Shown here: piece by piece, positions 1-64,000 of the stretch
Position numbering within the stretch: the first letter of the stretch is position 1
Layout: each line of letters begins with the position of its first letter
Source of the DNA: Actinomycetota bacterium
GTDB taxonomy: Bacteria > Actinomycetota > Acidimicrobiia > Acidimicrobiales > Ilumatobacteraceae
DNA length: 64,000 bases
Assembly: GCA_016870865.1 (NCBI GenBank)
Contig: VGAC01000004.1
Span: forward strand, 1-64,000
Direction of reading: 5' to 3'
The notes under the pieces: generated by a model
What the model was told of the DNA's origin: nothing
Database searches by the model: none
What the model saw: the letters and a program-made list of their open reading frames with translations, nothing else
Program-made: the position numbers and the translations under genes

Positions 1-2
1 AG

Positions 3-95
3 TTGGGCTGGAAACCCGAGGTCGACTTCCCGCAGCTCGTCAAGATGATGGTGCGCCACGACCTCGCGGTCGAGTCGGCGAAATTGTCGAAGTGA
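3..95 (+). CDS. GDP-mannose 4,6-dehydratase, C-terminal end (partial)
   Basis: Only the last 30 codons lie in the window. They read LGWKPEVDFPQLVKMM and finish with a short charged tail, which resembles the end of GDP-mannose 4,6-dehydratases (extended SDR family), the enzymes that make GDP-4-keto-6-deoxymannose for deoxysugar and exopolysaccharide synthesis. The stop (93-95) directly abuts the stop of the convergent flippase gene. With so little sequence another sugar-nucleotide dehydratase or epimerase is possible, but the neighbouring flippase and glycosyltransferase fit a surface polysaccharide role. Confidence 0.55.
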   Translation: MGWKPEVDFPQLVKMMVRHDLAVESAKLSK

Positions 96-1433
96 TCAGC
101 ACTCGAGGGGGCGCTCGCTTAGCGCCTCGATGATCGAGTCGGTGTCGGGCGTGTCACCGCTTGCCAGACGCGCGCGCAGCGCGAAGCCGAACACGACCAG
201 CGCGGCACCCGACGATGCTGCGGCACCCAGTTCGACGCGCAGGAACAGTTCGTCACTCGACAGCCAGGTGACCAGAACGAAGGTCACCATCGCAACGCCC
301 CAGCCGACCGTCACCCACCTGTGTCCGTGCAGTGCGATGACGGCCTGCGACGTGCCGAGCGCCAACATGTAGAGCGCGCTGCCGAGAGCGAGCAGCGTGA
401 GTGTGCGTCGCTCGAGGCCACCTTCGTAGACGATCTCGAGAACCTTGGGGCCGATGATCGCCGACCCGCCGACTCCGAGCACGCCGATGCCGATGACGGT
501 GTAGAGGAGTCGGCGGAATGCGACGCGGAATTCGCTCAAGTCGCCGTGCGCGGCGAGCCGCGCGAGGCGCGGCAGAAGCGATGCCTGGATTGCCTGGAAC
601 AGGAAGAGAGGAATGCGGGCAAGGATCACACCGTTACCGAACTGCGTCACCGCTTCGGCCTGGTTTGCGTCGGCAAGCACGTCGACGCCGATCGGCGCGG
701 CGTTGACGAGCGCTGCGGCAAGAACGGAGCCGCCGAGCAGCCACCCGAGGTTCGGCGTGATCTCCGACCACGATGCCGGCGGTCCGTCATCGGTGCGCAG
801 CGCGCCGCGCGACAAGACGATGAAGACACCGAGCAGGGGGGCGGCGGCGACGACCATCGCGTAGGCGCCGACCACCTCGATGCCCACGATCCACAACGCA
901 ACACAGCCGATGATGCGTGTTGCACCGTCGAATCCCATCACGATGCCGTAATCCACGAACCGACCCGAACCCGAGCAGATGCCGCGCGCGAGGTGTGTCG
1001 GTGCGTAGGCGAGAAACGCAACCAGTAGCGACGCGGTGACAACCCAATTTTCTTCGAAGAAGTCCCTGGTGATCCACGGACTGCCGATGAGGACGATCAA
1101 AGACACGACGACGGCGAAGATCGCAGCAAGCGGGACGACCTTGCGGATGACGGGCCGACCACCCTGGCCGAGTTCGCGGCGGTGGGCGAGAGCGCGACCG
1201 ACTTCCTGTTCGATCGGAAGAAAGAAGCCCGGTGCGAGGGCGAAGGTGGCGAACCACAGGGCGACGATCGGCTTGAAGCCTTCCTTGCCGAGTGCCTGCT
1301 GGCCGATCTTGAAAAACGCGTAACTGGAGATTCCGGCTACGAGAAGACCCACTCCGACCGGGACCGTTCCCTCGGGAATCCCCGCCTTGACGGTTCCGAG
1401 CGGCTTGGCACCGGTGGGGGATTCACTGCTCAC
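96..1433 (-). CDS. Polysaccharide/lipid-linked oligosaccharide flippase (MATE/MVF-like)
   Basis: A 445-residue integral membrane protein with about 12 predicted hydrophobic segments spread from residue 25 to the C-terminus and short charged loops, the layout of Wzx/MurJ-type flippases of the MOP superfamily that move lipid-linked sugars across the cytoplasmic membrane. It begins with a GTG at 1433. A -10-like TAACCT lies 9 nt upstream, so the mRNA should have almost no leader. It is convergent with the dehydratase fragment and lies near a giant glycosyltransferase, which supports a role in envelope glycan export. Wzx and MurJ cannot be separated by eye; a polysaccharide flippase is preferred because of the neighbours. 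Confidence 0.65.
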   Translation of the reverse strand: MSSESPTGAKPLGTVKAGIPEGTVPVGVGLLVAGISSYAFFKIGQQALGKEGFKPIVALWFATFALAPGFFLPIEQEVGRALAHRRELGQGGRPVIRKVVPLAAIFAVVVSLIVLIGSPWITRDFFEENWVVTASLLVAFLAYAPTHLARGICSGSGRFVDYGIVMGFDGATRIIGCVALWIVGIEVVGAYAMVVAAAPLLGVFIVLSRGALRTDDGPPASWSEITPNLGWLLGGSVLAAALVNAAPIGVDVLADANQAEAVTQFGNGVILARIPLFLFQAIQASLLPRLARLAAHGDLSEFRVAFRRLLYTVIGIGVLGVGGSAIIGPKVLEIVYEGGLERRTLTLLALGSALYMLALGTSQAVIALHGHRWVTVGWGVAMVTFVLVTWLSSDELFLRVELGAAASSGAALVVFGFALRARLASGDTPDTDSIIEALSERPLEC

Positions 1434-1442
1434 GCGTCCCGC

Positions 1443-1448
1443 AGGTTA
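1443..1448 (-). promoter_or_regulatory. -10 element of the flippase gene
   Basis: TAACCT on the minus strand ends 9 nt before the GTG at 1433. The same hexamer at the same spacing precedes kup (44950-44955). No convincing -35 is visible. Confidence 0.4.
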
Positions 1449-1486
1449 GTGCGGGGCGCGTGAGCAGCGGGGGGTTCGGATGCCCG

Positions 1487-1918
1487 TCAGGCCGACGGAG
1501 CGATTTTCGTCCGCATCGACACGACGGTCTCGGAGACCTGCTTCGAGGCGCGGTCGATGATTTTTTCGGCGGCGTCCTTGGCCGAGTTGGCGATCGACGC
1601 CACGCGTGCGCTGACGGCAGCGCCGGCGGCGGTGACATCACCGAACGACGACGGAATTCGTGACTGCACGGTGGCGGTCACTTCGCGACGACGCACCTGC
1701 GCCTGCTGAAAGGCAAGAACGCCACTGCCAACGGTGATGTAGGCGACGTCCCGGGTGAGATTGGTGGCCAACTCAAGGGCGCGTTTGGTGTTCTCGCGGG
1801 CGGCCTCGACGTTCTTCTTCAGGTCGAAGTTCGTAAGGTCGATACCGGGAATCTGGGCAGATGGGAACTTGAGGTTCGGGAGGGAAAGGGAGGGGAACTT
1901 AATGCTGGGATTTGCCAT
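1487..1918 (-). CDS. Hypothetical protein, alanine-rich helical
   Basis: No family is recognised. The 143-residue product begins with a proline- and leucine-rich repeat-like stretch of about 25 residues (SLSLPNLKFPSAQIPG), followed by a long, mostly helical, alanine- and arginine-rich segment. It has no signal peptide and at most one weakly hydrophobic stretch (residues 65-80). The composition recalls phasin-like or heparin-binding-hemagglutinin-like helical proteins, but no diagnostic motif supports either. The start is placed at ATG 1918 (MANPSIKF) rather than 1924, because a well-formed promoter (TTGCAA, 17 nt, TACACT) ends 7 nt upstream and would give a leaderless transcript starting at this codon. 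Confidence 0.6.
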   Translation of the reverse strand: MANPSIKFPSLSLPNLKFPSAQIPGIDLTNFDLKKNVEAARENTKRALELATNLTRDVAYITVGSGVLAFQQAQVRRREVTATVQSRIPSSFGDVTAAGAAVSARVASIANSAKDAAEKIIDRASKQVSETVVSMRTKIAPSA

Positions 1919-1925
1919 GCGCACA

Positions 1926-1954
1926 AGTGTATCTGCTGTCGCTAACTATTGCAA
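1926..1954 (-). promoter_or_regulatory. Promoter of the hypothetical gene at 1487-1918
   Basis: Minus strand: -35 TTGCAA (1954-1949), 17-nt spacer, -10 TACACT (1931-1926), then 7 nt to ATG 1918. This is the best two-element housekeeping promoter in the window and implies a leaderless mRNA. Confidence 0.6.
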
Positions 1955-1977
1955 GCGGGTCGCCCTGTGGTTGGCGG

Positions 1978-1999
1978 GGGGAATGTTTTCGGGTTCCCC
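1978..1999. promoter_or_regulatory. Inverted repeat in the divergent promoter region
   Basis: GGGGAA (1978-1983) and TTCCCC (1994-1999) form a perfect 6-bp inverted repeat with a 10-nt centre. It sits just upstream of the -10-like TAGCCT (2004-2009) of the large glycosyltransferase gene, so it could be an operator. Evidence is positional only. Confidence 0.3.
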
Positions 2000-2003
2000 G
2001 AAC

Positions 2004-2009
2004 TAGCCT
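2004..2009 (+). promoter_or_regulatory. -10 element of the large glycosyltransferase gene
   Basis: TAGCCT ends 9 nt before GTG 2019, giving a very short or absent leader. It is divergent from the promoter at 1926-1954. Confidence 0.4.
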
Positions 2010-2018
2010 CGGCGCATC

Positions 2019-5000
2019 GTGGAGAGCGCCCCGGAGACCCCCTCCAGCCCGCCGAATGCCGCCCCGGGCGGCGTTCCGGTGGTGGCCTCGGTCGTCGTCG
2101 CCCACCCGCATCCGGGCCTCGACGCCACGCTCGAAGCCCTCGGGGCCCAGGACTATCCACATCTGACATACCTGTTTTTCGTCGTCGGTGCCCCTGGTGG
2201 CGGGGCCGACGACCCCCGGCTGGTGGCAACGATGCGGGCCATCACCGAGGCGTTGCCGCAGGCGATCCTGCGGACCGTCGTCGGCAACCCCGGGTACGGA
2301 CCCACGCAGAACGAGGCGGCGCGGATGGTCGAGGGGGACAGAGGGCTGTTTCTTTTCTTGCACGACGACGTCGCGCTCGCCCCGAACGCCGTGTCGGCCA
2401 TGGTCGTCGAAATGTTCGCTTCGAACGCGGCGCTCGTCGGCCCAAAGTTGGTCGACTGGGAGGACCCGTCGGTGCTCCAGCACGTCGGCCTCGGTGTCGA
2501 CCGAACCGGTGAGGTCGACCCCATCGTGTTGCCCGGCGAGCGCGACCAGGAACAGCACGACGGTGTCCGCGACGTGTTCTGTGTGCCGAGCGCGTGCATG
2601 TTGGTGCGCGCCGACGTGTTCCGCACCGCCGGCGGCTTCAGCCCGGAGATCGATTTCGGCGGCGAAGAGATCGATCTCTGCTGGCGCGTGCACCTAACGG
2701 GCGGCCGCGTGATGGTGGTGCCATCGGCCCTGGCACGTCACCGCGAAGATTTCTCGGGGCGCAACCCCGACGTTGATCTCACGGAGTTGCGCGAACGTCA
2801 CCGTGTGCAGACTGTTCTTGCGGCAACGTCGCCATCGCGTGTCATGCCCGTTGTCGCGCTGCTGGTCGGCTTGTCCTTGGTCGAGGCCGTCGTCGGCGTG
2901 TTCTCGGGGAGAGCAAAGCGTGCGCTGGTCGCCCTTGGCGCGGTCTTTCGCACCATCTCGCGTGTCGGCTCGCTGCGTCGTCGTCGCGCGAAGGTCCAGG
3001 CTCTGCGACTCGTGTCGGACGCAGAGATCCACGATCTACAGGTGCAGGGGAGTGCACGCATCGTTTCCTTCCTGCGGGCACGCAGGGCACGCAGCGATGC
3101 AAAACGCCTCGAAAACCGCATCGCCGCGGCCGAAAGAGAAAAACGTGCACGTACGACACTTGCCGTCTTTGCGTTCCTCGGTGCCGTGTTCGTCGTGGGA
3201 GTCCGTCGTCTCGTGATCGATGGTGTCACGTTCGTCGGCCAGTTCGTTCCCTTCACTGAATCGTGGAGATCGCTCGGCGCCGCCTATCGACTCGGCTGGT
3301 GGCCCGGTGGCTTCGGGTCGGCCACGCCCGCGCCAACGGGGACCGCGCTCGTGGGCGTTGCAACATTCTTCTCGTTGGGCAATCCCGCCGCGGTACGCAC
3401 CGTGGCCGTGATTGGGCTCGGCGTCGTGGGCGTGGTCGGCATGTGGTGGTTCGGCCGCGACGTCACGCAATCGGCGCGTGCCCGGGCGGGCGGAACTTTG
3501 GCCTACGCCATGGTGCCGCTGCATTACGAAGCGGTGGCCACGGGACGGTGGAGCGTGCTCGCTGCCTATGCCGCGGTGCCGTGGGTGCTCCTCGCGTTCA
3601 GCAGGGCGAACGACGTGCTCACTGCCACGGCGTCCGACGTGATGCGTCGTGCGCTGCGACTCGGCCTCGTCATTGGCGCAGTTGCCGCTTTCGAGCCGTC
3701 GTTCGTTGCGGTGGTGATCGTCGCCGCGATCGCCTATTTGCTCGCCACGGCGATGTGCACCGGTGTGCGTTCGCTGCGCGGCCTGCCCGGCGTCGTTGCC
3801 GCGAGTGTCGTCGTGGCTTTGCTGCTGAACTTCCCGTGGATCGGCCACTACGTCGGATCCGATTGGTGGTCGCTGGTCGTTGGAGCCGACCCCGGCGTCG
3901 GCCGCGGGGAGGGAATCCTGCGGATCCTCAGTTTCGACGCGGGCCGGGCGGCGTTTGCGCCGGCGATCCTCGTTCTCTACGGCGTGGGTGCCGTGGCGGT
4001 CGTGGTTGCACGCGAGACGCGGTTCGTGTGGGCCGTTCGCGGTGCCGTACTCACGGCAGTATTCGCGTCACTGGCGGTCGCGTCCGACTCCCGCGCCTTT
4101 GGCTTTTCGTTGCCCGAGTCCGCAGTCCTGTCGTCGTTCGCGGCCGGCGGTCTTGCTCTCGGGGTCATTGCGCTGCTCGATGCGGTCGAAAACGACGTCC
4201 GTGGTGCGCGATTCGGCTGGCGTCAACCGCTCGCCTTGCTGGCCACGCTCTCAGTCCTGGTCCCGGTCATTCCGCTTGCCGTGAATGCAGCCGACGGCCG
4301 CTGGAACCAGCCGCGTTCCTCCCTCGACACCCTGTTGTTGCAGCTCGCGAAAAACCCCGATGAGGGTGACTACCGCGTGTTGTACCTCGGGCATCCCGAC
4401 TTGTTGCCGGCCGCGCCGCGGACACTCGACACGGGCAGCAGTCTGCAACTCGGTTATGCGGTCACCGACGACGGCATTGCCACGCTCTTCACACAGTGGT
4501 CGCCCGGTACGACCTCGACGGTGCGCACCCTGGAAAACGCGCTGTCGCATCTCATGTCGGGGGATACGCCCCGCATTGGCCGCCTCATCGCCCCGCTCGG
4601 GGTTCGTTACCTCGTCATTCCGCGCATCGACGGCGCTCGCAGCACGCGCAGCGAGCCGATGGCCGTTCCCGACGGGCTCGTCGACGCGTTGCGGGTGCAG
4701 CTCGACCTGCGACGTCAGTACGAATCGGACGACCTCCTGATCTACGAGAACACCGCGTGGGTGCCCACCGTCGCCCAGCTCAGCACAGCGGGTCGCGAAG
4801 CGAGCACGACGGCCGGAATGGACGAACTCGTTCTCGCCGACCTCCGCGGTGCGACGCCGGCAAAGGTTGGTTTCGTTCCCGGTCGAGCCACGCAGCGTCT
4901 CGAGGTTTCACCCGGGGTCGTGAACATCGCGGTTCCCCCGTCCCCGCGCTGGACGCTTTCGGTCGACGGCCGCAGGTTGGCGTCGCGGCCGGCCTTCGGC

Positions 5001-5228
5001 GCGACCACGGCCTTCGACGTGCCCGATACCGTGATGCCGGCTTCGCGTGCGACGTTGCGCTACGACCGTCCCTTCTTGCAGGTGGCCTTCGTTGTCGGAC
5101 AGTTCGCCATGTGGTGTTTCGCGCTCTTCGTCGCACTCGGGTTGCGCCTGCGGCGACGTCGTTTGTCGCCGGTGCGTGTCGAGCGAAACGACGAGACGCG
5201 TATCACCTTCGAAACGGGGCCGCGATGA
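2019..5228 (+). CDS. Giant membrane glycosyltransferase (GT2 domain plus multi-TM region)
   Basis: A 1069-residue protein starting at GTG 2019. Residues 20-250 form a GT-A family 2 domain: the nucleotide-binding beginning VASVVVAHPHPG and the metal-binding acidic motif LHDDVAL near residue 114. A hydrophobic segment follows near 277 and a charged coiled region near 350. About ten membrane segments then run from 380 to 770, followed by a large, probably extracytoplasmic domain and a last membrane helix near 1025. It probably transfers sugars from nucleotide or lipid donors to an envelope glycan. Its stop overlaps the start of the DUF5719 gene (ATGA), and this pair is conserved in actinobacteria beside DUF3499 and phosphomannomutase genes. 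The acceptor is unknown. Confidence 0.75.
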   Translation: MESAPETPSSPPNAAPGGVPVVASVVVAHPHPGLDATLEALGAQDYPHLTYLFFVVGAPGGGADDPRLVATMRAITEALPQAILRTVVGNPGYGPTQNEAARMVEGDRGLFLFLHDDVALAPNAVSAMVVEMFASNAALVGPKLVDWEDPSVLQHVGLGVDRTGEVDPIVLPGERDQEQHDGVRDVFCVPSACMLVRADVFRTAGGFSPEIDFGGEEIDLCWRVHLTGGRVMVVPSALARHREDFSGRNPDVDLTELRERHRVQTVLAATSPSRVMPVVALLVGLSLVEAVVGVFSGRAKRALVALGAVFRTISRVGSLRRRRAKVQALRLVSDAEIHDLQVQGSARIVSFLRARRARSDAKRLENRIAAAEREKRARTTLAVFAFLGAVFVVGVRRLVIDGVTFVGQFVPFTESWRSLGAAYRLGWWPGGFGSATPAPTGTALVGVATFFSLGNPAAVRTVAVIGLGVVGVVGMWWFGRDVTQSARARAGGTLAYAMVPLHYEAVATGRWSVLAAYAAVPWVLLAFSRANDVLTATASDVMRRALRLGLVIGAVAAFEPSFVAVVIVAAIAYLLATAMCTGVRSLRGLPGVVAASVVVALLLNFPWIGHYVGSDWWSLVVGADPGVGRGEGILRILSFDAGRAAFAPAILVLYGVGAVAVVVARETRFVWAVRGAVLTAVFASLAVASDSRAFGFSLPESAVLSSFAAGGLALGVIALLDAVENDVRGARFGWRQPLALLATLSVLVPVIPLAVNAADGRWNQPRSSLDTLLLQLAKNPDEGDYRVLYLGHPDLLPAAPRTLDTGSSLQLGYAVTDDGIATLFTQWSPGTTSTVRTLENALSHLMSGDTPRIGRLIAPLGVRYLVIPRIDGARSTRSEPMAVPDGLVDALRVQLDLRRQYESDDLLIYENTAWVPTVAQLSTAGREASTTAGMDELVLADLRGATPAKVGFVPGRATQRLEVSPGVVNIAVPPSPRWTLSVDGRRLASRPAFGATTAFDVPDTVMPASRATLRYDRPFLQVAFVVGQFAMWCFALFVALGLRLRRRRLSPVRVERNDETRITFETGPR

Positions 5229-6724
5229 GCCGTGTGCGTCGTGTCCCGGGACTCGCGCTCGTCGCATCGGCGGCAATTGGCGTCGCTGCCGTCGACCGTG
5301 CCGGACGTCTGGATGCTCCGCAGGTTGCACCTGATGCGCCTGGTGTGCTCGACGCGCCGGCCGCCCTGCCGCCGACTGTGAGCGACCTCGCCGTCACGTC
5401 GACCGCGTGGTACTGCCCGGGTGTGCCCCTGGGCGGCAAGGGCTACGACGGCTCCGACCACGGAGGTCGGGCAATCGTGGCGAATCCCACCGACGACGAG
5501 TTGACCGGCATCGTCACCCGCTACGTCGACGGATCCACGCCGCAAACGAACACGATCACCGTCCCACCACGCGACAAGGTGGTCGTCGATCTCGACAGGG
5601 GCGTCGACGGACGCTACGCAAGCGCCCTCATAGAACTCACGGGTGTGAACGGCGCCGGTGGCGCAGTCGTCGAACAGCGTGCCGATTTCCCGGCCGGAGA
5701 GTCATACCAGCCGTGTGCAAACGCACCCTCGGCTGCGTGGTACTTCGCCGATGGCTTCACGGCAAGTGACAGCGAAGAAGACCTCGTGCTCACGAATCCA
5801 CTCGTCGATGCGACGGTGATCAACGTGCGGTTCGTCACGAAGGACGGCGAACGGGCGCCGTCACCGCTGCAGGGCTTCGTGTTGCCGCCCCAATCGCTGA
5901 GCGTCATCAAGATCGCCGAGCAGGGTGCGCGCGGCGAGGAATTGGTCGGTGTCGAGATCCGCGCACAGAGTGGCGCTTTCATCGCCGCACGCGCGCAGCA
6001 CTATCTCGGCACCGGTCGTTTGGGCTACACGCTCAAGCTCGGCGCACCCGGGGCCCACACTGACTGGTGGGTCGTGACCGGCAACTACGCGGGTGAACCC
6101 GCCGAACAGATCGACATCTTCAACCCGGGCGAGAAAGATGCCCTCGTGTCGGTGCTGTTCTCGGGTTCCGAGGCCGTGACGGCCCAGCCCCTGTCGCTCG
6201 TCGTTCCGGCGCACCGGGTGGTGAGTGTGTCGATGGCGAACGTGGCGGGCCTGCCCGAATCCGATTTCGTCGTGTCGCTGTCGGTGCTCGAGGGCGATCC
6301 GGTCGTCGTCGAACACGTGGTGACGCGCCAACTCGAGGAAAACGCAGCAACATCGGTCGACCTTGCGCTGCCGTCGGCAATGGCCGCAACGAAGTGGCGC
6401 TCGGCGATTGGTGCCGATGGCGGGCGCGAACGCGCCCTGCTCGTGTTCAACATCACGGGCGTCGACGCCACGGCGTCCGTGGCGAGTATCGGCCCCGCCG
6501 GACGTCTGCCCGCGGCGGGACTCGAATCGATTGCATTGCCCGCCGGTCGACCCGTGCACGTGTCGGTTCCCCGCGGTCTCGATCTCCTCCAGTACGAGGT
6601 CACCGCGACGCAGCCCGTGCTCGTCGTGCGCATGGTGCCACGCTTGACGGGCGTCGGGGGCAAAGACATCGTTCCGGCATTGCCGGTGCTCGGCGGATCG
6701 AGCCAAAGCGAGCCGTTTCCGTGA
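5225..6724 (+). CDS. DUF5719 family secreted/anchored protein
   Basis: The 499-residue product has an N-terminal hydrophobic segment after two arginines (residues 8-24, a signal peptide or anchor), then a beta-rich, low-cysteine extracytoplasmic region with repeated AWYxxx-type blocks, as in DUF5719 proteins. The open frame extends far upstream (to 4496), but that part is the shadow of the glycosyltransferase; ATG 5225 is chosen because it overlaps the upstream stop (ATGA) and exposes the signal segment. Members sit next to the giant glycosyltransferase in actinobacteria, so a joint role in envelope glycan assembly is inferred. The biochemical function is unknown. Confidence 0.7.
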   Translation: MSRVRRVPGLALVASAAIGVAAVDRAGRLDAPQVAPDAPGVLDAPAALPPTVSDLAVTSTAWYCPGVPLGGKGYDGSDHGGRAIVANPTDDELTGIVTRYVDGSTPQTNTITVPPRDKVVVDLDRGVDGRYASALIELTGVNGAGGAVVEQRADFPAGESYQPCANAPSAAWYFADGFTASDSEEDLVLTNPLVDATVINVRFVTKDGERAPSPLQGFVLPPQSLSVIKIAEQGARGEELVGVEIRAQSGAFIAARAQHYLGTGRLGYTLKLGAPGAHTDWWVVTGNYAGEPAEQIDIFNPGEKDALVSVLFSGSEAVTAQPLSLVVPAHRVVSVSMANVAGLPESDFVVSLSVLEGDPVVVEHVVTRQLEENAATSVDLALPSAMAATKWRSAIGADGGRERALLVFNITGVDATASVASIGPAGRLPAAGLESIALPAGRPVHVSVPRGLDLLQYEVTATQPVLVVRMVPRLTGVGGKDIVPALPVLGGSSQSEPFP

Positions 6725-7173
6725 CGAATCTGCTCGTCGTCGTTGCTGTCGTGGTATGCGCGAGCACTGCGGCGCTCATCGGTCGTCGTCGGCGTCCGCA
6801 GGCACCGACCCAGCCACGCCTGCGGGTTCCGTCGCAAGTCGATCGCAACGACTTCGTCGGGCCGCAAGCCCCGTGGTTGGTGGCCGTTTTCTCCTCGGCG
6901 ACGTGTCACACGTGTGCCGACGTGGTGCGAAAGGCTCAGGCGTTGGCGTCTCGCGATGTCGCCGTTGACGACGTCGCGTACCCGGCCGCACGTGAGATCC
7001 ACCAGCGCTACGACATCGACGCGGTCCCGGTCGTATTGATCGCCGACCGAGACGGTGTCGTACGGGCGCACTTCATGGGACCCGTGACGGCCACGGACCT
7101 GTGGGCGGCCGTGGCGGGATGCCGTGATCCGGGCTCAGGCTCCGATACGCAGTGTCACAGCCACGAGGACTGA
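6721..7173 (+). CDS. Membrane-anchored thioredoxin-like protein
   Basis: A 150-residue protein starting at GTG 6721, which overlaps the DUF5719 stop (GTGA). It has one N-terminal membrane helix (residues 2-20), then a thioredoxin fold with the redox motif CHTC at residues 62-65 and the cis-proline region DAVPVVLIAD near 105. It ends in a tail with two further cysteines. A role in thiol-disulfide exchange outside the cytoplasm, perhaps for the neighbouring secreted proteins, is inferred. Which side of the membrane the domain faces depends on topology that is not decisive here. It is convergent with ftsH. Confidence 0.65.
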   Translation: MTNLLVVVAVVVCASTAALIGRRRRPQAPTQPRLRVPSQVDRNDFVGPQAPWLVAVFSSATCHTCADVVRKAQALASRDVAVDDVAYPAAREIHQRYDIDAVPVVLIADRDGVVRAHFMGPVTATDLWAAVAGCRDPGSGSDTQCHSHED

Positions 7174-7191
7174 GAACGGCGACGAAGCCGA

Positions 7192-9186
7192 CTAGAGATG
7201 CGTGTCGGTCGGCGCGACCGTGCCGGCGGGGGCGCCCGAGAGTCCCTGTTGGACGAGGCGACCGACGGCTTGCCCGTCGATGGTTTCCTCCTCGAGCAAC
7301 TTGCCCGCCACCAAGTCGAGACCCCGTCGGTGCTTTTCGAGAACGTCACGCGCGCGGTTTTCCTGCTCGCGCAGGATGCGGGCAATTTCACCATCGATCA
7401 ACTTTGCGGTGTCGTCGCTGTATTCACGACCATTGGTCATCAGGTCCTCGCCGAGGAAAACCTGTTGCTGCGTGGTCCAGGCCATCGGCCCGACTGCTTG
7501 GCTCATACCCCATTCCCGCACCATGCGGCGGGCGATCGACGTTGCCTGTTCGAGGTCGTTGGCGGCGCCGCTGTTGAGATGGCCGAAAACGATCATCTCG
7601 GCCACCCGGCCACCCATCGCCTTGCATATGACGTCCTCGAAGTAATCCTTCGAGTACGTGTGACGCTCCTCGGGCAGGGTCCAGGTGACACCGAGCGCCA
7701 TGCCGCGCGGGAGGATGGTGACCTTGTGCAGGGGGTCGCTGTGGGTGAGAACGGTTGCGAGGATTGCATGACCGGCCTCGTGGTACGCAGTCGCCCGCTT
7801 CTCCTCGACCGACAGCACGAGGCTTTCGCGACTCGCGCCAAGAACGACACGGTCGCGCGCGTTTTCGAAGTCGATGCGCTCGATCTGCTTCGACCCACGT
7901 CGCACTGCGAAGAGGGCGGATTCGTTGACGAGGTTCGCAAGGTCGGCACCGCTCATGCCGGGGGTGGCACGGGCCATCGTGTCGAGGTCGACGTCAGTGC
8001 CCATGCGCTTGTCGCGTGAATGAACCTTGAGGATCGCGAGTCGTTCCTCGAACTCGGGAAGCGGCACGATGATCTGGCGGTCGAAACGTCCCGGGCGCAG
8101 CAGCGCCGGGTCGAGGATGTCGGGTCGGTTTGTCGCGGCCATGATGACGATGCCTTCGCTCGTCTCGAAGCCATCCATCTCGGCGAGCATCTGATTCAGC
8201 GTCTGCTCCCGTTCGTCGTGGCCCCCGCCGAGACCCGCCCCCCGCTTGCGGCCGATGGAGTCGATCTCGTCGATGAAAATGATGGCGCGTCCCATTTTGC
8301 GGGCCTGCTGGAAGAGATCGCGCACGCGACTCGCTCCGACACCGACGAACATCTCCATGAAGTCGGAGCCGGTGACCGACAGGAAGCCGACGCCTGCTTC
8401 ACCGGCGACGGCGCGCGCAAAAAGGGTCTTGCCGGTTCCGGGCGGGCCGACGAGAAGGATGCCCTTGGGTACGCGCGCCCCGATTTCCTTGAACTGCTCG
8501 GGCATACGCAAGAAGTCGACGACTTCCTTGATCTCCATCTTGACGCCGTCGTAGCCGGCGACATCGGCGAACGTCGTCGAGGGTTTGCTTGCGTCGTAGT
8601 TCTTCGCGCGACTGCGGCCGATCGACATGATGTTGCCGGCCTGACCCATCGCACGACGCTGCATCCACACGAAGAAGCCGACGATCAATAGGAACGGCAG
8701 GAGAACGGGGACGAGGCTCGTGAACCAGTTCGGCTGCGGGGTGCGGTAGTTGTAGTCGACTCCCCGTGCTTTGAGCAGTTCCTCGTCGGCGTCGCTCAGG
8801 AGTGGTGCACCGGTGGTGGAAAAGTTGCGCCCCGAAGTGAGCTCACCGCTGATCTGGTTCGTGGCGTTGTTGATCGACACCTTTTCGACCTTGCCCTCGC
8901 GCACGAGGGTGAGGAACTCGGTGTAGGTGAGTTTGTCGCCGGTCGTCGTGGGCCAAAGACGCGGCCCGATGAGCAACAACACCGCGAAGGCCGCGATGAT
9001 CCACACAGCCCAGCGCGGCAGGGGTCCGCGACCCTGGGGCTTTTGCCCGTCCTTTGGAAGGTTGCCCTTGTCGGCGGACTTCTTTGCGCCGAGTCGACCC
9101 CAGGTCGACTTACCCGGATGTTTGTGGCCCGATGGGTTCGACCCGTTCGCGGGCGGCGGCGGCGGAGGAGGAGGAAGGGGGCTCAT
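7192..9186 (-). CDS. ftsH: ATP-dependent zinc metalloprotease FtsH
   Basis: 664 residues. A polyproline, low-complexity N-terminus leads to membrane helix 1 (59-78), a short periplasmic-type domain, helix 2 (about 155-175), the AAA module with Walker A GPPGTGKT near 247 and Walker B IIFIDEID, and the zinc site HEAGH near 470. FtsH degrades membrane and regulatory proteins at the cytoplasmic membrane. The run of eight prolines at residues 5-12 is an actinobacterial-style extension. The ATG at 9186 is preceded 6 nt upstream by TAGCAT, so the mRNA is probably leaderless. It is divergent from the DUF3499 gene. Confidence 0.95.
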
Positions 9187-9192
9187 GGTCTC

Positions 9193-9198
9193 ATGCTA
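9193..9198 (-). promoter_or_regulatory. -10 element of ftsH
   Basis: TAGCAT on the minus strand, with exactly 6 nt to ATG 9186, predicts a leaderless ftsH transcript. Confidence 0.45.
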
Positions 9199-9233
9199 AG
9201 GGTGCAATCCACTAAACGTGAATCGTGCTCTAT

Positions 9234-9239
9234 TACGGT
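9234..9239 (+). promoter_or_regulatory. -10 element of the DUF3499 gene
   Basis: TACGGT ends 6 nt before ATG 9246. It lies back to back with the ftsH promoter. Confidence 0.45.
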
Positions 9240-9245
9240 TTTCAC

Positions 9246-9503
9246 ATGTCCCGTCACTGTTCGCGCACCGGTTGCACGTCGTCGGCAGCGATGACCCTCA
9301 CGTACCAGTACAGCCGCTCGGTCGCCTGGCTCGACAACCTCGCGCGCGAGCGTGACCCGCACGCCTACGACTTGTGTGAACGCCACGGTGAGCGCCTCTC
9401 GGTGCCCTCTGGCTGGCGCCTCGAAGACCGCCGTCACCAGACGCTGCAACTCGTCTTCACCGAGGCGACCGACGGTCTCTTCGGCGGACGCCTCGCGGGC
9501 TGA
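9246..9503 (+). CDS. DUF3499 family protein
   Basis: An 85-residue protein beginning MSRHCSRTGC and containing TLTYQYSRSVAWL and YDLCERHGERL, the conserved blocks of DUF3499. The Cys/His pairs at both ends suggest a small zinc-binding fold. Function is unknown. In Streptomyces and mycobacteria the gene sits next to phosphomannomutase, and here it is 3 kb upstream of manB, so genomic context is preserved. ATG 9246 is preferred over the in-frame upstream TTG at 9225, because the -10-like TACGGT is 6 nt upstream and the family begins at this methionine. Confidence 0.8.
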   Translation: MSRHCSRTGCTSSAAMTLTYQYSRSVAWLDNLARERDPHAYDLCERHGERLSVPSGWRLEDRRHQTLQLVFTEATDGLFGGRLAG

Positions 9504-9526
9504 TCCGGCCACCTGCGTCGGACCCC

Positions 9527-10255
9527 GTGAACCGCACGAGAAATTCACCATCCGCCGCTGCGGGCGACGGCGCACACTTTCCCGTCCCCGTCCTTTTCCT
9601 CGGGTGGGTCGGCGCCTTTGTCGTCGCCAATATTTTTGCCGCCGTCATCTTGCGTGCATCCGGGGCTGTATCGGGGAAAGAGCCGACCTGGGTCATCGGC
9701 CTCGTGGCTCTGGCACTCTGGTCACCTTTGCTCGGGGTACTGGCGATGCTGTCCCGACGGATGGGGTCGGGCAACTTCATGCGTGACTATTCGTTCGGAT
9801 TCAAGGCGATCGACCTGGCGGGCGTTCCGATCGGTGTCGCCTCGCAGTTGTTGCTCGTCAACCTCGTCTATTGGCCGCTGCGTGGATTGTTCCCGTCCAC
9901 GTTCAACGCCGAGGAGGTGGAGGACCGTGCACGCGGTCTGTATGACCGCGCCGAGGGTGCGTGGATCGTGGTGTTGGTTCTCGTCGTCGTGGTGGGTGCG
10001 CCGATAGTCGAGGAACTCGTCTACCGCGGATTCATCCATGGCTCGTTGCGCGGCCGTTTTGGTGATGGCCTCGCGCTTCTCGGGGCGGCGGTGTGGTTCA
10101 CCCTGATCCATTTCACGCCCGTCGAATATCCCGGCCTCTTTGCGTTCGCGGTCGTGCTCGGTCTCTGCTTCCACGGCACGGGTCGACTGGGGACAGCGAT
10201 CGTTGCCCACATGGCTTTCAACGCGACGGGGCTGATCTTGGTGGCGGGAAGTTGA
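9527..10255 (+). CDS. CPBP family intramembrane metalloprotease
   Basis: 242 residues with about seven hydrophobic segments. The glutamate-rich motif EELVYRG (residues 162-168) and a later membrane histidine in LIHFTP (about 193-198) are the metal and catalytic residues of CAAX-protease/bacteriocin-processing (CPBP, Abi) enzymes. These cleave prenylated or other small substrates within the membrane; the substrate here is unknown. The GTG at 9527 follows the DUF3499 stop by 23 nt, so co-transcription is likely. Confidence 0.8.
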   Translation: MNRTRNSPSAAAGDGAHFPVPVLFLGWVGAFVVANIFAAVILRASGAVSGKEPTWVIGLVALALWSPLLGVLAMLSRRMGSGNFMRDYSFGFKAIDLAGVPIGVASQLLLVNLVYWPLRGLFPSTFNAEEVEDRARGLYDRAEGAWIVVLVLVVVVGAPIVEELVYRGFIHGSLRGRFGDGLALLGAAVWFTLIHFTPVEYPGLFAFAVVLGLCFHGTGRLGTAIVAHMAFNATGLILVAGS

Positions 10256-10281
10256 CCGTTGGCCTGACAGACTGATTGCCC

Positions 10282-12708
10282 ATGGACGTGGACGTCGCTT
10301 CGCCGCTCGGAACCGACGAAACCACACCTGCCGACCGGGTCGACGAGACCGCCGACGCGACGACGCGGCCCGCCCGCACGTTCCCCTCATTGCAGTTGTT
10401 CTCGTCGATCGTCATAGTCGGCGGGGCGATGCTGTTCCTCCTCGTGACGTTGCATCCCGGTCTCGTCTTGAAGAACAACACCCCGACCGGCGGCGACATG
10501 GGTGCCCACGTGTGGGGTCCCGCATTCCTGCGTGACAACCTTCTGTCGAACTTCCGCCTCACCGGGTGGACGATGGACTGGTATTCGGGTTTACCGGCCT
10601 ACCGCTTCTACATGGTCGTGCCGGCACTTTTCATCGTGTTGCTCGACGTCGTCCTGCCCTACGGCATCGCGTTCAAGATCGTGGTGGCCGCGGGCATCGT
10701 CGTCCTGCCCCTCTGTGCGTGGGCTTTTGGTCGTCTGGCGCGCTTCATGTACCCGCTGCCGGAACTTTTCGCCGTCGCCGCGACGGTGTTTCTCTACGAC
10801 GAAAGCTTCACCATCTACGGCGGCAACATCGCCAGCACGATGGCAGGCGAGTTCTCATTCTCCATGTCACTCGCATTCGGGGTGCTCGGCCTCGGCTTTC
10901 TCGCCCGCGGACTTGATTCGGGCAGGTACCGCACGACGGCGGCGGTGTTGATCGCGCTTTCCGCCCTCAGCCACGGCATTGTGTTGATCTTCGTTTTCGG
11001 TGGTGCGGCGGTGATGGTGTTGTTGCACAACGGCCGACGCCGGTTGTTGTTCGGCGCAACAACCATCGGTGCGGCGGCGTTGCTCGCCGCATTCTGGGTG
11101 CTCCCGTTCCTCACCGCCCACAAGTACATGACCGACATGAAGTACGAACCACGGCCGAGCGGTGCCGCCGACTCGTTCTGGGACATGTACTTTCCCTTGA
11201 CACCTTTCTGGGACATCATCATCATGACCCTTTCACTCGTCGGTTTCGCCGCCTCGTTGTTGCATCGTCGTGTGATCGGGGTGTGGCTGGGCGTGATGAT
11301 GATCCTGCTCTTCATCGGCGTCTACATCACACGCGACAGTCTTCCCGTCATCGGACTGCTGTGGAACCCACGCCTTTTGCCGTTCCTCTATTTTTGTCGT
11401 TACTTGCTCGTCATGATCGGTCTGTGGTCGATCGCGACAGCCGCTCTGAGGTTGATTTCGACCGAACGCGGCGCGGCGACCGAAAGTCCCCGGTTCGTCA
11501 CCGCGCACCACGCCCTGCGCAATGGGGCAGCCTGGGGGATCGCCGTCGGTGTGTTGTGCATCGTCGGGTTCCGCTTCCAACAACTGCCCGGTGGGTCGGT
11601 CCTTGCCGACGCCGACGGAACGTCGCAGTACGCCTGGGGGCCGTTCCGCACCAAGTCCGACAACAAATCGTTCGTCGACGGATGGGCCCGCTGGAACTTC
11701 GAGGGCTACGAGGGCAAGGGCGCGTACGGCGAATACCACGGCATCGTCCAGACGATGAAGCGACTGGGGGAGGACCCCAACCATGGATGCGGTCGCGCGC
11801 TGTGGGAGAACAGCGGTGACCTGAACAAGTACGGCACCACGATGGCACTGATGCTTTTGCCGTTCTGGACCGACGGTTGCATCGGATCACAGGAAGGCCT
11901 CTTCTTCGAAGCCGCCGGCACCACGCCATACCACTTCATTTCCGCCGCCGCGTTGTCGAAACAGAGCAGCAACCCCGTCCGTGAACTTCGCTACGACAAC
12001 AACGACGCGGGCAAGGGTGTGCGGTACCTGCAGGAACTCGGTGTGCAGTACTACATGGCGTACTCCCCGGAGGCGGTGAAATCCGCCGCGTCACAGCCCG
12101 GGCTTGTCGAGGTTGCGCGTTCGGGCCCTTGGATCGTCTACGAAGTCGAAGCCAGTGACTGGGTCGTTCCAATGACGAGACAACCGGTGATCGTCAACGA
12201 ACGTGAGGGTGACCAGCGCGAGCGATGGTTGGAATTGGGTTCGAGTTGGTTCCAACACGGCGAAGAATGGGCGGCGACGCCCGTCGACGACGGCCCTGAT
12301 TCCTGGCAGCGCATCGACGTCGAAGTCGACCTCGATCGCAGGATCGGTGAACCGGGTGGCTCGTCACGCAGCGTCGACATCGTCACACCCGTGCAGGAGA
12401 TCGAGATCGTCGACCTTCCGGCGGTGCAGGTCTCCGATTTCAAAAGCAGCCAGGACTCGGTTTCGTTCCAGGTCGACAAGGTCGGTGTGCCGGTTCTCGT
12501 TCGCGTGAGCTTCTTCCCGAACTGGAAGGTCGACGGAGCCGAAGGGCCCTATCGCGCGGCACCGAACATGATGGTCGTCATTCCCACCGACAACGAAGTT
12601 CGTCTCCACTATTCGTCGTCGATGATCGACAGGGTGGCGTATCTGTTGACGCTCATCGGCATCGTCGTCGTTGTCTATTGGTGGAGGCGCGGTGCTCATG
12701 GCCCGTGA
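10282..12708 (+). CDS. Large multi-TM membrane protein, GT-C/YfhO-like
   Basis: An 808-residue protein with an acidic N-terminal tail, a first helix near residue 35, then about eleven membrane helices up to residue 390, a soluble domain of about 380 residues and a final helix near 785. The loop after the first helix holds PTGGDMGAH, like the acidic catalytic loop of GT-C glycosyltransferases. Proteins of this shape often carry the 6-pyruvoyl-tetrahydropterin synthase-related membrane domain and are thought to act in envelope glycan synthesis. ATG 10282 is chosen over an in-frame TTG two codons earlier. It runs into manB (GTGA overlap at the end), suggesting an operon that supplies mannose-based glycans. 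Confidence 0.6.
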   Translation: MDVDVASPLGTDETTPADRVDETADATTRPARTFPSLQLFSSIVIVGGAMLFLLVTLHPGLVLKNNTPTGGDMGAHVWGPAFLRDNLLSNFRLTGWTMDWYSGLPAYRFYMVVPALFIVLLDVVLPYGIAFKIVVAAGIVVLPLCAWAFGRLARFMYPLPELFAVAATVFLYDESFTIYGGNIASTMAGEFSFSMSLAFGVLGLGFLARGLDSGRYRTTAAVLIALSALSHGIVLIFVFGGAAVMVLLHNGRRRLLFGATTIGAAALLAAFWVLPFLTAHKYMTDMKYEPRPSGAADSFWDMYFPLTPFWDIIIMTLSLVGFAASLLHRRVIGVWLGVMMILLFIGVYITRDSLPVIGLLWNPRLLPFLYFCRYLLVMIGLWSIATAALRLISTERGAATESPRFVTAHHALRNGAAWGIAVGVLCIVGFRFQQLPGGSVLADADGTSQYAWGPFRTKSDNKSFVDGWARWNFEGYEGKGAYGEYHGIVQTMKRLGEDPNHGCGRALWENSGDLNKYGTTMALMLLPFWTDGCIGSQEGLFFEAAGTTPYHFISAAALSKQSSNPVRELRYDNNDAGKGVRYLQELGVQYYMAYSPEAVKSAASQPGLVEVARSGPWIVYEVEASDWVVPMTRQPVIVNEREGDQRERWLELGSSWFQHGEEWAATPVDDGPDSWQRIDVEVDLDRRIGEPGGSSRSVDIVTPVQEIEIVDLPAVQVSDFKSSQDSVSFQVDKVGVPVLVRVSFFPNWKVDGAEGPYRAAPNMMVVIPTDNEVRLHYSSSMIDRVAYLLTLIGIVVVVYWWRRGAHGP

Positions 12709-12713
12709 CGGCG

Positions 12714-14084
12714 ATGGCTTCTGCTGACAACGCGCGATCACTCGACGCGATCTTCAAGGCCTATGACGTTCGGGGGACCGTTCCCGAACAACTCAACGCC
12801 GATATTGCGCGTGCGGTCGGTGTTGCATTCGCCGAATTCGTGGGTGGCCCGACGGTTCTCGTTGCGCGTGACATGCGGCCATCGGGCGTCGAACTCGCGG
12901 CCGCTTTCGCCGAGGGTGCAATGTCACGCGGTGCGAACGTATTGGACCTCGGCCTCGCAAGCACCGACATGCTGTATTTCGCTGCGGGGTCGCTGAACGC
13001 ACCGGGCGCGATGTTCACCGCTTCCCACAATCCCGCGCAATACAACGGCATCAAGTTCTGCCTCCCGGGTGCGCGGCCGGTGGGTGCCGACACCGGCCTC
13101 GACGTGGTGCGTGCGTCCGCCGCGCGTGAACTTGCGTCACCCTCGGCGTCGAGTGCCGCAGGTGGTTCGTTGTCGCAGCGCAACATGCTGGATGCCTTTG
13201 CAGACCACGTTGTGGGTTTCGTCGACAGGGACGCCCTGCGGCCACTCAAGGTGGTTGCCGACACGGCCAACGGAATGGGCGGTCTCGTCGTGCCCGCGGT
13301 CTTCGAACGTCTTGCGCAGATGACACTCGAAGTGATGTACCCCGAACTCGATGGGACGTTCCCGAACCACCCGGCCGACCCGATCCAGCCCGCCAACCAA
13401 AAAGATCTCCAGGTGCGTGTCGTGGCGGGTGCCTTCGACATCGGGCTCGCCTTCGACGGCGATGCCGACCGCGTGTTCGTGGTCGACGAAACCGGCACGG
13501 GCATGTCGGGCAGCACGACCACCGCGCTGCTCGCCGCCGCAGTGCTGCGGTCCAACCCCGGTGCGACGATCATCCACAACCTCATCTGCTCGCGCACCGT
13601 CGGCGAGGTCATCGCCGAGAGCGGTGGCAGGGCGGTCCGCTCGAGGGTCGGCCACAGTTTCATCAAGCAATTGATGGCCGAGACGGGTGCTGCGTTCGGC
13701 GGCGAACACAGCGCCCACTATTACTTCCGCGACAACTACCGCGCCGACAGTGGCCTCATCGCCGCAATGTTCGTCCTTGCGGAACTCTCACGCGGCGGCG
13801 AGCCACTGTCCGTCGTGCGCGCGCCCTTTGACCGCTACGCAGCGAGCGGTGAAATCAACACGCAGGTCGACGACCCTGCTGCGGTGATCGAACGTGTTGC
13901 CGGGGCTTACCCCGGCCGACCCCAGGACAGGCTGGATGGCCTCACCGTCGACTGCGGAGCATGGTGGTTCAACCTGCGCATGTCGAACACGGAGCCCTTG
14001 CTCCGCCTCAACCTCGAGGCGCCGACACGTGCCGAGTGCGACGACCACGTGGCTGAACTGCTGGCACTCATCACTTCGAGCTGA
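12714..14084 (+). CDS. manB: Phosphomannomutase/phosphoglucomutase
   Basis: 456 residues of the alpha-D-phosphohexomutase family, interconverting hexose 6- and 1-phosphates (mannose-1-phosphate for GDP-mannose). Visible sites are the phosphoserine loop TASHNPAQYNG near residue 102, the Mg loop DGDADR near 248 and the sugar-binding GGEHS block near 332. The start is ATG 12714; a GTG at 12705 that overlaps the upstream stop is equally possible and would add three residues. It lies between the large membrane protein and the Trm112-like gene, as in other actinobacteria, and supplies precursor for the polysaccharide genes at the left edge. Confidence 0.85.
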   Translation: MASADNARSLDAIFKAYDVRGTVPEQLNADIARAVGVAFAEFVGGPTVLVARDMRPSGVELAAAFAEGAMSRGANVLDLGLASTDMLYFAAGSLNAPGAMFTASHNPAQYNGIKFCLPGARPVGADTGLDVVRASAARELASPSASSAAGGSLSQRNMLDAFADHVVGFVDRDALRPLKVVADTANGMGGLVVPAVFERLAQMTLEVMYPELDGTFPNHPADPIQPANQKDLQVRVVAGAFDIGLAFDGDADRVFVVDETGTGMSGSTTTALLAAAVLRSNPGATIIHNLICSRTVGEVIAESGGRAVRSRVGHSFIKQLMAETGAAFGGEHSAHYYFRDNYRADSGLIAAMFVLAELSRGGEPLSVVRAPFDRYAASGEINTQVDDPAAVIERVAGAYPGRPQDRLDGLTVDCGAWWFNLRMSNTEPLLRLNLEAPTRAECDDHVAELLALITSS

Positions 14085-14094
14085 GATCCGCGGC

Positions 14095-14100
14095 TAGCGT
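14095..14100 (+). promoter_or_regulatory. -10 element of the Trm112-like gene
   Basis: TAGCGT lies immediately after the manB stop and ends 7 nt before ATG 14108, suggesting an extra leaderless start inside the cluster. Confidence 0.35.
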
Positions 14101-14107
14101 CACGTCC

Positions 14108-14353
14108 ATGACCCGCGCCCCCGACCCGCGCCTGCTCGCGATCCTCGCCTGCCCCCAGGACAAGGGCCCCTTGTGGTTCATCGCCGATGAGGACCGCCTC
14201 TACAACCCGCGTCTTTGTCGTTCGTACGACGTGCGCGACGGCATTCCCGTGATGCTCATCGACGAGGCCACGACGGTCAGCGACGCCGAACACCGGCGCA
14301 TCATGGCGCGCATTTCGACGGAGAACGTCGCACCCACGTTCCGCACGGAGTAG
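14108..14353 (+). CDS. Trm112-like protein (DUF343/UPF0434)
   Basis: An 81-residue protein with LAILACPQDKGPL at residues 12-24 and RDGIPVML near 44-51, the conserved blocks of the bacterial Trm112-like family. In zinc-binding members the first block is CPxCKGxL; here the second cysteine is Asp and only one cysteine (LCRSYD) remains in the second block, so this copy probably does not bind zinc. Bacterial members are inferred to be small methyltransferase partners or chaperones. It keeps its usual place after manB, while the SIS/manA genes found next in Streptomyces are absent. Confidence 0.75.
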   Translation: MTRAPDPRLLAILACPQDKGPLWFIADEDRLYNPRLCRSYDVRDGIPVMLIDEATTVSDAEHRRIMARISTENVAPTFRTE

Positions 14354-14361
14354 ATTCGCCC

Positions 14362-14425
14362 ACGCACGTTGTCGTGCGTACATCCCCGTCGGGCTGACAG
14401 ACCGGAGCCAGTGGGCCCCAGCCCG
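14362..14425 (+). promoter_or_regulatory. Structured leader upstream of ahcY (two hairpins)
   Basis: Two perfect hairpins occupy the 99-nt gap before ahcY. Hairpin 1: ACGCACG (14362-14368), loop TTGT, CGTGCGT (14373-14379). Hairpin 2: CGGGCTG (14390-14396), 22-nt loop, CAGCCCG (14419-14425). The Shine-Dalgarno GGAAAGG (14439-14445) is 7 nt before ATG. S-adenosylhomocysteine riboswitches are known upstream of ahcY genes, but I could not match their conserved core here, so this is a structured leader of unknown type. Hairpin 1 could also be a U-less terminator for the Trm112-like gene. Confidence 0.5.
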
Positions 14426-14452
14426 GATCCTTCGCCTTGGAAAGGTTCGCTC

Positions 14453-15901
14453 ATGTCCACTTTGTCCTCCAAGACCGACTATCGCGTCGCCGACCTCAGC
14501 CTTGCCCCGTTCGGTCGCAAGGAGATCCACCTGGCCGAACACGAAATGCCGGGCCTGCGCTCACTGCGCAAGGAGTTCGGTCGGTCAAAGCCCCTCACGG
14601 GTTGTCGCATCTCGGGTTCCCTGCACATGACGATCCAGACCGCAGTGCTCATCGAGACCCTCACCGAGCTGGGTGCCCAGGTGCGCTGGGCCAGTTGCAA
14701 CATCTTCTCAACACAAGATCAGGCAGCGGCCGCTGTCGTCGTCGGACCCAACGGCAGTATTGACGACCCGCAAGGTGTACCGGTCTTCGCCTGGAAAGGC
14801 GAGACGCTCGAGGAGTACTGGTGGTGCACCGAGCAGATGATGACTTGGCCCGGTGGCGACGGCCCGAACATGATCCTCGATGACGGTGGCGACGCCACTC
14901 TTCTCGTGCACAAGGGTGTCGAGTACGAACGTGCGGGGGCGGTGCCCGACCCGGGCAGTGCGGGCAACCCCGAACTTGCGATCGTTCTCGGTCTGCTGCA
15001 GCGCACGCTCAAGACCGACCCGCAAAAGTGGACGCGTATGGCCGCCGGCATCAAGGGCGTCACCGAGGAGACGACGACGGGTGTGAAGCGGCTCTACAAG
15101 ATGGCCGAGCGCAACGAGTTGTTGTTCCCCGCGATCAACGTGAACGACAGCGTCACGAAGTCGAAGTTTGACAACCTCTACGGGTGTCGTCACTCGTTGA
15201 TCGACGCGATCAACCGTGCCACCGACGTGATGATCGCGGGCAAGCTCGCCGTCGTCTGCGGTTACGGCGATGTCGGAAAGGGCTGTGCGCAGAGTCTTCG
15301 CGGCCAGGGTGCACGAGTCATCGTCACGGAAATCGACCCCATCAACGCCCTCCAGGCGGCGATGGAGGGATACCAGGTGGACACGCTCGAGGCGACGGTC
15401 GGCACCGCCGACATCTTCGTCACAGCGACGGGCAACGAAGCGATCATCACGGCCGAGCACATGTCGAAGATGAAGCACAATGCCATCGTCTGCAACATCG
15501 GCCACTTCGACAACGAAATCGACATGCTCGGCCTCGCCCGCAGCGGTGCGACACGTGACGAACTAAAGCCGGGCACCGACCTGTGGACGTTTCAGGACGG
15601 TCACTCCGTGATCGTCCTCGCCGAGGGTCGGTTGGTGAACCTGGGCTGCGCCACCGGCCACCCCAGCTTTGTCATGAGCTGCTCGTTCTCGAACCAGGTG
15701 ATCGCGCAGATCGAACTGTTCAACAACACCAGCAAGTATCCGACGGGCGTCTACGTTCTGCCCAAGCACCTCGACGAAAAGGTCGCCTCGGCGCACCTGG
15801 CTGCACTGGGTGTGAAGTTGACGAGCCTCACCGACGAGCAGGCCGACTATTTGGGTCTGGACCCCAAGGGCCCGTTCAAACCCGAGCACTACCGCTACTA
15901 G
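14453..15901 (+). CDS. ahcY: Adenosylhomocysteinase
   Basis: 482 residues. It hydrolyses S-adenosylhomocysteine to adenosine and homocysteine, relieving product inhibition of methyltransferases and feeding the sulfur cycle. The NAD-binding motif [13 protein letters not shown] starts near residue 270, and the C-terminus KPEHYRY is the family signature that contacts the cofactor of the neighbouring subunit. ATG 14453 has a clear ribosome site (GGAAAGG) 7 nt upstream, unlike many genes in this window. It is preceded by a structured leader and followed by a strong hairpin shared with the convergent yczE gene. Confidence 0.96.
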
Positions 15902-15904
15902 GAG

Positions 15905-16558
15905 TCAGGTTTCTGGTGCTCTCCCCGTCGCTTCGTTCGTGAGCGACGGGGACATGCGCAGGGCGAGCATTGCCCGCTGCACCATGGGTCCGATGCCGAA
16001 GGCAAAGACGAACGTCCCGAGGCCGATGCGTCCGCCGAGGAAGACACCCGTCACCATGACCAAGATTTCCACGATCGTGCGGGCAAAACGGATGCTGATG
16101 CCGAACCGCTTGTTCACCCCGATCATCAGACCGTCGCGGGGCCCCGAGCCGAGTTCGGCCCCAATGTAGAGACCCGAGCCGAATGCGATGAACAACATGC
16201 CCGCGGCGAGGTAGGCGAGGCGCGCGGCGATCGCGCGCGAGTCCGGCAGGACGTCTTCCATCAGATTCTCGACGAGGCCGATCTCGACCGCGTTGAGGAT
16301 GGTGCCGATACCCGGTCTGACCCGCAGGGGGATCCACAAGACGAGCAGTGCGACGCCGACGACAATGATCACGTTGCCGAGTTGCAGGCCCGTGAGTTTC
16401 GAGATGCCCGTGTGGAACACGTCCCAGGGCGGGACACCGAGATCCGAATGCACGAAGCAGGCGATGCCGGCGCCGAAACAGAACAGTCCGGCGGCGCAAC
16501 GCGTGAGCCGTTCGAGGAGCCGTTCCCGCAGCGGCCGGGGAGAGCCGCCTTCGTGCAT
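15905..16558 (-). CDS. YczE/YitT-like integral membrane protein
   Basis: A 217-residue protein with five to six hydrophobic segments and the motif HSDLGVPPWDVFHTG near residues 41-55 plus GSGPRDGLM near 130, repeats typical of the YczE (COG2364) membrane family. Its function is not established. ATG 16558 is chosen over the upstream in-frame ATG 16696 because TACATT lies exactly 6 nt upstream and the first helix then begins normally. It is divergent from and slightly overlaps the comF region; its 3' end contains the hairpin that also terminates ahcY. Confidence 0.7.
   Translation of the reverse strand: MHEGGSPRPLRERLLERLTRCAAGLFCFGAGIACFVHSDLGVPPWDVFHTGISKLTGLQLGNVIIVVGVALLVLWIPLRVRPGIGTILNAVEIGLVENLMEDVLPDSRAIAARLAYLAAGMLFIAFGSGLYIGAELGSGPRDGLMIGVNKRFGISIRFARTIVEILVMVTGVFLGGRIGLGTFVFAFGIGPMVQRAMLALRMSPSLTNEATGRAPET
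15923..15951. terminator. Bidirectional hairpin between ahcY and yczE
   Basis: CCCCGTCGCT (15923-15932) and AGCGACGGGG (15942-15951) form a perfect 10-bp stem with a 9-nt loop. It sits 21 nt after the ahcY stop and inside the last codons of the convergent yczE gene. There is no U-tract, as is usual in GC-rich actinobacteria. Confidence 0.65.
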
Positions 16559-16564
16559 GTTCTC

Positions 16565-16570
16565 AATGTA
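16565..16570 (-). promoter_or_regulatory. -10 element of yczE
   Basis: TACATT on the minus strand is followed by 6 nt and ATG 16558. The element lies just ahead of the probable comF start on the opposite strand. Confidence 0.45.
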
Positions 16571-16576
16571 GCCGCG

Positions 16577-17119
16577 GTGGAGTGTCGTGGCGAGGCGGCT
16601 TCGTGCACACACGTGGTCGTGCAAACGAACCACATTGCCACCGCGACCGCCTTCGACGGCGATGTTCGCGAGATGATCGTTGCGCTGAAGTACCACAATG
16701 CCCGCCGCATGGCTCTCCCGCTCGCCATCCTCTTGGCCGAGGCAGTCGATCGCGATCGTGAGGTGCGAAGAATCGGCATCGACGTGGTGACGTGGGCACC
16801 GACATCGTCGCTACACAAACGTCGACGCGGTTACGACCAGGCAGAACTGATTGCGCGTGAACTCGCTCGCCGATTCAACCTGCCGGCGCAACGACTCTTG
16901 CAAAGACACGGATCGATTGCGCAGACCGGCAGATCACGACGCGAGCGACTGGAGGGCCCCGCGTTCGTGGCGAAAAGCAGCGCCCACGGCAGGCGAATCC
17001 TGGTTGTCGATGACGTGTCCACGACGGGTGCGACTCTGCACTCTGCGCGTCGCGCACTGAGTGCCGGGGGTGCCGAAACGGTGTTTTGCTGGGCGGTCGC
17101 GGGGACCCCCGCCAGATAG
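16577..17119 (+). CDS. comF: ComF family phosphoribosyltransferase-like protein, short form
   Basis: About 180 residues. The PRPP-binding loop [14 protein letters not shown] (about residues 139-152) and the helper motif [17 protein letters not shown] identify ComF, a type I phosphoribosyltransferase fold linked to DNA uptake or nucleotide salvage. The usual N-terminal zinc finger is missing: upstream codons are the antisense of yczE, and only two cysteines (VECRG, ASCTH) remain. The start is uncertain; GTG 16577 is the first start clear of the yczE coding region. It precedes secA by 14 nt, as seen in other actinobacteria. Confidence 0.65.
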
Positions 17120-17133
17120 CATCAGCGACTGTC

Positions 17134-19917
17134 ATGGGCATCTTGGATCGAGTCCTCAGAGCGGGAGAAGGCAAGAAAGTCAAGGCTCTCGAGGGCCTGG
17201 TGCCCGACGTCAACGCCCTCGAATCGGCCATGACGGCCCTCTCCGACGGTGCGCTGCGCGGCAAGACCGACGAGTTCCGCTTGCGTCTCGAGCGCGGTGA
17301 GTCACTCGACGACCTGCTGATCGAAGCCTTCGCCGTCACGCGCGAGGCCGCGCGCCGCATACTCGGCCAGCGCCACTACGACGTCCAGTTGATGGGTGGT
17401 GCAGCACTTCACTTCGGATGGGTCGCCGAAATGAAGACGGGCGAGGGAAAGACCCTCGTCTCGACCCTGCCGGCCTACCTCAACGGTCTGTCGGGCAAGG
17501 GCGTCCACCTCGTGACGGTGAACGACTACCTCGCACGCCGCGACTCCGAGTGGATGGGTCGCGTGCACCGCTGGTTGGGTCTTGATGTCGGTCTCGTCAT
17601 CCCGGGCCACCGCGAGCGTCCCGCGCAGAAGCGCGAGGATTATTTCTGCGACATCACGTACGGCACGAACAACGAGTTTGGTTTCGACTACCTGCGCGAC
17701 AACATGGCCGGGACGCTCCACGAGAAGGTACAGCGGGGCCACAACTTCGCCATCGTCGACGAAGTCGACTCGATCCTCATCGACGAGGCGCGTACACCGC
17801 TCATCATCTCGGGTCGTCTCGCCGATGCGGCAAAGCTGTACTACCGGTTCGCATCAATCGCACGTTCCCTCATTCGTGATGACGACTACGAGGTCGACGA
17901 AGCCAAGCGCACGGTCGTTCCCCTCGAGGCCGGTATCGAAAAGGTCGAGCAGCAGCTCGGTATCACGAATCTGTACGACGGCGTGCAGCAGAACCTGGTG
18001 CACCAATTGCAGGTGGCCCTCAAGGCCAAAGAGCTCTACAAGCGCGACAAGGACTACATCGTCCAGTCGGGCGAGGTGAAGATCGTCGACGAGTTCACCG
18101 GCCGCATTCTTGAGGGTCGCCGCTGGAGCGAGGGCATTCACCAGGCCGTCGAAGCCAAGGAAGGCGTGAAGATCAAAGAAGAGAACCAGACTCTCGCCAC
18201 GATCACCCTGCAGAACTACTTCCGCATGTACGACAAGTTGGCCGGCATGACGGGTACCGCCCAAACCGAGGCCGCCGAACTGGTGAACACCTACGGCCTG
18301 CAGGTGGTCTCGATTCCCACGAACAAGTCGGTGGTCCGCGTCGACCAGGCCGACCTCATCTTCAAGGGCGAAGTCGCCAAGTTCAACGCCGTCGTCGATG
18401 AAATCGTCGAAAAATACAGCATCGGTCAGCCCGTTCTCGTCGGCACCGTCAGCGTGGAAAAAAGTGAGTATCTCTCGCGCCAGTTGAACAAGCGCGGTAT
18501 ACCCCACGAGGTATTGAATGCCAAGCAGCACGCGCGTGAGGCCCAGATCGTCACGCAGGCGGGCCGCCTCCACGCCGTCACGGTCGCCACCAACATGGCG
18601 GGTCGCGGCGTCGACATTCTCCTCGGGGGCAACCCCGAGGGTCTCGCCCGCCATTCCGTCATGGCCGAGGGTTTCTCGGCCGAGACCCTCGCCGACGAGT
18701 TCGCTCTCCCGGTGCCCCTCGACCAGATGCCCGAGGACTATCGCCTGCAACGCGAGCGTGCCCAGGCGCGGTACACCGAGCTCCTCGGTGAGTTCAAGTC
18801 GTCGTGCGGCCGAGAGGGCGACGAGGTGCGCAAGCTCGGTGGTCTCTATGTTCTTGGCACCGAGCGCCACGAAAGCCGCCGTATCGACAACCAGCTACGC
18901 GGCCGTTCGGGCCGTCAGGGCGACCCTGGCGAGTCGCGGTTCTATCTGTCGCTCGACGACGAACTCATGCGACTCTTCGCCACGGGCGCCCTCAGTTGGG
19001 TGATGGGTCGGGCCCTTCCCGACGACGAGGCGATCGAGGCAAAGATGGTCACGAAGGCCATCGAGCGCGCCCAGACCACCGTCGAACAGCGCAACGGCGA
19101 AATCCGCAAGAACGTCCTCAAGTACGACGAAGTGATGAACGAGCAGCGCAAGGTCATCTATCAGCGCCGCGACCAGATTCTCGACGGACTCGACCTGCGT
19201 GCCGCCGCGATGGAGTACCTGTCCGAAGCCGTCAACGCCCTCATCGAGACCTACTGCGTCACCGAGGCCGACGACGAGTGGGACCTCGATGGTCTGGTGC
19301 GCGAACTGTCGACCTACTGGCCTGCCTCGGTGACGATCGCGAAACTAGAGGACGCCGACGGCACCGACGGCATGTACGACATCGTGATGGTCGACGCAGC
19401 CACCTTCTACAAGGGGCGCGAGGTCGAACTCGGTGAATCGGTCATGCGCGAAATCGAACGCCAGGTGATGTTGCGGATCATCGACCAGCGCTGGCGTGAG
19501 CATCTCGAGGAGATGGACTATCTGCAAGAGGGGATCAACCTGCGTGCGATGGGCCAGAAGGATCCGCTCACCGAATGGCAACGCGAGGGTTACGACATGT
19601 TCGGTGCGCTGATGAAGGGCATCGCCCAGGACTTCGTGCGTTACGTGATGCACGTGCAGGTCGTCACCGATGACGCCGCAGAGGTCCAGAACGTTCAGCA
19701 GACCTCCTTCGACAACGTCGACACCGATGGCTTCCGGGCCGCGGCCGCAGCCGCCCCGGTGGACGGCGGGTTGCCCGAGGGTGTCGCCGCGCCGACCTCC
19801 GCGCCGTCGAACACGCCCTTCGTCAAGAGCGAGTTCGACAAAACCCCGCGCAACTCGCCCTGTCCGTGCGGGTCGGGCAAGAAGTTCAAGATGTGTCACG
19901 GCCGCGGCGCAGCCTGA
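17134..19917 (+). CDS. secA: Preprotein translocase ATPase SecA
   Basis: 927 residues. SecA drives post-translational export through SecYEG. Visible are Walker [11 protein letters not shown] near residue 103, the DEAD-type motif [13 protein letters not shown] near 208, motif [12 protein letters not shown] near 488 and the C-terminal zinc-binding SEC-C motif [14 protein letters not shown] that contacts SecB or lipids. ATG 17134 (MGILDRVL) matches the family start. It lies in the conserved comF-secA-prfB-ftsE-ftsX order. It is full length with a SEC-C tail, so it is the housekeeping SecA1 rather than an accessory SecA2. Confidence 0.97.
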
Positions 19918-19935
19918 CGACACCACCCTCTTCCC

Positions 19936-21045
19936 ATGCGTGACTTCACCGACGCCATCCGCCGCCTTCGGGAGCGCCTCGACGATGCGCGCACCTACTT
20001 GAAGGTAGAGGCGGGTCGGTCACGGCTCGCCGAACTGGAATTGGAGGTGGCCCGCCCCGATCTGTGGGACGATCAGGATCTCGCCAAGCGCGTCAACACC
20101 GAGTACGCGAGCGTGAAGGATGACATCGAAGAATTCGACGGTCTCGCCGCGTCGATCGACGACATCGAGGTCCTCCACGATCTGGCGCGCGAGGTCGATG
20201 ACGCATCACAGGAGTCCGAGATCGACGGCGGCATCACCGAGGCCTCGCGCCAGCTCGACACACTCGAAATGCGCAGCCTCTTCACCGGCGAACACGACGA
20301 GGCCGACTGCATCGTGCAGATCAACGCCAAGGACGGCGGAGTCGATGCGCAGGACTGGTCGCAAATCCTCCTGCGGATGTACTCGCGCTGGGCGGAGCGG
20401 CGAGGTTTCAGCGTCGAGGTGGACGATGTTTCCGAGGGCACCGAGGCCGGCATTCTCTCTGCCGAATTCACGATCCACGGCCGCTATGCGTACGGCCTCA
20501 TGACTTCGGAACGCGGTACGCACCGCCTCGTGCGCATCAGTCCGTTCGACAACCAGGGACGCCGCCAAACGAGCTTTGCCTCGGTGCAGGTGTGGCCCGT
20601 CATGGACGCACCGAATGTCGAGGTGAACGAGTCGGAGATCCGCATGGAGGTTTTCCGGGCATCGGGTGCAGGTGGCCAGCACGTCAACAAGACCTCCTCG
20701 GCGGTGCGCCTCATCCACGAACCGACGGGTCTCGTCGCATCGTCGCAGGAAGAGCGCAGTCAGTTGCAGAACCGCGAGAAGGCGATGAACCGACTAAAGG
20801 CGATGATCGCCGCGCGCATCGAGGAAGAACACGCCGCCGAGCGTGATCGCATCGCAGGCAAACCCGCGCAAGTGGGCTGGGGGAGCCAGATTCGTTCGTA
20901 CGTGATGCAGCCCTACCAGATGGTGAAGGATCTCCGCACGGAAGTCGAGGACGGCAATGTTTCCACCGTTCTCGACGGTGATATCGACGATTTCATGGTG
21001 GGTTTCCTCCGTTTTCGGCGTGCAACCGACAACGCAGGTGCGTAG
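19936..21045 (+). CDS. prfB: Peptide chain release factor 2
   Basis: 369 residues. RF2 terminates translation at UGA and UAA. The peptidyl-hydrolase GGQ sits in ASGAGGQHVNKTSSAVR near residue 240, and the SPF-type recognition block reads RISPFDNQGR near 200. The N-terminal reading frame is continuous, so the programmed +1 frameshift that autoregulates prfB in many bacteria is absent, as is common in actinobacteria. ATG 19936 follows secA by 18 nt and ftsEX follows 30 nt downstream. Confidence 0.95.
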   Translation: MRDFTDAIRRLRERLDDARTYLKVEAGRSRLAELELEVARPDLWDDQDLAKRVNTEYASVKDDIEEFDGLAASIDDIEVLHDLAREVDDASQESEIDGGITEASRQLDTLEMRSLFTGEHDEADCIVQINAKDGGVDAQDWSQILLRMYSRWAERRGFSVEVDDVSEGTEAGILSAEFTIHGRYAYGLMTSERGTHRLVRISPFDNQGRRQTSFASVQVWPVMDAPNVEVNESEIRMEVFRASGAGGQHVNKTSSAVRLIHEPTGLVASSQEERSQLQNREKAMNRLKAMIAARIEEEHAAERDRIAGKPAQVGWGSQIRSYVMQPYQMVKDLRTEVEDGNVSTVLDGDIDDFMVGFLRFRRATDNAGA

Positions 21046-21075
21046 CCAATTTCCACTCGGTAGGTTCGTAGCGTC

Positions 21076-21753
21076 ATGATCCGTCTCGACAACGTGACCA
21101 AGGTGTACGGCGCCGAAACGGTGGCCGTGCGCGACGTGAGCTTCGACATCGCCAAGGGCGACTTCATGTTCCTCGTCGGCCCGTCGGGCTCGGGCAAGTC
21201 GACGCTCCTGCGTCTGATGAGCCGCCAAGAGCGCCCCGAACGCGGCGACGTGTGGATCGCCGGCAAGAACGTCAACGAAATGCCCGACTCGCGCGTGCCG
21301 TACCTGCGGCGCAGCATGGGCAACGTCTTCCAGGACTACAAATTGCTTTCGAACAAGACGGTGTTCGAGAACATCGCCTTTGCCCTCGAGGTCATCGGTA
21401 AGCCACGGCACGTCATCAACCAGCAGGTTCCCGCCGTGCTCGAACTCGTCGGCCTGGCAGGCAAGGAAGACCGGTTTCCCGACCAGCTCTCGGGTGGCGA
21501 ACAACAGCGCGTCTCCATCGCCCGTGCCTTCGTCAACCGCCCACTCATCCTGCTTGCCGATGAGCCCACGGGAAACCTCGACCCGGCAACGGGTGAGGGA
21601 ATCATGCAGTTGCTCGAAGCAATCAACCGCAGCGGCACCACGGTGGTCATGGCCACCCACGACCACCGCATCGTGAACCTGATGCGCAAGCGGGTGGTTC
21701 AGCTCGACCGTGGCGTTCTCGTGCGCGACCAGGAACGCGGGGTGTACGAATAA
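21076..21753 (+). CDS. ftsE: Cell division ATP-binding protein FtsE
   Basis: 225 residues. With FtsX it forms an ABC-type complex that regulates peptidoglycan hydrolases at the septum. Walker [10 protein letters not shown] (residues 35-43), signature LSGGEQQR (about 138-145) and Walker [10 protein letters not shown] are intact. Its stop overlaps the ftsX start by one base (taATG), implying translational coupling. Start ATG 21076; a -10-like TAGGTT ends 9 nt upstream. Confidence 0.95.
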
Positions 21754-22658
21754 TGCTGGCGCGTATCGCCTACGCCTTTCGCGAGACCTGGGCCAGTTTC
21801 CGGCGCAACCTCACCCTCACCGCTGCAGCGGTGCTCACCTCTGCCGTCTCCCTGCTTCTCGTCGGCACCACGTTTCTCGTGCAGCGCGGTTTCGACAACC
21901 TGCTCGTGCGCTGGAAGGGCGACGTTCAGTTGATCGTGTTCATGGCACCCGACGCAACGCCCGAAAACGTCGCTTATGTGGACGGTGTCATCAAGTCGCA
22001 ACCCAACGTCGTCGACATCGACAAGCTCGCCTATCTCGACAAGCCGGCCAGTTACGCCGAGGCACAGCAACTCTTCGCCGGCGACCCGACGATGCTGTCG
22101 CTCCTGACACCAGAAACCATTCCAACGCAGTTCAAGATCGTGTCACTCACCGATGATTCGGCACTGCTGCGGAGCCTCGCCGATCAGTACCGCATCCTGC
22201 CCAAGGTGCAGGGCATCACCCTCGCCGAGGACGAGTTCGAGGTCATCTCGACGCTGTCGGGCTTCGTACGCACCGTCACCATCGTCATGTCGCTGGTCCT
22301 GTTGGTCGTCGCGGTGACGCTGATCTGGAACACCATCCGCACCGCGATGTTCGCGCGCCGACGCGAAATCGAGGTGATGAAGCTCGTGGGGGCGACCAAC
22401 TGGTTCATCCGTATCCCGTTCATGCTCGAGGGTCTCTTGCACGGTCTCATAGGTGGCGTGCTGTCGTGCGCCGGGCTGTGGGGTTTGAACCGCGCGTGGC
22501 AGGGCGGTGTGGCGGGCTTCAAGCCGGGCACGGGTGTCAGTTCGCTGGTGGTCCCCTCGGGTTACGTGTCGGGCGTGATGATCCTGCTGCTCGCGATCGG
22601 CGCCCTCGCGGGAGCCATCGGCTCTGGCATCGCCGCCAGCCGTTTCCTCGACGTGTGA
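21753..22658 (+). CDS. ftsX: Cell division protein FtsX
   Basis: 301 residues with the FtsX topology: one N-terminal membrane helix (about 20-45), an extracellular loop of about 120 residues, then three C-terminal helices near 172, 225 and 272. The fold links FtsE ATP hydrolysis in the cytoplasm to activation of cell-wall hydrolases (RipC-type partners in actinobacteria) outside. It is coupled to ftsE. In many actinobacteria smpB follows directly; here smpB is 27 kb away. Confidence 0.93.
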   Translation: MLARIAYAFRETWASFRRNLTLTAAAVLTSAVSLLLVGTTFLVQRGFDNLLVRWKGDVQLIVFMAPDATPENVAYVDGVIKSQPNVVDIDKLAYLDKPASYAEAQQLFAGDPTMLSLLTPETIPTQFKIVSLTDDSALLRSLADQYRILPKVQGITLAEDEFEVISTLSGFVRTVTIVMSLVLLVVAVTLIWNTIRTAMFARRREIEVMKLVGATNWFIRIPFMLEGLLHGLIGGVLSCAGLWGLNRAWQGGVAGFKPGTGVSSLVVPSGYVSGVMILLLAIGALAGAIGSGIAASRFLDV

Positions 22659-22667
22659 CGATTGGGG

Positions 22668-22673
22668 TAGAAA
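22668..22673 (+). promoter_or_regulatory. -10-like element of the crotonase gene
   Basis: TAGAAA ends 5 nt before ATG 22679. It is a weaker match to TANNNT than the others. Confidence 0.3.
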
Positions 22674-22678
22674 CGCCC

Positions 22679-23539
22679 ATGGCCTACACCGACATCCTGC
22701 TCGACATCAGCGACGGCATCGCGATCATCACGCTGAACCGTCCCGACGCGATGAACTCGTTCACGAACAAGATGGCTCGCGATCTGTGCGCCGCCTTCGA
22801 TCAACTCGACGCGGACGACGACGTGCGTGCCGTCATCGTCACCGGAAGCGGTCGTGCATTCTGCGCGGGTGCCGACCTGTCGTCGGGAGGGAACACGTTC
22901 GCCAAGGGGGGCAGTGACGAAGCACCCCGTGGGGGAGTCGTCCGCGACGGCGGAGGCCTCGTGTCGTTGCGCGTGTTCGACTGCAAGAAGCCGGTGATCG
23001 CCGCAATCAACGGTGCAGCGGTGGGTGTGGGGGTCACGATGACACTGCCGATGGACATTCGGCTCGCGAGCACCAAGGCCAGAATCGGTTTCGTGTTTGC
23101 CAAGCGCGGCATCGTGCCCGAGGCTTGTTCGTCGTGGTTCCTGCCGCGGTTGGTGGGGATCTCGCGGGCCGCCGAGTGGGTCTACACCGGGCGCCTGCTC
23201 ACCGCCGACGAGGCGCTGGCCGGAGGTTTGGTGCGCAGCGTCCACGAACCCGAGGATCTGATGCCCGCCGCGATCGCGATCGCCCGCGAGATAGCCGACA
23301 ACACCGCGCCGGTGTCGGTCGCGCTGTCGCGGCAGATGATGTGGCGCATGCTCGGTGCCGATCATCCGATGGAGGCCCATCGCGTCGACAGTCGCGGTAT
23401 CCAGGCCCGTGGCAAGACGGCCGATGCGAAGGAAGGTGTCGAGAGTTTCCTCGAGAAGCGTCCCGCGCGCTTCCCCGACAAGGTGAGCGACGGTCTTCCG
23501 GACATCTTCCCCGGTTGGGCCGACCCCGAATTCTCCTGA
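22679..23539 (+). CDS. Enoyl-CoA hydratase/isomerase family protein
   Basis: A 286-residue crotonase. The oxyanion-hole blocks FCAGADLSSGG (about residues 61-71) and INGAAVGVGVTMTLPMD (about 110-126) and the glutamate in KRGIVPEACSS (about 141-151) are present, so hydratase or isomerase activity on enoyl-CoA substrates is likely. An 18-residue glycine/basic insertion after the first block widens the substrate pocket region. It sits 20 nt after ftsX but has its own -10-like TAGAAA 5 nt upstream. The specific pathway is unknown. Confidence 0.8.
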   Translation: MAYTDILLDISDGIAIITLNRPDAMNSFTNKMARDLCAAFDQLDADDDVRAVIVTGSGRAFCAGADLSSGGNTFAKGGSDEAPRGGVVRDGGGLVSLRVFDCKKPVIAAINGAAVGVGVTMTLPMDIRLASTKARIGFVFAKRGIVPEACSSWFLPRLVGISRAAEWVYTGRLLTADEALAGGLVRSVHEPEDLMPAAIAIAREIADNTAPVSVALSRQMMWRMLGADHPMEAHRVDSRGIQARGKTADAKEGVESFLEKRPARFPDKVSDGLPDIFPGWADPEFS

Positions 23540-23541
23540 CC

Positions 23542-23949
23542 ATGTCCGAGGAATCCGTGACTGTCCACGACGCACTGGGTGGCACGGCGTTCTTTCTTCG
23601 GCTCGCTGATCGTTTCTACGAACGGGTCCGCGACGATGCGGTGTTGCTGCCGCTGTATCCCGAACCCGGCGACCTTCCTGCCGCATCGCGGCGCCTCGGG
23701 CTTTTCCTGGCGCAGTACTGGGGTGGGCCGCAGACGTACAACGAAGAGCGCGGTCAGCCGATGCTGCGTGCCCGCCACAACCCCTACGTCATCGGCGCAC
23801 TCGAGCGCGACCACTGGTTGGTGTGCATGCTCAGTGCCGTGAACGAACTCGTGGCCGATGACGACATCCGCACGCAGATGACCGAGTACTTCGCAAAGGC
23901 GGCCGAGCACCTGCGAAACGATCAGCCGTTGCGTCTCGTCAAGCCGTAA
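23542..23949 (+). CDS. glbO: Group II truncated hemoglobin (trHbO)
   Basis: A 135-residue globin beginning 2 nt after the crotonase stop. It carries RFYERVRDD, LFLAQYWGGPQTYNEERG, the proximal histidine in LRARHNPYVIG and the group II tryptophan in LERDHWLVCML, closely matching mycobacterial GlbO. Such proteins bind O2 or handle reactive oxygen and nitrogen species near the respiratory chain. Its 3' end overlaps the convergent methyltransferase gene by 28 bp. Confidence 0.9.
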   Translation: MSEESVTVHDALGGTAFFLRLADRFYERVRDDAVLLPLYPEPGDLPAASRRLGLFLAQYWGGPQTYNEERGQPMLRARHNPYVIGALERDHWLVCMLSAVNELVADDDIRTQMTEYFAKAAEHLRNDQPLRLVKP

Positions 23950-24737
23950 CAGGCCACGGCCGCTGCGGCCGCAACGTTGAGTGAATCGACACCCGTGGCC
24001 ATCGGAATGCGCACGCGAAGCGCGGCCGCTTGCATCCATTCATCGGCGAGGCCGCTTCGCTCCGCACCGAGCATCAACACAATGCGTGGACCGGGCCGTG
24101 CGTCGTCCAGCGCGACCGCATCGGGCGACGGGGTCATCGCATAGGTCTCGAAGTCCCTCTCCCGGAGCGCGGCGAACATCGTGGCGGAACTCGTCACGCG
24201 TGCGATGTCGAGGTCGAACGTGGTTCCCATTGCGGTCCGCAGCGCGCGCCGTGCGTACGGATCGGACGACTCTGCATCGAGGATCAGGCCCGTGAAGCCG
24301 AAAGCCGCGGCGCTGCGCACGATGGCGCCGACGTTGGTGGGGTTGTCGACCTGGGCGAGCGCAACGACCCGGTCGTTGTTGGCGAGCAAGTCGTCGAGTT
24401 CGACGTTTGCGGGTTTCGGAAACAGGCCAACGACGGACAGGGCGACTGCGAGGCCGGTCGCCGAACGCCGCGTCGCCTCATCGGCAACAACGATCGTCGT
24501 GTCGGAGAGTCGGTCGGCGTGCGCGGTGAGTGACGGCAACGAGGCTTCATCGCACAAAATCAGCTCGGGGATGTGACCCGACGCGAGGGCGCGCACGACA
24601 ACGAGGTCGCCCTCGGCGACGAACTTCGCATCGGTGCGTTCGCCGCGCCGGTGAAGGCGGGTGTTGAGTTGGCGTTCGCGCAGGCGGAACGGGCCGAACG
24701 CGGGGTCGTCGACCCCCGACGCGCGCCGGACGTTCAG
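23922..24737 (-). CDS. SpoU-family (SPOUT) rRNA/tRNA 2'-O-methyltransferase
   Basis: About 271 residues. The knot motifs are clear: VDNPTNVGAIVRSAAAFG near 126-143, LMLGAERSGL near 222 and IPMATGVDSLNVAAAAAV near 244, all from the SAM-binding trefoil of TrmH/TsnR-type ribose methyltransferases. The N-terminal substrate-binding block RLRERQLNTR...KFVAEGDLVV is also present. No ATG, GTG or TTG lies where the protein should begin; a CTG at 24737 overlapping the menB stop (CTGA) is the best position, and the first standard codon would remove the FVAEG block. Translational coupling to menB is therefore likely. Confidence 0.8.
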   Translation of the reverse strand: MNVRRASGVDDPAFGPFRLRERQLNTRLHRRGERTDAKFVAEGDLVVVRALASGHIPELILCDEASLPSLTAHADRLSDTTIVVADEATRRSATGLAVALSVVGLFPKPANVELDDLLANNDRVVALAQVDNPTNVGAIVRSAAAFGFTGLILDAESSDPYARRALRTAMGTTFDLDIARVTSSATMFAALRERDFETYAMTPSPDAVALDDARPGPRIVLMLGAERSGLADEWMQAAALRVRIPMATGVDSLNVAAAAAVACYGLTRRNG

Positions 24738-25636
24738 TAATACCAGGGGAATGCCGACCAGTCGGGATCGCGCCGCTCGAGGAAAGAGTTGCGTCCCTCG
24801 GCTGCTTCGTCGGTCATGTACGCCAGGCGTGTCGCTTCGCCCGCGAACACCTGCTGGCCAACGAGGCCGTCGTCGATCAGGTTGAATGCGAACTTGAGCA
24901 TTCGTTGCGCGGTCGGGCTCTTGGCGTTCACTTCCCCGGCCCAGGACAGCGCGGTGGATTCGAGATCGTCGTGGTCGACGACGGCGTTCACCATTCCCAT
25001 GCGGTGCGCATCGTCGGCCGAATATTCGCGGCCGAGGAAGAAAATCTCGCGCGCAAATTTTTGGCCCACTTGCCGCGCGAGGTAGGCCGACCCGTAGCCG
25101 CCGTCGAAGCTGGCGACATCGGCATCGGTCTGCTTGAAGCGCGCATGCTGGCGCGAGGCGATGGTGAGGTCGGCCACGACGTGCAGGCTGTGACCACCAC
25201 CCGCCGCCCAACCCGGAACGACGCAGATGACGATCTTGGGCATGAAGCGAATGAGTCGCTGCACCTCGAGGATGTGCAGGCGTCCGGTGCGCGCCGGGTC
25301 GCTGTCGGCAAGCCAATCACCGTCGGAATACTCGTAGCCCGCGCGACCACGAATGCGCTGGTCGCCACCGCTGCAGAACGCCCATCCGCCGTCCTTCGGC
25401 GAAGGTCCGTTGCCGGTGAGGATGACGCATCCGACGTCGCTCGTCTGGCGGGCGTGGTCGAGGGCGGTGAACAATTCGTCGACCGTGTGCGGACGGAAGG
25501 CGTTGCGCACCTCGGGTCGGTTGAACGCGATGCGAACGGTGCCGTGTTCCTTCGCGCGGTGGTAGGTGATGTCGGTGAAGTCGAATCGGGGAACCTGAGT
25601 CCAGCGATTCGGGTCGAAGATCTGCGAAACGGTCAC
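24734..25636 (-). CDS. menB: 1,4-dihydroxy-2-naphthoyl-CoA synthase
   Basis: 300 residues of the crotonase superfamily. MenB closes the naphthoate ring in menaquinone synthesis. Diagnostic stretches are FCSGGDQRIRG (about 98-108), VVPGWAAGGGHSLHVVADL (about 146-164) and KQTDADVASFDGGYGSAYLA (about 174-193), plus the C-terminal FPWYY. GTG 25636 gives VTVSQIFDPNRW, the usual N-terminus. No other men gene is nearby. It is followed by a methyltransferase gene whose start overlaps its stop. Confidence 0.93.
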   Translation of the reverse strand: MTVSQIFDPNRWTQVPRFDFTDITYHRAKEHGTVRIAFNRPEVRNAFRPHTVDELFTALDHARQTSDVGCVILTGNGPSPKDGGWAFCSGGDQRIRGRAGYEYSDGDWLADSDPARTGRLHILEVQRLIRFMPKIVICVVPGWAAGGGHSLHVVADLTIASRQHARFKQTDADVASFDGGYGSAYLARQVGQKFAREIFFLGREYSADDAHRMGMVNAVVDHDDLESTALSWAGEVNAKSPTAQRMLKFAFNLIDDGLVGQQVFAGEATRLAYMTDEAAEGRNSFLERRDPDWSAFPWYY

Positions 25637-25652
25637 AACCCAAGTGTGCCGA

Positions 25653-26060
25653 TTATTTGCGCATCCCCAACCACCAGGCGGCAACCTGCGCGGGCATGCG
25701 CTCGTGGTACGCCTTCCACAGGTCCGACGCGGCATCGATGAGGGGCTGCATGTTGGTTGCAGGCAGGGGACTCGCCGTGGTGATCGGGTCGAGCCACTCG
25801 AGTTTGAAGTCGGTGAAGATGCCGGTCATCTTCTTCGCGTCGGTCTCGTGGTGGTCGGACGTCTGGTGTTCGAGAAAGGCGTTGTAGTCCTCGAAGGCGA
25901 GCAGTCCGTAGTAGGTGTTCGGTTCGGCGCCACGCCAGTACTCGTAGCGAATGACGCGTTTTTCGTTGTCGTGGGTCGCCTTGACGAGACGTTCAGCGAG
26001 GTCTTCGAACTCCCGTTCCTTGCCGGGCTTGACGGTTATGTGGGCGAGGATCGTTGCCAT
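25653..26060 (-). CDS. Antibiotic biosynthesis monooxygenase (ABM)-domain protein
   Basis: A 135-residue protein. Residues 1-90 form a dimeric alpha-beta barrel of the ABM type (MATILAHITVKPGKERE, then VIRYEYWRG, AFLEHQTSDHH). The last 45 residues are an unassigned helical extension. Members include quinol and heme monooxygenases, but many are uncharacterised. ATG 26060 has TACTGT 6 nt upstream. It lies between kynU and menB; a role in quinone or aromatic metabolism would fit but is unproven. Confidence 0.7.
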   Translation of the reverse strand: MATILAHITVKPGKEREFEDLAERLVKATHDNEKRVIRYEYWRGAEPNTYYGLLAFEDYNAFLEHQTSDHHETDAKKMTGIFTDFKLEWLDPITTASPLPATNMQPLIDAASDLWKAYHERMPAQVAAWWLGMRK

Positions 26061-26066
26061 GCGCCC

Positions 26067-26072
26067 ACAGTA
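26067..26072 (-). promoter_or_regulatory. -10 element of the ABM-domain gene
   Basis: TACTGT on the minus strand is followed by 6 nt and ATG 26060, an internal leaderless start downstream of the kynurenine operon. Confidence 0.45.
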
Positions 26073-26089
26073 GTGGTGCGAGCGGTGCC

Positions 26090-27286
26090 CTAGTTCAGGA
26101 GGGTGAGTTCGCCGATCAGTCGCGCGACGTCGGCGAAGCGCAGGAAGAGTGGGCTGAAGGCGATACGGATCACGTTGGGTGGCCGGAAGTCGACAACCAG
26201 GCCGCGCGCGATCAGCTCCTTCGACATTCGCTCGGCATCGGCATGCAGCAGGGCGATGTGGCCGCCGCGTTGCGACCCGTCGCGGCGTGAGCCGAGGCCG
26301 AAACCGCTGGATGAGAGAAAAGTCTCGTAACCCTCGACGAAGAAATCCCCGAGGCGGATGCAGGTGGACCGAAGGTCCTCGACGGGGTACTTGGTGACGA
26401 CACCGAGTGCGGCGTGCATCGCCTTCATCGACAGCACGTGCGTCGTTCCACTGGAAAACCGCGCGATGCCAGCCGCGGGTCGGAACGTGTCTTCGAAAGC
26501 GAAGGGCTCGGCATGGCCGAACCATCCCGGTATCGGTTGGGAAACCGAACCGATGATGCGCGGTGCGGCGTACAAGTATGCGGGCGCACCCGGCCCGCCG
26601 TTGAGGTACTTGTAGCCGCAACCCACGGCAAAGTCCACGTCGTTGTCGAAAACGTCGCAATTGACGGCACCCGCGGCGTGTGCGAGGTCCCAGACGGTGA
26701 GAATGCAGTGTTCGTGGGCCGCCGCGGTGAGGGCGCGCACGTCGTGCAGATCGGCCGAACGGTAGTCGATCATTGAAGCCGTCATCACCGCGACGTCGTC
26801 GGCGAATCGCCGTGGCATGTCGGTGACTTCAAGTTCGACGAATTCGAGGCCATGCAGGTCGGCCACGCTGCGGGCCACGTATCTGTCGGTCGGGAAGTTG
26901 CGGGAATCGCACAGCAAGACCCGCCGACTTGCCGACTTGTTGATCGCCGCCGCCGCTGAGAGCACCTTGAACAAGGCGACCGAGGTCGAGTCGCACGCGA
27001 CGACCGAGCCCGCCGGTGCGCCGATCACACGTGCGACGAGATCGCCGGTGGAACCCGCAAGGGCGAGCCAATCTCCGTCGTGCCAGGTACGCACCAGGCC
27101 GTTGCGCCACTCCTCGTCGAGTGTCTCGACCACCGCGGCCCGGGCGGCGTGCGTGAGCGGACCGAGAGAGTTGCCGAGGAAATACGACTCGGCTTCGGGA
27201 AGGTCGAAATGGGAGCGCGCCGAGGCAAGGGGGTTGGAGGCGTCGAGTTCCGCCGCGCGCCGCGTGTAGTCGTCGAGTGCCGTCAT
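26090..27286 (-). CDS. kynU: Kynureninase
   Basis: 398 residues, PLP-dependent fold type I. It cleaves L-kynurenine to anthranilate and alanine. Visible are YFLGNSLGPLT near residue 35, the PLP-pocket WDLAHAAGAVNCD near 199 and the Schiff-base lysine in GCGYKYLNGGPGAP near 224. The gene follows the formamidase gene by 12 nt, and a SWEET-type transporter gene precedes both, forming an apparent operon. Tryptophan or N-formylkynurenine would have to enter from a dioxygenase encoded elsewhere. Confidence 0.93.
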   Translation of the reverse strand: MTALDDYTRRAAELDASNPLASARSHFDLPEAESYFLGNSLGPLTHAARAAVVETLDEEWRNGLVRTWHDGDWLALAGSTGDLVARVIGAPAGSVVACDSTSVALFKVLSAAAAINKSASRRVLLCDSRNFPTDRYVARSVADLHGLEFVELEVTDMPRRFADDVAVMTASMIDYRSADLHDVRALTAAAHEHCILTVWDLAHAAGAVNCDVFDNDVDFAVGCGYKYLNGGPGAPAYLYAAPRIIGSVSQPIPGWFGHAEPFAFEDTFRPAAGIARFSSGTTHVLSMKAMHAALGVVTKYPVEDLRSTCIRLGDFFVEGYETFLSSSGFGLGSRRDGSQRGGHIALLHADAERMSKELIARGLVVDFRPPNVIRIAFSPLFLRFADVARLIGELTLLN

Positions 27287-27298
27287 GTTCCGTCTCCG

Positions 27299-28117
27299 TC
27301 AGGCCCGCAAGACTGCGGTGGTCGTGTCGCCGATTTCCGTTCCCGGCGTGACGAGATCGTAAATCAGGTCGAAGTGGTCACGGCCGGCAACGACCCTCGA
27401 CGTGGCGTCGACGCCCGCTGCGCCAAGTTTGGCCACGTATGCGTTGCTCTGTGCCTTGAACGCATCGGTTTCCTCTTCGCCCACGAAGGCCCGCACCAAG
27501 GGCACGGGGGTCACCGCGGTGTGCGCGGGGCTCAGGCGCACCGCATCGGGGACCGTGAGACCGAGCGGCTCGTTCACCGTCGTCGGGACCAATGGACGAA
27601 GATCGAAGACGCCGCTCAGCAAGATCGCGGCGTGGCATCCCGTGGGCCGCGGACTGGCGGTGGTGACCATCGCAGCGAGGTGGCCGCCGGCCGACGAGCC
27701 CGCCACGACGGTGCGCGCAGGCCTGAGGCCCGCCTTGTCGGTGAGCCATTCGAGGGCGGTACGGCACTGCACGACGATCCGCTCGAGTGTTGCCGTTGGC
27801 GCAAGGGTGTAGTTGATGCTCGCGAAAGAGAAGCCGAGGCTGAGTGCGTCGGCGGCCCACATCGAGCACTGATCGGCCGAAAGGGCCTGCCAATAGCCCC
27901 CGTGAATGAACACGAGAAGCGGAGAGGTTGGGGTGTGCCGCGCCAGGACCACGTACTCGTCGACACCCGAGCCGTAGTGCTCGCGGCCGACACGGGTACC
28001 CAGATCCGCGAGAACAGCTGAACTGCGCCGCGCGTACTCCTCCACGTACCAGGCCGCCGGGTGTTTGGAGACGGAACTCGGCGAGTATTCGCCTTCGAGG
28101 TCCGCGTCAGGAGGCAT
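27299..28117 (-). CDS. Alpha/beta hydrolase, probable kynurenine formamidase
   Basis: 272 residues with the oxyanion motif HGGYW (about residues 70-74), nucleophile elbow GSSAGGH (about 139-145) and C-terminal histidine in GRDHFDLIYDL. HGGYW is typical of KynB-type arylformamidases of the hormone-sensitive-lipase branch, which hydrolyse N-formylkynurenine. ATG 28117 lies inside the end of the upstream SWEET gene (11-bp overlap), and kynU follows 12 nt after the stop, so context strongly supports this assignment over a general esterase. Confidence 0.8.
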   Translation of the reverse strand: MPPDADLEGEYSPSSVSKHPAAWYVEEYARRSSAVLADLGTRVGREHYGSGVDEYVVLARHTPTSPLLVFIHGGYWQALSADQCSMWAADALSLGFSFASINYTLAPTATLERIVVQCRTALEWLTDKAGLRPARTVVAGSSAGGHLAAMVTTASPRPTGCHAAILLSGVFDLRPLVPTTVNEPLGLTVPDAVRLSPAHTAVTPVPLVRAFVGEEETDAFKAQSNAYVAKLGAAGVDATSRVVAGRDHFDLIYDLVTPGTEIGDTTTAVLRA

Positions 28118-28712
28118 GGACGGGGGTACTCGCCGTGCGACGCTGCGACACGCGGGCCTTTGCCACGATGAGCGCCGCGCAGGGGATGATGAGAAGGTTC
28201 GGTAGCCACACGAGGGTGTCACCGATGGCGAGTCCATAGGTCAACCACGCAGTGGACGTCACGAAAAGAAGTGAGTTGCTCGACACGGAGACGCCGGCGA
28301 GGTCGGGGTCGCAGAGCACCTTGAAGGTTTGCGGCAAGACCGATGACGTACCGATGAGGAACGCGAGTACGCCGACGAGAGCCGTCGACAGCGCAACCGC
28401 GGTCAGTCCCGTGCACAACACGAGGAGCGCGACACCAGGCAGGGTGGCCCGCGGAAGGACACCGTGTCGCGTCATCGCGACGCCCAAGAGAGAAATGGCG
28501 ATTGCCAGCAAAAGATTCGAGCCGAACAGAGGTATGTCGCCCCGAGCAAATCCGTAGATCGACCACAGGAGCGACCCCGACATGCCCTGCAGGGCGCCGA
28601 AAGGTGCGAGGCCCTCGACCGTGTCTTTGCGGTAGACCCGCAGCACCTGCGGCCAGATGAAGAACATCGAGAGGCCGGAGGCGACGAGGCCGAGCAGATT
28701 CGTGGGGGACAC
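28107..28712 (-). CDS. SWEET-like (two PQ-loop repeats) membrane transporter
   Basis: A 201-residue protein with six to seven hydrophobic segments and two PQ-loop repeats, marked by FFIWPQVLRVYR near residue 19 and SSVLPQTFKVL near 126. Most bacterial SemiSWEETs are single three-helix repeats that dimerise; here both repeats are in one chain, like eukaryotic SWEETs. Those move sugars by facilitated diffusion. The gene overlaps the formamidase gene by 11 bp, so an aromatic substrate linked to kynurenine is possible. GTG 28712 is chosen so that the divergent gene at 28764 keeps its promoter. Confidence 0.7.
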   Translation of the reverse strand: MSPTNLLGLVASGLSMFFIWPQVLRVYRKDTVEGLAPFGALQGMSGSLLWSIYGFARGDIPLFGSNLLLAIAISLLGVAMTRHGVLPRATLPGVALLVLCTGLTAVALSTALVGVLAFLIGTSSVLPQTFKVLCDPDLAGVSVSSNSLLFVTSTAWLTYGLAIGDTLVWLPNLLIIPCAALIVAKARVSQRRTASTPVHAS

Positions 28713-28751
28713 GCAATCAGTCTGGCCGACGAGGGTGCGCCATGGGCGAAC

Positions 28752-28757
28752 TATCCT
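28752..28757 (+). promoter_or_regulatory. -10 element of the SCO6745-like gene
   Basis: TATCCT ends 6 nt before GTG 28764, giving a leaderless mRNA. Confidence 0.45.
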
Positions 28758-28763
28758 CGGCAT

Positions 28764-29510
28764 GTGACCCTCGAATCGTCCCTGGCCAAATTTCTTGCAG
28801 AAGCGTGTCCACTAGTTGGTGACACCGGTTACCGCTTTTATTTCACCCCCGAAACACGGGAGGTGGGCGAGGGGTTGGGCTTGAACGGCATGGAGTTCTA
28901 CGTGCTCGGTCGCGGTGGCGCCCTGGGTGATTGCAGCGGTGCGGCGTTGGCGGCGAACTTCGGCTACTTCAACCCCGCCGTTGTCGGCGGGGCATGGGAC
29001 TCGGCAAAGGACAAGTGTGCGCCGCGCACCGCCGGACGCGCACACCTCGAATGCAGCGCCAATTTCGGTCGCTCGAAGTTCGCGGGCATCCCCGGCCTCG
29101 AGGCGTTCGTTGCCGCGGCAGATGCGGTCAATGCGGCAGCCGACCCCGATGGTCTGGGTCTCTATGCGGCGATGAAGTGCGAAGCGCTCGTCACCGACGT
29201 CCCCGGCCGCGCGATGCAGCTGGCAACTGTTCTGCGCGAATTTCGGGGCAGTGCGCACCTCGCGGCGATTCGTGCCGCCGGCCTGACTTCCAAAGTCGCG
29301 CACTTCATCAAGCGCCCCAACGACGCCAAGATGTTCGGCTGGTCGGAGGACGACGTCGCCAAGGTCACCGACGCACAACGCGCCCAATGGGACGCTGCGG
29401 AAAGCTTGACCGACGAAATGGTTGCTCCTGCCTACGGCGTGCTCGACGCGGCGGAACGCACGGCGTTCCTCGCGGGAATCACCGCGATGCACGCGATTGC
29501 CTCGAACTGA
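28764..29510 (+). CDS. SCO6745 family protein
   Basis: A 248-residue protein. GFLAL-type membrane features are absent. Blocks such as CSGAALAANFGYFNPAVV (about 54-71) and the C-terminal helical part (WDAAESLTDEMVAPAYGVL) match the actinobacterial SCO6745 family, often described as helix-turn-helix-like proteins of unknown function. The DNA-binding label in that family is itself weakly supported. It starts at GTG 28764 with TATCCT 6 nt upstream and is divergent from the kynurenine operon, so it might regulate or serve that operon. This link is positional only. Confidence 0.6.
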   Translation: MTLESSLAKFLAEACPLVGDTGYRFYFTPETREVGEGLGLNGMEFYVLGRGGALGDCSGAALAANFGYFNPAVVGGAWDSAKDKCAPRTAGRAHLECSANFGRSKFAGIPGLEAFVAAADAVNAAADPDGLGLYAAMKCEALVTDVPGRAMQLATVLREFRGSAHLAAIRAAGLTSKVAHFIKRPNDAKMFGWSEDDVAKVTDAQRAQWDAAESLTDEMVAPAYGVLDAAERTAFLAGITAMHAIASN

Positions 29511-29545
29511 CTCAACTGGTCACGACGTGCCTGTCGGCGGGCTCC

Positions 29546-30130
29546 TCAGGACGTCATACCGGTCAGACCCACCAGGCCGCGGGCATGCTCGATTTCGCCC
29601 ATGTGCCGCAGGCCGTGTTGGTAGATCCAGCACTCCGCCGCGTCGAGCACGGTGATGCCCGCCTCACCCGCGACGCGGGCGGAATACGTGCTGGCGATCA
29701 CGGGCGGAAAAGGCCGCGTGATGACCACACGGTCGAGCTCGGTGGGATCGACCGAGTCGAGCCACTCCTCGGTGCGGGAAAAGACGGCGTTCATGTACTC
29801 GATGAATGCGGCGTAGTCGCCGACGCGCTGGTGAACCATCTCCTCGACCGTCTTGTGCTTGCCGTGGTCGTTGATCGACATGCCGACCCTCGTCGCCCAC
29901 TCCTCGTTCCAGATCGGCGTCGCACCGGTCATCAGCATGAAAGATGCGTCGATCATGTTGACGATGTGGAAAAGGCTGAAGGCAATCGGCACCACCCCGT
30001 CACGTTCCTGGTGGTTGACATGGTCGAGTGTCATGGTTGCCGTCGCGTCGTGGTACAGGGAGTGCATCGCCCGCATGCGCCGACGCAACGACTCGAGAGC
30101 CACTTCGTTTTTTCCCCGGACGGTGCTCAT
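29546..30130 (-). CDS. DinB superfamily protein
   Basis: 194 residues with the four-helix DinB/YfiT layout: an N-terminal helix with HSLYHDATATMTLDHVN and a C-terminal histidine pair in YQHGLRHMGEIEHARGL that would complete the metal triad with the early histidines. Members include thiol-dependent (mycothiol or bacillithiol) transferases and many unknowns. Its ATG overlaps the stop of the VOC gene (ATGA), so the two form an operon; the pairing with a glyoxalase-fold protein suggests thiol-based detoxification, as an inference. Confidence 0.65.
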   Translation of the reverse strand: MSTVRGKNEVALESLRRRMRAMHSLYHDATATMTLDHVNHQERDGVVPIAFSLFHIVNMIDASFMLMTGATPIWNEEWATRVGMSINDHGKHKTVEEMVHQRVGDYAAFIEYMNAVFSRTEEWLDSVDPTELDRVVITRPFPPVIASTYSARVAGEAGITVLDAAECWIYQHGLRHMGEIEHARGLVGLTGMTS

Positions 30131-30480
30131 GTCGGGCCCTGAATCTCGATGCGGTTGCCCGACGGATCGTGGATGAACAACTGGTCACTGCGCCCGTCGT
30201 CGTTGTGAATGCGACGGAAGGTGACGCCGTTGTCTCGGAGATGTTCCGCCGCATCATCGATGTCGTCGACGAGAAGCGCAAAATGCTGCTTCTTGTCGAT
30301 TGCCGCCCCCGGCGCTTCCATGATGTGCAGTTCCTGGGCACCCATGCGCAGCCAGCCACCACGGATCTTCATCCCCGGACGGTCAAAGGGCTGAAAGCCG
30401 AGTTTGTTCACGTAGAAGTCGAGCGACTCGTCGAGCGCGTGGACGTTGACGTTGACGTGGTGAATCCCGCGCACGCGCAT
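30127..30480 (-). CDS. Glyoxalase/VOC family protein
   Basis: A 117-residue single VOC domain: IHHVNVNVHALDESLDFYV at the N-terminus (metal-ligand histidine) and the C-terminal FIHDPSGNRIEIQGP with the glutamate ligand. The family includes glyoxalase I, dioxygenases and resistance proteins; the substrate cannot be told here. ATG 30480 is chosen over the long upstream frame because TATAGT lies exactly 6 nt upstream. It is the first gene of a two-gene operon with the DinB protein. Confidence 0.75.
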   Translation of the reverse strand: MRVRGIHHVNVNVHALDESLDFYVNKLGFQPFDRPGMKIRGGWLRMGAQELHIMEAPGAAIDKKQHFALLVDDIDDAAEHLRDNGVTFRRIHNDDGRSDQLFIHDPSGNRIEIQGPT

Positions 30481-30486
30481 GGCGTC

Positions 30487-30492
30487 ACTATA
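30487..30492 (-). promoter_or_regulatory. -10 element of the VOC-DinB operon
   Basis: TATAGT on the minus strand, one base off TATAAT, is followed by 6 nt and ATG 30480. It is among the closest matches to consensus in the window. Confidence 0.55.
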
Positions 30493-30535
30493 CGGGGTGA
30501 TCCATCGGGTATTTCGACCTCGACGCGCGAGCGAA

Positions 30536-30541
30536 TAACCT
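30536..30541 (+). promoter_or_regulatory. -10 element of the PEP-mobile-domain gene
   Basis: TAACCT ends 6 nt before GTG 30548. Confidence 0.45.
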
Positions 30542-30547
30542 CGGGTC

Positions 30548-32272
30548 GTGGATCGCTGGATCGCAGACACGGACCCGGGTGTGAAGTTCCCCGCATGGAC
30601 GCGCGGCAATGCCGCTGACGTGTTTCCCGATCCGGCATCACCGTTCTTTGCGACCACGTACCTGCGTGCGTCGCTCGGCAAGGGCCTGGTCGATGCGTAC
30701 AGCACGATCGGGGTCTTTGATTGGGACGAAGTCGAGAACCCGATCGACCCGACGATGTTCGGGGTCTTCGGTGGCTATGTCTACAACCCGCTGTCCTACA
30801 CCCGGTTGTTCGGTGCGCGAATGCCCGGGGCGTCACCCGAGGCCATTGACAAGGCATTTTTCGACGAGCGTGACGAGGTTCCCGCGTACAGGCCGGAACC
30901 GTGGCACGAATCGCCGCGCCATGCCGAGAAGCTCGGCGAGACGGCTGCATGGGTGTTGACCACCGATTCGTATCCGCAGATCGAGGCCGACAAGGTGATG
31001 GCCGACACCGCGCGTGCGACACGTCCCGACTTCTCGACACTCGACAACTTCGAATTGATGAACCGTGCGCGAGCGATGATGCCTCTTTTGCGTCAGGCGA
31101 TGATGTCGGGAATGATCTCCTCGACACTCTCGTCGATCGGAACGGGTGTGGTCGGCGCGATCGCCGAGGCCCTGGGTGATCCGACCATGTCGGTTCGCCT
31201 CCTCGCGGGGATCGAGGCCGACTCCGCCGAGCCTCCGCGGGCCATCTGGGGCCTGTCACGTCTCGTGCGCGCCTCCAGGGATGTCGGTGCCGAATTCGAC
31301 AAGGGCGTCAACGGCCTCACCGCTCGACTGCGCGCGTCGTCGTCCATCGATGCGAAGAATTTTGTTGCCGCATTCGATGATTTTCTCTTCCGGTTCGGGT
31401 CACGCGGGCCAGCCGAATGGGATGTGATTGCGCTTTCCTGGGAGGCCAAGCCCGACGTCGCCCTTGCAGTCGTCGATCGAATGCGCCTGATCAGCGATGA
31501 CGACGATCCGGCCGCGCGCCGGGCCGAGGCCATTGCCGAACGCGACCGCGTCCTCACCGACGTTCGCGCAAAGCTTGCAGGTGACGCAGAAACCCTCGGC
31601 ACGTTCGAGGCCGGAATGCGCGCTTCGACCCTGTTCCTCAGTGCACGCGAGCGTTACAAGGCGAACTGCATCAAGTTGGTCGGAGAAATCCGTGAATCCA
31701 TGCGCGAGATTGCCCGCCGTTTGGTTGCCGACGGCCTCTTGGGGAAGGTCGAACATATTTTCATGTTGATGGCCGACGAAGTCGACGAGTTCGGCATTCA
31801 TCCCGAGCGCTACACGACCAAGTTGGCCGAACGTCACGCTGCATACCTCACGCTCTTCGAACTCGAACCACCCTTTGCGGTCGACGGCAAGGTGGCTCCC
31901 ATCTCGCAGTGGAAGAAGCGCGTCGCGGCCCGGGTCGAGGTCGCAAAGTCGGGTGACGTTCTGCGCGGTGTCGCGGCCTCGAGCGGAGTGGCAACGGGAA
32001 CTGCGCGGGTCATCGTCGACCCCGCACAACTCGAGGACTTCGAGCCGGGCGACGTGCTGGTTGCGCCACAGACCGACCCGTCGTGGGCACCGCTGTTCCT
32101 GGCGGCGTCCGCCGTGGTCGTCAACGTCGGTGCGGTCGGCAGCCATGCCATGATCGCTTCGCGCGAATTGGGCATCCCCTGCGTTCCGTCGGTGGAACAT
32201 GCAACGGTGCGCATCCCGAGCGGCGCCACGGTGACCGTCGACGGCAATGCCGGTACGGTCACCATCCACTGA
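30548..32272 (+). CDS. PEP-utilising enzyme, mobile-domain protein without ATP-grasp
   Basis: A 574-residue protein. The last 85 residues form the swivelling phosphohistidine domain of PEP-utilising enzymes: GVAASSGVATGTARV, then LVAPQTDPSWAPLFLAAS and the phosphohistidine in VGAVGSHAMIASRELGIP near 540. The first 480 residues resemble the central helical part of PEP synthase-like and rifampin-phosphotransferase-like proteins. The ATP-grasp domain is absent, so phosphotransfer would need a separate partner, or the protein has another role. It starts at GTG 30548 with TAACCT 6 nt upstream. No partner gene is adjacent. Confidence 0.7.
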   Translation: MDRWIADTDPGVKFPAWTRGNAADVFPDPASPFFATTYLRASLGKGLVDAYSTIGVFDWDEVENPIDPTMFGVFGGYVYNPLSYTRLFGARMPGASPEAIDKAFFDERDEVPAYRPEPWHESPRHAEKLGETAAWVLTTDSYPQIEADKVMADTARATRPDFSTLDNFELMNRARAMMPLLRQAMMSGMISSTLSSIGTGVVGAIAEALGDPTMSVRLLAGIEADSAEPPRAIWGLSRLVRASRDVGAEFDKGVNGLTARLRASSSIDAKNFVAAFDDFLFRFGSRGPAEWDVIALSWEAKPDVALAVVDRMRLISDDDDPAARRAEAIAERDRVLTDVRAKLAGDAETLGTFEAGMRASTLFLSARERYKANCIKLVGEIRESMREIARRLVADGLLGKVEHIFMLMADEVDEFGIHPERYTTKLAERHAAYLTLFELEPPFAVDGKVAPISQWKKRVAARVEVAKSGDVLRGVAASSGVATGTARVIVDPAQLEDFEPGDVLVAPQTDPSWAPLFLAASAVVVNVGAVGSHAMIASRELGIPCVPSVEHATVRIPSGATVTVDGNAGTVTIH

Positions 32273-32284
32273 CCAGCGGTGCAC

Positions 32285-32290
32285 TAAAAC
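32285..32290 (+). promoter_or_regulatory. -10-like element of yqhA
   Basis: TAAAAC ends 6 nt before ATG 32297, just after the previous stop. Confidence 0.35.
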
Positions 32291-32296
32291 TGGTCC

Positions 32297-32761
32297 ATGA
32301 GATTGGGCAAAGTTCTCGGTCCCGCCCGCTTCCTGGCGATCGTCGCCGTGGTCGGCTTGTTGGCGACCTCGATCGCCACCTTTGGCTGGTCGGTTGCGCG
32401 GACCGTGCTGTTCATCGACGATCTCTTCGCGGGGAAGTGGCGCAGCGACGACCAGGTGGTTTCGCTGCTCAAGACGATCGATACGTACCTACTTGCACTC
32501 GTTCAATTCATCATCGTGGTCGGCCTCTACGAATTGTTCATCGGTGAGCTCGACGTCCCGGAGTGGCTGAGAATCCAGTCGCTCGACGACCTCAAGGGGC
32601 CGATCATCGACATCCTCGTCGTGTTCGTGGCAGTGAAGGCCATCGAGGGCCTGCTCAAGCAGAAGGACCCCCTTGATGCCCTGACATTCGTGGGCGCGGC
32701 CGCGTCGCTTATTCTCGTTCTCACGGTCTTCAGGCTTGCGAAAGGGACCACGAAGAAATAG
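32297..32761 (+). CDS. YqhA family (UPF0114) membrane protein
   Basis: 154 residues with four hydrophobic segments (about 10-33, 56-80, 98-118 and 130-147). The stretch YLLALVQFIIVVGLYELFIG followed by a conserved LKGPIIDILVVFVAVK block identifies the UPF0114/YqhA family, whose function is unknown. A hairpin overlapping its stop probably ends the transcript before the strongly ribosome-bound oxidoreductase gene. Confidence 0.8.
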   Translation: MRLGKVLGPARFLAIVAVVGLLATSIATFGWSVARTVLFIDDLFAGKWRSDDQVVSLLKTIDTYLLALVQFIIVVGLYELFIGELDVPEWLRIQSLDDLKGPIIDILVVFVAVKAIEGLLKQKDPLDALTFVGAAASLILVLTVFRLAKGTTKK

Positions 32762-32778
32762 GGAGGCCCGCCCTCCCT
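32760..32778 (+). terminator. Hairpin after yqhA
   Basis: AGGGAGG (32760-32766) and CCTCCCT (32772-32778) form a perfect 7-bp stem with a 5-nt loop; the stem starts within the yqhA stop codon. There is no U-tract. It is close enough to the next ribosome site (32784-32790) that it could also affect translation there. Confidence 0.5.
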
Positions 32779-32795
32779 GAATCAAGGAGGGGTCC

Positions 32796-34742
32796 ATGCG
32801 CTACGCGAGACTGTTTCAGCCGATCACCGTCGGCGGGGTCGAATTGAAGAATCGCATCGTGCGCTCTGCTCACGGAACACTGCTCAGCGGCGAGGGCCTG
32901 ATCGCCTACCACGAGGCGCGGGCACGCGGGGGAGTTGCGATGAGCACGCTCGAGGCGACGAGCGTGCACGACAGTGCGCCGTCATTGATGCCGCTCTACA
33001 ACGATTCGATCATTCCGATCTATCGCGAGATCGCCGACAGGATGCGACCGCACGGAATGAAGATGTTCGCCCAGGTGTACCACCCCGGCGCCGCGGCGCG
33101 ACCGCGCAAGGCGCCTTTCCCGTACGCGGCGAGTGCGATTCCCAGCCCGAACATCGGCACCATCCCGATGCCGATGTCGACCGACATGATCGGCGATGTC
33201 GTGAAGGCATTCGGCGGCGCGGCACGTCGTATCCGCGACGGTGGCCTCGACGGTATCGACGTGCATGCCTCGAGCGGGTACCTGTTGCAGCAGTTCATGT
33301 CACCCGCAACGAATCTCCGCACCGACGAATACGGTGGCTCGTTCGAGAACCGCATGCGGTTTCTGGTGGAAACGCTCGAGGAGATTCGCCGGGTGGTCGG
33401 CAGCGACTTCTGCGTGGGAATCCGCCTGCCGAACGAGGAATACATTCCGGGCGGCTTGACACCCCAGGACAACGCAGAGATCGCCCGGTACGTCGAGCAA
33501 TACGTCGACTACGTGTCGCTGCACATGGGTTCGTACTGGCGATTCCACAAGCTGCTCTCGACGATGGAAGACCCGCTCGGCCACGAAATGGCGCCGAACG
33601 AAGTCATCACCAAGGTCGTGTCCAAGCCGACGATGGTTGTCGGGCGCATCATGACCCTCGACCACGCGAATCACATCATCGAAAGCGGCGCCAGCGACAT
33701 GGTGTCGATGGTCCGTGCACTGATTGCCGACCCCGAACTGGTCAACAAGGCGCGTCGCGGCGAGGAGGACTTGGTTCGCCCCTGCATCGGGTCGAACATG
33801 GGCTGTGTCGCCCAGTTGATGGCGACCGGAAAGTTGGGTTGCGTCGTGAACGTGGCGGCAGCAAACGAGACCACGGTGCCCTTCGAGCCCGTTGCACCTG
33901 CGCCGACGAAGAAGAAGATCATGGTGGTCGGCGGCGGCCCCGCAGGCCTCGAAGCCGCGCGCACGGCTGCACTGCGTGGGCACGAAGTGGTGCTCTACGA
34001 GGCCACCCGTCAACTCGGCGGCCAGGTATCGATTGCCTCGCGCGCGCCGCACCGCAGCGACCTCGCGGCGATCACCGACTTTCTTTCGCGCGAGATCGAA
34101 CGCCTCGGTGTACGGATCCACCTCGGCACCTTTGCAGACCCCGACACGATCACGGCCGAAGGGCCCGATGAAGTGATCGTGGCCACCGGGTCGACACCCC
34201 GTCGTGACGGTTTCCAGTTGTCGACGCCGTCGACGCCCGTCAGCGGTGCCGACCTGCCCCACGTCTACACCTCGTGGGACGTCTTTGGTTTCGGTGGTCG
34301 GGCAAAAATCAACGGTGACTGCTTCGTCTTCGACGACACGGGCACGTTCGAGGCGATTTCGGTTGCCGACGCGCTCGTCGATGCCGGTGCAAAGGTGACG
34401 ATGGTGAGCCGTTACGACTCGCTCGGGGCGATGGTCCCGTTCCCGGCCGCCACTGTCGAAGCGTCGAAAGAGCGTCTCATGTCGGGGGACTTCGACTTCA
34501 TCGGCGGTCACTACCTGCAGGCGATCACGCCAGACGAAGTACTGATCGGCGTGCCGTTCACCGAGCGGCGTCGGGCCATTCCCGCAAACACCGTCGTGTT
34601 GGTCACCTACAACCATCCGAACCGTGAGATCGCCGAGTACGCGCCCAAGGGCGTGAAGGTGCACATGGTCGGTGACGTCACGGGAACCAACTCGATCATG
34701 GCGTCGATTCATCAGGCCGCGGGCGCCACACGCTCGATCTGA
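32796..34742 (+). CDS. 2,4-dienoyl-CoA reductase/Old Yellow Enzyme-type FMN/FAD oxidoreductase
   Basis: 648 residues. Residues 1-325 form an FMN-binding OYE-type barrel. An Fe-S segment follows near 330. From about 370 comes an FAD/NAD(P) domain starting MVVGGGPAGLEAARTA. E. coli FadH and trimethylamine dehydrogenase share this plan. In the Fe-S segment the usual C-x2-C-x3-C-x11-C reads RPCIGSNMGC...GKLGC, so the second cysteine is Ser. The cluster may be altered, use Ser as ligand, or be lost. The strongest ribosome site in the window, AAGGAGG (32784-32790), lies 5 nt upstream. The stop overlaps the next gene (TGATG). Confidence 0.8.
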   Translation: MRYARLFQPITVGGVELKNRIVRSAHGTLLSGEGLIAYHEARARGGVAMSTLEATSVHDSAPSLMPLYNDSIIPIYREIADRMRPHGMKMFAQVYHPGAAARPRKAPFPYAASAIPSPNIGTIPMPMSTDMIGDVVKAFGGAARRIRDGGLDGIDVHASSGYLLQQFMSPATNLRTDEYGGSFENRMRFLVETLEEIRRVVGSDFCVGIRLPNEEYIPGGLTPQDNAEIARYVEQYVDYVSLHMGSYWRFHKLLSTMEDPLGHEMAPNEVITKVVSKPTMVVGRIMTLDHANHIIESGASDMVSMVRALIADPELVNKARRGEEDLVRPCIGSNMGCVAQLMATGKLGCVVNVAAANETTVPFEPVAPAPTKKKIMVVGGGPAGLEAARTAALRGHEVVLYEATRQLGGQVSIASRAPHRSDLAAITDFLSREIERLGVRIHLGTFADPDTITAEGPDEVIVATGSTPRRDGFQLSTPSTPVSGADLPHVYTSWDVFGFGGRAKINGDCFVFDDTGTFEAISVADALVDAGAKVTMVSRYDSLGAMVPFPAATVEASKERLMSGDFDFIGGHYLQAITPDEVLIGVPFTERRRAIPANTVVLVTYNHPNREIAEYAPKGVKVHMVGDVTGTNSIMASIHQAAGATRSI

Positions 34743-35764
34743 TGCCCGCGCCGTTCCGTATCAGTTCCTTCATCCCGCGGCTCATCGAGCCCGGGGCGAA
34801 GAAACCCTACGAGCGGATGTACCGGGCGACCGAGATACTCGATCGCCTCGGCTTCCACACGGGGTACATCGGCCATCATTCGTTCACCAGCGACACGCCC
34901 GACGCATCGGCACCGATGGTGGTTCTCGGCGCCCTCGCTTCGCGCACCGAAAACATACGCCTTGGCACCGGCATCTATCTCGCCGCACTGCATCATCCGG
35001 CCAACGTGATCGAGCAGGTGTCGCAGGTCGACCAGGTGTCGGGCGGGCGTGTGACACTGGGTGTCGGTGTTGGCTACCGGCCGTACGAGTACGCGGGCTA
35101 CAACGTCGAGTTCGAGACACGCGGACGCCGCCTCACCGACATGGTGCGCTACATGAAGCACGCTTGGTCGACGGGCCGCCACGGTTGGCAGAGCGAGTTC
35201 TTCGAGATCCCTGACAACCTCGTCGACCCGCCCTGCGTGCAGAAACCGAATCCGCCGATACTGGGTGGCGGCACGTCCAAGAGCGGCATCAAGCGGGCAG
35301 CAACGGTGTGCGACGGCTGGTTTTCCTTGCCGATGGAGACCCTGCCCGTCGTCAAGGCGCTGGCCGACAGCTACCGCGAGCAGTGCGCCGCAGCCGGCGT
35401 CACGCCCTACATCTGTCTGATGCGCGAAACATGGGCCGCACCGACGCAGGAAATCGTCGAAGAACAGTGGTTCGGGCCGGCGCGCGAGTTCCACAAGTAC
35501 TACTGGCATGCCGGTACGCGCGGTGACGCGGAGGACCCCGTGCTGCAACGCGTCGCACACGATGAAGACGTGGGCTTCGCGGAGTTCGTCCACAATCGTG
35601 CGATCGCGGGCACGCCTGAGATGTGCATCGACGAAATCACCCGCTGGCACGAGGCAATCGGCTTCGACGAACTTGCCGTGTACTTCAACGGGCCCCGCGT
35701 CGAGGGTGTGTGGGAACCCGCCGTCGAGTTTTTCGCCAAAGAAGTCATGCCCGTTTTCGGGTAG
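34742..35764 (+). CDS. LLM-class flavin/F420-dependent oxidoreductase
   Basis: A 340-residue bacterial-luciferase-like TIM barrel. Typical blocks are RTENIRLGTGIYLAALHHP (about residues 61-79), DQVSGGRVTLGVGVGY (about 95-110) and PILGGGTSKSGIKRAA (about 177-192). Many actinobacterial members use F420H2, others FMNH2. The start overlaps the stop of the OYE-type gene, so the two reductases are translationally coupled and probably act on the same substrate, perhaps an unsaturated acyl or aromatic compound. Confidence 0.8.
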   Translation: MPAPFRISSFIPRLIEPGAKKPYERMYRATEILDRLGFHTGYIGHHSFTSDTPDASAPMVVLGALASRTENIRLGTGIYLAALHHPANVIEQVSQVDQVSGGRVTLGVGVGYRPYEYAGYNVEFETRGRRLTDMVRYMKHAWSTGRHGWQSEFFEIPDNLVDPPCVQKPNPPILGGGTSKSGIKRAATVCDGWFSLPMETLPVVKALADSYREQCAAAGVTPYICLMRETWAAPTQEIVEEQWFGPAREFHKYYWHAGTRGDAEDPVLQRVAHDEDVGFAEFVHNRAIAGTPEMCIDEITRWHEAIGFDELAVYFNGPRVEGVWEPAVEFFAKEVMPVFG

Positions 35765-35862
35765 ACACCCGATGCCGGGTGCATCTGCCTTTCGCGGTGC
35801 CTGTGGCAGCCACGGGTTGGCGGGAGAACATCGGCGAGGCCGCCTACGTGGTCGACCGGCCG

Positions 35863-36558
35863 TTACTTGACGGTCGGGCCACCGTGCAGCCCGCACTCGG
35901 TTTTCGACTGTCCCGCCCACCGACCGGCGCGCTTGTCGTTGGGGTCGGCAGCCGGAGCAGTGCAGGGCCAGCAACCGATCGAGGTGTAGCCACGGTCGAC
36001 CAGTGGGTGCGGGGGCAGGTCGTTGTCGAGTACGTAGGAGGCCACGTCGGCATCGCTCCAGTTCGCGATCGGGTTGACCTTGATCACGTCGCGCAGAACA
36101 TCGTGGAACACGATCGGAGTTTGTGCACGTGTCGGGCCGTCGTCGCGCCGTAGCCCGGTCAACCACGAGGTGCGATTGGCGAGCATGTGCTCGAGCGGAG
36201 CGACCTTGCGGATGCCGCAGCACAGGTCGGTGTCGCGCACCCACAGATCGTCGCGTCCGACGTCGGAGGCGGGAGTGAGAATGCGCAGGTTGCCGCCCGT
36301 GCGCTCGGCGAGATGCTTGGCGTACCAAATCGTTTCGGCAAACAGGTATTGGGTGTCGATCAGCGACACCTCGATACCGGGGACCGTGGACCAAGCAAGG
36401 TGGGCCAGGACGGGGTCACCGAAACTTGAAGTCACGGCGAGGCCGTCCCCGAACGTCGCGGCCGCCCAAGCGAGGATCTCGGTCGGCTGCGCGGTTTCGA
36501 ATGCCGCATTCAGTTCGCGGATTTGGGCGGTCTCGAGCGTGGTGTGGGCCAGTGTCAT
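35863..36558 (-). CDS. cysH: Assimilatory adenylyl-sulfate (APS) reductase
   Basis: 231 residues. It reduces activated sulfate to sulfite using thioredoxin. The PP-loop region TSSFGDPVLAHLA is followed by the [4Fe-4S] ligands CC in DLCCGIRKV (about residue 112) and CWPC near 196, and by the catalytic cysteine in ECGLHGG at the C-terminus. The two Cys pairs mark APS rather than PAPS specificity. ATG 36558 overlaps the stop of the sulfite reductase gene (ATGA). It is the last gene of a five-gene sulfur/siroheme operon; ATP sulfurylase genes are not in the window. Confidence 0.92.
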   Translation of the reverse strand: MTLAHTTLETAQIRELNAAFETAQPTEILAWAAATFGDGLAVTSSFGDPVLAHLAWSTVPGIEVSLIDTQYLFAETIWYAKHLAERTGGNLRILTPASDVGRDDLWVRDTDLCCGIRKVAPLEHMLANRTSWLTGLRRDDGPTRAQTPIVFHDVLRDVIKVNPIANWSDADVASYVLDNDLPPHPLVDRGYTSIGCWPCTAPAADPNDKRAGRWAGQSKTECGLHGGPTVK

Positions 36559-38360
36559 GTCGCGCACTCCGATTCTCCGGTAGCGGCCACGAAAGGCCCG
36601 GTTTCGTCGTAGTCAACGAAGAACTCGGGTGCATCGTCGGGCTTGGGCACGATGTCGAGGTCGCGCAGGCCACCCGCGACATTCGCGGCGCCGCCGTTGC
36701 GTGACAACCAGCCCTGGAAAGTTTCTCCTGCATCACGCTCGTTGGTGAAGCGGCGCACCACGCGTGCCACGGCTTCGGGCGCGGCCTTTGCCGGCACGCG
36801 CAACGCCTTCTCACCGAAGTGGATCTGCTCGTTGCCGACGTAGCCACCGAGCAGTAACTGGTAGCCGGGCAGCGACTTTCCGTGGGCGCGGCGCTCGGCA
36901 CCGAACAGGCCGATGTCGGCCGCGTGATGCTGGCCACAACTGTTGGTGCAACCCGAGATGTTGATGCGCACCCCACCCACCTCGGCGAGGCCCTCTTCTT
37001 CCAGGCGGTCACCGATTGCCTTGGCAAGACCGCGCGACTGGGTGACGGCGATGTTGCAGGTGTCGGCTCCGGGGCACGCGACCACGTCACGCGCGAGCTC
37101 GGCGCCCGGACGCGCCATACCAATTTCCTCGAGGCGATCGTGGAGAACGCGCAACTGGTCCTCGGTGAGGTTGCGGAATGCCACGTTCTGACGGTTGGTG
37201 AGGCGCACGTCGGCACCCAGCTCGCGCTGAATCGCTGCCAGCGCCTTGAACTGTGACGCGGTGATGTCACCGATCGCGGCGTACGCGATGGCGGACACGG
37301 TCCCCTTTGCCGACCCACGGATGACGCTGGCAGTTTCCCAGTTCACGAAGCGATCACTCGAGCGAAGAGCGACACGAACGCCCTGGCCGACCGGCGTGAT
37401 CTCGCCGACCGAGGCGCGACCTGCTGGCGCATCGCCGACCGACGCAACTTCCGGCGGAATGCCGCCGGGCCAGGATGATGACGCCGGCAACGTGTGGCGA
37501 ATCTTGATAACGCGACGACGGACTTCGTCGATGCCCAACTGGTCGATGACCCACTTGAGACGTGCACGCAACTTGTTGTCACGGTTGCCCGTTTGATCAA
37601 AGACACGCAACACGGCCTCGATGGTGGGCAGCAACTCCTCGCGGGTGGTGAAATCCTCGAGGGAGAGCGCCGGATGCGGCGTGGCGCCAAGACCGCCCGC
37701 GATGTAGACGCGGAAGCCCTGTTCGACCGTGCCGTCTTCGCCCTCACGCGTCACGGCCACGACGCCGACGTCGTTGAACATCGCCTGGCCGCAGTCGGTC
37801 GAACAACCCGAGAAGTTGACTTTGAACTTGCGGGGGAGGCGCTGGCCGAGCGGGTTGCGCACGAAGTGCCGATACGTCGCCTCCGCCCACGGCGTGACGT
37901 CGAGGTGTTCGTACGGGCAGGCGCCTGCGAGGTGGCAGGCCATCACGTTGCGCACGGTGTCACCGCACGCCTCGCGGCTCGTCAGGCCCACAGCGGCGAG
38001 TCGACGCAGCAGGTCGGGGATTCGACGCAGTTCGACGAAGTGAAACTGGATGTTCTGGCGGGTTGTGATGTGACCCCATCCGCGGGAGAACTCGGTGGCC
38101 AGGTCACCCATCAAGTCGAGTTGTTCGGGCGTGATTGTGCCCGCCGGCAACTTGATGCGCACCATCTGGTTGGTGCCACCCTGGCGCTGGCCGTAGATGC
38201 CGTTGTTCAGGCGCATCACACGGAACACGTCCTCGTCGATTTCGCCGGCGAGGTACTGCGCAATCGCAGCCTCGAAGCGTTCGATGTCGGCGAGCTGTTC
38301 GGCATCCAGATCGCGGGGCTGTGGGGCCGGGGGAATGCGTGTCACGGGGGTCTCCTTCAT
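36555..38360 (-). CDS. sir: Ferredoxin-type sulfite (or nitrite) reductase
   Basis: A 601-residue siroheme/[4Fe-4S] protein built from two related halves. The C-terminal half has CPGADTC (near 427) and SGCTNSCGQ (near 467), the usual C-x5-C...C-x3-C cofactor site. The N-terminal half also has CHLAGAC (near 141) and SGCSTDCGQ (near 184), a second complete set. It reduces sulfite to sulfide (or nitrite to ammonia) with ferredoxin. Context with cysH and siroheme genes favours sulfite. Its start overlaps the small upstream gene (ATGA). Confidence 0.88.
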   Translation of the reverse strand: MKETPVTRIPPAPQPRDLDAEQLADIERFEAAIAQYLAGEIDEDVFRVMRLNNGIYGQRQGGTNQMVRIKLPAGTITPEQLDLMGDLATEFSRGWGHITTRQNIQFHFVELRRIPDLLRRLAAVGLTSREACGDTVRNVMACHLAGACPYEHLDVTPWAEATYRHFVRNPLGQRLPRKFKVNFSGCSTDCGQAMFNDVGVVAVTREGEDGTVEQGFRVYIAGGLGATPHPALSLEDFTTREELLPTIEAVLRVFDQTGNRDNKLRARLKWVIDQLGIDEVRRRVIKIRHTLPASSSWPGGIPPEVASVGDAPAGRASVGEITPVGQGVRVALRSSDRFVNWETASVIRGSAKGTVSAIAYAAIGDITASQFKALAAIQRELGADVRLTNRQNVAFRNLTEDQLRVLHDRLEEIGMARPGAELARDVVACPGADTCNIAVTQSRGLAKAIGDRLEEEGLAEVGGVRINISGCTNSCGQHHAADIGLFGAERRAHGKSLPGYQLLLGGYVGNEQIHFGEKALRVPAKAAPEAVARVVRRFTNERDAGETFQGWLSRNGGAANVAGGLRDLDIVPKPDDAPEFFVDYDETGPFVAATGESECAT

Positions 38361-38614
38361 CGTCCTGCCGGCTCACCAATTTCGCGGAGTGCGTCGTGAA
38401 TCGCGCCGCGCAGGCGCCGCGCATGGTCCGGGTTGAGGTGAGCAACGAGGCCCGCACCGGGGTTGCCGATTTCTTCGATCGTCAGAACCAAGCGGGGGGT
38501 GGCGTCGTCGTAGTCGTCACACACGGCGACCGCCCAGGACAGTTCCATCGCGTCATCGGCACCCTCGGGCAGGTCGGTGGCCGTCAGCGGCATGTCGTCG
38601 ATCGATCGGCGCAC
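38357..38614 (-). CDS. Small acidic protein of the sulfur/siroheme operon
   Basis: 85 residues from GTG 38614 (78 if ATG 38593 is used). No family is recognised. The sequence is acidic, with one cysteine (AVCDDYDD) and a helical C-terminus containing HLNPDHARRLRGAIHDALREI. It begins 1 nt after the uroporphyrinogen methyltransferase stop and its own stop overlaps the sulfite reductase start (ATGA), so it is translated as part of the operon and probably serves the reductase. The function is unknown. Confidence 0.65.
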   Translation of the reverse strand: MRRSIDDMPLTATDLPEGADDAMELSWAVAVCDDYDDATPRLVLTIEEIGNPGAGLVAHLNPDHARRLRGAIHDALREIGEPAGR

Positions 38615-38615
38615 G

Positions 38616-39356
38616 TCAGTTGCCCTCCAAGACCGCGGTGCGGCGCGAGGTGGGCTCGAACTCGAATGCGGCGACGGCGCCGATGACGATCGTCGACGGT
38701 GCCTCCACGTGCACTGCAGCAAGGTTTTCGAGCGTGGTGCGCACTGTGTGTTGTTCGGGACGCGTGCCCCAACGCACGGCCGCCACCGGGGTGTCGGCGG
38801 CAAGTCCGCCCGCAATGAGGCGCGACGCAATCGCGCCGCGTTCGGCGACGCCCATCAACACCACGATGGTGCCGCCGACGTTGGCGAGGGCTTCCCAGTT
38901 GATGTTCGTCGAGCCACCCGACTCGCGGTGGCCGGTGACGACGGTGAACGACGTCGAAACGTTGCGGTGCGTCACGGGAATACCGGCCGCGGCGGGCGCG
39001 CCGATCGCAGACGTGACACCGGGGACCAGGTCGAAGGGGATGCCCGCGGAAATCAGGGCATCGGCCTCTTCGCCGCCACGACCGAACACGTAAGGGTCGC
39101 CGCCCTTTAGTCGCACGACCTCCAGGCCCTGGCTGCCGAGGTGCACCAACAACGCGTTGATGTTCTCTTGCGGTGTGGGGTTGCCCGGCCGCTTGCCGAC
39201 GTCGATGAACTCGGCGTCGGGGCGTGCCAGTGTGAGGATCGACGGATCCGCGAGACGGTCGTGCACGATCACGTCAGCGGATGCGACGAGTCGGGCGGCC
39301 TTCACGGTGAGAAGATCCGCATCGCCGGGGCCTGCACCGACCAAGTGCACGGTCAT
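38616..39356 (-). CDS. cobA: Uroporphyrinogen-III C-methyltransferase
   Basis: 246 residues. It methylates uroporphyrinogen III twice to make precorrin-2 for siroheme. The N-terminal VHLVGAGPGDADLLT, the VVRLKGGDPYVFGRGGEE block (about residues 80-97) and GVTSAIGAPAAAGIPVTHR (about 113-131) are family signatures. The single-domain form is complemented by the separate dehydrogenase gene upstream, whose stop overlaps this start (ATGA). Together they supply siroheme to the sulfite reductase. Confidence 0.95.
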   Translation of the reverse strand: MTVHLVGAGPGDADLLTVKAARLVASADVIVHDRLADPSILTLARPDAEFIDVGKRPGNPTPQENINALLVHLGSQGLEVVRLKGGDPYVFGRGGEEADALISAGIPFDLVPGVTSAIGAPAAAGIPVTHRNVSTSFTVVTGHRESGGSTNINWEALANVGGTIVVLMGVAERGAIASRLIAGGLAADTPVAAVRWGTRPEQHTVRTTLENLAAVHVEAPSTIVIGAVAAFEFEPTSRRTAVLEGN

Positions 39357-39916
39357 CGCACGACTCCGTGTGTGACGAGAACGTCTTCGATGATCGGCCG
39401 CCAGTCAATGTCCTCGGTGCTTGCACCGCGGGCGTGCACGTCGGCGCGGCGCGCGGCAAGTTCCGCGGCGATGTCGGCGAACTCGGGTCCGATGAGTTCC
39501 GAAATCTGTGCGCGCAGGTACGACGACAAGGCGGGGCTGGCGCCACCGGTGGACACGGTGACCATCACCGAGCCCTGGCGGTGGACTGCGGGGAGGGTGA
39601 AGGTGCAGCGCTCGGGGTCGTCGGCCGAGTTCACCCAGATACCCAATGACTCGCACTCGTCAAAAATTTGTTGGTCGACACTGACGTTGCCCGTCGCCGT
39701 AACAACCAGACGGAACCCGACGACGTCTCCGGCTTCGTATCGACGCAGAACCAGCGTGACGCCCATGTCGAGAAACTCGTCCACGACGTCGGGTGACACG
39801 ACGGTGAGGTCCGCGCCGCAGGCCAGGAGTTGTTGAGCCTTGCGCAGGGCGATGCGACCACCGCCAACCAACAACGCGCGGCGGCCGGCCAGGTTCAGAT
39901 TGATGGGGAACTGCAT
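39353..39916 (-). CDS. Precorrin-2 dehydrogenase/sirohydrochlorin ferrochelatase
   Basis: 187 residues matching the CysG N-terminal (Met8p) domain: the NAD motif ALLVGGGRIALRKAQQLL, the aspartate loop VNSADDPERCTF near residue 95 and STGGASPALSSYLR near 121. It oxidises precorrin-2 and inserts iron to finish siroheme. It is the first gene of the operon, with ribosome site GAAAGG 6 nt upstream of ATG 39916 and a promoter with an overlapping inverted repeat just beyond. Confidence 0.92.
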   Translation of the reverse strand: MQFPINLNLAGRRALLVGGGRIALRKAQQLLACGADLTVVSPDVVDEFLDMGVTLVLRRYEAGDVVGFRLVVTATGNVSVDQQIFDECESLGIWVNSADDPERCTFTLPAVHRQGSVMVTVSTGGASPALSSYLRAQISELIGPEFADIAAELAARRADVHARGASTEDIDWRPIIEDVLVTHGVVR

Positions 39917-39934
39917 TGCTGACCTTTCTAGTCA

Positions 39935-39969
39935 GGTTTCACTGTGCGAAACCCTACCAGAGCGGTCAA
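39935..39969 (-). promoter_or_regulatory. Promoter and candidate operator of the siroheme/sulfur operon
   Basis: Minus strand: -35 TTGACC (39969-39964), 17-nt spacer, -10 CACAGT (39946-39941). A perfect inverted repeat GGTTTC-7-GAAACC (39935-39940 and 39948-39953) covers the -10, so a dimeric repressor there would block transcription. A second repeat CTGAC-7-GTCAG (39919-39923 and 39931-39935) follows in the leader. Sulfur-source control is inferred; the regulator is unknown. Confidence 0.5.
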
Positions 39970-39980
39970 CTTTTTGGTTT

Positions 39981-41189
39981 TCAGTCCCAGCGCACCGGAA
40001 GTGTCTCAAAACCCTTGAGAATTGGGGCCTTCACCCGGCTCGGAGGCCCATCAGGTCGCAGGTGCGGCAGGTGGTCGAGGATGGCCTCGAGGGCCAGGGC
40101 CCCTTCCATTCGGGATAGCGGCGCGCCCAGGCAGTAGTGAATCCCCACACCGAAAGCGGCATGGCGCTTGAGGGCGCCGAGGTCGCGCGTGATGTCGAAC
40201 TCGTCCGGGCGGTCCCAGGCCTCGGGGTCGCGGTTGGCCGACCCGAACATCATCAACACCTTCGAGTCGACGGGAATGTCGACGCCGTACAGCGTGACGG
40301 GGAAGTTGTTGGTCCGGAACAAACCGTGCACCGGGGCATCGAAACGCAGGCTTTCTTCGATCGCGTTCGGAATCAGGCTGCGGTCATTGCGCACCAGTTC
40401 GAATTGCTCGGGAAACTCCATCAGTCGTTTCGCGAGGTTTCCGATGAGCAGCGTCGTCGTCGCGGATCCGGCGACGAGAAGAAACTGGCAAAACCCCAAG
40501 ACCTGTGCGAACGTCAATCGAGTTCCGTCGCGTTGCACGGTGAGAAGTCGGGTCAACAAGTCGTCGGGAACATCATCGCCGGCCTCGACCGCCGCCATGC
40601 GATCGCGGATGTGTGCGCCGAAGTAGTCGCCGTAACTCTTGTAGGCGTTGATCACGGTGTCGTTCGCCCGGCGACCGCCGACGTAGGCCACGGCTTCGGC
40701 CATCGGCAACACCCAGTTGCGGAATTTCTCGATGTCCTCGGCCGGCGTGCCGAGCATCCAGCACATGACCGTGAGGGGCACCGGCATGCCGAGGTCGGCG
40801 ATCAGCTCACCGCGTCCGCGGTCCTTGAAACCTTCGACGAGGCCGTACACCAACGTGCGGATGTCGCCTTCCATCGCTTCGATCGCCGACGGCTTGAAGT
40901 TGCGGGTGATGGCGAGCCGTTCGGCGGTGTGTGCAGGCGGGTCGCTCGACACCAGGACACCACTCCCGGGCTCGCCATAAGCATGACCGGGCCCGAACTT
41001 CGACGACCAGGTTGCGTCGTCGCGCAACGAACCGGCCACGTCGGCCTCGCGGGTCAGGCTGAAGTGCGGCGCCGGTTCGTTCGCATGGTGCACGGGGCAC
41101 CTCTCGCGCATCGCGGCGAACATGGCCGGTGGGTCGGCATGGAATTCCTCGGACAGCAGGCTGAAGTGCACGGCGTCGTTCGAGGTCAC
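39981..41189 (-). CDS. Cytochrome P450
   Basis: 402 residues, bacterial class I P450 needing separate ferredoxin and reductase. The heme loop AFGVGIHYCLGAP (cysteine near 350) and ExxR in EESLRF are intact. The I-helix reads VAGSATTTL, so the usual acidic residue before the threonine is alanine, which may alter proton delivery. It begins at GTG 41189, with TAGTGT 6 nt upstream overlapping the promoter of the divergent SDR gene. No ferredoxin gene is adjacent. Steroid, fatty acid or terpenoid substrates are all possible. Confidence 0.9.
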   Translation of the reverse strand: MTSNDAVHFSLLSEEFHADPPAMFAAMRERCPVHHANEPAPHFSLTREADVAGSLRDDATWSSKFGPGHAYGEPGSGVLVSSDPPAHTAERLAITRNFKPSAIEAMEGDIRTLVYGLVEGFKDRGRGELIADLGMPVPLTVMCWMLGTPAEDIEKFRNWVLPMAEAVAYVGGRRANDTVINAYKSYGDYFGAHIRDRMAAVEAGDDVPDDLLTRLLTVQRDGTRLTFAQVLGFCQFLLVAGSATTTLLIGNLAKRLMEFPEQFELVRNDRSLIPNAIEESLRFDAPVHGLFRTNNFPVTLYGVDIPVDSKVLMMFGSANRDPEAWDRPDEFDITRDLGALKRHAAFGVGIHYCLGAPLSRMEGALALEAILDHLPHLRPDGPPSRVKAPILKGFETLPVRWD

Positions 41190-41195
41190 GGTCCG

Positions 41196-41205
41196 ACACT
41201 AACGT
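41196..41205. promoter_or_regulatory. Overlapping divergent -10 elements (P450/SDR)
   Basis: TAACGT (41200-41205, plus) and TAGTGT (41201-41196, minus) share two bases. Each is exactly 6 nt from its start codon (ATG 41212, GTG 41189). Only 22 bp separate the two start codons, so both mRNAs should be leaderless and the two polymerases mutually exclusive. Confidence 0.5.
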
Positions 41206-41211
41206 TGGGGC

Positions 41212-41973
41212 ATGGCGGCGCCAGACAACGAGATGCTCATCGATCTCACCGGTAGAAACGCGCTCGTGACCGGAGCGGCGAAAGGTATCGGCAGGGCGAT
41301 CGCCGGGCGCCTGCGTGCGGCGGGCGCGAACGTGACGCTCGCCGACCTTGATGTGGCGGGTGAGGCAACCGCCGGGGAAATCGGAGGGGCGTTCGTCGTC
41401 TGCGACATCACCAACGCCGACCAGTTGTCTGCAGCCGTGAAGGCCGCGGCGCGCGGCGGAAACCTCGACATTCTCGTCAACAACGCCGGTATCTATCCGA
41501 CGACGGGCCCGATCGACAAGGTCACCGACTCGTTCGTGTCGAAGATGCTCGAGGTCAACGTGCGTGCTCAGTACAGCGCGGTTCGCGAGGCGGCACGTGC
41601 GATGAAGAACGGTGGCGCGATCGTCAATCTCGCATCCATCGCCGGCATTCGCGGCGGTGCGAACATCACCGCCTACTCGGCCTCAAAGGGCGCCGTCATC
41701 GCGCTCACGCGTGCATTCGCCAATGAACTTGGGCCCCGTGGCATCCGCGTGAATGCGATCGCACCGGGAATCATCGACACACCCGGTGTGCAGGAGCAAA
41801 TGGCGCCCCTCAAGGCCGGTGGCCTCGACATCGAGGCCGCGATTGCGGCGAACCCGTTGCGTATCGCGGGTCAACCCGACCACATCGCGCGCGTCACGTT
41901 GTTTCTCGTCTCGGAACTCGCCGCCTTCATCACCGGCCAGACCGTTGTGGTCGACGGTGGGGCGACTGCCTAG
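41212..41973 (+). CDS. Short-chain dehydrogenase/reductase
   Basis: 253-residue classical SDR: cofactor motif TGAAKGIGRAI (about residues 20-30), NNAG near 91, catalytic Ser and YSASK near 157, and the GQTVVVDGGATA end. It oxidises or reduces an alcohol/ketone substrate with NAD(P). It is divergent from the P450 gene over a shared 22-bp promoter, so joint action on one substrate is plausible. The last four bases overlap the convergent hydroxyacid dehydrogenase gene. Confidence 0.88.
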   Translation: MAAPDNEMLIDLTGRNALVTGAAKGIGRAIAGRLRAAGANVTLADLDVAGEATAGEIGGAFVVCDITNADQLSAAVKAAARGGNLDILVNNAGIYPTTGPIDKVTDSFVSKMLEVNVRAQYSAVREAARAMKNGGAIVNLASIAGIRGGANITAYSASKGAVIALTRAFANELGPRGIRVNAIAPGIIDTPGVQEQMAPLKAGGLDIEAAIAANPLRIAGQPDHIARVTLFLVSELAAFITGQTVVVDGGATA

Positions 41974-42950
41974 ATTTCGACCTCGTTGTCGAGTCGTGCG
42001 CCGGCGGAGTACAGCCCGACGTTGCGAATGAAAAGGTCGTGCACGCGGCGCATCGTGTTGGCGAGTGTCGCCGAGCTGTGCGGTGAGATGCGTGCAGCCG
42101 AGTCCCACAGTGGATTGTCGGCCGGCAGGGGTTCTTCGGAGGTCACGTCGAGCGCGGCACCGCCGAGGTGACCCGAGGAGAGTGATCGGATCAAGTCGGC
42201 CTCGACCACCGCGGTGCCGCGTCCGACGTTGACGAAGAAGCATCCCGGTTTCATCGCCGCAAACGCCTCGGCACCAAAGAGGCCCGTGGTGTCGGGATTC
42301 GATGGAACGGCGGCCACCACCACATCGGCGCCGGAGAGTGCGCCGTTCATGTCGGCGAAGGACACCGTGCGGCTGGTGCCCGGAGACGGTGCGTCGGCGG
42401 ATCGGCGCACGGCGGTCAACTTCACGCCGAACGGGGCGAGCAGCCTCGCCACCTCCTGGTTGATCGGTCCGTAGCCGACGAGCACGACGTCGCAGTCCGA
42501 GAGTGCGCGGCCGAACGCGGGGTGCCAACGGTGTTCGACCTGCTGTGCGGCAATCTGGGGGAGCCGCTTCCAGTGTTCGAGAATGCGGGCGATCACGAAT
42601 TCGGCGATCTCTGTCGCTGCCGTCCCCGCGCCGTTGGTGAGTCGAATGCCCCGCTTGCGCAGTTCATCGAGGGGAATGTGCTCGTGGCCCGTCATTAGCG
42701 AGTGGATCCACTGCAGGTTTGGAAACGCCTCGAAGATGTAGTCGGGCATGTCAAGAATGAAGGCGATCTCGACTTCGGCCGTGCGCGTACGTTCGTTGTC
42801 ACCGAGGTCGGCGGGCGTGCGATCCCGCATGTCGAGAATCGGGTGGTCCGGGAGAGCGTCGGTGATGCGAGACGGACCCAGACGCTCCTCGATCTGGGTG
42901 GAGTCGACGCCGGCGAGGTAACAGACGGCGATCGTGGGCAGTTTCGCCAC
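41970..42950 (-). CDS. D-isomer-specific 2-hydroxyacid dehydrogenase
   Basis: 326 residues. NAD-binding loop VGYGPINQEVARLL near 146, catalytic Arg in VNVGRGTAVVEAD (about 231-243), Glu in DVTSEEPLP (about 257-265) and His in ISPHSSAT (about 276-283) are all present, so it should be active, reducing a 2-keto acid or oxidising a D-hydroxy acid. The family includes glyoxylate and phosphoglycerate dehydrogenases. GTG 42950 has TAGGGT 6 nt upstream, overlapping the kup stop codon; the longer upstream frame lies inside kup. Confidence 0.85.
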   Translation of the reverse strand: MAKLPTIAVCYLAGVDSTQIEERLGPSRITDALPDHPILDMRDRTPADLGDNERTRTAEVEIAFILDMPDYIFEAFPNLQWIHSLMTGHEHIPLDELRKRGIRLTNGAGTAATEIAEFVIARILEHWKRLPQIAAQQVEHRWHPAFGRALSDCDVVLVGYGPINQEVARLLAPFGVKLTAVRRSADAPSPGTSRTVSFADMNGALSGADVVVAAVPSNPDTTGLFGAEAFAAMKPGCFFVNVGRGTAVVEADLIRSLSSGHLGGAALDVTSEEPLPADNPLWDSAARISPHSSATLANTMRRVHDLFIRNVGLYSAGARLDNEVEI

Positions 42951-42956
42951 GATTCG

Positions 42957-42962
42957 ACCCCT
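42957..42962 (-). promoter_or_regulatory. -10 element of the hydroxyacid dehydrogenase gene
   Basis: TAGGGT on the minus strand overlaps the kup stop codon and is followed by 6 nt and GTG 42950. Confidence 0.45.
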
Positions 42963-44940
42963 AGATCTCGACGCGTGAGCCGACTTCGAAGACACGGTCC
43001 GTCGGCAGGTTGAAGAACCGCACTGCGCTGTCAGCGCCACGGTTCAACAGTACGAACAGATGCTCGGCAAGGGGGTTCATGCCGGGTGCCTTGCCTGCAA
43101 CGATGGACTCGCGCCCGATGAAGTAGGTGACTTGATCGTCATTGTATTCGAGGCCGGGATGATCGATTTGCCGCAAGGTTGCCGGAACGTTCGGCTCGTC
43201 CATGAAGCCGAAGCGCAACTGCACCTGAAACACACCCGGTGCAATCCTGGTGATCAGCGCGCGCTCGCCCGCGGGAACACGGGGTTCATCCGCAGTATCA
43301 ACCGAGACGATGAGCGTCGTCTTGTGCAGCACCTTGTTGTGCTCCAGGTTGTTGACGAGTGCCGGCGGGGCCTTGTCGCTGTCCTTGAACATGAAAATCG
43401 CCGTGCCATCGACGCGGGTCATCTCTTCGACATCGTCGAGGAACTTCCGGATGCCCACTTCACCGCGGTGGATCCGTTTGGCAACAAGCGAGCGCCCACG
43501 ACGCCACGTTTGCATCTGAACCATGAGGACGACACCGACCGCGAGTGCGAACCAACCACCGTGGGGGATCTTCACCATGTTCGCACCGAGGAATCCCGTC
43601 TCGATGAGCAGCATCGGCAAGCACACGACCATTGCCTTTGCATTGCTCCAACCCCAGCTGTCGGTGAGCACTCGGTAGAAGACGAGTGTCGTAATGGCCA
43701 TCGTCATGGTGACGGCGATGCCGTATGCCGCCGCCAGATTGCTGGTGGTCTGGAATCCGATCACCAGGCCGACACAACCGATCATGAGCAGCCAGTTCAC
43801 GAGGGGCACGTATATCTGCCCGTAATGCTTGCTCGAGGTGTGCACAACTTTTATGCGGGGGAGATAGTCCATTTGCACGGCCTGCGCCGTGAGCGAGAAC
43901 ACACCCGAGATGAGCGCCTGCGAGGCGATGATCGTGGCCATGGTGGCGAGGATCACGATCGGCAGCACGATCGACTCGGGCACCATCCGGAAGAACACGC
44001 TTTCGATGTCATCGGGACTCTTCAAGAGGAACGCACCCTGGCCCCAGTAGGTGAGCACGAGTGATGGCATCACCATGCCGTACCAGCCGAACATGATCGG
44101 CTTGCGACCGAAGTGACCCATGTCTGCGTACAGCGCCTCACCACCCGTCACGACGAGGAAAATCGACCCGAGTGAAAGAAATGCTTTTTTCGGTTCGTGG
44201 GTGAAGTACTTCACTGCGTGGTAGGGGTTGATGGACTGGACGATTCCGGGGTCGGGGATGATCTTCGAGAGGCCCACGATCGCAAGCGTCACAAACCACA
44301 GCATCATGACGGGTCCGAACACCCTGCCGACAGCCCCGGTGCCTCGGCGCTGCACGATGAACAAGCCGACAAGAATGATCACCGCAATTGGAACGACCCA
44401 GTCGGTGAACGACGTCGAGACCTCTTCTAAGCCTTCCACGGCGCTGAGAACCGAAATGGCGGGGGTGATGATTCCGTCTCCGTAGAGGAGGGCCGTGCCG
44501 AACACCCCGAGCGCCACGAGGAGGCCGGCCTTCTTGCCGGTCGAATTGCTGCGGCCGACGAGTGCCGTCAGCGCGAGGATCCCACCCTCGCCCTTGTTGT
44601 CGGCACGCATCACGAACATCAGGTACTTGACCGAAATAATGAGGATCAGTGCCCAGAACGCGAGCGAACAGGCGCCGAACACGTTGATGCGGTCGATTGT
44701 CATGACGTGCGACTCTTCGGTGAAGGTTTCTTTGAGCGAGTAGAGGGGACTCGTGCCGATGTCGCCGTAGACAACCCCCAACGCTCCGAGTGCAAGGGCG
44801 ACAGTGCCCGTCTGGTGGCCCGCACCGCCTTGTCGGTGGCCCCCACCTGTGGCCTCTCCGTCGGAGGTCAGGGCGTCCGGAGCCCGCACTTTCTTGGCTA
44901 GTTCGACGGATTCCTGTCCGGCTGTCTGGTCTGAGCCCAC
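42961..44940 (-). CDS. kup: Low-affinity potassium transporter Kup
   Basis: 659 residues of the KUP/HAK family, a proton-coupled K+ importer. A 45-residue hydrophilic N-terminus precedes twelve membrane helices; the signature GVVYGDIGTSPLYSLKE (about residues 56-72) opens helix 1 and GDGIITPAISVLSAVEG follows near 155. A cytoplasmic C-terminal domain of about 190 residues completes it. GTG 44940 is preceded by TAACCT 9 nt upstream. No other K+ gene is nearby. Confidence 0.95.
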   Translation of the reverse strand: MGSDQTAGQESVELAKKVRAPDALTSDGEATGGGHRQGGAGHQTGTVALALGALGVVYGDIGTSPLYSLKETFTEESHVMTIDRINVFGACSLAFWALILIISVKYLMFVMRADNKGEGGILALTALVGRSNSTGKKAGLLVALGVFGTALLYGDGIITPAISVLSAVEGLEEVSTSFTDWVVPIAVIILVGLFIVQRRGTGAVGRVFGPVMMLWFVTLAIVGLSKIIPDPGIVQSINPYHAVKYFTHEPKKAFLSLGSIFLVVTGGEALYADMGHFGRKPIMFGWYGMVMPSLVLTYWGQGAFLLKSPDDIESVFFRMVPESIVLPIVILATMATIIASQALISGVFSLTAQAVQMDYLPRIKVVHTSSKHYGQIYVPLVNWLLMIGCVGLVIGFQTTSNLAAAYGIAVTMTMAITTLVFYRVLTDSWGWSNAKAMVVCLPMLLIETGFLGANMVKIPHGGWFALAVGVVLMVQMQTWRRGRSLVAKRIHRGEVGIRKFLDDVEEMTRVDGTAIFMFKDSDKAPPALVNNLEHNKVLHKTTLIVSVDTADEPRVPAGERALITRIAPGVFQVQLRFGFMDEPNVPATLRQIDHPGLEYNDDQVTYFIGRESIVAGKAPGMNPLAEHLFVLLNRGADSAVRFFNLPTDRVFEVGSRVEI

Positions 44941-45356
44941 GAGTCACCGAGGTTACTCCGCTGGGGCTGAACCGACGCTGACCACGGCGCACCGCTGCAT
45001 GCCGCTCCGAGCCCACGCGGCCCCGCGCGGGAAGATCGAGTGCCCCCTTGGTTCGCTGCGCTCGACATGGTGAGCGGTGACGATCTCGCCCGCGGCCGTC
45101 TCATATCACCTCAGAGTTGTGATGCTCCGCGCTCAGGATCTGCTCGCAGCGGGGTTTCCCGGCGTTTTGTGGGATCGTCACGCAGGCCTCGGGTGACCGG
45201 GCGAACGTTTGGCCGTCGCCAGTCGGGGCCATGTCGGGAATCGATGGTGTCAGACGCGCCGCAATCCGGAGGCTGCGTGTTGCGCACGGCTCGATACGCG
45301 GTCATGATAGAGCGGTCGGACGCGTGATGTTCGACCCACAGACAAGGGGGTCGGCA
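44941..45356. other. Intergenic region between kup and the carotenoid oxygenase gene
   Basis: 416 bp with no credible gene. It holds the kup -10, an inverted repeat ATCAC-9-GTGAT (45105-45109 and 45119-45123), and on the plus strand a possible promoter TTGCGC (45280-45285)-17-CATGAT (45303-45308) for the carotenoid oxygenase gene. The ribosome site AAGGGGG (45344-45350) precedes ATG 45357. No riboswitch was recognised. Confidence 0.4.
44950..44955 (-). promoter_or_regulatory. -10 element of kup
   Basis: TAACCT on the minus strand is 9 nt from GTG 44940. Confidence 0.35.
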
Positions 45357-46727
45357 ATGACCGACGTGCTAGAGAGCAAGCAAGAGGGCGAACGCAAGCC
45401 GTGGTTCCTGACGGGCAATTATGCGCCGGTACCCAACGAGGTGACCGACTTCAATCTCAAAGTCACAGGTGCCATCCCGACGAGCCTCTCGGGCATGTAC
45501 CTACGCAACGGCTCGAACCCCAAGACCGGCTACACCGACCACTGGTTCTTTGGTGACGGGATGATCCACGGCGTCCGGCTCGAGGGTGGCGAGGCGAAGT
45601 GGTACCGCAACCGTTACGTGCGCTCGACGAAATACGAAAAGGGTCTCGAGGCAATGGACCCCGACTGCATGTTCGACCCGACTGCAAGTGCGGCCAACAC
45701 CCATGTTCTCGGTCACGCCGGCCGCATCTGGGCACTCGAAGAGGGTCATTTCCCGTGGGAACTTTCACCCGAGCTCGACACGATCGGCTGTGACGACTTC
45801 GGCGGCAAATTGACGACCGCATTCACCGCGCACCCCAAACTGTGTCCCGAAACGAACGAACTGCACTTCTTCGGCTACGCAGCGGTCGCGCCGTACGTCA
45901 CCTACCACGTACTCGACGCGAAGGGCCAGCTCGTTCACTCGGCTCCTATCACGACGCCAAAAGGCACGATGATGCACGACTTCATGATCACGCGCGACCA
46001 CGCGATTTTCATGGATCTTCCCGTGGTTTTTGATCTCGACAAAATTGCCCAGGGTCTGCCGCCAATCGGCTGGGACGATACCTACGGTGCGCGCATCGGC
46101 ATCATGCCCCGCATGGGCACCGACGCCGACATTCGTTGGTTCGAAGTCGATCCTTGTTACGTGTTCCATCCTTTCAACTCCTATGTCGAGGGTGACGAAG
46201 TCATCTGCGACGTCGGCCGTCATGCCACGATGTGGCGGAAGTCGATGGAAGACTTCGACCCGTCGTACTTGTGGCGATGGACGTTCAACCTAAAGACAGG
46301 GGTGGTTCGCGAACAGCAATACGACGACTGGGCGCACGGCTTCCCGCGTGTCGACGACCGCGTCATTGGTCTCAAGCACCGCTACGGCTGGGCGGCGTGC
46401 GCGCGTGATGCCAAGGTCGGTGCGATGGATTCGGCCGGTGTCGTCGCCAAGTACGACATGCGGGACGGCTCAAAGACGGTTCACGACTTCGGTGCCTACG
46501 CCCACCCGGGCGAGTTTGTCTTCGTACAGGACTCGGCCCAGGCCGCCGAGGACGAGGGCTATGCCATGGGCTTCGTCTACTACAGCGATACCGAAACATC
46601 GGAACTCGTCATCCTTGATGCATCTGACATGTCCAAGGCCCCCGTCGCGCGCGTCCACCTGCCACAGCGTGTGCCATTCGGGTTCCACGGCAGCTGGGTT
46701 GACGATTCCGTAGTCCCACCTCGTTGA
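45357..46727 (+). CDS. Carotenoid cleavage oxygenase (RPE65/CCO family)
   Basis: 456 residues. The four Fe(II)-binding histidines are visible in FTAHPKLCPET (about 160-170), MMHDFMITRDH (about 205-215), YVFHPFNSYVEGD (about 268-280) and VPFGFHGSWV at the C-terminus. Such non-heme iron enzymes cleave conjugated double bonds of carotenoids, apocarotenoids or stilbenes with O2. ATG 45357 with a purine-rich ribosome site 6 nt upstream is preferred to in-frame starts at 45231 and 45327. No carotenoid synthesis genes are adjacent, so the substrate is open. Confidence 0.9.
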   Translation: MTDVLESKQEGERKPWFLTGNYAPVPNEVTDFNLKVTGAIPTSLSGMYLRNGSNPKTGYTDHWFFGDGMIHGVRLEGGEAKWYRNRYVRSTKYEKGLEAMDPDCMFDPTASAANTHVLGHAGRIWALEEGHFPWELSPELDTIGCDDFGGKLTTAFTAHPKLCPETNELHFFGYAAVAPYVTYHVLDAKGQLVHSAPITTPKGTMMHDFMITRDHAIFMDLPVVFDLDKIAQGLPPIGWDDTYGARIGIMPRMGTDADIRWFEVDPCYVFHPFNSYVEGDEVICDVGRHATMWRKSMEDFDPSYLWRWTFNLKTGVVREQQYDDWAHGFPRVDDRVIGLKHRYGWAACARDAKVGAMDSAGVVAKYDMRDGSKTVHDFGAYAHPGEFVFVQDSAQAAEDEGYAMGFVYYSDTETSELVILDASDMSKAPVARVHLPQRVPFGFHGSWVDDSVVPPR

Positions 46728-46745
46728 ACTGCCACTTCGTCCGTT

Positions 46746-46770
46746 CCCGACGCGTCCGCGCCGCGTCGGG
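46746..46770 (+). terminator. Hairpin after the carotenoid oxygenase gene
   Basis: CCCGACGCG (46746-46754) and CGCGTCGGG (46762-46770) form a perfect 9-bp stem with a 7-nt loop, 18 nt after the stop. It lacks a U-tract. A second small hairpin, ATTTGC-GTT-GCAAAT, lies at 46785-46799. Confidence 0.6.
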
Positions 46771-46910
46771 GTCGGGCCACGATGATTTGCGTTGCAAATG
46801 TCGGGCAGTCGGTTGTCCCTGGTGGATGGAGTGACCCACCCGGCGGTGAGTGCGGACCCTAAACTCTCGCGGGTGAAAACCGTGGAATCAAGCGAACATG
46901 GGAGTCCGGC

Positions 46911-48014
46911 GTGAGCGCCACATCGATCGTGGTTTTGATCGTCGGAGCCGTTTCCCTGATACTCGGCGCCAATTGTCTCGTCAGTGGAGCCTCATCGATC
47001 GCAACCCGATTCGGTTTAGCGCCGGTCGTCATCGGCCTGACCGTCGTGGCGTTTGGAACGAGCGCCCCCGAGCTCGCGGTTTCGGTCAGCGGCGCCCTGT
47101 CGGGAAATGCCGACGTCGCACTTGGCAACGTGGTGGGCAGCAACACGTTCAACATCCTCCTGATTCTCGGACTATCTGCCGCGGTCAGCGGGCTATCGAT
47201 AACACAACGCCTGTTGAAATTCGACATTCCGCTTCTCATCGTTGTATCGGTGTTGGTGTATCTCCTGGCCCTCAACAATTTGATCGGTCGGCTCGAGGGA
47301 CTACTGCTGCTTGCGGGAATCTTCGCTTATGTCGCGTGGCTCGTGCGTGGGGCGACCAAAGACCGGAACCGAACGGTTGATGCGGAGCACGACGAGGCTG
47401 TCGGTGCCATTGAGCAGCGGGTGGCCGCCCGCCCACTCGCGTTCCAAGTGGGTCTCGTGATCGTTGGTCTTGTCATTCTGGTCATCGGGTCGCAGATGAT
47501 GGTTGGCGCGGCCACGGATATCGCGTCGGCGCTCGGTGTCAGCGACTTGGTCATTGGATTGACGGTTGTTGCGGGTGGCACTTCACTGCCCGAACTTGCG
47601 ACATCGGTCACGGCAGCCATCAAGGGCCAACGAGACATCGCCGTCGGCAACGTCGTGGGGTCGAACATTTTCAACCTGCTTGCTGTACTTGGTGCGTCAG
47701 CCGTCGTTTCTACAAACGGCATCGCGGTCAAAGACGAGGTGATTCGACTCGACTTCCCCGTGACCCTGGCAGCGGCGGTCGTTCTCCTGCCGATTTGCTG
47801 GAACGGCTTCATGATCAAGCGCTGGGAGGGGGCGATTTTGGTCGTCTCTTATGTTGCCTACCTCACTTATCTGGTGCTGGAGGCCGGTGATCAAGGAGCC
47901 CCTGACTTCTACCGTGCTGTATTGCTGATCTGTGTCCCATTGGTCCTGTTGATTTACGTGGTGGCAGGTATCTGGGGTTGGCGGGCACAACGAGCGAGCC
48001 AAAGCTCGAGATAA
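46911..48014 (+). CDS. Calcium/sodium (cation/proton) antiporter, CaxA/YrbG type
   Basis: 367 residues with about ten membrane helices in two inverted halves, each holding an alpha repeat: VVAFGTSAPELAVSV near residues 44-58 and VVAGGTSLPELATSV near 219-233. The glutamates in these repeats bind the transported cations. The central loop (about 145-170) is acidic and basic by turns. GTG 46911 is preceded by a GGGAG ribosome site and a leader of unknown length containing a -10-like TAAACT at 46860. Ion specificity (Ca, Na, K or H) cannot be told. Confidence 0.88.
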   Translation: MSATSIVVLIVGAVSLILGANCLVSGASSIATRFGLAPVVIGLTVVAFGTSAPELAVSVSGALSGNADVALGNVVGSNTFNILLILGLSAAVSGLSITQRLLKFDIPLLIVVSVLVYLLALNNLIGRLEGLLLLAGIFAYVAWLVRGATKDRNRTVDAEHDEAVGAIEQRVAARPLAFQVGLVIVGLVILVIGSQMMVGAATDIASALGVSDLVIGLTVVAGGTSLPELATSVTAAIKGQRDIAVGNVVGSNIFNLLAVLGASAVVSTNGIAVKDEVIRLDFPVTLAAAVVLLPICWNGFMIKRWEGAILVVSYVAYLTYLVLEAGDQGAPDFYRAVLLICVPLVLLIYVVAGIWGWRAQRASQSSR

Positions 48015-48327
48015 TCGGCCCCCCGGAAACCGGCGAGCAGATCGGTGGGACCGGCCGGTGGGAAGTCATGGAGCACCCGGACCAACGGGACGACATCGAT
48101 ACAAGAACATTTAACTTGTTCCAAAACAATTTCTGTTGGGCGGCAGGAAATTGAAAATATTCGAGAATTTGTTCCCAACTTTGGTGGCTCGACGACGTTC
48201 GGCGCATCGTTGACGGCCTGACAGTCGCACCACCGCAACGATGCAGTGCCCGGAGTTTCACATCGTAATCACGAGGGTGTTGTATGGAGTGTGCGCAACA
48301 GTAGGTGCTACTTGCGTGCAGATCTGA
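48015..48327. other. Intergenic region with AT-rich island next to tmRNA
   Basis: 313 bp between the convergent antiporter and tmRNA genes. Bases 48101-48180 are only 35% G+C (28 of 80 counted). An inverted repeat GAACA-7-TGTTC lies at 48105-48121. No integrase, attachment repeat or intact gene is present; short frames here read like shadows. The island may be a degraded insertion at the tmRNA 3' end or a transcription-end region. Confidence 0.4.
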
Positions 48328-48710
48328 TGGTGGAGCTGGGGGGAATCGAACCCCCGTCCATCAGGTGTTGAACGCTCGTGCTACGACCATTCCCAACTTC
48401 GAGGCTGACGCAACCTCACCGGCGGGTCGGCTGACCGGTTGCCCGGACAGCGGATCGTCTTTCCGATCGGCCAGCGCACTTTCGCGCTGTCAGCGTTCTT
48501 TCACGCCGTCATCCACCGCTTCTGTTGCCGGGCTGCGGTGAACTGGCCCCGTGCGGCCTCGCGGCTCACGAGTGCTCTCTGACACCCGACGAATCAGGCG
48601 GCGAGAGCGAATTGCTCGTTGGCAATTATGTTTTTGCCCCGTTTTTCGAGTCTGAGCAACTCGGGTCGCACGATCGCCCAGCGGACCTGCTGTCGAAACC
48701 TGTCAGCCCC
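48328..48710 (-). ncRNA. ssrA: Transfer-messenger RNA (tmRNA)
   Basis: A 383-nt one-piece tmRNA. The 5' end reads GGGGCTGACAGGTTTCGAC (from 48710) and the 3' end GTTCGATTCCCCCCAGCTCC then ACCA at 48328, so the T-arm, acceptor stem and encoded CCA are complete. The tag reading frame (48623-48594) starts at GCC and encodes ANEQFALAA followed by TGA; with the alanine carried by tmRNA the tag is AANEQFALAA. It rescues stalled ribosomes with SmpB, encoded 1.2 kb away. A -10-like TATACT lies 19 nt upstream of the mature 5' end. Confidence 0.95.
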
Positions 48711-48729
48711 GTTGTGTGAACGCCCTTTG

Positions 48730-48737
48730 AGTATAGG
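48730..48737. promoter_or_regulatory. Overlapping divergent -10 elements (ssrA/APH-like kinase)
   Basis: TATAGG (48732-48737, plus) is 6 nt from GTG 48744. TATACT (48735-48730, minus) would start the tmRNA precursor about 12 nt before its mature 5' end. The two hexamers share four bases. Confidence 0.5.
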
Positions 48738-48743
48738 GCGGGG

Positions 48744-49790
48744 GTGGACGATACCGTCGCGCCCGTGGGGGGCGAGTCCGCTTTTGTCGCACTGTCGAAG
48801 CGGGCACAGGTGTCGCGCATGCGTTCGGTGGCACTCGAGGCGTTGCGTGCTTTTCCCGTTTCGGTCGAACGGTTGACCCTGCTCGAGCACGGTTTCAACA
48901 CGACGTTTCGTATCGACACCACCGAGGGCACGAAGTTGGCGACGAGAATCAATGTCAATTCGCGCCGCTCGCCGGCCAACATTGCGGCTGAGTTGCAGTG
49001 GATCGACGCGCTGGCCCGGGACACCGATCTTGTTGTGGCTGCGCCGCTGCGCACCACCACGGGTGACCTGGTTGCCTGGGTTCACTCGCCCGACCTCGGT
49101 CGGGACTTGAGTGTTGCTGTGTTTGGTTGGTTGAACGGACGCGACCTGGGCGAAGCACCCACGCTTGAGCAGAGTCGCGCGGCAGGTGTGGCCATGGCGA
49201 AGCTGCACAACCATGCCGCGATGTGGCGACCGACGAACGGGGCGGAACTGTCACTGCTCCAAGACCCGTTCTGGACCTTCCCCGATCGGCTGTCACCGGA
49301 GAATCTGGGAATCGACGGCGACGACCTCGATGTTGTTCGCGCGATGGTTGACCGTGCAGCGTCGACGATGAAGCGGTTGTTCGCCGTGGGATCTCCGCAG
49401 CCCATTCATGCCGATCTACACAACTGGAACATGAAGTGGTACCGCGGACGGCTGTCGGTGTTCGACTTCGACGACAGCGGCACCGGCCTACCGATTCAAG
49501 ACCTCGCTGTTGCCACGTATTACCGCCGTCCCGAACACGACCACGTCGACGTGTTTTTTGAGGGGTACCAATCGGAGCGGTCTCTGCCGGAGTTCAACTC
49601 GGAAGATTTCGAGACTCTGGTGGCGCACCGCAACATGTTGTTGTTGAACGACCTGTTGGTGACGACGAATGCCGAGCACCGGGCGATCATTCCGAACTTC
49701 ACGCACAACACCGTGGTGAAGCTGCGTAACTTCCTCGACACCGGCGTCTACCGCCACGACCTCGACGCTTCCTGGCCGAAACATCCGTGA
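48744..49790 (+). CDS. Aminoglycoside phosphotransferase (APH)/choline kinase-like protein
   Basis: 348 residues with a kinase-like APH fold: catalytic loop PIHADLHNWNM near residue 223 and metal-binding VFDFDDSGTG near 241. The family phosphorylates small molecules (homoserine, choline, fructosamine, aminoglycosides); the HxDxxxxN order is intact so activity is expected. The substrate is unknown and a drug-resistance role is not implied. GTG 48744 has TATAGG 6 nt upstream. It is divergent from ssrA. Confidence 0.8.
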   Translation: MDDTVAPVGGESAFVALSKRAQVSRMRSVALEALRAFPVSVERLTLLEHGFNTTFRIDTTEGTKLATRINVNSRRSPANIAAELQWIDALARDTDLVVAAPLRTTTGDLVAWVHSPDLGRDLSVAVFGWLNGRDLGEAPTLEQSRAAGVAMAKLHNHAAMWRPTNGAELSLLQDPFWTFPDRLSPENLGIDGDDLDVVRAMVDRAASTMKRLFAVGSPQPIHADLHNWNMKWYRGRLSVFDFDDSGTGLPIQDLAVATYYRRPEHDHVDVFFEGYQSERSLPEFNSEDFETLVAHRNMLLLNDLLVTTNAEHRAIIPNFTHNTVVKLRNFLDTGVYRHDLDASWPKHP

Positions 49791-49885
49791 GGGAGTTCGG
49801 TTGCACCGGTCCCTCGGGGGCAATGACCGTCCCGGGACCCAGGATCGGGGCAGAGGCGTCGGTGTTTCGCGCCCCGTCGTCGCCG

Positions 49886-50356
49886 TCAGCGGCGGTTTCG
49901 CTGCGAGATTTCGCGCTGGATTTCCCGTTTCACGTCGCGCTCGGCGATGGCCCGGCGTTTGTCGCCCTTGGTGCGCCCCTGTGCGAGGGCAAGCTCGACC
50001 TTCACCTTGCCGTCCCTGAGAATCAATGACAGCGGGACGAGTGTCAAGCGGTCTTGCATGATGCGCTGGCGGAAGCGGCGGATCTCGCTCGAGTGCAGCA
50101 ACAACTTGCGTGCACGGTCGGGGTCGTGCGCGCCAGCACCAACGGCGAAGCGGTACGGCGCAATATGCACTCCCTCCAGCCACACCTCGCCATCGACGAT
50201 TCGTGCGTAGGCATCGGCCAATTGCACCTGGCCGGTGCGCAGACTCTTCACCTCGCTGCCGAGAAGCACGATTCCCGCCTCGACCACATCGATGACATTG
50301 AAGTCATGGCGTGCCTTGCGGTTGCTCGCGAGAACGGAGGTGCCTTTGGGTCTCAT
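49886..50356 (-). CDS. smpB: tmRNA-binding protein SmpB
   Basis: 156 residues. SmpB binds tmRNA and delivers it to stalled ribosomes. NRKARHDFNVIDVVEAGI (about 12-29), GSEVKSLRTGQVQLADAYAR (about 33-52) and the basic C-terminal tail RDVKREIQREISQRNRR are family features. ATG 50356 is used; the longer upstream frame is the iclR shadow. It lies one gene away from ssrA. In many actinobacteria it directly follows ftsX, an arrangement lost here. Confidence 0.95.
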   Translation of the reverse strand: MRPKGTSVLASNRKARHDFNVIDVVEAGIVLLGSEVKSLRTGQVQLADAYARIVDGEVWLEGVHIAPYRFAVGAGAHDPDRARKLLLHSSEIRRFRQRIMQDRLTLVPLSLILRDGKVKVELALAQGRTKGDKRRAIAERDVKREIQREISQRNRR

Positions 50357-50381
50357 GGTTTCGTCCCGTGGGATACGGGCC

Positions 50382-51167
50382 TCAGTGGATACCCAACGCC
50401 GCGATATCCAGCGCGGCGCGACGACAAAGGTCGGCCAGTTCCGCCATGCGGTCGGCGCCCCACCGCGTCGCGGGACCCTGAATACCAAGCGCAAATGTCG
50501 TCGATGAAGCGCCCGGGCCGAGCACGGGAACTGCAACTCCGTTGGCACCGTCGTATCGCTCGCCCTCGTTGGTTGCGTACCCCCGCTGGTGGACGGCATC
50601 CAGTTCGCGAATCATCGCCGCAGGCGACGTGATGGTGCGGTCGGTGAAGCGAGCAAGGTCACCGAGTTGCGAAACGAGCTCCTTGGCCGGTCTTGATGAG
50701 AAGGCGAGCAACGCCTTGCCCATCGCCGATGCATGGAGAAACAATTCCTTGCCGGCCAAATGATCGACGCGCAACGGTTGTGGCGAGTGCTCCTGCAGCA
50801 CCACCAATGCGGTCGTGCCATGCAGCGTTGCGAGACTTACGGATTCGTCGGTTTGTCGACACAGTGCACGAAGGATCGGCACCGCGCGCTCAAGACCCGC
50901 CGACGACAAGTAACCCTGGCCAAGCACGCCGGCGAACGGGCCGATCCGGTAGCGCTCGGTGGCCGTATCTTGTTCGACTAGGTGCTCGGTGGTGAGCGCG
51001 CGGAGAATGCGGTGCGTCGTGCTGGGGGACAGGCCCGTGATTTTGGCGATGGCGGCAAGTGGCAGGCCGTCCGAGGGCTGCGAGCCGTCGCCGTGGGGTT
51101 CGGCCAGGGTGCGCAGGATCGCCGCGGCCCGGGCCACCGACTGGACACCCCCGGGCTTCTCCGTCAT
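50382..51167 (-). CDS. IclR family transcriptional regulator
   Basis: 261 residues. An N-terminal winged helix (IAKITGLSPSTTHRILRALTTEHLVE, here shown only as its core LSPSTTHRILRAL near residue 50) is followed by an effector domain with RRGYATNEGERYDGANGVAVPV-type blocks near 190-210. IclR proteins usually control neighbouring catabolic or transport genes. It is divergent from the ABC transporter operon, whose promoter carries GGAAT/ATTCC repeats that suit IclR binding. Confidence 0.88.
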   Translation of the reverse strand: MTEKPGGVQSVARAAAILRTLAEPHGDGSQPSDGLPLAAIAKITGLSPSTTHRILRALTTEHLVEQDTATERYRIGPFAGVLGQGYLSSAGLERAVPILRALCRQTDESVSLATLHGTTALVVLQEHSPQPLRVDHLAGKELFLHASAMGKALLAFSSRPAKELVSQLGDLARFTDRTITSPAAMIRELDAVHQRGYATNEGERYDGANGVAVPVLGPGASSTTFALGIQGPATRWGADRMAELADLCRRAALDIAALGIH

Positions 51168-51203
51168 GCGCCCATGTTGGCAAACCCGACCGTGGGAGAA
51201 AAC

Positions 51204-51253
51204 TTGACTTCATCGGTCATATTTTGATGGAATACTATTCCGAATCACGGAAT
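51204..51253 (+). promoter_or_regulatory. Promoter and GGAAT/ATTCC operator of the ABC operon
   Basis: TTGACT (51204-51209) is followed by two overlapping perfect inverted repeats: GGAAT-ACT-ATTCC (51229-51241) and ATTCCG-AATCA-CGGAAT (51237-51253). They give three alternating half-sites directly before the ribosome site GGAG (51261-51264). Palindromes of the GGAAT-N-ATTCC type are typical IclR-family targets, so the divergent IclR is the likely ligand. The exact -10 is unclear; TACTAT at 51233-51238 lies in the operator. Confidence 0.55.
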
Positions 51254-51270
51254 AGCTATTGGAGACCGCC

Positions 51271-51993
51271 ATGATCAGCCTCTCGAACATCACGATCGCC
51301 TTCGGAGGGCAGTCGATGCCGGTCCTCGCGGGCGTGTCGCTTGCGGTTGAAGAAGGCGGGTTTGTCTCGGTCGTCGGTGCGTCGGGTTGCGGCAAGTCAA
51401 CGCTTCTCAACGTCATTGCGGGACTCGAGAAGCCGCATGCAGGCTCGGTCAACGTCGAGAGCAGGCCGTCGCTGATATTCCAGGACCCAGCACTCTTCGC
51501 CTGGTTGTCGGCTCGCGACAATGTCGTGCTTGCGCTTCACGACAAGGGTCTGCGACGAGCCGACCAACGCAACGAAGCGGACAGGTTGTTGAGTCTCATG
51601 GGTCTTGCAGGGGAGGAAAACAAGCGCCCTCACGAACTCTCGGGTGGAATGCGTCAAAGGGTGGCCATGGCGCGGGCCATTGCCCGGGGATCGCGCGTGT
51701 TGCTGATGGACGAGCCGTTCTCGGCCCTCGATGCCATCACCCGGGACGTTCTGCACGACGAATTGGTCACCCTCTGGAAGGAGCACGGGCTGACCATCGT
51801 CTTTGTGACGCACAACGTGCGCGAGGCCGTGACGCTCGGTCAACGGGTGGTGTTGATGGCGGCACGACCCGGGCGTGTGGTGGCCGAATGGCGTATTGAC
51901 GAGGCGTACCCGCGCGACCCTTCATCGGATTACGTGCACGTGGTCGAACGCGACATCACCGGTGCGCTCAAGAAAGAGGTCGTCGGTGTCTAG
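51271..51993 (+). CDS. ABC transporter ATPase, nitrate/sulfonate/taurine type
   Basis: 240 residues. Walker A GASGCGKST (about residues 37-45), signature LSGGMRQR (about 126-133), Walker B VLLMDEPFSALD and the H-loop VTHN are intact. It resembles SsuB/TauB/NrtD ATPases (FQDPALFAWLSARDNV). ATG 51271 with GGAG 6 nt upstream is preferred to TTG 51259. Its stop overlaps the permease start. The operon is IclR-controlled by inference and no substrate-binding protein gene is present. Confidence 0.9.
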   Translation: MISLSNITIAFGGQSMPVLAGVSLAVEEGGFVSVVGASGCGKSTLLNVIAGLEKPHAGSVNVESRPSLIFQDPALFAWLSARDNVVLALHDKGLRRADQRNEADRLLSLMGLAGEENKRPHELSGGMRQRVAMARAIARGSRVLLMDEPFSALDAITRDVLHDELVTLWKEHGLTIVFVTHNVREAVTLGQRVVLMAARPGRVVAEWRIDEAYPRDPSSDYVHVVERDITGALKKEVVGV

Positions 51994-52777
51994 GTTGCGT
52001 TCCTTCGCCGCGGCGGCAAAGCCGTTTGCCCTCGGGATGGGCGCGGTTGTCATCGTCTGGCAGGCGATCGTGTGGTCAAAGGTCAAGCCCACGTCGCAGA
52101 TTCCTTCGCCTGCGATGGTCGCCGATGCGCTCGGAGGTCTTTGGTCCGACGGTGTCCTGCTGTCGTCCGTGTGGAACAGCCTTCATCGGGGTGTTCTCGG
52201 ATTCTTGATGTCGATCCTCATCGCCACACCCCTCGGGTTGGCGGTGGCGATGGTGCGCGGCGTGCGTTCATTCGTCCGCCCGGTGCTCAGTGCATTGCAG
52301 CAGTTGCCGTCGGTGTCGTGGGTTCCGATTTCAATCGTCCTGTTCGGAACGACATCGACGACGGTCTACGCGATCATACTTTTGGGCGCTGTTCCATCGA
52401 TCGCGAACTCGCTCGTCAGCGGTGTCGACCTGATTCCCCCCACTCAGTGGCGTGCGGCGAGCATGCTCGGCCTGGGCGGGCTTCGCAGTGTTCGTCGCGT
52501 CGTGTTGCCCGCCGCCATGCCCGGTTATCTGACGGGCCTCGAACAGGGCTGGGCCTTCGCGTGGCGCTCGTTGATGGCAGCCGAGTTGATTGCCTCGACC
52601 GGTGACCTCGGCTCGGGTCTCGGCAACATTCTCACCGTGGGTCGCAATTCCCAGGACATGTCGCTGATGCTCGCCGGCGTTGCCCTCGTTCTTGCATGCG
52701 GGCTTCTCGTTGAGAAGGCCGGATTCTCGCCACTGCGACGACGGGTTCTCTCGAGTCGCGGCCTGGCCGTTGTCTGA
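51986..52777 (+). CDS. ABC transporter permease, nitrate/sulfonate/taurine type
   Basis: 263 residues with six membrane helices and the ATPase-contact EAA-like loop AASMLGLGGLRSVRRVVLPAAMPGY-type motif near residue 155-178. It pairs with the upstream ATPase. GTG 51986 overlaps the ATPase stop, preceded by AGAGG. The substrate (a sulfonate, nitrate, pyrimidine precursor or aromatic acid) would be set by a binding protein, which must be encoded elsewhere. Confidence 0.85.
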   Translation: MSRLRSFAAAAKPFALGMGAVVIVWQAIVWSKVKPTSQIPSPAMVADALGGLWSDGVLLSSVWNSLHRGVLGFLMSILIATPLGLAVAMVRGVRSFVRPVLSALQQLPSVSWVPISIVLFGTTSTTVYAIILLGAVPSIANSLVSGVDLIPPTQWRAASMLGLGGLRSVRRVVLPAAMPGYLTGLEQGWAFAWRSLMAAELIASTGDLGSGLGNILTVGRNSQDMSLMLAGVALVLACGLLVEKAGFSPLRRRVLSSRGLAVV

Positions 52778-52787
52778 TACGCCTCGG

Positions 52788-52793
52788 TAGATT
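52788..52793 (+). promoter_or_regulatory. -10 element of the mec-like gene
   Basis: TAGATT ends 7 nt before GTG 52801. Confidence 0.45.
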
Positions 52794-52800
52794 CCTCGAC

Positions 52801-53244
52801 GTGACACTCGCATCCAAGTTGACGGTTCCCGAAACCGAGTTGCGTGCCATGCACGACCACGCGCTTGCGGGTTACCCGTACGAGGCGTGCGGCCTGTTGG
52901 TGGGTCATCCCGACAGGGCAGAGGTGGTGCGCTTCGTGCCGTGCGCAAACGTGGCGAACAGTGCCCGGGTGTACACGATCGACCCGAGGGAACATCTGCG
53001 CGCCGAACGGGAGGCCGAGACCCACGGCCTGGAGATCATCGGCGTGATGCACAGCCACACCCACAGCGAGGCATATCCCAGCCCAACCGACGTGGCCCAG
53101 GCACCCGACCCGGCCTGGCATTACCTGATTGTGACCCTTGCCCGGGGAGTGCCCGAGGCACGCAGTTTCCGCATCGATCAGGCGGCTGCGGGCGGGCGGC
53201 AGATCGCCGAGGAGGACGTCTCGACGTCTTATTGGCTGGCCTGA
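52801..53244 (+). CDS. mec: JAMM/MPN+ metalloprotease, Mec-like
   Basis: 147 residues. The zinc site is HSHTHSEAYPSPTD (about residues 84-97) with the catalytic glutamate in YEACGLLVG (about 25-33), the full JAMM signature. In mycobacteria the orthologous Mec cleaves cysteine from the sulfur carrier CysO-cysteine made by CysM. Here the gene precedes a cysM-type gene by 95 bp but no CysO gene lies between them. The start is GTG 52801, with TAGATT 7 nt upstream. Confidence 0.85.
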   Translation: MTLASKLTVPETELRAMHDHALAGYPYEACGLLVGHPDRAEVVRFVPCANVANSARVYTIDPREHLRAEREAETHGLEIIGVMHSHTHSEAYPSPTDVAQAPDPAWHYLIVTLARGVPEARSFRIDQAAAGGRQIAEEDVSTSYWLA

Positions 53245-53288
53245 GCAAGCCGTGTCGGGATTCAGTACAATCCTGACTGGATTAGTCA
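53242..53288 (+). promoter_or_regulatory. cysM promoter with interlocked inverted repeats
   Basis: A -35-like TGAGCA (53242-53247), 18-nt spacer and -10 TACAAT (53266-53271) are followed at the expected start point by the four-block pattern AATCC-TGACT-GGATT-AGTCA (53269-53288). Blocks 1/3 and 2/4 are perfect inverted repeats of each other. Such interlocked half-sites suggest an operator. The ribosome site AAAGGAGG is at 53326-53333. Confidence 0.5.
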
Positions 53289-53339
53289 CGTTTTGGTTTC
53301 ACTCGAACCACGACTCGTATTGCCGAAAGGAGGCCGAGC

Positions 53340-54308
53340 ATGACCGCGACCCGTGTGAATCTGGCGAGCGACAGTGTGCTTGACCTCATCGGCAACACCC
53401 CCCTGGTCGATGTCAGCGTTTTGTCGCCCAAGGCGTCGGTGCGCCTGATGGCCAAACTCGAGAACCAGAACCCGTTCGGGTCGGTCAAGGATCGCATTGC
53501 CAAGGCGATGATCGAGGCTGCCGAGAAGGACGGTCGCCTCCAACCCGGCCAGCGCATTCTCGAACCGTCGTCTGGCAACACCGGAATCGCACTTGCCGCG
53601 ATCGCACAGATCAAGGGTTACCCGATCACCATCTTGATGCCGACCAGCGTGTCGGTCGAGCGTCGGCAAATGCTCCAGATTTTCGGCGCCGACATCGTGC
53701 TGACACCGGGAGAGGAAGGATCGAACGGTGCGGTGCGCCGTGCGCAGGAGATGGCCGAGAGGCATCCCGAGTGGTGCTTCCTCTATCAATACGGCAACGA
53801 CGCCAACCCGCGCACCCACTACGAGAACACCGGCCCCGAGGTCTTGCGTGACTGCCCCGAGATCACGCATTTCGTCGCTGGTCTGGGCACGTCGGGAACC
53901 CTGATGGGCACCGGTCGCTATCTGCGCGAGAACAAGCCCGAGGTGAAGATCATCGCCATCGAGCCGCCGCTCGGCGAGCGTGTGGAGGGTCTGCGCAACC
54001 TCGAAGACGGCTACATCCCGCCGGTGTTCGAGAACTGGAACGGCTTCGAGTTGCTCGACCGCAAGCGTGTCGTGCGCCCGCGCGAGAGCATCGAGTGGAC
54101 GCGTCGCCTCGTGTCGCAGACGGGTATTTTCGCCGGCCTGTCGTCGGGTGCTTCTCTGGCGGGTGCCGTCAAGGTGGCAAACGAAATCGACGAGGGAACG
54201 ATCGTGTTCATCGTCTGTGACGGCGGTTGGAAGTACCTGTCGACGGGTGCCTACACCGACGACCTCGACGTGGCCGAAGCTGCCGCCGAGAAGATCATCT
54301 ACTTCTAG
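53340..54308 (+). CDS. cysM: Cysteine synthase, CysM-like (PLP fold II)
   Basis: 322 residues. PLP lysine in GSVKDRIAKAM (about residue 47), SSGNTGIALAA near 79, and YQYGNDANPRTHYENTGPE followed by EITHFVAGLGTSGTLMGTGR (about 150-190), which closely follows mycobacterial CysM. That enzyme uses O-phosphoserine and CysO-thiocarboxylate rather than free sulfide. The end KYLSTGAYTDDLD also matches. It has the strongest ribosome site of the region (AAAGGAGG, 6 nt upstream). Its last bases overlap the convergent EamA gene. Confidence 0.9.
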   Translation: MTATRVNLASDSVLDLIGNTPLVDVSVLSPKASVRLMAKLENQNPFGSVKDRIAKAMIEAAEKDGRLQPGQRILEPSSGNTGIALAAIAQIKGYPITILMPTSVSVERRQMLQIFGADIVLTPGEEGSNGAVRRAQEMAERHPEWCFLYQYGNDANPRTHYENTGPEVLRDCPEITHFVAGLGTSGTLMGTGRYLRENKPEVKIIAIEPPLGERVEGLRNLEDGYIPPVFENWNGFELLDRKRVVRPRESIEWTRRLVSQTGIFAGLSSGASLAGAVKVANEIDEGTIVFIVCDGGWKYLSTGAYTDDLDVAEAAAEKIIYF

Positions 54309-55126
54309 CCCGCAACAAGTACCACCAGACCGACGACCGCGACGCAGGACGCGATGATGCGCCGCCGTGCGAAGGGTTCTTTGAGCGCGACCGCTCCGAT
54401 GACCGCCGCGATCACGACGCTCGATTCGCGCAGTGCGGTGACGTAGCCGACTGATGCGCGTTGTACCGCGACAAGAACCATCCAATAGGTGAGCACCGAG
54501 GCAGCACCTGCGAGGATGAAGCGGTGCCAGCGCGCGCGGAGTGCGGCAACCATCGCGTCGCGTCGACCGATGGCAAGGCCGTGTGCGGTGGTGAACACCG
54601 CACAGGCAACGAAAGTCGTGAGAGGGTAGAGGTTGCCGCCGGTGTCGCGCGAGCCGCGGCTGTCGACCACCGAGTACAGGCCGATGGTTGCGGCCACGGC
54701 AAGTGCCGCGCGTACGTGGTCATTGTCGGCGGGACCCGCGAGCAACCAGAGACCCGTCGCGGCGATCGCGATGCCCGTGACGTTCATCGCCGACAGCGAG
54801 TCGTTGAGCAGTATCACACCGCCGATTGCCGCAAGCACCGCACCCGAGCCGCGCGCTATCGGGTAGGTGACCGAAAAATCACCGCGGTCGTAGGCGCGCG
54901 CGAGGAACCACACGTAGGCAACATGCACCAGGCCGCTGAGTGCGGCCCACATCCAGGCCCTTGCGGGAACGCCACCGAGAATGACGACGAGCACCGCACA
55001 GCCCACGCCCGCGACGAAGAATTGTCCCCACAGCGCGTGCCATCTGTCGCCGCTCTGCTTGATGGCGAGGTTCCAACCCGCGTGCAAGAAGGCTGCGCCG
55101 ATTGCGAGAAGGGTGGCCCCGAGCAC
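54305..55126 (-). CDS. EamA/DMT family transporter
   Basis: 273 residues with ten membrane helices in two five-helix halves (about 3-130 and 140-273); the second half holds ASVGYVTALRESSVVIAAVIG, a typical DMT end of helices 8-9. DMT proteins export amino acids, metabolites or drugs; substrate unknown. GTG 55126 has TACGTT 6 nt upstream. It sits between cysM and murI, where mycobacteria have a rhomboid protease gene. Confidence 0.82.
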   Translation of the reverse strand: MLGATLLAIGAAFLHAGWNLAIKQSGDRWHALWGQFFVAGVGCAVLVVILGGVPARAWMWAALSGLVHVAYVWFLARAYDRGDFSVTYPIARGSGAVLAAIGGVILLNDSLSAMNVTGIAIAATGLWLLAGPADNDHVRAALAVAATIGLYSVVDSRGSRDTGGNLYPLTTFVACAVFTTAHGLAIGRRDAMVAALRARWHRFILAGAASVLTYWMVLVAVQRASVGYVTALRESSVVIAAVIGAVALKEPFARRRIIASCVAVVGLVVLVAG

Positions 55127-55132
55127 GTGCTC

Positions 55133-55138
55133 AACGTA
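55133..55138 (-). promoter_or_regulatory. -10 element of the EamA gene
   Basis: TACGTT on the minus strand, 6 nt from GTG 55126. Confidence 0.45.
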
Positions 55139-55156
55139 CTCCCCGCACCAAGCCCA

Positions 55157-55162
55157 TAGTCT
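55157..55162 (+). promoter_or_regulatory. -10 element of the murI-rph-rdgB operon
   Basis: TAGTCT ends 5 nt before ATG 55168 (8 nt before the second ATG, 55171). Confidence 0.4.
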
Positions 55163-55167
55163 GCAGG

Positions 55168-55968
55168 ATGATGGTGCAGCCGATCGGAATGTTCGACTCG
55201 GGTTTTGGAGGTCTCACCGTGGCACGCGCCGTCATCGACCTGCTGCCCTCCGAGGACCTCGTCTACATCGGCGACACCGGGCGTTATCCGTACGGCAACA
55301 AACCGGCCACCGAGGTGCAGCGCTACGCACACGAAATTGCGACGAGTCTGATCAACGACTTCGACGTGAAGATGATCGTGGTGGCGTGCAACACCGCGGC
55401 CTCGGTGGCCCTCGACCAACTCAAGGCGACTCTGCCCGTTCCGGTCGTCAGCGTCATCGAACCGGGAGCGCGGGCACTCGTCAGCGCCACACGGAACGGC
55501 CGCGCGGGTGTCATCGGCACCGTCGGCACCATCGACTCGGGTGCCTACGACAAGGCTGTGGCCGAGGTTGATACGTCCGTCGAGCTCGTGTCGGCCGCTT
55601 GCCCGGGCCTGGTCGAATTCGTCGAGCGTGGACAGACGACGGGCGCCGAGGTGCGGGTGCTCACCGAGCGCCTTCTCGCGCCCGTATCGACGGCGGGAGT
55701 CGACACGTTGTTGTTGGGTTGCACCCACTATCCGTATCTCGCACGCGTCATCGGCGACGTGATGGGGCCCGACGTGGTGTTGGTCTCGTCGGCCGATGAG
55801 ACGGCATTCGCCGTGCGGTCGATGCTGGCTTCGAGTGGAATGGCCGAATCGACGGAACGATCGGGCGAGCAGCGCTTTTTTTCGTCCGGCGATCCCGCGT
55901 GGTTCGCGCGGCTCGGCAGTCGCTTGTTCGGCCCCGAGCTCTCCGATGCACAATCATGGTCGGCATGA
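55168..55968 (+). CDS. murI: Glutamate racemase
   Basis: 266 residues. It makes D-glutamate for peptidoglycan. The two catalytic cysteines lie in [10 protein letters not shown] (about residue 74) and [10 protein letters not shown] (about 186), with [14 protein letters not shown] at the N-terminus. The start is ATG 55168 or 55171. It is translationally coupled to rph by an ATGA overlap, and rdgB follows, the same order as in mycobacteria although two intervening genes are missing. Confidence 0.95.
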
Positions 55969-56726
55969 CACGACCCGACGGGAGACAGCCCGACGATTTA
56001 CGGCCGCTTTCCTTCGAACGCGACTACACCGAAATGGCCGCGGGTTCGGTGCTCGTGTCGTTCGGTCGCACGCGTGTGCTGTGCACCGCATCGATCGACC
56101 AAGACGTGCCGCGCTGGATGAAGGGCAGTGGCAAGGGTTGGGTCACCGCCGAATACAGCATGTTGCCCGGTTCATCACCCGAGCGTGTCGACCGCGAAGC
56201 CGCAAAGGGCAAACAGAGTGGCCGCACGGTCGAGATCCAGCGACTGATCGGTCGTTCGCTGCGGGCGGCGTGCGACATGACGCTGTTGGGTGAGCGCCAG
56301 GTGGTCGTCGACTGTGACGTGTTGCAGGCCGACGGGGGCACGCGTACGGCGAGCATCTGTGGCGGATTCCTGGCACTGCACGACGCGCTGACGCGTCTGT
56401 TGCAGAACGGCGCAATCAAGAAGCACCCGTTGCATTCGCAGTGTGCGGCGATCAGCGTGGGTATCCACAACGGGACGCCGGTCCTCGACCTGCCGTACCT
56501 CGAGGACAGTACGGCAGAGGTGGACATGAACGTTGTCATGGTGCAGCCGGTTGCCGGTGGTGAGGCACGTTTCGTCGAGGTGCAGGGAACAGCCGAGGGT
56601 CGTGCCTTCGCGCGTTCAGAGCTCGACGCGTTGCTCGAACTCGCGTCCCACGGCCTCGGTCGCATCTTCGATGCCCAGCGTGGCGTGCTGGCGACTCCGC
56701 CCACGCGACGTTCGCTCGGTGGCTGA
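55965..56726 (+). CDS. rph: Ribonuclease PH
   Basis: 253 residues. A phosphorolytic 3'-5' exonuclease that trims tRNA 3' ends. Start [27 protein letters not shown] near residue 30, [20 protein letters not shown] near 108 and the [18 protein letters not shown] block are family signatures. ATG 55965 overlaps the murI stop, and its stop overlaps the GTG of rdgB. It may help mature tRNAs that lack encoded CCA, such as the one at 58343-58415. Confidence 0.95.
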
Positions 56727-57396
56727 TCGCGCACCCGTGGCCGCGCAACAGCAACTCGTGTGTGCAACGGCGAACCCGGGAAAGGTCGCCGAGATCGCGG
56801 GTTTGTTGCCCGACGGTTGGGCCTTGTTGCCGCGGCCGCAGTCGGTCGGCAACATCGTCGAAGACGCGGGGACTCTGCTTGGCAATGCTCGATTGAAGGC
56901 GCGGGCGATTCTTGCAGCGACGGGCGGGGCGGCCGTCGCCGACGACACGGGGTTGGAGGTTGCGGCGCTGGACGGAACTCCCGGCGTCGAGACTGCCGTC
57001 TATGCGGGGGTGGGCTGCAGCGATGCCGACAACAGGAAGAAGTTGCTCGGTGCGCTGGCCGGTGTATCCGACCGCAGCGCCCGCTTCGTCACCGTGGTCC
57101 TGGTGGCGTGGCCCGATGGCTCGGAGACCATCGTCGAGGGACTGTGCGAGGGACGCATCGCGGAAACGGAACGCGGTGAAAGCGGGTTCGGTTTCGATCG
57201 CGTTTTCATTCCCGACGACGGTGACGGCCGCACGTTCGCGGAAATGACCACCGAGGAAAAGGACGCGGTGTCGCACCGCGGACGCGCATTCCGCGCACTC
57301 GCCGGGGAATTGGCGAATTCACCAACCGCGCAGGTCGATCGCCCATTCGTCGACGACAAGGCCGTCGCGGTGAACCCAGGCCCGTTCGTGTTGTGA
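56719..57396 (+). CDS. rdgB: Non-canonical purine NTP pyrophosphatase (RdgB/HAM1)
   Basis: 225 residues. It hydrolyses ITP, dITP and XTP to keep deaminated purines out of nucleic acids. [12 protein letters not shown] (about 14-25), [18 protein letters not shown] (about 72-89) and [12 protein letters not shown] (about 154-165) with [15 protein letters not shown] near 176 cover the active site. GTG 56719 overlaps the rph stop. Its 3' end overlaps the convergent aldolase-like gene by 78 bp, an unusually long convergent overlap. Confidence 0.93.
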
Positions 57397-58341
57397 CATC
57401 GTGGGATCGACGTGTGCCGGGGTGACGAGCACGTGTTCGCCGACCCCGGGCAGGAACGTCGGTGCACCGTGTGAGTCGGGGTCGCGCTTCACGGCGAAAG
57501 TGACGTGTTCATCGGAACAGAACCACACGTCGTAACCGTCGACTTCGGGGTTGCCGTGGTCCATACCGAGCGCCTTGAGGCCGACGTCGGCAACGGCCCA
57601 GCCGACCGCACGAGAGATCACGGTACCCACGACGTGCACCGCCTGGTGGAACGGTAGACCGAGGGTTGCGTACGACGTGTCCATCAGCGCGTAGCTGCCG
57701 GCCTGCAGTTCCGTGATGCCCGTGTCGAGGTGTTCGCGCCACGTGCCCGTTCCACCGGCGGAAATGATGTCGCCGCCCACTTTTTCACTGCAATCACGCA
57801 GTGTCTCCATCGCCAAGGTGACCCGCTCCCGTTTGGCGGCCGGGTCGTTGAGCATCATGAGGTGGCCCTCGTAACCCATCACACCGCGCACCTCGAGATG
57901 CAACGAACGGGCAAGATCTGCGAGGCGCGCGGCGTCGTCAGGCTCGACACCGCAGCGGGGAAGGCCGACGAAGACGTCGACGAGAACCTTGCTGATGCCC
58001 GCCCGAGCGGCGGCTCGGACAGTTTCATCGGAGTCGACGGCAACCGTCGCACCGGTGCTCGCGATCGCACCCAGTCGTGCCGGGTCGACCGATTCGTTGG
58101 CGAGAAGAAAATCGGCCTCGATGCCGGCCCTGGCGAGCCCTGAGATTTCACGTGGGGTGGCGCAGGTGAAGCCGGTGTGCCCGAAGCGCTGCTGCACCCG
58201 GGCGAGCGAACTGCATTTGTGGGCCTTGGCATGGGGTCGCAGACGACTGCCCGGCCAGGCCTGCGCCATGGTCGCGAGGTTGGCCTCGAGGGCGCCAGCA
58301 TCGATGATGAGGGCGGGGGTCGGCAGGTCGTCGATGAACAT
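57319..58341 (-). CDS. D-threonine aldolase/D-serine dehydratase-like PLP enzyme
   Basis: 340 residues, fold type III (alanine-racemase-like barrel plus C-terminal domain). The PLP lysine is in RPHAKAHKC (about residue 37). The C-terminal metal site reads PAHVDPTM near 312-319, with His and Asp as in D-threonine aldolases rather than the His/Cys of D-serine dehydratases, so retro-aldol cleavage of D-3-hydroxy amino acids is favoured. ATG 58341 lies 1 nt after a tRNA gene on the same strand, with no room for a ribosome site. Confidence 0.82.
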   Translation of the reverse strand: MFIDDLPTPALIIDAGALEANLATMAQAWPGSRLRPHAKAHKCSSLARVQQRFGHTGFTCATPREISGLARAGIEADFLLANESVDPARLGAIASTGATVAVDSDETVRAAARAGISKVLVDVFVGLPRCGVEPDDAARLADLARSLHLEVRGVMGYEGHLMMLNDPAAKRERVTLAMETLRDCSEKVGGDIISAGGTGTWREHLDTGITELQAGSYALMDTSYATLGLPFHQAVHVVGTVISRAVGWAVADVGLKALGMDHGNPEVDGYDVWFCSDEHVTFAVKRDPDSHGAPTFLPGVGEHVLVTPAHVDPTMSQHERAWVHRDGLVVDEWAIDLRGW

Positions 58342-58342
58342 G

Positions 58343-58415
58343 TGCCGGCGGAGAGACTCGAACTCTCACTGGCGGCGTCCTAAGCGCCGTGCCTCTGCCA
58401 TTGGGCTACGCCGGC
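58343..58415 (-). tRNA. tRNA-Leu(UAG)-like with short variable loop
   Basis: 73 nt fold into a full cloverleaf. Acceptor GCCGGCG/CGCCGGC; D-arm GCC/GGC with a 3-bp stem and loop resembling leucine tRNAs (GG, then CAG before the 3' strand); anticodon stem CGGCG/CGCCG with loop CTTAGGA (anticodon UAG, codon CUA); variable loop only CCAGT; T-arm GAGAG/CTCTC with TTCGAGT; A73. CCA is not encoded. Bacterial tRNA-Leu normally has a long variable arm, so the class is abnormal. TAGCCT lies 10 nt upstream. Decoding and charging are unproven. Confidence 0.8.
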
Positions 58416-58425
58416 GGCGTGACGA

Positions 58426-58431
58426 AGGCTA
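58426..58431 (-). promoter_or_regulatory. -10-like element of the tRNA/aldolase transcript
   Basis: TAGCCT on the minus strand, 10 nt before the tRNA 5' end. It would drive tRNA and the aldolase-like gene together. A TTGCCC lies further up but at a short 13-nt spacing. Confidence 0.3.
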
Positions 58432-58478
58432 ACCCTCGATACGTGGGCAACGGGGGCGTTCTTTGACAGAATGTAAAA

Positions 58479-60026
58479 ATGGCGATGTCAACCGCAAGCC
58501 CTGTCTCTGGTCTTTCCAAGGATGCGCTCACCACGCAGTTGGGACTCGCCGACACGGTTGTCGACCAGGCGTCCCTCGCCAACAGCGTCAAGCGCTTCGC
58601 CGAGCAAAAGATCGTGTTGCCGACCTTCGCGCAGTTGGCCGACCCGTCGACGATTCCCGCCGAAGTGACGGCGGGGCTCAAGTGTCTCGACAAGGATGCC
58701 CCCGATGCCCGCAACCTCTTCCGCGTGCACTGGTACAACAACATGGCGGGTGAGCGCGGGTCGGTTCCCGAGCACGTGGTTCTGCCGTCGTCGCTGACCG
58801 GTGTCGAAAGTCCGATCATCGTCGTATTCGGTGACCGCTTCCCGATGATCACCGCGCACAAGGTGCTTGCCGCGTATTCGTGCTTCGCGCCACGCGTCAT
58901 TTCCGGTCAGTTCGATCCGACGAAGCACCGAGCGGTGTGGCCGTCGACTGGCAACTATGCGCGCGGTGGTGTCGCGATCAGCCGCATCATGGGAAGCCGC
59001 GGCGTGGCCGTGCTGCCCGCAGGCATGTCGCAGGAGCGGTTCGACTGGCTCGACCGTTGGGTGGCCGATCCCTCAGACGTCATCCGTACACCCGGGACCG
59101 AAAGCAACGTAAAGGAGATCTACGACGCCTGCAACGAGATGGCCAAGGATCCGGGCAACTTCATCCTCAACCAGTTCTGTGAGTTCGGCAATCACGTTGG
59201 CCACTACTACGTCACGGGTTCGGCCCTGTCCCACGCCTTTGAAACCGTCGCCGAGGCGAGTGGCAATCCGCGCCTGCGCTGTGCCGCCTTCACGTCGGCC
59301 ACGGGCAGCGCCGGCACCATTGCCGCAGGCGACAGGTTGAAGGATCTCTACGGCACGAAGATCGTCGCCGTCGAGGCTCTCGAGTGCCCGACGATGCTCG
59401 AGAACGGTTTCGGTGAGCACAACATTCAGGGCATCGGCGACAAGCACATTCCGCTCATTCACAACGTGATGAACACCGACGTCGTGGTGGCGATCTCGGA
59501 TCGTGCGACCGACGAGCTGGACGTGCTCTTCAACACCCCTGCAGGCAAGGCGTATCTCGCTGACCGGCTCGGGTTGTCGGCCGTGTTGCTCGAGCACCTC
59601 GAACACTTCGGCTTCTCGGCCATCTGCAACGTGCTGGCCGCCATCAAGACGGCAAAATTGTTGGGCCTCGGTGCCGACGATGCGCTGATCACCATCGCCA
59701 CCGATGGCTCGGCGCTGTATCCCAGCGAACGTGTCAAGACGCTCGCACACCGCTTCGGCAACGACTTCACCCGTGCCGATGCCGCCGAGGTGTACGGGGA
59801 GCATCTCGCCAATGTGAACACCGATGCGATGATCGACTGCACCGAGCGCGATCGCAACCGCATCTTCAACCTCGGCTACTACACCTGGGTCGAACAGCAG
59901 GGCACGCCGCTCGACGTATTCGAGGCGCGCCGCTCGCAGGACTTCTGGCGGGGTATCCGCGCCTACATGCCCGTGTGGGACGAAATGATCGCCGACTTCA
60001 ACGCGCGCGTCGCAGCGCACGGGTAG
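58479..60026 (+). CDS. PLP-dependent fold-II enzyme (cysteine synthase/threonine synthase-like)
   Basis: 515 residues. The tryptophan-synthase-beta fold is seen in [18 protein letters not shown] (about residues 157-174, the phosphate/substrate loop) and [19 protein letters not shown] (about 270-288); the lysine in [12 protein letters not shown] near 128 is the probable PLP anchor. It is longer than CysK or ThrC and I do not recognise the subfamily. Start ATG 58479 or 58485. Another fold-II gene follows after 3 nt, suggesting a two-enzyme unit. Confidence 0.75.
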
Positions 60027-60029
60027 TTC

Positions 60030-61355
<1,326 letters not shown>

Positions 61356-61901
61356 GACGGCCGCTGCCGACGTCGTAGACGAAGCCACGAATGTGGTCCT
61401 TGTGCTTGATGAAGGGTGAATCCAGCAACCGCACGATGCTCAGGCGCACGCTGTCGTACGGGTCGCGAAACGCCTCGAGGGGCCACCTTGGCTGCAGTCC
61501 GGTTTCGAGGGCGAGTTCGGCGTAGAACGCCGACTCGTCGACTTTCTGCAGCCCGCAGTCGGTGTGGTGAATGAGAACGATTTCCCTCGTACCAAGGAGA
61601 CGCTGGGAAAGCACGAGTGACCGCACGACATCGTCGGTCACGACACCGCCGGCATTGCGGATGATGTGTGCATCGCCGTGGGCAAGGCCGAGAATCTGGC
61701 CGACGTCCATACGGCTGTCCATGCACGCGACGACCGCCAGACGCCGCCCGGGCGCGGCGGACAAACCCTGGTCGGCGAAGCGAGTGACGAAGTTCTCGTT
61801 GTGCCCGAGGAGTTCGTCGGTGCTCGGCCGGAACTGATCCCCTTTGTTCCCTGTCACCGGTTCATTCTGCCCGAAGTGGGCCGCGGGCGGGCTCACCCCA
61901 C

Positions 61902-61907
61902 TAACCT
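61902..61907 (+). promoter_or_regulatory. -10 element of clpP
   Basis: TAACCT ends 7 nt before ATG 61915, within the 18-bp gap to the divergent carbonic anhydrase start. Confidence 0.45.
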
Positions 61908-61914
61908 CACGCCC

Positions 61915-62529
61915 ATGTCATCGTCAAAGCCCTTTCCCGTCGATTCTCTCGCGACCTCACTGGATGTCGGGTCGGGCGACCCGCGGTTCGACGTTTTCGG
62001 GCGATTGATGAAGAACCGTGTCGTCATGCTGGGGACCGACGTGAACGACGACATGGCCAACCAGATCTGCGCTCAGTTGTTGTATCTCGAGGGCGAAGAC
62101 CCGAACTCCGACATCTGGCTCTACATCAACAGTCCCGGCGGTTCGATCACGGCGGGCATGGCCATCTACGACACCATGCAGTTCGTTTCTTGCGACGTCG
62201 CCACGGTGTGCATGGGCCTCGCCGCATCGATGGGACAGTTCCTCCTCACCGCCGGAACCAAGGGCAAGCGCTACACACTGCCGAATGCGCGCATCATGAT
62301 GCACCAGCCCCTGGCCGGTCTCCGTGGTCAGGCCACCGACATCGCGATTCAGGCCGAGCAGTTGGCGCACATCAAGCGCAAGATGGCGGAACTCACGTCG
62401 CTGCACTCGGGCAAGCCGATCGAGCAGATTCAGGCCGACAGCGAACGCGACCGCTGGTTCACCGCCGAAGAGGCACAGCAATACGGTCTCGTCGACAAGG
62501 TCATTGTGAGGCGGGGGGAAATCCGCTGA
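61915..62529 (+). CDS. clpP: ATP-dependent Clp protease proteolytic subunit
   Basis: 204 residues. The catalytic serine is in GLAASMGQFLL (about residue 105) and the histidine in RIMMHQPL (about 130). YINSPGGSITAGMAIYDTM is the substrate-groove block. ClpP forms barrels capped by ClpX or ClpC. Actinobacteria usually encode two adjacent clpP genes; only one is here, and no tig or clpX follows. Its 3' end overlaps the convergent lipoprotein gene by 29 bp. Confidence 0.94.
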   Translation: MSSSKPFPVDSLATSLDVGSGDPRFDVFGRLMKNRVVMLGTDVNDDMANQICAQLLYLEGEDPNSDIWLYINSPGGSITAGMAIYDTMQFVSCDVATVCMGLAASMGQFLLTAGTKGKRYTLPNARIMMHQPLAGLRGQATDIAIQAEQLAHIKRKMAELTSLHSGKPIEQIQADSERDRWFTAEEAQQYGLVDKVIVRRGEIR

Positions 62530-62932
62530 TATCCAAACCGCAGGTGTCCTTCACCCACTGAAGGGCCCGCGCGGCAGCCTTGTTCGCCTGCAGGGCCTCC
62601 TTGGTGAAGGCTTCGACGTCCTGGCTGTTGGCCGTGTTGAGATTCGTCGCATCCTCGAGCATCGAGGTGAGTGTTTCCCAGTCGTCTGCCACGGCCGACG
62701 GTGCGACCTCGCCGAGCCGCCGGTAGCGCGATACCAACACGTCGGCATCAGACTGGGTCCCGGGCGTTGCCGTGATGCCCGGCATCTCCTTGGCGAGCTG
62801 GCGGCAGAAGTTCGTCGCCGTGCGGTCGGTACCGCCGCAAGCGGCCACAAGTGCGGCGGCGATGCAAATTGCCGAGAGCGAGCCGCGCCGACACACATGT
62901 AGGAGAAGTCGCGCGTTGGTCACCGGCTTCAT
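62501..62932 (-). CDS. Putative lipoprotein, unknown function
   Basis: 143 residues. A basic n-region (RRGSLS), a hydrophobic stretch and the lipobox LVAACG (cysteine near residue 32) mark a lipoprotein. The mature part has two cysteines (TNFCRQ and KDTCGLD) and is mostly helical. No family is recognised. ATG 62932 is chosen over an upstream in-frame start at 62983 because it places the signal peptide at the N-terminus. Confidence 0.65.
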   Translation of the reverse strand: MKPVTNARLLLHVCRRGSLSAICIAAALVAACGGTDRTATNFCRQLAKEMPGITATPGTQSDADVLVSRYRRLGEVAPSAVADDWETLTSMLEDATNLNTANSQDVEAFTKEALQANKAAARALQWVKDTCGLDISGFPPASQ

Positions 62933-62973
62933 CTTTTCACAGTGGGTCGAACCCCGACGGGCAGGAGCAGAAC

Positions 62974-64000
62974 GTGTTTGCAAGCATCAATTCCTCGACG
63001 TTGTTCGGTATCCAGGGTGCACCCGTGAGCGTCGAGGTGCACATCGGTGCGGGGCTTCCCGGATTCAGCGTCGTCGGACTTCCCGACGAAGCATGTCGTG
63101 AAGCGCGCGATCGCGTCCGGGCCGCGTTGTTGTCGAGCGGATTCGAGTGGCCGAACCGCCGTATCACGGTGAACCTCGCCCCCAGCGACAGACGCAAGGG
63201 CGGTTCGGGCCTGGACCTCGCGCTTGCGATCGGAATGCTCGTCGCACAGGGGAAAATCGATCAGGCAGCCACCGATGGCATAGGTTTCGTTGCCGAGCTC
63301 GGGCTCGACGGTTCGTTGAAACACGTTTCCGGCACCGCCCCGCTCGTCGCCGCGATGCGCGACCTGCACGTCGTGGTTGCATCGGCGGCCGGAGGCGATG
63401 CGCTGGTTGCCGCGCCACGTCGCGTTGCCGTCGCCGACACGTTGGGCGACGTCGTGCTCGGTCTGCAGCGCGCCGTGGAATGGCGCGATGCGGTTCGCGA
63501 CGTTGCCCACGACGAGGTCGCGCCGACGCTCGACATGGGCGATGTGCGGGGCCAACCCGTTGCGCGTCGCGCGGCCGAGGTTTCAGCCGCGGGCGGTCAC
63601 AACCTGTTGCTGGTCGGCGGTCCCGGTGGCGGCAAGACCATGCTCGCCGAACGCATACCGAGCCTGTTGCCGCCCCTCGATGGCCACGATGCACTGACCG
63701 CGACGATGATCCGATCGGCGGCGGGCCAGCGTCTCGGGGGGCTCGTGCGACTTGCGCCGTTTCGGGCCCCGCACCACAGCGCATCGATGGCTGCGATGAT
63801 CGGCGGCGGTTCGGGGGCCGTGCGTCCCGGCGAGGTGTCGCTGGCGCACGGTGGCGTGTTGTTTCTCGACGAAGTCGGGGAGTTCGCGCCGAGCGTTCTC
63901 GACGCGCTCCGCCAACCCTTGGAGAGTGGCGAGATCCGCCTTGCGCGTTCCGGGGCAACGCTCACTTTGCCGGCACGCTTTCTCCTCGTCGGAGCGACGA
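62974..64000 (+). CDS. comM: ComM/YifB family Mg-chelatase-like AAA+ ATPase (N-terminal part)
   Basis: The gene runs off the right edge; 342 codons are present. The N-terminal Lon-like domain (SVEVHIGAGLPGFSVVGLP, then RRITVNLAPSDRRKGGSGLD) leads to the AAA+ module with Walker A VGGPGGGKTM near residue 214 and Walker B GVLFLDEVGEF near 297. ComM acts as a branch-migration helicase in natural transformation. GTG 62974 has ribosome site AGGAG 6 nt upstream. The frame is open to the end. Confidence 0.92.
   Translation, partial: MFASINSSTLFGIQGAPVSVEVHIGAGLPGFSVVGLPDEACREARDRVRAALLSSGFEWPNRRITVNLAPSDRRKGGSGLDLALAIGMLVAQGKIDQAATDGIGFVAELGLDGSLKHVSGTAPLVAAMRDLHVVVASAAGGDALVAAPRRVAVADTLGDVVLGLQRAVEWRDAVRDVAHDEVAPTLDMGDVRGQPVARRAAEVSAAGGHNLLLVGGPGGGKTMLAERIPSLLPPLDGHDALTATMIRSAAGQRLGGLVRLAPFRAPHHSASMAAMIGGGSGAVRPGEVSLAHGGVLFLDEVGEFAPSVLDALRQPLESGEIRLARSGATLTLPARFLLVGAT

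Follow-up and report, generated by a model that had tools for sequence, protein, structure and literature searches.

Leucine tRNAs are described as carrying a long variable arm everywhere except in animal mitochondria (2023 review PMC9976931). The arm is not among the features that E. coli LeuRS needs, which are A73, the A15–U48 pair, G18G19, A20a and the contacts between the D and T loops; variants of tRNALeu that lack both this arm and the anticodon arm stay active (PMC9976931). In M. tuberculosis it is especially tRNALeu-2, -3 and -5 that have long loops (MenT3 paper, PMC11541572). A tRNALeu(TAG) with a short variable loop, belonging to a mycobacterial tRNA cluster, has been noted in passing (PMC6582537). 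Our search of the open-access literature turned up no paper that treats bacterial class I tRNALeu, the form with a short variable loop, as a family. Since the 2023 review allows loss of the long arm only in animal mitochondria, the bacterial form is an under-recognised variant.

The tRNA considered here is encoded on the minus strand of the window, by which we mean the whole 64,000-nt stretch of Ilumatobacteraceae DNA that was analysed. The preliminary description had recognised a complete 73-nt tRNA with anticodon UAG, A73 and a variable loop of 5 nt, and ARAGORN, Rfam and direct reading of the sequence all bear this out. ARAGORN places a tRNA-Leu(tag) at 58342-58415 on the minus strand, and the Rfam model RF00005 matches 58343-58415 of the same strand across its whole length, scoring 57 bits where the gathering threshold is 29. 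Read directly, the acceptor stem is GCCGGCG/CGCCGGC, positions 8 and 9 are U8 and A9, and the D-loop is AAUGGCAG; the anticodon loop is CUUAGGA and the T-arm GAGAG-UUCGAGU-CUCUC. In free folding both the acceptor arm and the T arm form, with an energy of −34.6 kcal/mol (z −2.5). A class II tRNA has a variable region of at least 10 nt with a stem, and that of the class II leucine tRNAs of the relatives measures 11–19 nt; the present one has 5 nt. The only further RNA gene found within the 64-kb window is a tmRNA, and a promoter scan found no sigma-70 consensus upstream of the tRNA. The elements of the gene and its neighbours are collected in the table.

Features of the tRNA-Leu(UAG) locus, numbered from the first letter of the window.
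Feature	Coordinates	Strand	Basis
Class I (short variable loop) tRNA-Leu, anticodon UAG, 73 nt, A73, CCA not encoded	58343..58415	(-)	ARAGORN, Rfam, orthologues, replacement pattern
D-arm GCCCAAUGGCAGAGGC, 3 pairs and C13-A22 mismatch	58391..58406	(-)	sequence
Anticodon UAG, reads CUA	58380..58382	(-)	ARAGORN and sequence
Variable loop CCAGU, 5 nt, ends in U48, replaces the long class II arm	58368..58372	(-)	sequence and distribution
Ala_racemase_N / D-ser_dehydrat protein gene (PF01168 + PF14031)	57319..58341	(-)	Pfam, synteny, flanks
PALP-family (PLP-dependent) enzyme gene, divergent, upstream of the tRNA	58479..60026	(+)	Pfam, synteny
Ham1/RdgB-family gene, conserved, flanking the locus on its other side	56533..57396	(+)	Pfam match residues 75-257, synteny

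All of the listed E. coli LeuRS determinants, A73, A15–U48, G18G19 and A20a, are present in this tRNA (PMC9976931), so that charging by an ordinary LeuRS is to be expected. Within the host genome the closest comparison is with the class II tRNA-Leu(CAA) (AAUGGCAGA), whose D-loop AAUGGCAG(A), including G18G19 and A20a, is identical, and which likewise has A73 and A15–U48. The class I UAG tRNA differs from it by A9 for G9, a C–G for a G–C pair at 12–23, A26 for G26 and the absence of the long arm. Each genome encodes one full-length bacterial-type LeuRS. In the host this single enzyme would charge the class I tRNA with leucine through the core elements, with no need of the arm, and the charged tRNA would then serve the ribosome for CUA and, by wobble, probably also for CUG. 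A leucine anticodon, A73, the core elements, a codon that means leucine, and orthology by position and replacement are all found together. Judging from this combination, the gene very probably specifies a working elongator tRNA for leucine, class I in shape, that decodes CUA.

The host assembly is a draft of 1.95 Mb in 42 contigs, 96% complete, from which 42 distinct tRNAs were recovered. Its leucine set comprises class II tRNAs with anticodons CAA, GAG and UAA and the class I UAG tRNA, which is the only UAG tRNA found in this 96% complete draft. A Leu-CAG gene was not found in the host draft genome, and two relatives of the same genus (G005 and G012) have one. For the host draft alone, a class II UAG gene may sit in an assembly gap. 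Four relatives (G014, G005, G012 and G036) have a tRNA-Leu(AAG) instead of GAG. Such a tRNA would need A-to-I editing at position 34, which is unusual in bacteria; if modified to inosine, it could also read CUA in those genomes. This route does not apply in the host, since the host has GAG.

When 100 relatives were scanned with a pattern matching either form of tRNALeu(UAG), 79 genomes gave a hit, and the two forms exclude each other: 34 have the class I and 45 the class II UAG tRNA, and none of the 79 has both. By plain DNA similarity the tRNA was matched in 46 of the 100 relatives, far more than chance would produce; full-length copies are 81–100% identical in most of the relatives that have the class I tRNA, and the anticodon and the length of the variable loop are unchanged in nearly all of the orthologues listed. 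A closely similar tRNA, identical to that of G041, also occurs in the GTDB record 'Ilumatobacteraceae bacterium HGH.25'. Three closed relatives (G023, G030 and G048) each have exactly eight class II tRNAs, namely Tyr, four Ser and Leu with UAA, CAG and GAG; UAG is found in them only as class I, and a class I CAA gene is also present. The tRNA at 58343-58415 is no pseudogene, and it is not peculiar to one genome. One of the closed relatives (G048) also has, directly upstream of its intact class I Leu-UAG gene, a tandem array (L052 964-1538) of 8.2 copies with period 70 and 97% matches, whose unit is the 5' half of a class I leucine tRNA plus 32 nt.

The class I form extends well beyond the family. 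GTDB genomes were scanned by the D-arm signature alone, with the anticodon left free, the same pattern was applied to viral contigs, and named phages were searched by similarity. Actinobacteria dominate the GTDB matches listed (Mycobacterium, Nocardia, Corynebacterium, Rhodococcus and others), which also include single records from Planctomycetota, Rokubacteria, Chloroflexi, Elusimicrobia, Cyanobacteria and Deltaproteobacteria. Many further class I leucine tRNAs lie in viral contigs and in phages of Mycobacterium, Streptomyces, Erwinia, Salmonella, Escherichia and others; the tRNA cluster of Erwinia phage phiEa21-4, for example, holds tRNA-Leu genes of 77–78 nt with anticodons CAA, AAG and UAA. 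The suggestion that the gene is a lineage-specific leucine tRNA is thus well supported as to leucine and fails as to lineage, given this spread over Actinobacteria, a few other phyla and phages.

Pooled, the searches yielded at least 245 different sequences that parse as class I tRNAs; their variable loop measures 4–7 nt, nearly always 5. Among the matches listed, a leucine anticodon and A73 are found in 245 of 245, and the short-form D-arm goes with six different leucine anticodons and no others; U48 is present in 242 of 246 (sets before merging). The stems are mostly 96–100% paired (lowest column 91%), percentages somewhat flattered by the parser, which itself required most pairs; many pair types occur, with covariation in all stems. 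At least one class I leucine tRNA occurs in 25 of 149 genomes spread over the phylum. In two closed actinobacterial genomes (G110 and G160) four leucine isoacceptors are class II and UAA is present only as class I, so that UUA must be read there by a class I tRNA. In three viral contigs (L418, L419 and L425) a class I leucine D-arm is accompanied by insertions, several tens of bases long, in the region of the anticodon, which are possibly small introns or signs of decayed genes.

A mycobacteriophage gives a further view of the two forms. Phage Gaia integrates into the tRNA-Leu-CAA gene of M. smegmatis without rebuilding it and brings a tRNA-Leu-CAA of its own, and a 44-bp shared core is reported for the cluster J phage Omega (PMC10865867). 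The Gaia tRNA-Leu(CAA) (L561 9121-9203) is class II, 83 nt long, which rules Gaia out as a case of class I replacement; the direction is the opposite one. In the cluster J phage Courthouse an attP-type stretch (L560 61-104) copies the 3' half of the host tRNA-Leu-CAA and has a short loop. From this copy, the M. smegmatis gene that Gaia disrupts appears to be class I. If so, this published lysogeny system may amount to a natural test showing that the two forms substitute for each other.

The unexpected body shape for this anticodon raises the question of whether the tRNA might carry another amino acid, with CUA recoded or ambiguous in the lineage. Some yeast mitochondria do read CUN as threonine or alanine, and CUA is rare here, a scarcity that would ease reassignment: 27 were counted in about 18,900 codons of the crudely called ORFs of the window, or 1.4 per thousand. 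The positions of these codons point the other way. In SecA, CUA encodes L604, an invariant leucine within a 10-residue motif, and L754; in RF2 it encodes L287, which is leucine also in the best-matching RF2 structure. The LeuRS sequences of class I genomes have 24 columns with CUA, and at 19 of these the other sequences most often show leucine, a proportion equal to that at CUG and CUC columns. A placing of CUA at positions conserved for another residue, as recoding would give, was not seen in SecA or LeuRS. Judged by these positions, CUA still means leucine in the class I genomes. Since the leucine identity elements are also kept, and the short-form D-arm keeps company with leucine anticodons alone among the matches listed, recoding seems most improbable. 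The location of CUA at conserved leucines and the replacement of an ordinary tRNALeu(UAG) both contradict the proposal of a tRNA mischarged by design.

A second rival reading has the tRNA working chiefly away from the ribosome, for instance as donor for an aminoacyl-tRNA-dependent ligase, and ties it to its D-amino-acid-type neighbour. The PF01168/PF14031 ORF does abut the tRNA: its ATG begins 1 nt, a single C, past A73 (58341-58343), and this spacing is kept throughout the genus, with A/GTG as start. Because the 1-nt gap between A73 and the start codon is genus-wide, 3' processing of the tRNA could, we suggest, yield an almost leaderless mRNA for the D-ser_dehydrat-like protein. The Ham1/RdgB ORF as listed probably has its true start further in.

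Comparison across the family separates the neighbour from the shape of the tRNA. The order PALP-like gene, tRNA, D-ser_dehydrat-like gene, RdgB is found among class I genomes (G000, G014, G016 and G036, for example) and is identical in the class II genomes G037 and G051; in a third class II genome, G033, it is seen for the part of the locus that was fetched. Within one genus, a class II genome (G043) and two class I genomes (G021 and G058) have the next downstream gene in common. Some genomes, class I as well as class II, have different genes beside the tRNA. The class I and class II tRNA-Leu(UAG) genes are positional orthologues, and within the family the class I form has replaced the normal long-arm tRNALeu(UAG) at the same chromosomal locus. 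The D-amino-acid enzyme gene noted beside the tRNA is real, with both Pfam domains; it is not the cause of the short arm, since in G037, G051 and G033 it stands behind a long-arm tRNA at this very locus. Those same loci, and the different neighbours of other class I copies, tell against a non-ribosomal role. As the only UAG tRNA, the class I form is needed for decoding CUA; its use outside the ribosome is unsupported, the class I tRNA being the sole UAG isoacceptor in the family, and we consider such a use highly unlikely. That the gene is a decayed tRNA or a tRNA-like element of mobile DNA might be suspected from the abundance of class I leucine tRNAs in phages and from the array of partial copies beside the G048 gene, yet it is just as improbable in view of the intact stems, the full-length copies in most relatives that have the tRNA, the covariation over 245 sequences and the want of a second UAG tRNA in closed genomes.

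The functional leucine tRNA favoured here has changed form more than once. A LeuRS tree of 28 genomes, from which G070 was left out for its very long branch, implies at least three changes between the class I and class II forms. A single origin of class I within the family, imposed on this tree as a one-clade constraint, was rejected (p-AU 0.005). Between G021 and G028, which stand for two separately switched clades, the tRNA differs by one D-loop base only, and class I and class II UAG tRNAs share 72–85% identity. Transfer and replacement would be likelier than three independent deletions of the arm, given these near-identical short-form genes in separate clades and the recurrence of the form in phages; gene conversion at the locus is a possible route of the switch. 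As to a descent of the class I UAG gene from the class I CAA gene, the identities show no preference: between these two they are about 76–83% in pairs, no clearer than those to class II (72–85%). It is conceivable, though rather unlikely, that class I tRNALeu is a single lineage moving with phages and tRNA arrays, which has repeatedly displaced the resident class II genes of individual isoacceptors; the advantage might be that a tRNALeu with a short arm evades those host or phage factors that attack tRNAs by gripping the long arm, in the way that the toxin MenT3 grips that of tRNASer. The LeuRS of G070 (L538) is extremely divergent within its order, with a branch length of about 9 in the first tree; a foreign LeuRS may have taken the place of the original, or the sequence may be a contaminant.

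In a free-living bacterial family, then, the long-arm tRNALeu has been replaced in many members for the UAG or CAA isoacceptor, and in two other actinobacteria the UAA isoacceptor has been exchanged likewise. Should charging be confirmed, these genomes constitute a natural experiment showing that the arm is dispensable for bacterial LeuRS, EF-Tu and the ribosome, and switching in place provides natural matched pairs for probing arm function. The finding bears on tRNA identity rules, on arm-sensing toxins and on the design of orthogonal tRNAs, as well as on annotation and sequencing pipelines that expect 13–22 nt for leucine.

With the bacterial class II tRNALeu(UAG) the class I tRNA has in common the anticodon, A73, A15–U48, G18G19, A20a, the type of D-loop, the locus and the decoding role; it differs in having no long arm, A9 rather than G9, C–G rather than G–C at 12–23 and usually A26 rather than G26. 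The tRNALeu(TAG) of the mycobacterial cluster is alike in anticodon and short loop (PMC6582537), but it is an extra copy beside a normal long-loop gene, whereas here the class I gene is the sole UAG gene, at the orthologous locus. Animal mitochondrial tRNALeu likewise does without the long arm, and its LeuRS depends on A73 and A14 for charging (PMC9976931); it is, however, organellar and structurally degenerate, while the tRNA described here is a well-paired canonical cloverleaf of free-living bacteria. A precedent in function is the minimal E. coli tRNALeu without a variable arm, which is leucylated if A73 and the D/T-loop contacts are kept (Larkin et al. 2002, cited in PMC9976931). Those constructs were laboratory truncations; the present tRNA is a natural one.
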